Notes under the pieces: generated by a model
What the model was told of the DNA's origin: nothing
Databases searched by the model: none
Seen by the model: the letters and a program-made list of their open reading frames with translations, nothing else
Shown here: positions 1-39,213 of the stretch, one piece after another
Numbering within the stretch: position 1 is the stretch's first letter
Layout: each line of letters starts with the position of its first letter
Assembly (NCBI GenBank): GCA_005887685.1
Contig: VBHJ01000016.1
Location: 550-39,762 of the forward strand
Length of the DNA: 39,213 nucleotides
Direction: 5' to 3'
Source of the DNA: Chloroflexota bacterium
Lineage (GTDB): Bacteria > Chloroflexota > Dormibacteria > Dormibacterales > Dormibacteraceae
Position numbers and translations under genes: made by a program

Positions 1-572
1 CCGGCGACCTCGACAAGCTCGACCACGCGGTCAACGCCGCGCTGATGCTCGCCTGGGTCGCGCAGGCGTACGGCGACCGCGTGGGCCTGATGACATTCGA
101 CGACCGGGTCACGAGCTTCATCAAGCCCGAGCGAGGCGCCATCCAGCTGCGCCGCATCACCGAGGCGCTTTACGCCATCCGGCCGGAGTACGTCGAGCCC
201 GACTTCGGACATGCGATGACCCACCTTGCACTGCGCGTCGGGCGGCGCTCGATGATCGTGATGCTGACCGACGTGCAGGATCCCGAGGCATCGCGCGAGC
301 TCGTCGCGCATGCGCTGCGGCTGGCGGCGCGGCACCTCGTGCTCGTCGTCGCGATGTCCGATCCCGCGGTGCTGAGCGCGCGCGACGCCCCCATCGTCAG
401 CACGAGTCGAGCCTACGAATGGGCCGCGGCGGAGGAGTTCGTGTCCAGCCGGCGCGAGAGCTTCGAGATCCTGCGTCGAGGCGGGGTGCTCGGCCTGGAC
501 GTGGTCGCCGGTCGATTGTCGCCGGCCCTCGTGGAGCGCTACCTGGAGCTCAAGGAACGCGCGCTTCTTTAG
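1..572 (+). CDS. DUF58 domain-containing protein (C-terminal part)
   Basis: The reading frame is open from the left edge (first full codon at base 3) to the stop at 570-572, so this is the C-terminal about 189 residues of a longer gene. It carries the von Willebrand A-like half of DUF58 proteins: a start like [17 protein letters not shown], then [13 protein letters not shown], then a strand-rich segment [17 protein letters not shown]58 proteins are usually encoded beside MoxR AAA+ ATPases and are thought to act in envelope-linked complex assembly; MoxR would lie to the left, outside the window. The 3' end overlaps the convergent SpoIIM gene by 23 bp. The SpoIIM and RDD genes next door support the same functional group. 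The family call is confident; the cellular role is not known. Confidence 0.85.
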
Positions 573-1515
573 ATCGGCCGCCGAGGAGCAGGTACGAGTA
601 GAGCAGCGCGCCGGTCACGAGCCCGATCGACAGCTTGAGGGCGAACGGCGCGCCCGACGGCGAGATGTTGCCCTCGATCGTCCCCGCCACCACGAGCAGT
701 GGCGCGAGCCCCAGCAGCAGCGTGAACGCACGGCGAGCTGCGATGACGAGGGCGTCCGATCGCTTGCGGTCGCCTGGCGATATCAGCGCCCAGCCCATCA
801 TCAATCCGCCCGCGCCCTGCGCGATGACGATGGACAGCTCGAGCACGCCATGGGCGATGACGAACTCGAACAGGCCGCCCGCGAGCCCGTAGGCCTGGGT
901 CAGGCCGAAAAGGCCGCCGAGGCTGATGCCGTTATTGATCATCACCCAGATCACCGGCAGGCCGAAGGCGACCCCGAAGCCGAACGCCAGGATCACCACG
1001 TAGATGTTGTTGACCATGATCACGCCCGCCGCCTGCACGCGTTCGTCCTGCGGGATGTTCGTCCAGAGCTGATGGTGGTGGACCTGGTCGATGAGGCGGG
1101 GGTCCGCGATGGCGTACGCCGAGTCGGGCTGGGCGAGCACCACGAAGAAGCTGACGAGCGCCGGCACGAAAAGGAGCGCCGCCGAGGCGAGCAGAAACGG
1201 CCATGACTGGCGGTAGGTGCGAGGCAGCGTCTCGATGTAGAAGCGGCGGATGCGCTTCCACACCTCGCCGCCGCGGCGGTAGACGATGCCGTGGCCCCTG
1301 GCGACCAGCCCGTTCAGGTAGCGATGCACGGGCTCGCCTGGCCAGTCGCGTTGTGCGCGCGCGAGGTCGGCCGTGGCGCGACGGTAAAGAGCCGACATCG
1401 TCAGAACCTGAGCGGGGGTGAGGGCGTTGAGGTGGCCGGCGCCCGCGCGGGCCAGCAGGTCCTCGAGCCTGTTCCAATCGTTTCGTCTGAGGGCGACAAA
1501 GTCCTCTGCTCTCAT
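550..1515 (-). CDS. Stage II sporulation protein M family (SpoIIM/DUF95) membrane protein
   Basis: This 321-residue integral membrane protein has an N-terminal soluble helical region (about residues 1-95, beginning [20 protein letters not shown]), as is usual in SpoIIM/DUF95 proteins. Five or six hydrophobic segments follow, including [39 protein letters not shown] and [17 protein letters not shown]. The NN..V..LAF.FG and AHGVLEL motifs are typical of the family. In sporulating Firmicutes SpoIIM works in septal peptidoglycan remodelling. In non-sporulating high-GC bacteria the family usually sits with MoxR, DUF58 and RDD genes, as here, so sporulation should not be assumed. The ATG at 1515 gives the full-length product and faces the RDD gene start only 26 bp away. 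Confidence 0.88.
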
Positions 1516-1527
1516 GGTCCTGGGCAG

Positions 1528-1535
1528 TAACTTAA
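1528..1535. promoter_or_regulatory. Overlapping divergent -10-like elements between SpoIIM and RDD genes
   Basis: The 26-bp gap between the two divergent starts holds TAACTT (1528-1533, plus strand), 8 bp before the RDD ATG, and TAAGTT (1535-1530, minus strand), 14 bp before the SpoIIM ATG. The two candidate -10 boxes overlap, so the two polymerases would compete. The plus-strand spacing predicts a leaderless RDD transcript. No clear -35 boxes are seen. Confidence 0.35.
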
Positions 1536-1541
1536 CAAGAC

Positions 1542-2339
1542 ATGCAGCAGCCGCAACCTGATACCGACCTCGTCGTCGCGACGCCGGAACGGGTCTCCTT
1601 CGGTTACCAGGTCGCGGGCCTTGGCACGCGGGCGATCGCGCAGATCCTGGACCTGCTCATCCTCGCCGGGGTGCTGTTGGGACTCACCTTCGCCGCGATC
1701 GCCATCGGACAGGCCGGGCTCGACGTCGTCGCTTACCTGCTGGCCCTCCTCGGCGGCTTCGTGGTCGTGTTCGGTTACTTCTGGGCGTCTGAAGCTTTCT
1801 GGTCCGGCCAGACCGTCGGCAAGAAGGTGTTCCGGCTGCGGGCCGTGGGGGACCGTGGCGAGCCGATGACCTTCATGCAGGCCGGCATCCGCAACGTGGT
1901 GCGGATTGTCGACTTCCTGCCTTATGGCTATGGCGTCGGCCTCGTCGTGCTGTTTGTCAACGGGAAAGGCAAACGGCTCGGCGACCTGGCCGCCGGCACG
2001 ATCGTGGTCAAGGATTCCGACTACATCGGGTTGTGGCAGCTGGCGGGTGGGCAGGCTGCGCCGCCCTCGACCCCTCCTCCGCCGTCCGGTGCGCCCCCGG
2101 CGCCGGCGCTGCCATTCGCGCCCGCGACTCCGGCCGAGGTGATCCTGCGCCGCCTCGATCCTGAGCTGAGGCGGTTCATCACCTCATACGCGCGGAGGCG
2201 GCCGGAGCTTTCGGTGCCGATGCGGGCGCAACTGGCCGGACAGGTACAGCCGAGTCTCGTGGCTGCGGTGCCCGACATCTTCAATCAGCACGGCCCCCTG
2301 GCGGCGCTCGACTACCTAGCCGACTTAGAGCGTCAGTAG
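1542..2339 (+). CDS. RDD family membrane protein
   Basis: The product has 265 residues. The RDD domain covers about residues 15-160: an N-terminal [21 protein letters not shown] with the family Arg and Asp, three hydrophobic segments (about 32-55, 63-88 and 128-145), [14 protein letters not shown], and [17 protein letters not shown] proline-rich linker (about residues 170-200) leads to a C-terminal helical tail rich in Arg and Leu. Function of the family is poorly known; some members are linked to transport or envelope processes. It faces the SpoIIM gene and follows the DUF58 gene, a grouping common in actinobacterial and chloroflexal genomes. The ATG at 1542 has no Shine-Dalgarno sequence but has a -10-like TAACTT 8 bp upstream. 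The 3' end overlaps the convergent PLP enzyme gene by 7 bp. Confidence 0.9.
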
Positions 2340-3283
2340 AGCCAGTCGCGGACCTGGTCGTGGGTCAGGTTGCCGCCGGTCAACACGGTGGCGACTCGTT
2401 TGCCAGTCAACTCTTTCGCGCGTTGGGCGATCGCTGCCACACCTGCCGCCCCAGCCGGCTCGACAACAAGCCCGGCGTCCGCGAAGAGAGCGCGCATGGC
2501 AGCGAGCATCTCGTCGTCGCTGACCAGCATCACGTCGTCGACGGTGCCGGGCATGATGCCCACCGCTTCGGGGATCGGGACGCGGACCGCGATGCCATCG
2601 GCGATCGTCGCGCTCGGAGCGCTGACAGCCTTCCGCGCTTTCCACGACAGCGCCATCGCTGGAGCGGTCTTCGCGCACACCGCGATGACCCGCGTGTTCG
2701 GCGCCGAATGCTTGAGCCAGGTCCCCATCCCGTTGACGAGGGAGCCGTTGCCGAGCGGAACGAAGACCACATCGATCGGCTCGGCCTGCTCAGCGAGCTC
2801 GACCGCGATGGTGCCGGCGCCTTCAGCGATCGCACCCAGCAATCCGTCCTCGACGTACATGTCGCCACTTTTCGCCGCGTGAAGCTTCGCCGCGTCCTTG
2901 GCCTCGTCGAAATCGTCGCCCCGCAGCTCGACTGTGGCGCCGAGCGACCGCATGCGCTCAACCTTGAGTGGGTTTGCGCTGCGTGCAGCGAAGACGGTGA
3001 GCCTCATGCTCCGCTTGCGACACGCGTACGCCATGCCCTGCCCAAAGTTGCCGGCCGACGCACACACCAGCCCACGTGCGTCGTCACCAAGTCGATGCAG
3101 TAGGTAATCGGTGCCACGCCCCTTGAAGGTGCGGATGGGATTGATCGTCTCGACCTTGAGCACTGTCGCGACGCGTATGCGCTCGCTGAGAGGTTCGCAG
3201 ACGAACTGCGGCGAGTGGAGGAAGACCGGGTCGACGACCTTCGCGGCTTCGCGGATGTGGTCGAGAGAGATCGAGGCGTCCAC
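2333..3283 (-). CDS. PLP-dependent threonine/serine dehydratase-like enzyme (fold type II)
   Basis: With the GTG start at 3283 the product has 316 residues. PLP-anchoring Lys54 lies in TFKGRG; GLVCASAGNFGQGMAYA is the substrate loop, PLGNGSLVNG the phosphate-binding glycine loop, and VLTGGNLTHDQ the C-terminal pyridine-N motif. These identify the tryptophan-synthase-beta/threonine-dehydratase superfamily, whose members release ammonia from Thr or Ser or act as racemases. The exact substrate cannot be told. No ACT regulatory domain follows, so it is more like a catabolic or short dehydratase than biosynthetic IlvA. The frame stays open upstream to an ATG at 3415, but those 44 codons are made from the dispersed repeat, so the GTG start, where homologous sequence begins (DASISLDHIREAAKVV), is preferred. 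Confidence 0.85.
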   Translation of the reverse strand: MDASISLDHIREAAKVVDPVFLHSPQFVCEPLSERIRVATVLKVETINPIRTFKGRGTDYLLHRLGDDARGLVCASAGNFGQGMAYACRKRSMRLTVFAARSANPLKVERMRSLGATVELRGDDFDEAKDAAKLHAAKSGDMYVEDGLLGAIAEGAGTIAVELAEQAEPIDVVFVPLGNGSLVNGMGTWLKHSAPNTRVIAVCAKTAPAMALSWKARKAVSAPSATIADGIAVRVPIPEAVGIMPGTVDDVMLVSDDEMLAAMRALFADAGLVVEPAGAAGVAAIAQRAKELTGKRVATVLTGGNLTHDQVRDWLY

Positions 3284-3315
3284 CGTCGCGGAGCTTAGAG
3301 CCTGGTATGAACCGG

Positions 3316-3440
3316 CCCCTCCGGCGCTGCCCCTCCGGCGCTGCCCCTCCGGCGCTTCGCGCCACCTCCCCATAAATGGGGAGGAGCAACTGCTTGATGA
3401 AATGGGGAGGAGCAATTGCTTGATGAGTGGGGAGGAGCAG
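3316..3440 (+). repeat. Dispersed two-hairpin repeat, expanded copy
   Basis: A complete unit at 3344-3388 has a first hairpin GGCGC-TTC-GCGCC and a second hairpin CCTCCCCATAAATGGGGAGG (3365-3384). It is flanked by partial duplications. The first 14 bases (CCCCTCCGGCGCTG) occur at 3316-3329 and 3330-3343. The 3' half (ATGGGGAGGAGCA plus ACTGCTTGATGA) is repeated at about 3400-3425 and 3426-3440. The copy lies in the gap between the dehydratase and radA. The duplications look like replication slippage at the hairpins. Confidence 0.85.
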
Positions 3441-3521
3441 GGCCGCCCCGGGGGTAGTCAGGGCGGCGCCTTGACGCTCACCAGATAAAACGCTTGGGGC
3501 TGAAAAAGGGTACGGGTGCGC

Positions 3522-3549
3522 TTGTCAAAACCACGATCATGGGTACACA
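3522..3549 (+). promoter_or_regulatory. Candidate radA promoter (leaderless type)
   Basis: TTGTCA (3522-3527), a 16-bp spacer, and a weak -10 TACACA (3544-3549) that ends 8 bp before the radA ATG. No Shine-Dalgarno sequence precedes the ATG, which fits a leaderless transcript. The -10 matches the consensus poorly, so confidence is low. Confidence 0.35.
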
Positions 3550-3557
3550 GTCTCCCC

Positions 3558-4961
3558 ATGCCCAAGTCGACCATCACCTTCGTCTGCACCGAGTGCGGCG
3601 GCGAGAGCCTGCGCTGGGCCGGCCAGTGCCCGCACTGCCGAGCCTGGAACACCCTTCAGGAATTCCAGGTCAAGAAGGCCGCCCGGGAATCCAGGACGCG
3701 CCCGCTGGAGCCGGTCCGCGCTCAGCCGCTCGATTCGATATCGGTGGACGACGCGCCGAGGCGGCGCCTGGCCTGGGGCGAGCTCAACCGCGTGCTGGGC
3801 GGCGGCATCGTCCCGGGCAGCATGGTCCTCATCGGGGGGGAGCCGGGGGTCGGCAAGTCGACCCTGCTGATGCACGCGGCCGCGCAGGTGGCCAGGGGGG
3901 GCTCCGTGCTGTACGTCTCGGGCGAGGAGTCTGGGCACCAGGTGCGCATGCGCGCGGAACGCCTGGGCGCGCTCGAGCCCGGCATCCTGCTGCTGGCGGA
4001 GAACGACCTCGACGCGATCTGCGAGGCGATCCGGACTGAGGTCCCCCGCCTGGCCATCGTCGACTCGATCCAGACGGTCTCCGACTCCGGGCTGGAGGGG
4101 AGCGCCGGCAGCGTGACCCAGGTTCGGGAGTCGGCGGCCCGGCTCATGCGGCTTGCCAAGGAGATCGGGGTGCCGATCTTCCTCGTGGGCCACGTGACCA
4201 AAGACGGTTCGATCGCCGGACCCAGGGTCCTGGAGCATATCGTTGACACAGTGCTTTACCTCGAAGGTGACCGGCGGCAGGAGCTGCGAATCCTTCGCGC
4301 GACCAAGAATCGCTTCGGCTCCGCCGAGGAGATCGGCGTCTTCGCCATGGGCGAGACCGGGCTCGAGGAGGTGCCGGATCCGTCCGCGGCGATCCTCGCC
4401 ACCGCGGCGCCTTCTTCGCCGGGAACGGTGATCGTTGCGGCGCTTGAAGGCACGCGGCCGCTGCTCGTCGAGGTGCAGAGCCTCGTCAACAGGAACGAGA
4501 ACGCGATGGTGCGGCGAATCGCCAACGGCATCGACATCAATCGCCTGCACATGATCCTTGCGGTGCTCGAGAAGCGCCTCAAGTTTTCCTTCGCCAAATC
4601 CGACGTCTTCGTCAGCGTGGCGGGCGGCATCCGCATCACGGAGCCGGCCGCCGACCTCGGTCTCGCCCTGTCAATCGTCAGCAACGAGCTGGTCAGGCCA
4701 ATGCCGGACGGCCTGATCGTGATCGGTGAGCTGGGATTGTCGGGCGAAGTGCGCCGCGTGGGCCAGCTGGAACGCCGCCTTCATGAGGCGGCGCGGCATG
4801 GTCTGACGCGCGCTTTGATTCCGGCGGGCGCTCGTGCCGGCCGGCCATCCGGCCTCGACGTCGTCGAGGTTCGGTCGGTGGCGGAGGCGGTCTCCGCAGC
4901 GTTTCCTAATCCCATCCAGTCCGGCGCATTGATAAAGGGGGCCGGACTCACGGTCTCTTGA
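3558..4961 (+). CDS. radA: DNA repair protein RadA
   Basis: RadA is a RecA-like ATPase that helps process recombination intermediates and branch migration. The 467-residue product has the expected domain order: an N-terminal C4 zinc finger (FVCTECGG...CPHCRAW, Cys10/13/24/27), a RecA core with Walker A GEPGVGKS (residues 94-101), the RadA-specific KNRFGS motif in RATKNRFGSAEEIG, and a C-terminal Lon-protease-like domain (FVSVAGGIRI...GELGLSGEVRRV). The ATG at 3558 puts the zinc finger right at the N-terminus, as in the family; an in-frame upstream ATG at 3516 would add 14 unlikely residues. The PIN/TRAM gene follows after 11 bp, as in Firmicutes but without disA between them. Confidence 0.97.
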   Translation: MPKSTITFVCTECGGESLRWAGQCPHCRAWNTLQEFQVKKAARESRTRPLEPVRAQPLDSISVDDAPRRRLAWGELNRVLGGGIVPGSMVLIGGEPGVGKSTLLMHAAAQVARGGSVLYVSGEESGHQVRMRAERLGALEPGILLLAENDLDAICEAIRTEVPRLAIVDSIQTVSDSGLEGSAGSVTQVRESAARLMRLAKEIGVPIFLVGHVTKDGSIAGPRVLEHIVDTVLYLEGDRRQELRILRATKNRFGSAEEIGVFAMGETGLEEVPDPSAAILATAAPSSPGTVIVAALEGTRPLLVEVQSLVNRNENAMVRRIANGIDINRLHMILAVLEKRLKFSFAKSDVFVSVAGGIRITEPAADLGLALSIVSNELVRPMPDGLIVIGELGLSGEVRRVGQLERRLHEAARHGLTRALIPAGARAGRPSGLDVVEVRSVAEAVSAAFPNPIQSGALIKGAGLTVS

Positions 4962-4972
4962 GGAGGTAACCC

Positions 4973-6058
4973 GTGAAGCGTTCCGAGTATCTGGCCCGAT
5001 GGGTCGGCGCCGGGCTCGGAGTGATCGGTGGTTTTTTGCTCGGTTATTTCATGGTCCGGGGCCTGGGCGGAAGCGCCCACCCGGGCTGGGCGATCATCGG
5101 GCTGACCACGCTGGAAGGATTGATCTTTGCGTACCTGGGCACGCCGTACGTGCTGGGTGGATGGCGCAATTTCAACTTCCGGCTGACGAGCACTCCGCTG
5201 CCGGATCTGTTGAGCGGGCTGCTGGGCGTGATCGTCGGTCTAGTCATTGCGGTGCTCATCGGATTCTTCGTGCGCGACCTTCCATATGGGTACGACCTCT
5301 CGGCCGTGCTGGCGCTCCTTCTCGCGGCGCAGGGCGCATCGGTCGGCCTGACGCGACGGGCGGAGCTGACCTCGCTTTTCTTCGGCGGCACAACCGACCG
5401 AGACTCACACCGCATGCCCGCGGTGCTGCTCGACACGTCGGTCATCATCGACGGCCGCATCCTCGACATCGCGAAGACGGGCTTTCTCGACATGCCCCTC
5501 ATCATCCTGTCGTCTGTTCTGCATGAGCTGCAGATGGTCGCCGACTCGGCTGACGTCACCCGCCGCCGCCGCGGCCGCCGGGGCCTCGACGTTTTGACCG
5601 ACATGCAGAAAGAGCCGTCGATCAACCTGCAGGTCACCGAGGACGAAACTCCTCCCGCCGGCGACATCGATGCGCATCTCGTTCGCACGGCCAAGCGCAA
5701 GGGCTGGGCGATCATGACCAACGACTTCAACCTCAACCGGATCGCGCGCCTCGAGGGGGTGGGGGTTTTGAACCTCAACGAGCTGGCGCAGGCGATGCGG
5801 CCGGTAGCGATTCCGGGCGAGGAGATCGTGGTCACCGTGGCGAGAGAGGGAAAGGAGCCGGGCCAGGGCGTGGGCAGCCTCGACGACGGCACCATGGTCG
5901 TGATCCAGAATGGCCGCCGGCTCCTCAACCAGACGATCACCGCGGTGGTGACGTCGGTGATCCAGACCTCGGCCGGGCGAATGATCTTCGCCGAACCGGC
6001 GGGAGGCGAAACGCGTCGCTCGCCCGCTCGCGTCAAGCCGCACGAGGAATCTGCGTGA
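4973..6058 (+). CDS. PIN and TRAM domain membrane protein (YacL type)
   Basis: The product has 361 residues. Four hydrophobic helices occupy about residues 10-130 (for example GLGVIGGFLLGYFMVRGLGG and LLGVIVGLVIAVLIGFFV). A PIN ribonuclease domain follows (about 143-270): acidic residues are seen in LLDTSVIIDGR, near GDIDAHLVRTAK and in MTNDFNLNRIA. A C-terminal TRAM domain (about 285-345; GEEIVVTVAREGKEPGQGVG) binds RNA. This matches B. subtilis YacL, a membrane-tethered putative RNase of unknown substrate. The GTG start at 4973 has a near-perfect Shine-Dalgarno AGGAGG just upstream. The TGA stop overlaps the ispD ATG by one base (TGATG), so translation is probably coupled. Confidence 0.92.
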   Translation: MKRSEYLARWVGAGLGVIGGFLLGYFMVRGLGGSAHPGWAIIGLTTLEGLIFAYLGTPYVLGGWRNFNFRLTSTPLPDLLSGLLGVIVGLVIAVLIGFFVRDLPYGYDLSAVLALLLAAQGASVGLTRRAELTSLFFGGTTDRDSHRMPAVLLDTSVIIDGRILDIAKTGFLDMPLIILSSVLHELQMVADSADVTRRRRGRRGLDVLTDMQKEPSINLQVTEDETPPAGDIDAHLVRTAKRKGWAIMTNDFNLNRIARLEGVGVLNLNELAQAMRPVAIPGEEIVVTVAREGKEPGQGVGSLDDGTMVVIQNGRRLLNQTITAVVTSVIQTSAGRMIFAEPAGGETRRSPARVKPHEESA

Positions 6059-6750
6059 TGGCGACCGTGGGTGCCATCGTCGCAGCGGCGGGCACCGGCT
6101 CACGCCTGGGCCGCGGGAGCAAGGCGCTGGTCCGCCTGAACGGCCGCACGACGCTGGCGCGGGTCCTCGAGCTTTTCCTCGCGTTGGACGAGGTCGACCG
6201 GATCGTCGTGGTCGGGCCTCCCAGCAGGCTTGAGTCCGCCGAGCACGAGGTTGCCGCGCTCCAGCCTCGAAAGTCAGTGATCGTCAGGGCGGGCGGCGAG
6301 AGCCGGCAGGCATCGGTGCGCGCCGGCCTGGCCGCGCTCGGCGATTGCGACTTCGTGCTCGTGCACGACGCGGCGCGACCCCTCGCCACGGCGGCTCTCG
6401 TGCGACGCGTGCTCGCGGCCGCCATGGAGTCCGGGGCAGCGTTTCCGGCAATCTCTCCGCGCGATGCGGTCAAGCGGGTGGAAGGCAACCGCCTGGTCGA
6501 GAGCCTGGACCGCTCTCGCGTCGTCCTCGCCCAGACACCCCAGGGTTTTTCCTACGAGCTGCTTGCCCGGGCCCACCGCGAGGCGGCCGACGCCGGCCTG
6601 GTAGGTGACGACGACGCCCAGCTGGTGGCGGCCACGGGGCACGTGGTCACGGTGGTGCCCGGCGAGCCGGCGAACATCAAGCTCACAACGCCTGAAGACC
6701 TCGAGGTGGTGGAAGCGCTGATCAGGGAACACGAGACCGCCGCCAATTGA
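6058..6750 (+). CDS. ispD: 2-C-methyl-D-erythritol 4-phosphate cytidylyltransferase (IspD)
   Basis: IspD joins CTP and methylerythritol phosphate to give CDP-methylerythritol in the MEP route to isoprenoids. The 230-residue product starts GAIVAAAGTGSRLGRGSKAL, the nucleotide-binding loop with its basic residues. Other family signatures are VHDAARPLA, the AISPRDAVKRV segment and AQTPQGFSYELL, plus GDDDAQLV and EPANIKLTTPEDL at the end. The loop is shorter and less standard than the usual G.G.RMG..PKQ form. ATG 6058 is chosen over the adjacent in-frame GTG 6055 because it overlaps the upstream stop as TGATG. The next gene, ispF, acts later in the same pathway and overlaps by 4 bp. Confidence 0.95.
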   Translation: MATVGAIVAAAGTGSRLGRGSKALVRLNGRTTLARVLELFLALDEVDRIVVVGPPSRLESAEHEVAALQPRKSVIVRAGGESRQASVRAGLAALGDCDFVLVHDAARPLATAALVRRVLAAAMESGAAFPAISPRDAVKRVEGNRLVESLDRSRVVLAQTPQGFSYELLARAHREAADAGLVGDDDAQLVAATGHVVTVVPGEPANIKLTTPEDLEVVEALIREHETAAN

Positions 6751-7214
6751 AGGTCGGCATCGGATACGACGTGCATCCGCTGGTGCCGGGCCGTCCGCTG
6801 GTGCTCGGCGGCGTGCGGATCGACCATCCCGCCGGGCTCGACGGACACTCCGACGCCGACGTGCTCACGCACGCGGTGATCGACGCGCTTCTCGGCGCGG
6901 CGGGCCTGGGCGACATCGGGACACTCTTTCCGGCCGACGATCCCAAGTACAAAAATGCGTCGAGCCTCGAGATGCTCAGGTCAGCCGCCGCGATGCTGGC
7001 CGAGGCCGGCTACCGGGTGGTGAACGTCGACTGCACGGTGATCGCGCAAGAGCCTCGGCTGCACGGCCATTTGGGGGCCATGAGCGCCAACCTCGCAAGC
7101 AAGCTCGGCACGATCGACGTGAACGTGAAGGGCAAGTCGCCGGAAGGGCTAGGAGCGCTGGGCCACGGCGCCGGGATCGCCGCACAGGCGGTCGCGACTC
7201 TCGAAGAGACCTAG
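6747..7214 (+). CDS. ispF: 2-C-methyl-D-erythritol 2,4-cyclodiphosphate synthase (IspF)
   Basis: IspF closes the cyclodiphosphate ring in the MEP isoprenoid pathway as a trimeric zinc enzyme. The 155 residues match the usual length. Metal ligands Asp8 and His10 lie in GYDVHP and His42 in LTHAVIDALLGA; GLGDIGTLFPADDPKYK and VNVKGKSPEGLGALG give the CDP-binding and C-terminal motifs. The start is TTG at 6747, overlapping the ispD TGA as TTGA, which implies translational coupling. The usual K.TT.E motif reads KGKSPEG here, a mild departure. ispE, the step between IspD and IspF, is not in the window. Confidence 0.96.
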   Translation: MKVGIGYDVHPLVPGRPLVLGGVRIDHPAGLDGHSDADVLTHAVIDALLGAAGLGDIGTLFPADDPKYKNASSLEMLRSAAAMLAEAGYRVVNVDCTVIAQEPRLHGHLGAMSANLASKLGTIDVNVKGKSPEGLGALGHGAGIAAQAVATLEET

Positions 7215-7485
7215 TCCGGCCCCCTCGGCAACCCAAATGTCACGGTCGGCGCGATTGATCAGCAGGTGGCCGTCTTCGCCCGTGCTCAAGGAGAGGTGGT
7301 GATTGATCGCCCCATCGGACTGCGCCTCGGCATACGCCTTGGGTTGACCGAGCAAGTTGCTGATTCGGCCCCTCCGGCGCTTCGCGCCACCTCCCCATGA
7401 ATGGGGAGGAGCAGCTTGCGATCTGGTGCTCGAGAAAGACCAGCTCCTGGGCGATTTCCTGGTTCGAAACAGCTGGCTGGAGCAT
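7149..7485 (-). pseudogene. Possible small gene split by the two-hairpin repeat
   Basis: This is a low-confidence candidate on the reverse strand of the 413-bp gap between ispF and cysS. From ATG 7485 a frame reads MLQPAVSNQEIAQELVFLEH and then enters the repeat copy at 7369-7413. Beyond the repeat, a different frame has coding-like GC-rich third positions and reads NLLGQPKAYAEAQSDGAI followed by NHHLSLSTGEDGHLLINRAD, then IWVAEG, and runs on antisense to the end of ispF. A TTGACA-type promoter lies just upstream of the ATG. Joining the two halves across the repeat gives one coherent polypeptide of roughly 100 residues. I do not recognise the family. It may simply be non-coding. Confidence 0.3.
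7369..7413 (+). repeat. Dispersed two-hairpin repeat, single copy
   Basis: A 45-bp unit with hairpin GGCGC-TTC-GCGCC followed by the second hairpin CCTCCCCATGAATGGGGAGG (7390-7409). It is nearly identical to the full unit at 3344-3388. It sits in the ispF-cysS gap, which otherwise holds only the weak reverse-strand gene candidate. Confidence 0.85.
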
Positions 7486-7490
7486 GAGAA

Positions 7491-7519
7491 AAGTATGCCA
7501 AACAAAAGTTCGTTGTCAA
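7491..7519 (-). promoter_or_regulatory. Reverse-strand promoter candidate in ispF-cysS gap
   Basis: On the reverse strand, a perfect -35 TTGACA (7519-7514) is followed after 16 bp by CATACT (7497-7492) or after 17 bp by ATACTT. The predicted start of transcription falls at or next to the ATG at 7485, giving a leaderless transcript. The plus strand shows no comparable promoter for cysS here. Confidence 0.45.
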
Positions 7520-7627
7520 GCCCCTAAACACATTCCCCAACACAAATCCGTCCCGCCACCAGCAACCCAGGCCCCGCTCCACCGCCCCCTTCCCAGTCCT
7601 TCCGGCGGTTTAAGCGAGACTAACCGC

Positions 7628-9061
7628 GTGACCCTGCGCCTCCACAACACCCTGACTGGCGCCAAGGAAGCGTTCGAGCCCCTCGAGAAGGGCCACGTCC
7701 GCATGTACACGTGCGGTCCGACGATCTGGAACTACGCCCATGTCGGCAACCTGCGCTCCTTCCTCTTCTACGACCTGGTGCGCCGACATTTGCGCGTGTC
7801 CGGCTACAGGGTCACGCACGTCATGAACCTCACCGACATCGACGACCGCATCCTCGACCAGGCCATGCATGCGGGGATGTCCATCGGCGAGTACACCAAG
7901 CCGTACGCCACCGCCTTCTTCGAGGACATGGCAGCGCTGCGCGCGGAGCGCGCGGACCACTACCCTCGCGCCACCGAGCACATCCCTGAGATGGTCGAGA
8001 TGATCGCGACCCTTCTGGAGCGCGGCAACGCCTACGCCGCCGACGGCGACGTGTACTTCCGGATCGCCAGCTTTCCCGGTTACGGCGCTCTCTCGCATCT
8101 CGACCGCGCGGGACTCAGGGCCGGCGCGCGCGTGGCGACCGACAAGTACGACAAAGAGAACGTGAGCGACTTCGCGCTCTGGAAGAAGGCCCAGCCCGAA
8201 GATGAGAAGATCGGCGCGGCCTGGGACGCACCGTTTGGGCGGGGAAGGCCCGGGTGGCACATCGAGTGCTCGGCGATGAGCAAGCGCTACCTGGGCGACA
8301 CGCTCGACATCCACGCCGGCGGCGTCGACCTGATGTTTCCGCACCACGAGAACGAGATCGCGCAATCGGAGGCGGCGAATCATCAACAGTTCGCGCGCGT
8401 TTGGCTGCACTCGGAGCATCTCTTCGACGCAACGGGCGAGAAGATGTCGAAGAGCGCGGGCGGGTTCACGACGCTTCGCGACCTCGTCGAGGCGGGACAC
8501 GATCCGCTCGCGATCCGCTTCTTCCTCATCGCCAACGCGCACTATCGCTCTCGCCTTCGCCTCAGCTCCGAGGCGCTGCACGCCGCGGCCGAGCAAGTCC
8601 GGCGCCTACGCGAGTTTTTCGACCGCGTGGAGCGGACGCCCTCGGCAGCTTCGGATGACGAGGGCCTCGAGCAGAAAACGGCGGCGGTCCGGGCGGCCTA
8701 CCGCGAAGCGCTGGACGACGACCTCAACCTTCCGCAGGGAATCGGCGTGGTGTTCGACCTCATCCGCGAGGCCAACGCGGCCCTCGACTCCGATCAAGTC
8801 GGGCCCCGCAACAAAGCGTCGCTCCTAGGGCTGATCGATGACGTCGACGCGCACCTCGACGTGGTTCGCGCGGAAGAGCCGGGACTTGCCGAGGAGGTGG
8901 AACGCTTGATCGGGGAGCGCGAGTCGGCGCGCCGCGCGCGTGATTTCGCGCGCTCAGACCAGATCCGGGACGACCTCCGGCGCCGCGGCATCGCGCTCGA
9001 GGACTCGAAGGCCGGAGTGCGTTGGAGACGAGTCGCCCCTACTGGGGCAGAGCGGTCCTGA
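7628..9061 (+). CDS. cysS: Cysteinyl-tRNA synthetase
   Basis: This class I aminoacyl-tRNA synthetase charges tRNA-Cys. The 477 residues start [16 protein letters not shown]. The zinc/cysteine-binding Cys29 is in [15 protein letters not shown], which also holds the HIGH-type motif (HVGN, 38-41). Further zinc ligands lie in [10 protein letters not shown] and [11 protein letters not shown]. The KMSKS loop is residues 272-276 in [11 protein letters not shown] helical anticodon-recognition region with a late [19 protein letters not shown] signature ends the protein. GTG 7628 is preferred: the frame is open upstream to 7397, but that part begins inside the dispersed repeat. No Shine-Dalgarno sequence is evident. 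The 3' end overlaps the convergent cupin gene by 23 bp. It could also be a MshC-type ligase, but length and motifs favour CysS. Confidence 0.95.
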
Positions 9062-9557
9062 CCTCCCCCGTCTCAGGGTTGTAGTAGTTGCGCGGTATGG
9101 TCATCGTGTTCTTGCCAAAGAGAACCAGCTCGAACGCGGGGTCGCCGATGCCTTGCTGGCTGTGGATGTCGTGCGGTGGGTCGAGCCATGTCACGAACGA
9201 GCCCGACCCGAGCTCCTTCTCGTAGAGGACCTTCAACTGGCCTTCGTCGTCGTGGTGCCAGTGGCGGTACCGGTCCCGACCCTGGACCACGCAGGCGATT
9301 CCCCATGAGTTGTGGTTGTGCACCGGGGTCTCTTCCCTGGCCGAAAACTTTCCGAGCATCAGGGTCAGGCCGTCGGGATCGGTTTGCAATACGGCTGATG
9401 TGGTGTCGCCGCCGTGCAGGCTCCTCATCTCGGTCTGGGGAATGAACCCCGGTTCGCGCGAGACCTCGGAGAGCAAGCGCCCGACCGCGTTCAAGCTCGC
9501 CTCGTTGACCCCGCCGGAGAGCATCTCCCTCGCCCTGGACATGAAGTCTGCAACCAT
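9039..9557 (-). CDS. Cysteine dioxygenase-like cupin protein
   Basis: The 172-residue product resembles bacterial cysteine dioxygenase and related thiol dioxygenases, Fe(II) cupin enzymes that oxidise thiols such as cysteine to sulfinic acids. The metal-binding residues are probably His80 and His82 in TPVHNHNSWGIACVVQG and His132 in DPPHDIHSQQG; the second cupin motif includes FELVLFGKN. The start is ATG 9557. The frame stays open upstream to 9920, but that extension is antisense to rlmB and not family-like. Its position next to cysS suggests a cysteine-related role, but the substrate (cysteine, 3-mercaptopropionate or another thiol) cannot be read from sequence. Its start codon lies only 9 bp from the divergent rlmB start. 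Confidence 0.82.
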   Translation of the reverse strand: MVADFMSRAREMLSGGVNEASLNAVGRLLSEVSREPGFIPQTEMRSLHGGDTTSAVLQTDPDGLTLMLGKFSAREETPVHNHNSWGIACVVQGRDRYRHWHHDDEGQLKVLYEKELGSGSFVTWLDPPHDIHSQQGIGDPAFELVLFGKNTMTIPRNYYNPETGEVRTALPQ

Positions 9558-9566
9558 GCGATTAGT

Positions 9567-10283
9567 TTGAGCCGGCTGATCCACGGACGTAATGCAGTTC
9601 TCGAGGCGGCGCGAGCAGGACGCGTGATCAAGGTGTACCGGGCGACGGGGCTCGGTCACGACCCGCGACTGGACGAGATCGCGAAGCTGACGCGAGTCGA
9701 GGTCGTGCCGCCGGCGAAGCTCGACGCGATGGCGCCGGGTGTCAACCAGGGCATCGCGGCGGAGCTGGAGCCTCGCCGTGAATGGACCCTCAAGCAGCTG
9801 CTCGACACCAATCCAACGCTGCTGGTCGCCCTCGACTCCGTCCTCGATCCGCAGAACCTCGGAGCGATTCTCCGCAGCGCGGAGGTGGCAGGAAGCGAGG
9901 GCGCGATCCTTCCCGAGCACCGGAGCGCTCCGCTTTCGCCGGCCGCCGTGAAGGCCAGCTCAGGAGCGTCGGAGCTGCTTCCAATCGCAAAGGTTTCGGG
10001 CTTACCATCGGCCATCGCCGACGTGAAGCGGGCGGGCATCTGGTGCGTCGCGCTCGACCCGCGCGGTGAGATTCCGGCGTGGGACTTCGACTTCACGCAG
10101 CGCGTCTGCATCGTGGTCGGCGGGGAGGGCACCGGCATCCATCGCCTCGTCAAAGAACGTTGCGACGCGCGGGTGAGGCTTCCGGTGATCGGTCACGTGG
10201 CCAGCTTCAACGCCTCGGCCGCGGCGGCTGCGCTGCTTTACGAGGTGATGCGGCAGCGGGCCATCCCGGCAAGCCCCACCTAA
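9567..10283 (+). CDS. rlmB: 23S rRNA/tRNA 2'-O-ribose methyltransferase, TrmH/SpoU family (RlmB-like)
   Basis: SPOUT methyltransferase of 238 residues. The N-terminal L30e-like substrate domain reads LIHGRNAVLEAARAGRVIKV. The three SpoU motifs follow: DSVLDPQNLGAILRSAEVAG (residues 90-109), IVVGGEGTGIHRLV, and LPVIGHVASFNASAAAAALL. The fold binds SAM in a trefoil knot. It most likely modifies G2251 of 23S rRNA, as RlmB does, but other SpoU targets are possible. The start is taken as TTG 9567, exactly where homologues begin; the frame remains open upstream to 9414 only because it runs antisense to the cupin gene. The order cysS-rlmB-yacP matches Firmicutes. Confidence 0.92.
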   Translation: MSRLIHGRNAVLEAARAGRVIKVYRATGLGHDPRLDEIAKLTRVEVVPPAKLDAMAPGVNQGIAAELEPRREWTLKQLLDTNPTLLVALDSVLDPQNLGAILRSAEVAGSEGAILPEHRSAPLSPAAVKASSGASELLPIAKVSGLPSAIADVKRAGIWCVALDPRGEIPAWDFDFTQRVCIVVGGEGTGIHRLVKERCDARVRLPVIGHVASFNASAAAAALLYEVMRQRAIPASPT

Positions 10284-10295
10284 ACTGGCAGTCCT

Positions 10296-11531
10296 ATGCC
10301 TGAGACCCTGACCCAGGACGCGCGCGAGATCATTGAGCGTGCCACAGCCGGCGCGACTCACCGTGGCTCGTCGCAGGTGACTGCCACTGACGTTCTAAGG
10401 GCAACGCTGCAGCTGCCTGGCAGCCTGGCCGACAACGAGATTCGAGCCCTCGGCGTCGACCCGAAGGCCGTCGAGGCTCAGGTGCCGAGCGATGGCGATC
10501 CGCGTTCGTCGCCGGCGCTGGGCCAGCTGTTGGTCAACGCGGGTCGCGAGGCACAGGTGCTCGGCCACTACCAGGTCGATTCGATCCACCTGCTCCTCGC
10601 GCTGCTGTACTCGGACTCACCCGCGACGTCGGCCGCGCTGCAGAAGGCTGGGCTGAGCCTCTACGACCTGCGCAGCCACCTGCAGACGGGAAGCAAGGCC
10701 GCCCTGCGCGACTACAGCAAGCCGCCGCCCGACAAGGCATTGCGCCGCCGGCCGTGGCCATCCCTCCGTGGCGTGGTCAGTGTGAGCCCGTTCTTCCTCG
10801 GGCTCGTCGGAGTGACCGCGGCCGCCGGCGCGCTGCTGTGGACCGACGTGTTGCCGCGGTATGTCCCTGTGTGGACGTTGGCGTTCGTCATCGGCGGATG
10901 GGTCATCTCGCTTTGCATCCACGAGTTCGGCCACGCTGTGGTGGCGTACCTCGGCGGTGACCGCTCGGTCGTGGGAGCGGGCTACCTGTCGCTCAATCCC
11001 CTGCGCTACCAGAACATGATGATGAGCCTCATCCTGCCGATCATCTTTCTCTTGCTCGGCGGCATCGCCCTGCCCGGTGGCGCGGTGTACATCAATCACT
11101 CGGCATTGCGCACGCGGGCCTGGAGCTCCGCTGTTTCGCTCGCCGGCCCTGTCGGAACACTTTTGTGCGGCCTGCTCATTGCAGCGGTCTTCACTTTCGC
11201 CGGTAGCGGCTCGCTGATCACCGTCGACAACGAAAGCTTCTTTTCGGCCCTGGCTGCGCTCGGGTTTTTCATGGCCCTCGCGGTGATCTTGAACATGCTT
11301 CCAGTGCCGGGTCTGGACGGCTTCGGCATCATCCGGCCCTGGCTGCCCTACTCGATCCAGTACTCCGCCATGAGGTTCGCCACCGTGGGGGTCTACGGGG
11401 TCTTCATCGCCCTGTGGTTCGTCGCGCCTGTGCGCACCGCGTTCTTCCACGCCGTTTTTCAGTTGACCGCACTGGCCAACATCGACCCGACGCTGGTATC
11501 CCTCGGCCTGCTCAACATGCGGTTCTTCTAG
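10296..11531 (+). CDS. Clp N-domain fused to site-2 protease (M50) membrane protein
   Basis: The 411-residue protein joins two domains rarely seen together. Residues 1 to about 130 resemble the ClpA/ClpC N-terminal repeat domain (LTQDAREIIERAT, SSQVTATDVLRATL, YQVDSIHLLLALL), which binds substrates or adaptors. Residues about 160-411 are a multi-pass zinc metalloprotease of the M50 family: HEFGH at 209-213 gives two zinc His and the catalytic Glu210, and LDG with Asp341 is the third ligand. No Clp ATPase module and no PDZ domain are present. Five or six membrane segments are seen. It lies between rlmB and the NYN gene in an otherwise conserved block. TAAACT lies 9 bp before the ATG, suggesting leaderless expression. 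The Clp-N part may present misfolded or tagged substrates to the protease. Confidence 0.85.
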   Translation: MPETLTQDAREIIERATAGATHRGSSQVTATDVLRATLQLPGSLADNEIRALGVDPKAVEAQVPSDGDPRSSPALGQLLVNAGREAQVLGHYQVDSIHLLLALLYSDSPATSAALQKAGLSLYDLRSHLQTGSKAALRDYSKPPPDKALRRRPWPSLRGVVSVSPFFLGLVGVTAAAGALLWTDVLPRYVPVWTLAFVIGGWVISLCIHEFGHAVVAYLGGDRSVVGAGYLSLNPLRYQNMMMSLILPIIFLLLGGIALPGGAVYINHSALRTRAWSSAVSLAGPVGTLLCGLLIAAVFTFAGSGSLITVDNESFFSALAALGFFMALAVILNMLPVPGLDGFGIIRPWLPYSIQYSAMRFATVGVYGVFIALWFVAPVRTAFFHAVFQLTALANIDPTLVSLGLLNMRFF

Positions 11532-11535
11532 CCGC

Positions 11536-11973
11536 GTGGAACGGCTCATCGTCGACGGCTACAACGTGATTCACGCGTGGCCATCCCTGAAGCGGTTGCT
11601 ATCTGACGCATCGCTCGAGGCGGCGCGGGACAAGTTGGTCGAGCGCGTTGCCGTGCTCGGCATGATCACGGGCGAGTCGGTGACCGTCGTGTTCGATGCT
11701 CATCACTCGAACGCGATGGCCAACTCGGAGGAGAACGTCGAAGGGGTGCACGTCGTGTTCACGCGCAGAGGTCATTCGGCCGACCACGCGATCGAGCGAC
11801 TCGCCTATGCGGCGAGCAACACGGGAGACATCATCACGGTGGCGACTTCGGACCGATTCCAGCGCGACCTCGTGCGAGGCATGGGGGGCGCGGTGATCAG
11901 CGCGCTCGAGCTCGAGCGCCGCGTCATCGAAGCCGAAAACGAGATGACCCGCCGCGTCAAACGCTACCAATGA
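11536..11973 (+). CDS. NYN domain ribonuclease-like protein (YacP type)
   Basis: The product has 145 residues. It has the PIN-like NYN fold: LIVDGYNVIHAWPSL at the N-terminus with the first catalytic Asp, TVVFDAHHSN in the middle, FTRRGHSADHAIERLA and VATSDRFQRDLVRGMGG near the end. In B. subtilis, YacP (Rae1) is a ribosome-associated endoribonuclease that cleaves mRNA, and its gene follows rlmB. The start is GTG 11536, only 5 bp after the upstream stop. The TGA stop overlaps the pyk ATG as ATGA, so pyk is likely translationally coupled. Confidence 0.92.
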   Translation: MERLIVDGYNVIHAWPSLKRLLSDASLEAARDKLVERVAVLGMITGESVTVVFDAHHSNAMANSEENVEGVHVVFTRRGHSADHAIERLAYAASNTGDIITVATSDRFQRDLVRGMGGAVISALELERRVIEAENEMTRRVKRYQ

Positions 11974-13409
11974 GCCCGGTCCGCCGCACGCGCATCGTCT
12001 GCACCATCGGGCCGTCGAGCTCGTCGCCGCACGTTCTGCGGGCGATGGTCGCGGCGGGCATGGACGTGGCGAGGCTGAACTTTTCCCACGGCGACGCCCA
12101 GACGCACCGCGAGGCGGCGGCCAACGTCAGGGAGGCCGCCGAGGCCGCGGAGCGTCCGATCGCCCTGCTGGGCGACCTCCAGGGGCCGAAGATCCGCACC
12201 GGGTCGCTCGACAGCTCGTTCAAACGGCTGGTCAGGGGTCGCCGTGTTGGGCTTGTGGCTGCCCCTCCGTCGGCTTCGCCGACACCTCCCCATGAATGGG
12301 GAGGACAAGACATACCTGTGAGTCACGTAGAGCTCATCCAGGCGCTCCGGCCCGGCGACCGCGTCCTGCTTGACGACGGGCGCATCGAGCTGTCGGTGCG
12401 AGGCGTCGAGGACGGTCGCGCCGAGGCCTCGGTGGTGCGCGGTGGCTTGCTCGGCGAGCGTAAAGGGGTCAGCGTGCCGGGTCGCGCGCTTCCGATGCCG
12501 GCGCTGACCGAGAAAGACCTGGCCGACTTGAAGCTGGCGGTCGAGCTGGGCGTGGATTACATCGCGCTGTCGTTTGTCCGGCGTCCGGAGGACTTGATCG
12601 CCTGCCAGCAGCACCTCAGCGGGTTGAACTGCAGCGTCCCGGTCATCGCGAAGCTCGAGAAGCTGGAGGCGATCCGCAACCTCAGCGCGATCCTCGAGGT
12701 GGCCGACGCCGTGATGGTCGCCCGCGGCGACCTCGGCGTGGAGCTGAAGCTGGGAGACCTGCCCGCGGTGCAGAAGGACGTGATCGACCGCGCCAACCGT
12801 GCCGGTGTCCCGGTGATCACCGCCACCGAGATGCTCGAGTCGATGGTCACTTCGAACCGGCCCACGCGCGCCGAGGCCTCCGACGTGGCGAACGCGATCT
12901 GGGACGGCACGGATGCCGTGATGCTTTCCCAGGAGACGTCGGTCGGAGCGCACCCTGTCGAGGCGGTTCGCGCGATGGCGCGCATCTGCCTGGCGGCGCA
13001 GAAGCACCCGGCGTACGAGCGCGCCCGTCAGATCTGGCGAGAGCCCGGCCAGGTCGGCAGCGCGATCGCGCATGCGGCCGCCGCGACCGCAACCGAGATC
13101 CACGCCAAGGTGATTATCGCCTTCACCGAGTCGGGTACGACGGCGCTCCGGTGCAGCAAAGCCAGGCCCCCCATGCCCGTGGTGGCGGCCAGCCCTCACC
13201 CAGAGGTCCTCCGCCGAACTGCCCTGTACTCGGGCGTGATCCCGCTCCTGGTCAGCCCTGGTCGAGATACGGACCAGATGATCTCGAACGCCACCGAAGC
13301 CGCGGTCCAGAGCGGCCTTGTCCGGACAGGGGATCGCGTGGTCGTCGTGGCCGGCGTCCCGGTCGGCCGGCCCGGCCAGACCAACCTCCTGAAAGTAGAG
13401 ACGGTTTAG
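11970..13409 (+). CDS. pyk: Pyruvate kinase
   Basis: Makes ATP and pyruvate from phosphoenolpyruvate in the last step of glycolysis. The 479 residues show RRTRIVCTIGPSS, ARLNFSHG, LLGDLQGPKIRTG, the catalytic-lysine region VPVIAKLEKLEAI, MVARGDLGVE, and the signature VPVITATEMLESMVTSNRPT, with a C-terminal allosteric domain ending VAGVPVGRPGQTNLLKVETV. In the mobile B domain, residues 98-112 (within AAPPSASPTPPHEWGG) are encoded by an in-frame copy of the dispersed two-hairpin repeat, replacing sequence normally present there. The rest of the B domain (LRPGDRVLLDDGRIEL) is intact and all active-site motifs remain, so the enzyme is probably functional. ATG overlaps the NYN stop. Confidence 0.95.
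   Translation: MSPVRRTRIVCTIGPSSSSPHVLRAMVAAGMDVARLNFSHGDAQTHREAAANVREAAEAAERPIALLGDLQGPKIRTGSLDSSFKRLVRGRRVGLVAAPPSASPTPPHEWGGQDIPVSHVELIQALRPGDRVLLDDGRIELSVRGVEDGRAEASVVRGGLLGERKGVSVPGRALPMPALTEKDLADLKLAVELGVDYIALSFVRRPEDLIACQQHLSGLNCSVPVIAKLEKLEAIRNLSAILEVADAVMVARGDLGVELKLGDLPAVQKDVIDRANRAGVPVITATEMLESMVTSNRPTRAEASDVANAIWDGTDAVMLSQETSVGAHPVEAVRAMARICLAAQKHPAYERARQIWREPGQVGSAIAHAAAATATEIHAKVIIAFTESGTTALRCSKARPPMPVVAASPHPEVLRRTALYSGVIPLLVSPGRDTDQMISNATEAAVQSGLVRTGDRVVVVAGVPVGRPGQTNLLKVETV
12262..12306 (+). repeat. Dispersed two-hairpin repeat inside pyk, in frame
   Basis: This 45-bp unit (15 codons) has first hairpin GTCGGC-TTC-GCCGAC and second hairpin CCTCCCCATGAATGGGGAGG (12285-12304). 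Compared with the 7369 copy, both arms of the first hairpin have changed in step. Because its length is a multiple of three, the pyk frame is kept. Confidence 0.88.
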
Positions 13410-13448
13410 AGGGGTCCCAGGCAGCCCCGGCGACCCAGAATTAGCGCC

Positions 13449-15296
13449 GTGGCGCCCGCCTCCCACGGTCTTCTCGGCCGCATCCAGAGAGCGAACGACG
13501 ACGCCGCGCACCGTTTCGGGCCGCACACGGCCGAGGTGGAGGCGTTCATCGTCGCGGCGGCGCAGCTGACGCCATGGCAATGGCGGCAGGTGCTGGCGGT
13601 TCGGCGCCTGGTCGGCTCGGTCAGCAAAGAAGGCGCGCCGGATTCGGCGCGCTCGATCCAGGCCGCGATCCGGACCAGCGACACGCGGATATCGGAGCCG
13701 ATCGCGCGGGCGGGCGAGGTGCTGTTCGACACGCTGGTCAAGAAGAGCGACGACAAGCAGGTGGCTGCATGGCAGGCGATGATCGCGATCGTCATGCGCT
13801 CGCAATTGCCCGCGCTGAAATTCGCGGTCAGCTACGCGCCGTTTGCCGCTCTGATCCCGCTTTCGAGCTCCGACGTCCTGGAACCGAAGACACGGCGCTT
13901 GATCGCCCGCCTCGGCGATCTCACCAAGGAGCAATTCGAGATGCTGGGCCGGCGCTGGCGCATCGAGCCGGCCGCCTCGCGCGCCCTGCTTCAGGCGGTC
14001 GCGAAGAACCGGCATGTGAAGAGCGAAGAGGCGGTGGCAATCGCAGCGCTCTCGCTGATCCCGCACCAGCTGGTGGGAGATCCCGGGTGGGCCGCGGTGC
14101 GCACGGCCGTGCACGCAGGCCGCATCCTTGGCGCTCAAGACGATCTGACGCCACAGGAGGTCGCGGAGCTCTGGGTGCCCATCGAACCCGTGATCCCCTT
14201 CGCCTCGCTTTCCGAAGTCGTGGAGATCCCCGCGGGCGAGCGGGTCCGCGCCGCCGTGGGCAGCGCGATCAAGACGATCACCCGACCCCCGCGAACCCGC
14301 GCTGTCGCGGCGCCCGTGACCAGGGCGGCCGCGCCCTACGGGCCCAACCACAACGAGGTGGCGGCATTCATCAAGGGTGTGGCCGAGCTCAGCCCGATCC
14401 AGTGGCTGCGAGTGCTCGACCGCCGCAAGCTGGTCTCCAGCGTCACACGAGAAGGCGCGGCTGAGCCTGCCGGAGTGGTCAGGTCGATCCTCGCCATGCT
14501 CGAGGGCACGCGCGATCTCGATTCCTACCTGCGCTGCCGCGCGTTTGTCGCGGTCGAGCGGGCCGGATTCGCGCTCGAGTCGCGCGCGCGCCTCAACCTC
14601 GACCAGCTCCGCCAGGTCTTGACGCCGTTCGAGCCCTCGATCGCGTTCGAGGAGCTGAACGGCGGCGGGTTTGCGCACAGGGTCGCCTCCCTCGCGAAGA
14701 CGGAATGGCAGCGCATCGCGGCGGCGGCGCCGGACGCGAATGAGGAGGCGGTGGCGCCGCTCGTCAACGCCGGCATCGCGCTGATCGATTTCTTCGGCGG
14801 CCGCTCCGACGATGAGGCGGTGGCCGCGTGGCACGCGGTGTCGGCGCTGGTCCACCGCCACCACCTGACGCCGATCAAGTTCGCCGCCTCATACGCGCCG
14901 TTTGCCTCGGCGATCCCGGTGACCAACCCGCGGTCGCTTGGCGCGATGGTGTCGCGGTACGTCACCGCGGTCGGCCGGCTCGGGCCTAGCCAGTGCGCCG
15001 TGCTGGCGCAGCCGTGGCAGATGGACGACGCGCTTTCCAGCGTGCTGTCGGGAGCGGTCGCGGATGGGAGTTCGCGCTCGGGCGAGGAGGCGGCTGCGCT
15101 GAACGCGATGGTGACGGTGCCAATGCGCCTGGCGGGGAGCGGGGGATGGGCAGCGGTGAAGACCGCCGCCTTTGGCGGGCGCGTGATGGCGGTCCGCAAC
15201 CGCTTGACGGCCGAGCAGCTGACCGCGCTGTGGGCGCCGATCCAGCCGGCGATCCCGCTCGCCTCGCTCAGCGCTCCCGCACGCGCCCGGCGCTAG
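13449..15296 (+). CDS. Uncharacterised protein with two tandem homologous halves
   Basis: The 615-residue protein does not match a family I recognise. It is an internal duplication: residues about 23-265 and 297-612 align. Matching pairs include FGPHTAEVEAFIVAAAQLTP with YGPNHNEVAAFIKGVAELSP, LKFAVSYAPFAALIP with IKFAASYAPFASAIP, GDPGWAAVRTAVHAGR with GSGGWAAVKTAAFGGR, and LWVPIEPVIPFASL with LWAPIQPAIPLASL. The sequence is Ala-rich and helical, with no signal peptide, membrane helix, metal motif or nucleotide-binding motif seen. A linker near residues 270-295 is Arg/Pro/Ala-rich. The GTG start has a CAGAAT 7 bp upstream, suggesting leaderless expression. It follows pyk by 39 bp. It is probably cytosolic; function is unknown. 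Confidence 0.75.
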   Translation: MAPASHGLLGRIQRANDDAAHRFGPHTAEVEAFIVAAAQLTPWQWRQVLAVRRLVGSVSKEGAPDSARSIQAAIRTSDTRISEPIARAGEVLFDTLVKKSDDKQVAAWQAMIAIVMRSQLPALKFAVSYAPFAALIPLSSSDVLEPKTRRLIARLGDLTKEQFEMLGRRWRIEPAASRALLQAVAKNRHVKSEEAVAIAALSLIPHQLVGDPGWAAVRTAVHAGRILGAQDDLTPQEVAELWVPIEPVIPFASLSEVVEIPAGERVRAAVGSAIKTITRPPRTRAVAAPVTRAAAPYGPNHNEVAAFIKGVAELSPIQWLRVLDRRKLVSSVTREGAAEPAGVVRSILAMLEGTRDLDSYLRCRAFVAVERAGFALESRARLNLDQLRQVLTPFEPSIAFEELNGGGFAHRVASLAKTEWQRIAAAAPDANEEAVAPLVNAGIALIDFFGGRSDDEAVAAWHAVSALVHRHHLTPIKFAASYAPFASAIPVTNPRSLGAMVSRYVTAVGRLGPSQCAVLAQPWQMDDALSSVLSGAVADGSSRSGEEAAALNAMVTVPMRLAGSGGWAAVKTAAFGGRVMAVRNRLTAEQLTALWAPIQPAIPLASLSAPARARR

Positions 15297-15315
15297 TTCT
15301 CTAACCTTTTTTCAG

Positions 15316-16050
15316 ATGGCGAACGCACGCAGCAACGGCCGCCTTCCGAAATTCCAGAAGGTCATGGTCGTTTCCGCGCACCCGGACGACCCCGATTTCG
15401 GCGCCGGCGGTTCGGTCGCCCGCCTGGCCGACGGCGGGGCCGAGGTGACGTACGTGATCGTCACCGACGGCAGGCAGGGCGGGGAGGACCCAGCCCAGAA
15501 GGACTCCGAGCTCATCGCGTTGCGGCAGAAGGAGCAGAAGGCCGCGGCCAGAGTGCTGGGCGTCAAGAAGATCGAGTTCCTCGGTTACAAGGACGGACAC
15601 CTTTCGCCCGACCTCAAGCTCCGCCGCGACATCGTCCGCATGATCCGCAAGCACAAGCCGGAGCTGGTGATCACCCATATCCCAGGACGCGTGCTGGACG
15701 CGCCGATGGGCGGATCCCATCCCGACCACCTCGCCGTCGGCGAAGCGACGATGGCGGCCGTGTACCCGGACTCGCGCAACCCACGCGCGTTCCGCTCCCT
15801 GCTCAAAGAAGGCTTCGAGCCGCATGAGGTGAAAGAGGTCTGGATCCCGTTCTGGACGCTGGGGGATTACCTGGTCGACATCACGCCGACCCTCGACCGG
15901 AAGATCGAGGCATTGCGCAAGCACAAGAGCCAGGTGTCGAAACCGGGCCGGGAGTGGGATTTCGAGAAGTTCATGCGCAAGCGGCACCGGGACGTCGGCA
16001 AGCGAGCCGGCTATCAGTATGCTGAGTCGTTCAAGAGGATCACCGTCTAG
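15316..16050 (+). CDS. PIG-L family deacetylase
   Basis: Zinc-dependent N-deacetylase of the LmbE/PIG-L family, 244 residues. Zinc and catalytic residues lie in VVSAHPDDPDFGAGG (His22, Asp24, Asp25) and in GGSHPDHLAVGEA (His135 and His138 region). Family members remove acetyl groups from GlcNAc-type substrates in, for example, mycothiol, bacillithiol, antibiotic or GPI-like pathways; the substrate here cannot be told. A nearby cysteine dioxygenase-like gene makes a low-molecular-weight thiol role conceivable but unproven. TAACCT lies 8 bp before the ATG, another leaderless-type start. The 3' end overlaps the convergent SGNH hydrolase gene by 11 bp. Confidence 0.9.
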   Translation: MANARSNGRLPKFQKVMVVSAHPDDPDFGAGGSVARLADGGAEVTYVIVTDGRQGGEDPAQKDSELIALRQKEQKAAARVLGVKKIEFLGYKDGHLSPDLKLRRDIVRMIRKHKPELVITHIPGRVLDAPMGGSHPDHLAVGEATMAAVYPDSRNPRAFRSLLKEGFEPHEVKEVWIPFWTLGDYLVDITPTLDRKIEALRKHKSQVSKPGREWDFEKFMRKRHRDVGKRAGYQYAESFKRITV

Positions 16051-16624
16051 CCCAGCTCTCGCCGAGAGCGGCCCAGATGGCTTCCGCCCACACCGCGTAC
16101 TGCGCATCGCCCGGGTGCAGGTCGTCGGACGCGATCCAGCCTGGCGAGCCGATGCCTGACGTGCTCGCCTCGCCGAGGTCGACCCAGGTGAAGTTGCGGG
16201 CATGCGCCTCCTGCTCGGCGATGGCGTTGAAGACTCCCGTCAGCGTCCCGACCTGGTCCATGCCTCCAAAGTCCGCGGCGGCGGGGACGTAGGACCAGGA
16301 CGGGATCGAGACGGCCGCCACGCGGGGCGGGATCTCGAGCTCGAGAACCGCTTCATAGATGCGGGTGAGCGAATCTCTGTATTGCTCGGGCGTGCGGCCC
16401 TGGACCAGGTCGTTCACGCCGATCAGGATCGAGACGAGGTCCGGCTTGACGCGCACGAGGTAGGGCAGCTCATCGCGGATGAGATCGAGCGTGGTGTAGC
16501 CGTTGACCGACGGATTGATCAGCTCGACGTTCAGGCGCCGCGCGATGATCGAGGGCCAGCTGTGCGATTCAGCCGAGGCGCCGGTTCCGATCGTGTAGGA
16601 ATCGCCGAGCGCCAGGTATTTCAA
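16040..16624 (-). CDS. SGNH/GDSL-family hydrolase
   Basis: With the TTG start at 16624 the product has 194 residues. It starts LKYLALGDSYTIGTG, with nucleophile Ser9 in the GDSY block. GVNDLVQ is the block III G.ND motif, and SDDLHPGD near the end gives the catalytic D..H pair (Asp167 and His170). This is a lipase/esterase fold acting on acyl or acetyl esters; the substrate is unknown. No signal peptide is present. The frame continues upstream to 17284 only as a shadow of the dehydrogenase gene. TTG 16624 overlaps the upstream TGA as TTGA, implying co-translation with the dehydrogenase. Confidence 0.88.
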   Translation of the reverse strand: MKYLALGDSYTIGTGASAESHSWPSIIARRLNVELINPSVNGYTTLDLIRDELPYLVRVKPDLVSILIGVNDLVQGRTPEQYRDSLTRIYEAVLELEIPPRVAAVSIPSWSYVPAAADFGGMDQVGTLTGVFNAIAEQEAHARNFTWVDLGEASTSGIGSPGWIASDDLHPGDAQYAVWAEAIWAALGESWARR

Positions 16625-17709
16625 CGCTCTATGTCGGCCAGCGCGCTCCACACCTCGACCTTGGTCTTGACTCGGCGGATGACCTCGGCCGTAAAGTCGC
16701 TCGTCGAGGCCTGGCCGCCGAGGTCGGCGGTCCTGACGCCGTCCGAAACAGCCTCGAGCGCCGATTCGTAGATCGCACGCGAGGCGCGGTGCGAGCTTTC
16801 CCCCTTCATGTATCCGAGAAGCGATGCCACGGCCAGGATCATCGCCATCGGGTTGGCGACGTTCTTGCCCTCCAGCGCCGGCGCGGTTCCGTGGGGCGCT
16901 TCGGTCATCGCGACCTCGACGCCTCCCGCGTCGTCGAATGACAGCAGTGTCGACTCCGCGCCCGCGATGGTGCCGAACATCTGCATCACGAGGTCGGACA
17001 GAGTGTCCCCGTCGCGGTTGAGGGCGGGAATGACCAGCGCCTCGCCCGTCGTGGCGAGCAGCAGCGCGTAAGTGGCATCGATCAGCTGCGGCTCGTAGCG
17101 TACGTCCGGGTGGCGCTTGGCCGCGGCGTCGAGCTCCTCTTTGAACATGCCCTCGTACACGGGACTGACCGTGAACTTGGGGCCGCCGAAGACCTTCGCC
17201 TCGATGCGCTGCGCGTGCCGGAACGCGTAGTCGGCGACGATCCGGCACGTGCGGCGGCTGATCTTCTCCGTGCGAAAGGCCCACTCATCGAGGTCGTGCC
17301 CCTCGCGCCACTCCCTCGCGCCGTACGCGTCGTCGACCGCCATGCGGATGACCGAGATCGGCGCGTGCACCCCGGCCAGCGGCCGGACGCCGGGGATGCG
17401 GCGGCCGGTGCGGACGATGACCCTGCCGTCGATCTGCTTGCGCAGGATCGCGTTGGGACTGCCTACGTCGCCGGCGCCCTCCGGGGTGATGGTGGCCGCC
17501 TTGATCCCAAAACCAAACTCCCGCAGGGCCACAGCGGCGTCGAGCACGCACTGGTTGCGCGACCGCCGCCTCTCCTGCAGCGAAAGGTCGAAGTCGCGGG
17601 TCTCGATAGGGAGGCCGAGGACGGACGGGTCAAGGAGCCGGAGCGCCTCCCGAAGCAGCTCCTCGCCTGTCTGGTCGCCGTGGAGCACGGCGATGGTGGT
17701 GGCGGCCAT
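16621..17709 (-). CDS. Isocitrate/isopropylmalate dehydrogenase family protein
   Basis: This NAD(P)-dependent decarboxylating beta-hydroxyacid dehydrogenase has 362 residues. It shows an N-terminal GDQTGEELL turn, the substrate/metal segment IDATYALLLATTGEALVIPA, NRDGDTLSDLVMQMFGTIAG with metal-binding Asp residues, and the cofactor region EAPHGTAPALEGKNVANPMA. Candidates are isocitrate dehydrogenase (TCA cycle), 3-isopropylmalate dehydrogenase (leucine) or a relative. The MTEAPHGTAP and NVANPMAMI segments look closer to the isocitrate type, but I cannot separate them. The ATG at 17709 has TATCAT 7 bp upstream. The SGNH hydrolase follows with a 4-bp overlap, so they form an operon. Confidence 0.88.
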   Translation of the reverse strand: MAATTIAVLHGDQTGEELLREALRLLDPSVLGLPIETRDFDLSLQERRRSRNQCVLDAAVALREFGFGIKAATITPEGAGDVGSPNAILRKQIDGRVIVRTGRRIPGVRPLAGVHAPISVIRMAVDDAYGAREWREGHDLDEWAFRTEKISRRTCRIVADYAFRHAQRIEAKVFGGPKFTVSPVYEGMFKEELDAAAKRHPDVRYEPQLIDATYALLLATTGEALVIPALNRDGDTLSDLVMQMFGTIAGAESTLLSFDDAGGVEVAMTEAPHGTAPALEGKNVANPMAMILAVASLLGYMKGESSHRASRAIYESALEAVSDGVRTADLGGQASTSDFTAEVIRRVKTKVEVWSALADIER

Positions 17710-17716
17710 CGATCGA

Positions 17717-17748
17717 ATGATATGGCCCGGTCCATACGGAACCGGGCC
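17717..17748 (-). promoter_or_regulatory. Dehydrogenase promoter with inverted repeat
   Basis: On the reverse strand, a good -10 TATCAT (17722-17717) ends 7 bp before the dehydrogenase ATG. An 8-bp perfect inverted repeat, GGCCCGGT/ACCGGGCC (17724-17731 and 17741-17748), covers the spacer and -35 region. It could be an operator. It could instead be the hairpin of a terminator for the upstream SnoaL-like gene, but no T-run follows. Confidence 0.4.
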
Positions 17749-17757
17749 ACCTGGGTG

Positions 17758-18198
17758 TCAGACCGCGGCGGGTGTCGGACGACCGGGAGGCGCAACCAAC
17801 CCGAGCGCCATCAGCATGCCGAGCTGGTCCGGCACGCCCCAATGCTCCGCTATCCGCCCGTCCTCGAAGCGGACCACGTCGAACACCTCGATGTAGGCGG
17901 TTTTTCCAGTCGGAGGGTGGCCGAAGAAAGATCCCGTGTTGGTTCCGCCACCACGCTGGCGCGCCCAAACCTTGTCGCCGTCGACGACGAGGTCCTCGAT
18001 CGTCAGCGAGAAGTCGCGGAAGGCGGAGCGAAGAATGCTGGCCGTACGCTTGACGCCCTCGGGGCCATCGCCTGCTCCACCGCGCTGGCGTTCGACGGCG
18101 TTCGGCGCGACCAGCTCGTCAGCGACCTCCATGCGTCCCTGGTTGAATACCTCTTCGATCAGTCGGCGGTATCGCTTCTCATTGTCTTGATTTGCCAT
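17758..18198 (-). CDS. SnoaL-like/ester cyclase family protein (NTF2 fold)
   Basis: The 146-residue product matches the SnoaL-like polyketide cyclase family: an N-terminal helix NEKRYRRLIEEVFNQGRMEV, VADELVAPNAVE, the conserved central strand TIEDLVVDGDKVWARQRGGGT, HPPTGKTAYIEVFDVVRFEDG and RIAEHWGVPDQLGMLMALG. Most bacterial members have unknown substrates. ATG 18198 is chosen because AGGAGAGG lies just upstream; a frame opening at 18270 would overlap the divergent TetR start. It faces the TetR gene, a usual arrangement for a regulator and its target. Confidence 0.86.
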   Translation of the reverse strand: MANQDNEKRYRRLIEEVFNQGRMEVADELVAPNAVERQRGGAGDGPEGVKRTASILRSAFRDFSLTIEDLVVDGDKVWARQRGGGTNTGSFFGHPPTGKTAYIEVFDVVRFEDGRIAEHWGVPDQLGMLMALGLVAPPGRPTPAAV

Positions 18199-18226
18199 CG
18201 AAAGCCTCTCCTGAATTAGCCCGAGG

Positions 18227-18257
18227 TTGACTAGGATCAATACTCGGAGTCTAGACT
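18227..18257 (+). promoter_or_regulatory. TetR-gene promoter and possible operator in divergent gap
   Basis: The 65-bp gap between the SnoaL-like and TetR genes has TTGACT (18227-18232), a 19-bp spacer, and TAGACT (18252-18257), 6 bp before the TetR GTG. The -10 lies in a perfect 10-bp palindrome AGTCTAGACT (18248-18257), and the -35 begins a dyad TTGA-N6-TCAA (18227-18240). Either could be the TetR-family operator, which would allow autoregulation. Confidence 0.45.
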
Positions 18258-18263
18258 GAACCA

Positions 18264-18905
18264 GTGCCAAGAGTCAAGGCCAAGCGCCCATACACATCGA
18301 CGCTGAGACAACAGCAGGCCAGCCAAACGCGGCTGCGCATCCTCGACACGGCCCAGCGCCTGTTCACCGAGCGCGGCTACGCCGCGACGACGATGGAGGC
18401 CATCGCCTCCGAGGCGGGAGTGGCGACCGACACGGTCTACGCGACCTTTCGGACCAAGGCAGGGCTGCTTCACAAGCTCCTGGATGTCCGGGTGGGCGGG
18501 GATGATTCGCCGGTCGCGCTCCTGGACCGCGCGGGGCCGCAAGAGGTCCGTGCCGAATCCACCCAGAAGAGGCAGATCGCCAGGTTTGCCGCTGACGTTG
18601 CCGAGATCCAGGAACGCGCAGCGCCAGTCGACGAGATCATGCGCGGCGCGGCCGCGGTCGATCCCGAGATCGCTGCGCTCCGCAGTCGCATGCACGAGTT
18701 TCGATACGAGAACATGAGGCGGTTCGTCTCGTGGCTCGCGGCAAAGGGTTCGCTGCGCGGCGGAATGACCGCCGGGGATGCGGCGGCGATCGTCTGGACC
18801 CTGGCCGGTCCGGAGGTACACGGCCTTCTCCGACGGGACCGAGGATGGTCCCAGGAGCGCTACGTGGCCTGGCTGGCCGACACGCTCAGCCGAACGCTCC
18901 TTTAG
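18264..18905 (+). CDS. TetR/AcrR family transcriptional regulator
   Basis: This 213-residue one-component regulator has the TetR DNA-binding domain at about residues 17-64: QTRLRILDTAQRLFTERGYA, TTMEAIASEAGVATDTVYAT, FRTKAGLLHKLLD. The C-terminal ligand-binding and dimerisation region is helical and not recognisable by ligand. GTG 18264 is the start that keeps a basic N-terminal arm (PRVKAKRPYTSTLRQQQ) before the helix-turn-helix. It is divergent from the SnoaL-like gene across a short gap with palindromes, so that gene and itself are the likeliest targets. The 3' end overlaps the convergent secreted-protein gene by 4 bp. Confidence 0.92.
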   Translation: MPRVKAKRPYTSTLRQQQASQTRLRILDTAQRLFTERGYAATTMEAIASEAGVATDTVYATFRTKAGLLHKLLDVRVGGDDSPVALLDRAGPQEVRAESTQKRQIARFAADVAEIQERAAPVDEIMRGAAAVDPEIAALRSRMHEFRYENMRRFVSWLAAKGSLRGGMTAGDAAAIVWTLAGPEVHGLLRRDRGWSQERYVAWLADTLSRTLL

Positions 18906-19429
18906 GCCAGCAAGGCGCAGATGTCCGTCTTGTGCCCGGTGAAGCTCGAGACGACGAAGATCGTTCCGTACGCCGCGGTGTCGATCGTCGCGAGCACGCT
19001 ATGTCCCTCGTACATGGTCAAACCTTGCTGCGGCGTGCCGACCGGGCCGATGTAGAAGAGGTGGCCCCCGCCGATGGCGGTGATGAAGGCGCCGTCCGGC
19101 GCGATGAAGATGGTGCCCGGACCACTTACGTTCAGCTCGAGGGTCTTGCCGTTCCCCTGCACGATCTGCCGGGCGTAGCCGTTGAGCTCGATCTTGGTAG
19201 TGCCGTCCTGGAGGGTGAACGTCTTCGTCGCCGCTCGGAAGGTGTTCGGGTCGATCGATAGGGTCACGTCGCCGATCGCCGGGCCGCACATCGCCTGCGT
19301 AAAGGGCGGCGGCAGCTGCTGCAGCTGCCGATCGTGCGGGTTGTTGGAGGCCAGAGCCGGCGCCGCGCCAAGCCCGGCGATCGCGGAAGAGACGGCGAGG
19401 GCGGCGAGAACGCGTCTGAACCCCAGCAT
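18902..19429 (-). CDS. Small secreted protein of unknown function
   Basis: The 175-residue product starts at ATG 19429 behind the Shine-Dalgarno AAGGAGAGG. It has a clear Sec signal peptide: MLGFRRVLAALAVSSAIAG, then LGAAPALA with cleavage probably before SNNPHD. The mature part, about 143 residues, is rich in beta-type sequence (GDVTLSIDPN, FTLQDGTTKIELNG, GPGTIFIAPDGAFITAIGGG) and has two Cys (in TQAMCGP and TDICALLA) that might form a disulfide. I recognise no family. The frame is open to 19531, but signal peptide and SD place the start at 19429. A strong promoter lies upstream. Confidence 0.8.
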   Translation of the reverse strand: MLGFRRVLAALAVSSAIAGLGAAPALASNNPHDRQLQQLPPPFTQAMCGPAIGDVTLSIDPNTFRAATKTFTLQDGTTKIELNGYARQIVQGNGKTLELNVSGPGTIFIAPDGAFITAIGGGHLFYIGPVGTPQQGLTMYEGHSVLATIDTAAYGTIFVVSSFTGHKTDICALLA

Positions 19430-19469
19430 GGCTTCCTCTCCTTGGTGACGGGCGGCCGCTTGGAGCCCC

Positions 19470-19498
19470 CTTATAGCCCTAATCAGCCCGTTGGTCAA
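19470..19498 (-). promoter_or_regulatory. Strong sigma70-type promoter for the secreted protein
   Basis: On the reverse strand TTGACC (19498-19493), a 17-bp spacer and TATAAG (19475-19470) form a near-consensus promoter. The predicted transcript starts about 34 nt before the ATG at 19429, leaving room for the visible Shine-Dalgarno. Confidence 0.65.
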
Positions 19499-19519
19499 TG
19501 GGAGCCGCGAGGCGTCTGC

Positions 19520-19525
19520 TACTAT
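19520..19525 (+). promoter_or_regulatory. -10 candidate for the rpmG-secE-nusG operon
   Basis: TACTAT at 19520-19525 is the best plus-strand -10 box in the 151-bp gap before rpmG. No good -35 is found at 16-18 bp. If used, the mRNA would begin at about 19532 and carry the GCCTAGG hairpin at its 5' end. Confidence 0.3.
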
Positions 19526-19532
19526 TGACACC

Positions 19533-19559
19533 GCCTAGGGAACCTAGGCTTTTTTCTTT
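19533..19559 (+). terminator. Intrinsic terminator-type hairpin before rpmG
   Basis: GCCTAGG-GAA-CCTAGGC is a perfect 7-bp stem with a 3-nt loop, followed by TTTTTTCTTT. It points along the plus strand, 22 bp before the rpmG ATG. It may stop read-through into the operon or act as an attenuator or 5' stabiliser of the rpmG mRNA, depending on where transcription starts. Confidence 0.65.
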
Positions 19560-19580
19560 CTCCCAAGCAAAGAGACAACC

Positions 19581-19730
19581 ATGGAAGACATCATCAGCCT
19601 CGCCTGCGGCGTCTGCAAAAGGCGCAACTACACCACTGTGAAGAACAAGAAGAACGATCCTGACCGGATCGAGCTCAGCAAGTACTGCAAGTGGTGCCAC
19701 AAGCACACACCCCACAAGGAGACCAAGTAG
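19581..19730 (+). CDS. rpmG: 50S ribosomal protein L33
   Basis: Short gene for a 49-residue large-subunit protein. It reads [20 protein letters not shown], then [20 protein letters not shown], then KHTPHKETK. The zinc-ribbon form is used, with Cys9/12 and Cys36/39 all present. L33 binds near the E site of the 50S subunit. secE begins 4 bp after the stop, matching the common rpmG-secE-nusG order. Only a weak purine stretch (AAAGAGA) precedes the ATG. Confidence 0.95.
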
Positions 19731-19734
19731 CCCA

Positions 19735-19974
19735 ATGGCAGTCACCACACGAAGGCGCGAGGAGCCCAGAGCCCAGCAAGTCGGGCCCGGCCAGTTCCTA
19801 CGCGACGTCTACGACGAGCTGCGCAAGGTCGTTTGGCCGACCGCCGGCGAGCTGTATCGCTACACGCTGGTCGTGATCTTCACGGTGATCATCCTCGGCG
19901 TCTTCATCGGTGGCACGGACTACATCCTGGCCGAGGTCGCCAGGCGGACCCTCTACAACAACGGAGTCCACTGA
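19735..19974 (+). CDS. secE: Preprotein translocase subunit SecE
   Basis: SecE stabilises SecY in the SecYEG channel. The 79 residues are the short single-span type: a basic N-terminus (MAVTTRRREEPRAQQ), the conserved amphipathic helix FLRDVYDELRKVVWPTAGEL, and one membrane segment LVVIFTVIILGVFIGGTDYI. The VVWPT motif is diagnostic. The stop overlaps the nusG ATG by one base (TGATG). Confidence 0.96.
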   Translation: MAVTTRRREEPRAQQVGPGQFLRDVYDELRKVVWPTAGELYRYTLVVIFTVIILGVFIGGTDYILAEVARRTLYNNGVH

Positions 19975-20537
19975 TGGCAGTCGAGAAGACCCCCGCCCCG
20001 TCGCCTGACGAAGAGGCGCAGTGGTACGTCGTGCATGCCTACTCGGGGCATGAGGAGAAGGTCAAGAAGAACCTCGAGAAGCGCATCGAGTCGATGGACA
20101 TGCAGGACAAGATCCTGCAGGTGCTCGTCCCGATGGAAGACGAGATCGAGATCAAGGACGGCAAGCGGCGCCACGTCCAGAAGCGAATCTTCCCCGGCTA
20201 CATCCTGGTCAAGATGAAGATGTCGAACGAGTCCTGGTTCGTCGTGCGCAACACGCCCGGCGTCACCAGCTTCGTCGGCTCAGCCAACAGCCCGGTGCCT
20301 CTCCAGGAAAAAGAGGTGCGAGCGATCCAGAAGCAGATGCGGCAGGAAGCTCCGAAGATCCGGGTCGAGTTCCAGGTCGGCGAGTCGGTACGCGTGGTCG
20401 ATGGACCGTTTACCGACTTCCACGGCAAGGTCGACGAGATCAACCCCGAGAAGGGCAAGCTGAAGGTGCTCGTCAACATGTTCGGTCGCGAGACGCCGGT
20501 CGAGCTCGACCTGCTCCAGGTCGAGAAGGTCCACTAG
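19974..20537 (+). CDS. nusG: Transcription termination/antitermination factor NusG
   Basis: NusG binds RNA polymerase, modulates pausing and links transcription to translation and Rho. The 187 residues include the NGN domain (QWYVVHAYSGHEEKVKKNLE to RIFPGYILVKM, NTPGVTSFVG) and a C-terminal KOW domain (GESVRVVDGPFTDFHGKVDE, LKVLVNMFGRETPVELDLLQ). ATG 19974 overlaps the secE stop; the open frame further up to 19833 is only the secE shadow. rplK follows after 15 bp. Confidence 0.97.
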   Translation: MAVEKTPAPSPDEEAQWYVVHAYSGHEEKVKKNLEKRIESMDMQDKILQVLVPMEDEIEIKDGKRRHVQKRIFPGYILVKMKMSNESWFVVRNTPGVTSFVGSANSPVPLQEKEVRAIQKQMRQEAPKIRVEFQVGESVRVVDGPFTDFHGKVDEINPEKGKLKVLVNMFGRETPVELDLLQVEKVH

Positions 20538-20552
20538 TCCACATATATAGGT

Positions 20553-20984
20553 ATGGGTAAGAAGAAGGTCCGCGCGGTATTGAAGCTCGAGCTGCAGGCG
20601 GGCAAGGCCACGCCAGCGCCGCCTGTCGGCACGGCATTGGGCCCGCACGGCATCAACATCATGGAGTTCACCAAGGCCTACAACGAGCGCACCGCTCAGC
20701 AGGCCGGCGACGTGGTGCCCGCGCTGATCACCATCTTCGAGGACCGCAGCTTCACGTTCGTCCTCAAGACGCCGCCCGCCGTCCAACTGCTCAAGCGCGC
20801 GTCGGGCGTCGACAAGGGCTCGGCCAAGCCGAACCGCGAGAAGGTCGGAAGCGTGACGCGCCAGCAGATCCGGCAGATCGTGGATGTGAAGGGCAAAGAC
20901 CTCAACGCGTTCGACACCGAACACGCGATGAAGATGATCGAAGGCACCGCACGGTCCATGGGACTCGAGGTTGTCGAAACATGA
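20553..20984 (+). CDS. rplK: 50S ribosomal protein L11
   Basis: L11, 143 residues, forms the GTPase-associated stalk base with 23S rRNA. Signatures are [55 protein letters not shown], and [20 protein letters not shown] at the end. The region just before the ATG (CACATATATAGGT) is unusually AT-rich for this genome and has only a short AGG as possible ribosome-binding site. A 109-bp structured gap separates it from rplA. Confidence 0.97.
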
Positions 20985-21011
20985 GAGAAAACCTGCCGCT
21001 TTCCTCTCATC

Positions 21012-21057
21012 GCGGCGTCGGCAAAGCCGACCCGGCCTGCGGCCGGGCAAGCGCCGC
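21012..21057 (+). promoter_or_regulatory. Three-way-junction-like structure between rplK and rplA
   Basis: An outer stem GCGGC/GCCGC (21012-21016 with 21053-21057) encloses two perfect 6-bp hairpins: GTCGGC-AAA-GCCGAC (21017-21031) and CCGGCC-TGC-GGCCGG (21032-21046). It lies in the rplK-rplA intercistronic region. It could regulate rplA, where L1 autoregulation is known in other bacteria, or be another repeat type. Its first hairpin has the same arms as the pyk repeat hairpin but an AAA loop. Confidence 0.5.
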
Positions 21058-21093
21058 TCCTCTCCTTCCCGCTGTTGGGACTGGAGAAATCTA

Positions 21094-21825
21094 ATGCCGA
21101 AGAAGAGGGGAAAGAAGTACATCGAGGCGGCCAAGAAGGTCGAGGCCGCGCTGTCGAGCAACGGCAACGGCGGCCTGGATCCCGAGACTGCTTGCAAGAT
21201 GGTCCGCGAGACCTCGATCTCCAAGTTCGACGCCACGGTCGAAGCGCACATCCGGCTGGGCGTAGACCCTCGTCACGCCGAGCAGATGGTTCGCGGATCG
21301 GTCGTCCTGCCGAACGGAACAGGAAAGAAGGTCCGCGTCGCAGTGTTCGCCGTGGGCGAGCGGGCGCGTGAAGCGCAGGAAGCAGGGGCCGACGTCGTCG
21401 GCGGCGACGACCTGGTCAAGCGCGTCACCGACGGGTGGACCGATTTCGACACGGCGATCGCGACGCCGGACATGATGGCCAAGGTCGGACCCCTCGGGAA
21501 GGTCCTCGGCCCGCGCGGACTGATGCCCAACCCGAAGTCGGGCACCGTCACCAACGACGTCGGCCGGGCGGTACGCGAGGCGAAGGGCGGCAAGGTGGAG
21601 TTCCGGACTGACAAGTTCGGCATCGTTCACGTGCCGATCGGCAAGGTCTCGTTCGACGAGGGCGCGCTGCACGAGAACCTCACCACGCTGGTGGATGCGT
21701 TGATCCGCAACAAGCCGACGACCTCGAAGGGCCAGTACCTGCGCAGCTTCTTCCTGGTCTCGACGCAGGGGCCGTCAGTGCCGGTCGACGTGCGGGAAGC
21801 CGCCAAGCTGCACACCGCCAGCTAG
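21094..21825 (+). CDS. rplA: 50S ribosomal protein L1
   Basis: L1 forms the L1 stalk at the E site and often represses its own mRNA. The 243 residues start [16 protein letters not shown]. Family motifs include [20 protein letters not shown], the signature [40 protein letters not shown], and [11 protein letters not shown] near the end. ATG 21094 is the family start; the frame is open upstream through the structured gap into rplK, but that extension is not L1-like. GGGACTGGAGAAA before the ATG gives a modest Shine-Dalgarno. Confidence 0.97.
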
Positions 21826-21834
21826 CCGCCTCGC

Positions 21835-22755
21835 TTGGGCGTCTGGCAACTGTTCGCCGGAGCGGTCGCGATCCTTCTGGCCATCGCCTGGGTCGTGCCG
21901 GTCGCCCGGCACCGGCTGTGGGGCGTGGCCGTGGTTTCGTCATTGAGTCTCGTCGTGCCGGCTGTCGGGTTTGCAGCGTATGCCCTGGATCCTGGACCGC
22001 TTCCGGTGGACGATGCCGTGGTGTTCCTCGTCGCGCTGCTATACGTCGCGGCATTCGTTTCCCTGATCTGGAGACTTACGATCGGGCGCAAGCGTCGGCG
22101 GGAGCTCGTTTACCCGTCGGCAATCGAAACGCGCCGGTACGCGCGCGGATTCATCACCCGGGCTCTGCTTGTCGTCTGGCTGAGCGGACTGCTCTTCCTG
22201 TTCGAGCCTTGGTTCGCGGTCGCAAACCTGGCGATCAATGCGGGCTGGACTGCGATGTGGGTTCCGCGACGATGGCGCAGAAAGCGCTTCGGTAGCGGCG
22301 TCGATATCTCGGTTCCTCCGGAGCGTGTATTCGAATTCGTGACCGACCTCAAGAACTGGCCGCTCTACCGTGAGGACGTCGAGATCGTCAGTGTCACGCC
22401 GGACGGGCCGCTCGCCGTGGGCACGGAGTATGTCGCCCGAACCGCGATTCCGCCGTCTATGCAGACGACGTCGCACCGGCAGATCGAAACCCGGCACCGG
22501 GTCACGGCGCTGATTCCGGGTCGCTCGTACACAACAACGTTTGCCGACCAATCGGGCACCAGGTTCCAGACCGACTTCGTACCCGCGAATGGAGGCACGC
22601 GGATGACGCAAGTCGCCAGCGTGACGTTGCCATTTCCCCAGGCAAGCCTTGGCATGACGCTGAACTTCGGCAAGGCGCGATCAGTGGTGCAGGCGCAGGA
22701 CGCGCGCAGGTACGCGCGTTTGAAAGAGATTCTCGAGGGCGCGCAGAGCCAGTAG
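21835..22755 (+). CDS. Membrane protein with C-terminal SRPBCC (START-like) domain
   Basis: The 306-residue product starts at TTG 21835, 9 bp after rplA. The N-terminal half has about four membrane segments (LFAGAVAILLAIAWVVPV, VVSSLSLVVPAVGFAAYAL, AVVFLVALLYVAAFVSLIW, and a pair near residues 110-145). The C-terminal half (about 155-300) is an SRPBCC/polyketide-cyclase-like ligand-binding fold: VDISVPPERVFEFVTDLKNW, PLYREDVEIVSV and ALIPGRSYTTTF. Ligand and role are unknown. It interrupts the usual rplA-rplJ adjacency. It may be co-transcribed with L1. The TTG start is the least certain element. Confidence 0.75.
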   Translation: MGVWQLFAGAVAILLAIAWVVPVARHRLWGVAVVSSLSLVVPAVGFAAYALDPGPLPVDDAVVFLVALLYVAAFVSLIWRLTIGRKRRRELVYPSAIETRRYARGFITRALLVVWLSGLLFLFEPWFAVANLAINAGWTAMWVPRRWRRKRFGSGVDISVPPERVFEFVTDLKNWPLYREDVEIVSVTPDGPLAVGTEYVARTAIPPSMQTTSHRQIETRHRVTALIPGRSYTTTFADQSGTRFQTDFVPANGGTRMTQVASVTLPFPQASLGMTLNFGKARSVVQAQDARRYARLKEILEGAQSQ

Positions 22756-22766
22756 GCTATCCGGCC

Positions 22767-23309
22767 ATGTACGGGCCGGTGATCCAGGGCAAGGTCGTCC
22801 GCCTGCGCCCGCCGCAACCTGAGGACGCCGCGGTGATGACCACCTGGTTCGAAGACCTCGAGGTGACCCGTTTCATCAAGCTGCGCAACCCGCCCTCGGT
22901 CGACCTCGAGAAGGAATTCCTCGACCGCATGGCACGGGACCCGGGTGCGATCTTCTGGGTGGTCGAGCACGAGGGCCGAATCGTCGGCGGCACCAGCATC
23001 GTGCAGATCGATTGGAAGAATGGATTCGGCACCACCGGGACGGTGATTGGGGACAAGACCGCGTGGGGCAAGGGCTTGGGGCGAGAGCTGATGCAGCTGC
23101 GGGCGAGATACGCCTTCACGCAGCTGCCATTGCGCAAGCTCAAGTCGGGATACCTCGAAGGCAACCAGGCCAGCGCCCGGGCGCAGAAGTCCGCCGGCTA
23201 CAAAGAGGTCGGTCGGTGGACGGCCGACCGGTTCATCGACGGCAAGTGGCACGACCACGTCCTGACGGAGCTGCTGCGCGAGGATTGGGCCAAAGCGAAC
23301 TCCGTATAA
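22767..23309 (+). CDS. GNAT family N-acetyltransferase (RimJ/RimL-like)
   Basis: The 180-residue GCN5-related acetyltransferase starts with KVVRLRPPQPEDAAVMTTWF. The acetyl-CoA pyrophosphate-binding motif is in TAWGKGLGRELMQL, and the late motif GNQASARAQKSAGYKEVGRW is typical of enzymes acting on protein N-termini or small molecules. It lies among ribosomal protein genes, which suggests but does not prove a ribosomal-protein target. TAGGCT lies 8 bp before the ATG and overlaps the stop of the previous gene, suggesting its own leaderless transcript. Its stop codon lies inside the TATAAT of the rplJ promoter. Confidence 0.88.
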   Translation: MYGPVIQGKVVRLRPPQPEDAAVMTTWFEDLEVTRFIKLRNPPSVDLEKEFLDRMARDPGAIFWVVEHEGRIVGGTSIVQIDWKNGFGTTGTVIGDKTAWGKGLGRELMQLRARYAFTQLPLRKLKSGYLEGNQASARAQKSAGYKEVGRWTADRFIDGKWHDHVLTELLREDWAKANSV

Positions 23310-23310
23310 T
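23305..23310 (+). promoter_or_regulatory. rplJ-rplL promoter -10 (consensus TATAAT)
   Basis: A perfect TATAAT at 23305-23310 overlaps the TAA stop of the GNAT gene and lies about 13 bp before the L10 leader. The -35 is unclear: TTGGGC at 23285 gives a 14-bp spacing, which is short. The predicted start of transcription is near 23316-23318. Confidence 0.6.
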
Positions 23311-23322
23311 CACGGTTCTGCC

Positions 23323-23439
23323 CTAGACCGTAGGTGTGGCGCGAGCCGCTTAATTTCCTACCGAGGCAATTCGTAAGTGAAGGACGTGTGGATCCTTCCT
23401 GCCTTGGCGATTTTGAAGGGCAGGGAGGATTTTTCTTTT
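23323..23439 (+). ncRNA. Ribosomal protein L10 leader (cis-regulatory RNA)
   Basis: The segment carries the conserved L10 leader elements: AGACCGTAGGTG (23325-23336), a small hairpin GGC-GCGA-GCC, CTTAAT (23349-23354), then CCTACCGAGG (23357-23366). GTAGG pairs with CCTAC to form the kink-turn-type site bound by the L10-(L12)n complex. When L10 is in excess it binds this leader and lowers rplJ-rplL expression. The downstream hairpin at 23392-23430 is the likely switch. Identification rests on pattern recall of the Rfam L10_leader family. Confidence 0.85.
23391..23439 (+). terminator. Attenuator hairpin overlapping the rplJ ribosome-binding site
   Basis: A stem from ATCCTTCCTGCCTT (23392-23405) with AAGGGCAGGGAGGAT (23416-23430) has 12 contiguous pairs, one of them G-U. 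It is followed by TTTTCTTTT, the form of an intrinsic terminator. The 3' arm contains the rplJ Shine-Dalgarno GGAGG (23424-23428), and the U-tract runs into the TTG start codon at 23438. The hairpin would thus both stop transcription and hide the ribosome-binding site. Confidence 0.75.
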
Positions 23440-23974
23440 GCCGAAAGCACGCAAAGAGCAGAAGGCCGAGCAGGTCGAGCTGCTGACGGAGAAGCTGAAG
23501 AGGGCCAAGGTCGCGGTGCTGACCGACTATCGCGGCCTGACCGTCAGCCAGATCCAGGATCTCCGCGGCAAGCTTCGCACCGGCGACGTTGAATACCGGG
23601 TCGTCAAGAACACGTTGGCCAGGCGCGCGGCCGAAGCCGCAGGCGTGCCCGGTCTGCAGAAGGAGCTCGATGGCCCCGTGGCGATCGCGTTCGGCTACGA
23701 CGACAACCTCGCCACGCCGGCGAAGCTCATCAACGAATGGGTGCGCGCAAGCCGCCTCAAGCTCGATGTCAAGGGCGGGCTCGTCGAGGGCCGCATCTTC
23801 TCGCCGGACCAGGTCAAGCAGCTGGCCGACCTGCCTTCCCGCGAGACGCTCATCGCCCAGCTGCTGGGCACCCTGCAGTCCCCGGTCGGCCAGCTCGTCC
23901 TGATCATGCAAACACCGCTTCAGCAGCTTCTCGGAGTGCTGGATGCGTACAAGAACAAACTGGAGGCGGCATAA
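23438..23974 (+). CDS. rplJ: 50S ribosomal protein L10
   Basis: L10 anchors the L7/L12 stalk on the ribosome. The 178-residue product shows PKARKEQKAEQVELLTEKLK, VAVLTDYRGLTVSQIQDLRG, EYRVVKNTLARRAAEAAG and a C-terminal L12-binding helix (QTPLQQLLGVLDAYKNKLEA). The start is TTG 23438, 9 bp after GGAGG, inside the U-tract of the leader hairpin. The stop is followed directly by the rplL ATG. Its expression is probably controlled by L10 binding to its leader. Confidence 0.96.
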   Translation: MPKARKEQKAEQVELLTEKLKRAKVAVLTDYRGLTVSQIQDLRGKLRTGDVEYRVVKNTLARRAAEAAGVPGLQKELDGPVAIAFGYDDNLATPAKLINEWVRASRLKLDVKGGLVEGRIFSPDQVKQLADLPSRETLIAQLLGTLQSPVGQLVLIMQTPLQQLLGVLDAYKNKLEAA

Positions 23975-24370
23975 ATGGCGGCGACAAAAATCACCCCGAA
24001 AGAGTTCGTCGAGGCTTTGAAGGATTGGAGCATTCTCGACGTCGTCGAGGCCGTGAAGGCCATCGAGGACGAGTTCGGCATCAAGGCGGCGGCGCCGGTG
24101 GCGGCGGCCGCGGTGGCCGGACCCGCGGGTGGCGAGGCGGCCGCGCCCGAAGAGGAGCAGACCGAGTTCACGGTGACCCTCACCGCGGTTGGCGACAGCA
24201 AGATCAACGTGATCAAGGCGGTCCGCGAGCTTACGCAGCTCGGCCTTAAGGAGGCGAAGGACCTCGTCGACGCGGCGCCGAAGCCCGTGCTCGAGAACGT
24301 TTCGAAGGCGGACGCCGAGAAGGCTGTCGCCCGGCTGAAGGAAGCGGGCGCGACGGCGGAGTCGAAGTAG
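23975..24370 (+). CDS. rplL: 50S ribosomal protein L7/L12
   Basis: Stalk protein of 131 residues that recruits translational GTPases. The N-terminal dimerisation domain ([20 protein letters not shown]), an Ala/Gly/Glu-rich hinge (about 38-62), and the C-terminal domain ([40 protein letters not shown]) are all present. It starts right after the rplJ stop. The last 125 bp overlap, on the other strand, the extended 3' end of the GH65 gene. Confidence 0.97.
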
Positions 24371-26741
24371 CCCGAAGCTGACGCGGGCGCGCCGCACCGC
24401 GCCGCGCCGGCTTTCGGCCCGCGGGTTGTTTCGGTTCGGGCGGCGCGGTGATCGGTGGGATGGTCCTCACGATCGCGCGGCCGGGCCCGACCCGAATGCG
24501 TTCCCCGTGGTGATCGAAGCTCAGCGGCCGGCCGCGCACCAGCGTGTAGGTGGCGCGCCGCTGGTCGACCGTCACCTTGATCAGCCGTCCGAGGAACGTG
24601 ACCCTGAAGGTCAGCTTGCGAATCGCGGGCGGGAGGCGAGGACTGAAGCCAAGCGAACCGCCGTGGTGGCGCATCCCGCCGAAGCCCTGGACGGCGGCGA
24701 TCCACGCGCCCGCCGCCGAGCCCACGTGCACGCCGTCGCGCACGTTGCGCTCCAGGTCGTCCAGGTCCATCAGCGCGGCCTCCGCCAGGTAGTCGTGGGC
24801 CAGCCGCAAGTGCCCAACCTCGGCCGCGATCACCGCTTGCGTGCACGAGGACAGGGATGAGTCGCGAACCGTGATCGCCTCGTAGTAGGCGAAATTGCGC
24901 GATTTCTCGTCGGCGGCGAACGCGTCGCCGCGGAGGTGCATCGCCAGGACGAGATCGGCCTGTTTCACCACCTGCTTGCGGTAGAGGTCGACGTACGGGA
25001 AGTGGAGGAAAAGGGGGTATTGGTCCGGCCTGGTGTGGGCGAAATCCCAATGTTCGTGGTCGGTGAACTGGCTTGCCTGCTTGTGGATGCGCAAGTCGGG
25101 CTCGTACGGGATGTAGACCTTTGCCGCGGCCTTCCGCCAAGCCTTGACTTCAGCCGCGGTGACTTTCAAGCGCCTCGCAACTCCAGAGTTGCGGGCGACC
25201 GCGTCCGCCGCCGCGTTGAGGTTTCGCTGCGCCATGAGGTTGGTGTACAGGTTGTTGTCCGCCAGCGCGCTGTACTCATCCGGTCCCGTGACACCGTCGA
25301 TCCGAAACTCACCGCCGCGGTCGTGATGGCCCAGGGACGCCCACAACCGCGCCGTCTCGATCAGAAGCTCGGCGCCATAGGTCTGCTCGAAACGCGAGTC
25401 GCCGGTCGCGCTGACGTAGCGAAGGACTGCGTCGGCGACGTCCGCGTTGACGTGAAACGCCGCCGTCGACGCGGGCCAGTAGCCGGAGCATTCCTCGCCG
25501 CGAATCGTGCGCCAGGGGAACGCGGCGCCTTTCAGGCCCAGGTCGCGGGCACGGGCGCGCGCGAGGTCGAGGATCGAATGGCGCCAGCGCAGCGCGTCGG
25601 CGACGCACTCGGGAGCCGTGTAGGTGAGGACCGGCAGGACGAACGTGTCCATGTCCCAGAAGGTGTGGCCGTCGTAGCCTGGACCGGTCAGTCCCTTGGC
25701 GGGAATCGCGCGCTGCTCGGCACGGGCGGCCGACTGCAGGACGTGGAACATCGCAAAGCGGATGCCCTGCTGGACCTCGTCGTCGCCCTCGAGCTCCACG
25801 TCCGACCGCGACCAGAAGCTGTCCAGGTATCGCCGCTGGGCAGCGGCAAGGCCGTCCCACCCGTGCACGACCGCTTCGGCCAACGCGCCTTCGACCTGCG
25901 AGCGCAGAGCCGGCACCGACCTCATGCTCGACCAGCCGTACGCGACGAACTTCACGAGCCTGAGGCGCTGGCCGGGCTTGACCCTGGACGTGACGGTGAA
26001 ACGGGCGCGGTTTGCGTCGCTCTCGCTCTTGACCTCGGTCCCCCGCGGCCCGCGCACGACGTGCTCCATCGCGGTCGCGACCCGGAGGCGGCTGCGCTTG
26101 GTGGAGTGAATGAGCACCGCACCGCGCTCGGTCGCTGCGGACAGCTCGGCTGTGAGCGGGCTCTCGATGATTTCCGACGCGCGTGGGTCTTCCCGGAGCG
26201 CGACGGGGACCGGCTCGTTGGCGACCAGCTCCGACTGGATCACCAGATCGACCGCCTCGTCGATTGGCTCGACCTCATAGAGCACGGCGGCCAGCGCACG
26301 GTGCCGCAGGGACACCAGGCGAGTCGAGCGCACACGGACGGTGCGGTGCGCGGGCGACTCCCATTCGGCCGTGCGCGTCAGGAGGCCGGACTTGAGGTCG
26401 AGCACCCGCTCGTGGGAGAGGAGCTTGCCGTAGCGGACGTCGAACGGCTCGTCTTCGACCATCAGCCGGATGATCTTGCCGTCGGTCACGTTGACCAGCG
26501 TCTGCCCTGCCTCGGGATAGCCGTATGCCGCCTCCGCGTAAGGGAGGGGCACCTCCTCGAAGACCGCGTTCAGATATGTGCCCGGTGTGGCGTGAGGCTC
26601 CCCTTCGTCGAGGTTGGCGCGCCACCCGATGTGGCCGTTGGAAAGCGCGAAGATCGATTCGGACTGGCCGAGGCGGTCGAGGTCGAGCCCGGTCTCACGC
26701 AACTTCCAGGGCTCGCACGTGAATCGGTCGTCCTCGATCAC
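24246..26741 (-). CDS. Glycoside hydrolase family 65 phosphorylase
   Basis: This 831-residue GH65 enzyme cleaves an alpha-glucoside with phosphate to beta-glucose 1-phosphate. Family motifs are [20 protein letters not shown] at the N-terminus, [15 protein letters not shown] (the W362-D363 substrate site), [19 protein letters not shown] with general acid Glu489, and [20 protein letters not shown] near the phosphate site. Substrate could be trehalose, maltose, kojibiose or nigerose; sequence alone does not decide. The last about 70 residues, after VRTIPPIT, are a basic Pro/Arg/Ala tail, and the final 41 codons run antisense to rplL. GTG 26741 lies 1 bp after the beta-phosphoglucomutase stop, so the two genes form one operon with matching functions. 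Confidence 0.9.
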
Positions 26742-26742
26742 G

Positions 26743-27441
26743 TCATTTCGCCAGCAGATCGGCGAGGTCTTTGACCACCACGTCCGCGCCGTGAGCGTAC
26801 AGAGCCTCGGCCTGGCCGGCGCGGTCGACCCCGATCACTCGCCCGAATCCGCCCGCGCGGCCGGCCTGGACTCCCGCGAGCGCGTCCTCGTAGACGGCGG
26901 CCTCTTTCGGTTGTGCGTTCAGAATGTGCGCCGCTTTCAAGTAGGTGTCGGGGGCGGGCTTGCCCTCCAGATGCTCACGCTCCGCGTCGTTGCCGTCGAC
27001 CTGGGCGTCGAAGAGGCCCTCGAGCTTTGCCGCGTGCAGCACCTCGGTGGTGTGCTTGCTCGACGAGACGACCGCGACCTTCTTACTGGCGGCGCGTGCT
27101 GCGTGGATGTATCGGATTGTGCCTTCGTAGGTCTGTACGCCGTGTTGGTGGATCAGGTGGAGGAACAGGTGGTCCTTGCGTTCGGCGATGGCCTCGACCT
27201 TGTTGTCCGCGAGTTGGATGTTTCGAGAGGCGAGGAAGTCGTGGACGCCGGCGTCGCGGGGCTTGCCATCCACGTAGGTGTCGTAGTCCTCAACTTGGTC
27301 GAATGGTTCTTGCCCTCGGGCCTTTAGAAGTTCGTCGAAGACCTGCTTCCAGGCCTGGGCGTGAACCCTGGCGGTCTGGGTGATCACGCCGTCGAGGTCG
27401 AAGAGGCAGGCGTGGATGGTGGGGGGAAGGCCCAATGCCAC
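26743..27441 (-). CDS. Beta-phosphoglucomutase family HAD hydrolase
   Basis: The 232-residue HAD enzyme has nucleophile Asp15 and Asp17 in ACLFDLDGVIT, the cap helix region TARVHAQAWKQVFDELL, motif II VAVVSSSKHT, motif III Lys in LEGKPAPDTYLKAA, and motif IV AVYEDALAGVQAGRAGGF. Beta-phosphoglucomutase turns beta-glucose 1-phosphate into glucose 6-phosphate. That is exactly the product of the GH65 enzyme encoded directly downstream, so the pair would feed a disaccharide into glycolysis. The GTG at 27441 is taken as start; TTG 27435 is possible. The repeat array lies just upstream. Confidence 0.9.
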   Translation of the reverse strand: MALGLPPTIHACLFDLDGVITQTARVHAQAWKQVFDELLKARGQEPFDQVEDYDTYVDGKPRDAGVHDFLASRNIQLADNKVEAIAERKDHLFLHLIHQHGVQTYEGTIRYIHAARAASKKVAVVSSSKHTTEVLHAAKLEGLFDAQVDGNDAEREHLEGKPAPDTYLKAAHILNAQPKEAAVYEDALAGVQAGRAGGFGRVIGVDRAGQAEALYAHGADVVVKDLADLLAK

Positions 27442-27487
27442 AGAGCCAACATGACGGTTCCGAACGATTGCCGTGAGACCGGCTGTT

Positions 27488-27795
27488 GCTAGCTTGCGAC
27501 AGCCCCATCCCCCGGCTTCGCCGGGTACTTCCCCATAAATGGGGAAGAAGCTGCTTTCACGTAAAGCTAGCTTGCGACAGCCACATCCCCGGCTTCGCCG
27601 GGTACTTCCCCATAAATGGGGAAGACTCTGCGTTCACGCAAAGCTAGCTTGCGACAGCCCCATCCCCCGGCTTCGCCGGGTACTTCCCCATGAATGGGGA
27701 AGACTCTGCTTTCACGTAAAGCTAGCTGGCGACAGCCCCATCCCCCGGCTTCGCCGGGTACTTCCGTATGAGTGGGGAAGACTCTGCTTTCACGT
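27488..27795 (+). repeat. Four-unit tandem array of the two-hairpin repeat
   Basis: Four units of 77-78 bp (anchors CTTGCGAC/CTGGCGAC at 27493, 27571, 27648 and 27726). Each has hairpin 1 CCCGGC-TTC-GCCGGG or a close form, hairpin 2 CTTCCCCATAAATGGGGAAG or variant, and a spacer with TTCACGTAAAGCTAGC. Both hairpins differ from the 7369-type units by paired changes. The last unit has lost part of hairpin 2 (CTTCCGTATGAGTGGGGAAG). The array fills the gap between the phosphoglucomutase and the aminotransferase and extends into the aminotransferase 3' end. Confidence 0.9.
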
Positions 27796-28898
27796 GTTGC
27801 AGGACCAGGTCCATGCCGCGCTCCAATTCCTCTTCCGAAACGCACCAGTGGGGGGAGAGACGGACCCGGCCGGGGCGCGAGTCGACGATCACGCCCTCCG
27901 CGTGGAGCTTCGCTTCCACTTCCTCGGGGTGATCGGCCTCGAGCGTCACTATGCCGCAGCGCCTCTCGCGCTCGCGTGGCGTGAACGTCTTCACGCCGGC
28001 CTCGTCGCATCGCTCGAGGATCCGGCCGGTCAGTGTTCGCGACACCCACCTCGAGGCAGAGCTCCAGCCCCGCAAGCCCCGCGTAGTGGCAGGCCATCGC
28101 CCAGGTTCCCGTTTCGAGCCGCCGAGCGTCGTCGGCGAAGACGAGCTCCTGGAGCGTGAATGAGAACGGGTCCCGGGTCGCAAACCAGCCGGTGCCCTGC
28201 GGGCGGACTCTGGGGATGAGCTCGGGCCTGACGTACAGGAAGGCGTTGCCCGGGCCCCCGCTGAGCCACTTGAGGCATCCGCCGACGAAGGCGTCGCAGT
28301 CCATCGCCTGCACGTCGATGGGCACGCAGCCGCATGTCTGGTAGCCGTCGATCAGGCACAGCGCCCCCGCGGCGTGGGCGGCGTCGGCGATCGCGCGCAC
28401 GTCCTGGAGGTAGCCGGTCGTGTAGAAGAGGTGAGTCGTCGCGACCAGGGCGGTCGCCGAATCGATTCGCTCGGCAAACGCCTCGGGCGGGATCGTCATG
28501 CCGTCCCGGCTCGGGACGAACTCGACTTCGAAGTCGGGGCGCGAGAGCCACTGGTGGCCGATGGTGGGGAAGTCCAGCCCGCCGATGAGGACCTTGCGCC
28601 GGCCCTCGGGCAGCGGAAGCCCGGTCGCCAGGGTGGTGAGGGCGACCGACACGGAGGGGGCGATCGCCGTCGAGCCCGCCGGCGCCCGGAGCAGCTCGCC
28701 CACCTTGCCCCGAAAGCGGTCGAGCAGCGGCAGCCACGTCGAGTACCAGACCGGCGTCCCCTGCTCGTCCCAGTCCTGGCCGTACTTCGCCAGGGCGGCC
28801 CGGCCGCGGAGGGGAAGAGGTCCGAGCGAGCAGGCGTTGAAATAGACGCAGCGATCGAGGAGGGGGAACTCGGTCCTCAGGGCTCCCCAATCAACCAT
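27722..28898 (-). pseudogene. Class V aminotransferase-type PLP enzyme with a frameshift
   Basis: From ATG 28898 one frame reads a fold-type I PLP enzyme: LLDRCVYFNACSLGPLPLRG, GGLDFPTIGHQW, ATTHLFYTTGYLQDVRAIAD, CLIDGYQTCGCVPIDVQAMD, and GGCLKWLSGGPGNAFLYVRP with the PLP lysine. Near 28040 the homologous sequence moves to the +1 frame, reading TGRILERCDEAGVKTFTPRE, GIVTLEADHPEEVEAKLHAE and RVRLSPHWCVSEEELERGMD to a TAG at 27722. A one-base excess (or two-base loss) around 28035-28050 would explain this. The last about 18 residues (SSPLIRKYPAKPGDGAVAS) come from the repeat array. The enzyme resembles kynureninase or cysteine-desulfurase relatives. The frameshift may be real or an assembly error. 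TAGCCT lies 6 bp before the ATG. Confidence 0.8.
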
Positions 28899-28916
28899 CG
28901 AACAAGGCTACCCCAG

Positions 28917-28957
28917 CCCCTCCGGCGGCTTCGCCGCCACCCATGAATGGGGAGGAC
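28917..28957 (+). repeat. Dispersed two-hairpin repeat upstream of rpoB
   Basis: First hairpin GGCGGC-TTC-GCCGCC is perfect. The second has lost about 4 bases of its 5' arm (CACCCATGAATGGGGAGG), so its stem is short. It lies between the divergent aminotransferase and rpoB genes and runs into a possible rpoB -35 region. Confidence 0.8.
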
Positions 28958-28981
28958 ATCTGTGGCTTGCGGTGGTATAGT
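28953..28981 (+). promoter_or_regulatory. Candidate upstream rpoB promoter using repeat-derived -35
   Basis: AGGACA (28953-28958; 4 of 6 to consensus) lies at the 3' edge of the repeat copy, with a 17-bp spacer to TATAGT (28976-28981; 5 of 6). It would give an rpoB leader of about 150 nt. Confidence 0.45.
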
Positions 28982-29030
28982 GCCCGGAAATCCTCGGCCG
29001 GGCCCCCGTGAGCCTGGCCCTGTTTAAGCG

Positions 29031-29060
29031 CCCCTAAAGAGGGGTAATCTGTCGTATACT
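29031..29060 (+). promoter_or_regulatory. Second rpoB promoter candidate and small hairpin
   Basis: A good -10 TATACT lies at 29055-29060, with no clear -35. A small hairpin CCCCT-AAAG-AGGGG (29031-29044) sits in its -35/spacer area and would be in the leader of any mRNA from the upstream promoter. The rest of the 28899-29136 gap shows only the Shine-Dalgarno GGAAGGAG for rpoB. Confidence 0.4.
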
Positions 29061-29136
29061 CGCCGTTTGTGCACGTCCCGGCCGCTCATCCTGCCTTTTA
29101 ACTGAGCGCGCCCTTTTTCCTGGAAGGAGTACGGAA

Positions 29137-32672
<3,536 letters not shown>

Positions 32673-32676
<4 letters not shown>

Positions 32677-32708
32677 ATACATAGATAGATATAGATACAT
32701 AGATAGAT
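32673..32708 (+). repeat. Perfect 18-bp AT-rich tandem repeat at the rpoB stop
   Basis: ATAGATACATAGATAGAT occurs twice without mismatch (32673-32690 and 32691-32708). The first copy contains the rpoB TAG stop. An AAGGAAGAAGAGGAAAAAGG purine stretch follows and serves as the rpoC ribosome-binding region. The very low GC is sharply unlike the surroundings. Confidence 0.85.
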
Positions 32709-32728
32709 AAGGAAGAAGAGGAAAAAGG

Positions 32729-37177
<4,449 letters not shown>

Positions 37178-37186
37178 GATGGGGGC

Positions 37187-38842
37187 GTGTCCTTAAGCCG
37201 AAGGATGGTTCGCGCCGTCGGAGTCGTGCTGCTTGTGGTTGTGATGGCGGCGGCGTGTGACACCGGCGTCGCGGTGGGGCCAAAGCTGGCCAAGGATCAG
37301 GTCCTGCGGGTCATGCTGGAAGACCAGCCCGCGTCGCTCGACCCCGGACAGACGCAGTACACGTATGAGACCGCGGTGCTGCGTGCGATCTCCGAGCCGC
37401 TCCTGCGGCCCAACCCCGACCTGAGCGCCGTTGTGCCTGCCGCGGCGCAGAGCTTCGATGTCAACAGCGACGGCACAGCCTACGTCTTCCACCTGCGCAC
37501 CAACGCGAAATACTGGGACGGCACTCCGGTCAAAGCGCAGGACTTCGTCTACGCCTGGCAGCGGCTCATCGACCCTCGGCTCGCGGCGCCGAACGAGACC
37601 CTCTTTGCCAACGCGGTGCTGAATGGAGAGCGGGTCGCGCTGATGGACCCGCAGCGCGACGCCAAGACTATCGACGGCGCGCTCGGCACGCTGGGTCTGA
37701 AAGCGGTCGACGACTACACCTTCCAGGTGCAGCTGGCGCAGCCGGATCCCGCATTTGCGTGGCTCGCGGCGATGCCCGCCTCGGCGCCGGTCCGGAAAGA
37801 AGTCGTCGCGAAGAGCGGCGACAAGTGGGCGACGATCCCCGACACGCTGGTGACCAACGGCCCCTACAAGGTCACAGAGATGCTCAAGGGCGACCACATC
37901 ACCGTCGAGCGCAATCCTTATTACTGGGCGGGCAAGCCCACCCTCACGCGGATCGATTTCGAGATCGTCATCGACGGCGCGACCGCATTGGCCAGATACA
38001 GGAGCGGCGAGCTGGACGAGATCGTGGTGCAGCCGGCCCAGGCGGCGTCGGTCGTCGCCGACACGACACTGAGCCGTCAGGTGGTCAAGACGGCGAACCT
38101 GACCGTGTTCTGGATGGTGTTTCGGGTCGACTCACCGCCTCTCAACAACGTGAAGCTGCGGCAGGCGTTGGCGCAGGCCGTCGACCGAAATGCGTTCGTC
38201 GCCCAGATCTTTCAGGGTGAGGGCGCGCCGATCGACACGTTCATCCCCAAGGGCATGCACGGTTACGCGCCCAACCTGGCGACGCAGAGGTTCGACGTTG
38301 CGCAGGCGCGGGCGTCTCTGGCGGCATCCGGCTTCTCCGCCACCCAGGTGTCGCTGACGTTCTCGTATGACCAGTCGTCCGACTTCGGCAAGGCGACTGC
38401 GAAATTCATCCATGACCAGCTCAAGGCCAACCTGGGCATCGAGCTCAACCTGCAGGCGCTCGACGCCAACACGCTGGCCTCGCGCGTCGAGAACGGTCAG
38501 TTTCAGATCACCGGACCGCGAGGTTGGAACGCCGACTACCCCGACCAGGCTGACTGGTACGACATCTTCCTGACCACGAGCTCCAACAACGTTTCGTTCT
38601 GGCAGAACCAGCAGTACGACAACTTTGTGCGGGTCGCGCGCACCGACACGCAGCCCGCCCGCCGAGACCAGGAGTACCTCCAGGCGCAGTCGATGCTGGT
38701 GGGGGACGCGCCGGTCGCCTTCCTCGCGCAGACGGTGAGCTGGTACCTGGTGCAGCCGTACGTGCGGGGGATCGTCACGTCGCCGGTCGACGAGTGGCCG
38801 GGCGGGCTGGCGCCCGCACAGCTGTCGATCGCCCCACATTGA
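37187..38842 (+). CDS. ABC transporter oligopeptide-type substrate-binding lipoprotein (OppA-like)
   Basis: The 551-residue product is a family 5 extracellular solute-binding protein. It has a lipoprotein signal peptide ending in VMAAAC (Cys about residue 24), then RVMLEDQPASLDPGQTQYTY and ISEPLLRPNPDLSAVVPAAA. Later motifs are YVFHLRTNAKYWDGTPVKAQ, DFVYAWQRLIDP, VTNGPYKVTEMLKGDHITVE and LRQALAQAVDRNAFV. It would capture peptides outside the membrane for an ABC importer. GTG 37187 is the start (GGGGG upstream); an in-frame ATG at 37205 is possible. It starts 9 bp after the rpoC frame ends. No permease or ATPase gene is in the window. Confidence 0.92.
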   Translation: MSLSRRMVRAVGVVLLVVVMAAACDTGVAVGPKLAKDQVLRVMLEDQPASLDPGQTQYTYETAVLRAISEPLLRPNPDLSAVVPAAAQSFDVNSDGTAYVFHLRTNAKYWDGTPVKAQDFVYAWQRLIDPRLAAPNETLFANAVLNGERVALMDPQRDAKTIDGALGTLGLKAVDDYTFQVQLAQPDPAFAWLAAMPASAPVRKEVVAKSGDKWATIPDTLVTNGPYKVTEMLKGDHITVERNPYYWAGKPTLTRIDFEIVIDGATALARYRSGELDEIVVQPAQAASVVADTTLSRQVVKTANLTVFWMVFRVDSPPLNNVKLRQALAQAVDRNAFVAQIFQGEGAPIDTFIPKGMHGYAPNLATQRFDVAQARASLAASGFSATQVSLTFSYDQSSDFGKATAKFIHDQLKANLGIELNLQALDANTLASRVENGQFQITGPRGWNADYPDQADWYDIFLTTSSNNVSFWQNQQYDNFVRVARTDTQPARRDQEYLQAQSMLVGDAPVAFLAQTVSWYLVQPYVRGIVTSPVDEWPGGLAPAQLSIAPH

Positions 38843-38895
38843 GCCTGTTAAGGGCATTCTCGAACAACCGTTCGCACAGTTAGGCTGCTAGCAAC

Positions 38896-38925
38896 TTGAC
38901 ACTTGTGACTCGGCCACAACAGAAT
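38896..38925 (+). promoter_or_regulatory. Promoter for the second lipoprotein gene
   Basis: A perfect TTGACA (38896-38901) is followed after 18 bp by CAGAAT (38920-38925). This lies in the 161-bp gap between the two OppA-like genes and would give a leader of about 70-95 nt. Confidence 0.5.
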
Positions 38926-39003
38926 TCGATACGGCCGCAGAGGCTGTGAGTAAGACCTGCCGCCGGCGCACTCTCGCCCCGCGCTCGGGAAGAAGGCTGC
39001 AGG

Positions 39004-39213
39004 ATGAGTCTGAGAGGTAAGACGCGTATGCATTTAGGTTTCCGGTTACGGGCGATAACGCTCGCGACCGCCGGGGTGTTTCTCGCCGCCTGTGGCGGCG
39101 GAGGGACGACCAGCGCCAATCTGGCTTCGGCGGACAAGCAGATTCTTCGAGCGAACAACGGCACCGAGCCGAACAGCTTCGACCCGACGCAGCAGACGTA
39201 CACCTATGAGCGA
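39004..39213 (+). CDS. Second OppA-like substrate-binding lipoprotein (N-terminal part)
   Basis: The gene is cut by the window edge. From ATG 39004 the frame reads MSLRGKTRMHLGFRLRAITL, then a hydrophobic core and lipobox VFLAACGGGG, then LRANNGTEPNSFDPTQQTYT. This matches SLDPGQTQYTY of the preceding gene, so the two are paralogues in tandem. ATG 39028 is an equally possible start, with GAGGT 9 bp upstream. Later domains are not visible. Confidence 0.85.
   Translation, partial: MSLRGKTRMHLGFRLRAITLATAGVFLAACGGGGTTSANLASADKQILRANNGTEPNSFDPTQQTYTYER

Follow-up and report, generated by a model that had tools for sequence, protein, structure and literature searches.

A predicted five-unit helical repeat protein encoded beside pyruvate kinase in Dormibacteria appears to belong to an uncatalogued module family of Chloroflexota

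The described proteins closest in build to the one analysed here are the alpha-solenoids and other helical tandem repeats (HEAT, TPR, ARM and others), which share with its predicted structure an all-helical make-up, tandem units and no obvious active site. HEAT, TPR and ARM repeats are 30–45 aa long, have two or three helices and are recognised by profile or fold. The protein of gene X differs from these: its units are about 110 aa long (range roughly 93–121 aa) with five or six helices each, it has no Pfam repeat match, and its model matches no PDB fold at E ≤ 0.001. X carries both signatures of a module family found in Chloroflexota, namely [FY]GPN..[EA]V..F(I/L)......QW in one helix pair (A–B) and A..A..AL..R..L....F..LY.PF...IP in the other (D–E).

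X lies in a window (the whole 39,213-nucleotide stretch of DNA analysed) from a genome of 3.05 Mb, between the pyruvate kinase gene pyk and a gene for a PIG-L family deacetylase-like protein (Table 1). The initial annotation had described a 615-residue frame adjoining pyk and the largest uncharacterised gene of the window, and both descriptions hold: the bigger frames belong to rpoB, rpoC and the gene of a GH65 enzyme, and X is the largest gene negative in Pfam. An ORF close to X in size (612 aa, 24936-26774, + strand) is antisense to the GH65 gene and has no matches. X is a genuine gene kept by purifying selection, because its dN/dS against six orthologues is 0.12–0.24 and its codon-position GC (0.71/0.53/0.88) matches that of pyk. 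Its rate is below neutral and a little above those of pyk (dN/dS 0.08) and PIG-L (0.05), the values for these neighbours coming from one orthologue. An antisense ORF of 966 aa that spans pyk and X is not considered a gene, having no family and being interrupted by stops in orthologues; no antisense frame over X is open throughout in the sampled orthologues. The protein contains no TM-like stretch and on that basis is taken to be soluble.

X is composed of five units in a 2 + 3 arrangement, U1 and U2 forming the first half and U3–U5 the second, with a basic linker between the halves (Table 1). In BLASTP the halves align in two segments, one of 186 aa with 40% identity (E 2e-42) and one of 59 aa with 49% (E 5e-11), and the motifs SYAPFA, GWAAVKTA and LW.PI.P.IP.ASL, to which the initial annotation had drawn attention, are found in both (the first-half copy of the second motif being GWAAVRTA). 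The old internal duplication that it proposed is borne out, and so are two homologous halves; these are, however, not two copies of one domain but assemblies of a finer repeat, and their alignment is interrupted in the second half because this half has one unit more. U1 resembles U3 in its first helix pair (E 3e-22) and U4 in its second (E 2e-24), whereas U2 is very close to U5 (E 6e-34). When pooled as profiles, the odd units (1, 3 and 4) match the even units (2 and 5) with E 8e-7, a score reached by 0 of 100 column shuffles. Furthermore, a profile made from U1, U3, U4, the first unit of the paralogue Y (Y1) and the relative F (both described below), without U2 and U5, finds U5 in two orthologues (E 2.6e-4 and 7e-4) and Y2 (E 2e-6). 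The assignment of five units is based on the U2–U3, U3–U5 and pooled odd–even comparisons together with these profile searches. Single comparisons such as U1–U2 (7/100 shuffles) are not significant alone, which makes it probable, not certain, that the odd and even units share an ancestor.

Table 1. Positions of X, its parts and its flanking genes in the window
Feature	Coordinates	Strand	Details
pyk, pyruvate kinase	11970..13409	+	39 nt upstream of X; Pfam PK E 1e-101; synteny
Gene X, five-unit helical repeat protein (predicted fold), 615 aa	13449..15296	+	GTG start; stop included
Unit U1, residues 22-142	13512..13874	+	RFGPHTAEVEAFI...LTPWQW...MRSQLPALKFAVSYAPFAALIP; SYAPFA at residues 128-133; unit-profile match E 2.5e-44, U1 itself being included in that profile
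Unit U2, residues 143-256	13875..14216	+	six-helix variant; GWAAVRTA (residues 213-220) and LWVPIEPVIPFASL (residues 241-254)
Basic linker joining the halves, residues 257-295, pI 12	14217..14333	+	low model confidence (pLDDT <50 at residues 257-269 and 272-293); charge
Unit U3, residues 296-400	14334..14648	+	YGPNHNEVAAFI...LSPIQWLRVLDRRKLV
Unit U4, residues 401-493	14649..14927	+	second SYAPFASAIP (SYAPFA at residues 481-486)
Unit U5, residues 494-609	14928..15275	+	six-helix variant; GWAAVKTA (residues 566-573) and LWAPIQPAIPLASL (residues 594-607)
PIG-L family deacetylase-like gene	15316..16050	+	19 nt downstream of X; Pfam PIG-L E 4e-32; synteny

An AlphaFold2 model of X, generated from 29 alignment rows, is all helix with a mean pLDDT of 81.2, and the helix pattern occurs in it five times over; the overall shape is uncertain because the pTM is 0.51. 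The predicted helical fold agrees with the earlier proposal that the conserved motifs imply a real fold. In each unit, a variable helix links helix pair A–B (EV..FI..V..L.P.QW..V) to helix pair D–E (AW.A..ALV.R..L....F...YAPFA..IP). Charged and aromatic residues strongly conserved in the orthologue alignment (E193 E194, D211, R321, D324-R326, E546 E547, R560 and K571) could be a ligand-binding or catalytic site, a point against the non-enzymatic reading given below. Foldseek returned no fold match to the model in the PDB (best E 0.66) or BFVD, with nothing below E 0.25.

Searches by sequence place X in no family of Pfam, NCBIfam, PADLOC or PHROGs, and 0 families of the first three reach their curated cut-off, in keeping with the unknown family first noted. 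A PDB search with the X sequence gave photosystem II protein Z chains and nothing else, a chance match with E about 1, and one with the unit profile gave nothing better than E 0.04. No profile match to a known repeat family was found: X is a repeat protein, but of an uncatalogued kind. Its relatives, too, match no named Pfam, NCBIfam or PADLOC family apart from one fused J domain, and a literature search found nothing relevant to X.

Full-length orthologues of X are present in 31 of the 110 Dormibacteria genomes searched, all of them in family f1; where relatives occur in named records, these are MAGs of soil Chloroflexi or Candidatus Dormibacteraeota. The pyk neighbourhood of X is fixed: in orthologue loci of sufficient length the order is rlmB, a ClpN/M50-like gene, NYN, pyk, X and PIG-L, and in those reaching far enough PIG-L is followed, on the opposite strand, by GDSL and then isocitrate/isopropylmalate-dehydrogenase-like genes. 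In the window, the ClpN/M50-like member of the conserved rlmB-to-pyk block (10296-11531) has a Clp_N-like motif (Pfam E 3e-8), and its match to peptidase M50 falls slightly short of the cut-off; the gene is unmatched in some orthologue loci (for example L036, L038, L043 and L044). In a tree of pyk, the X-bearing rows form one strongly supported clade, inside which lies a congener without X (genome G005), whose pyk and PIG-L genes are 23 nt apart. As G005 is nested in this clade, X was lost there once, and cleanly; because the loss left pyk and PIG-L undisturbed, X is dispensable for pyk function in that genome. In the outgroup genera of family f1, the pyk–PIG-L gap contains either a sensorless histidine kinase (HisKA + HATPase_c) of about 228 aa or nothing, and no shorter homologue of X was found in it. 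This kinase slot was seen at L151:2996-3679, where the Pfam domains were established, and also at L149, L150, L152 and L153 (genomes G108, G097, G021, G107 and G023).

The paralogue Y, of about 270 aa and two units, is encoded in the same Dormibacteria as X and has a fixed neighbourhood of its own, that of the fructose-1,6-bisphosphatase gene glpX (Pfam FBPase_glpX, E 2e-127). At all Y loci examined, that of the source genome included, the Y frame directly follows or overlaps the end of glpX; in the source genome (L159:6563-8361) it overlaps, which suggests translational coupling. Within the phylum sample, every X-bearing genome has Y, as does G005, and none of the eight further family f1 genomes without X carries it. 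In its two-unit layout Y corresponds to one half of X (U1–Y1, E 3e-8), and it shares with X the motifs FL...QW and LVREQL....F...Y.PFAT..P. Unlike X, it is unduplicated, lacks the basic linker, is mildly acidic (pI 5.9) and sits on glpX instead of pyk. Its AlphaFold model, from 11 rows, has a pLDDT of 53.5.

More distant relatives extend the range. F, a protein of about 170 aa with one unit, occurs in Dormibacteria family f3, where a single gene separates it from the divergently oriented nuoA-D. It shares with X the motifs RFGPNTAEVEAF...LTP.EW and AAGALVVR......F..L..PF (X–F profile E 8e-10) and differs in having a single unit, whose two helix pairs are separated by a long acidic insert. Family f21 has tandem genes for acidic proteins of two units each, with acidic linkers, opposite lysC and between lysC and thrC/hom (L192:3319-5743 and L193-L195); a ThrH-like HAD phosphatase gene lies alongside. 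Elsewhere in Chloroflexota, unit profiles find one-unit proteins and one fusion of a DnaJ J domain (Pfam E 3e-11) to a single copy of the module (L199:591-1748, genome G323). One of the proteins with a single unit, placed centrally in 475 aa (L201:548-1972, G098:C17), also has a weak C-terminal S-Me-THD-like match below the cut-off.

At E ≤ 0.001 the wider profile detects the module in 49 of the 400 genomes searched in the phylum; that profile contains some distant units, whose strongest E-values are thus partly circular, whereas the narrower profile (U1, U3, U4, Y1 and F) contains none of them. On these comparisons X is best described as belonging to a larger repeat family that is uncatalogued; the internal duplication seen in the initial annotation stands, but X is no isolated protein, single-copy and two-copy relatives being encoded by nuo, by glpX and in other Chloroflexota. 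Both this family and the anatomy of X have good support. The picture is of a helical module that recurs in Chloroflexota, is not represented in Pfam or NCBIfam, has been multiplied from one to five units and holds fixed genomic places by pyk and glpX, with other members near nuo and lysC/thrC. The module may be known or common beyond Chloroflexota, because the profile searches covered Chloroflexota and the fold searches the PDB and BFVD rather than predicted cellular structures. One lead is PHROG 8332, annotated with unknown function, which matches three relatives (the L192 protein in two stretches, E 2e-8; F and Y, E 4e-4 each); it does not match X itself and shows no enrichment among 29 orthologues, and no relatives were found on phage, plasmid or viral contigs.

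We propose that X is a non-enzymatic helical adaptor in the pyk neighbourhood, a reading for and against which we find the balance even. On this view X is a five-unit expansion of a module that is widespread in Chloroflexota; it would be transcribed together with pyk, and its targets would be proteins from central carbon metabolism, just as the two-unit sister Y would act on the fructose-1,6-bisphosphatase encoded by glpX. We infer a binding scaffold because X has no enzyme family or fold match, a tandem helical build, a soluble character and a disordered basic linker. Co-directional adjacency, with 39 nt after pyk and 19 nt before PIG-L, suggests a single transcript. The conserved adjacency also suggests that X and Y act on their neighbour enzymes Pyk and GlpX or in the same process; pyruvate kinase as the partner of X is speculative, adjacency not being equal to interaction. 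Since relatives lie near nuo or lysC/thrC, no single pathway is common to the family. If its members do act on their neighbours, they would constitute an unrecognised level at which metabolism is controlled in soil bacteria that are abundant and mostly uncultured.

In a stricter version of the partnership, pyruvate kinase would have X as its own regulator or stabiliser and fructose-1,6-bisphosphatase would have Y, the two acting as paired controls of the opposed directions of glycolysis. The examined loci place X after pyk and Y after glpX, both belong to the same clade, and the relatives in family f21 adjoin aspartokinase, also an allosteric enzyme; however, G005 has pyk and Y without X, the neighbours of other members differ, and the adjacency may be historical. 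We consider such paired control rather unlikely, and would place direct control of Pyk and GlpX by X and Y at that level or slightly under it. The boldest form, in which a new family tunes glycolysis and gluconeogenesis in Dormibacteria by binding directly to enzymes of opposed flux (X to Pyk, Y to GlpX), with the number of repeats setting the partner, is unlikely.

The many near-invariant polar residues common to U2 and U5 would also suit an enzyme or small-molecule binder of a new fold, with EE...P..R..G..GW.AVKTA..GGR as its putative site. We think this quite improbable: the EE...GGR motif is not retained in the odd units or in F, X has no catalytic family or fold match, and the helical repeat pattern favours binding. 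That X replaces the small histidine kinase of the outgroup slot, in a signalling role tied to the operon, would fit the position of that kinase between pyk and PIG-L and the confinement of X to one clade, which also includes the secondary loss. Yet X has no sequence relation to kinases, and the slot is empty in some outgroups (g5) and in G005 and may simply be a gap tolerant of insertions, which leaves a substitution very doubtful. The J-domain fusion in G323, for its part, raises the thought that the units are a co-chaperone-like substrate-binding module, but the fusion is single and X has no J domain, and we regard this as very improbable.

Elsewhere in the window, the GH65 glycoside phosphorylase/hydrolase gene adjoins a HAD hydrolase gene (24249-27441), an ordinary disaccharide-phosphorylase pair.
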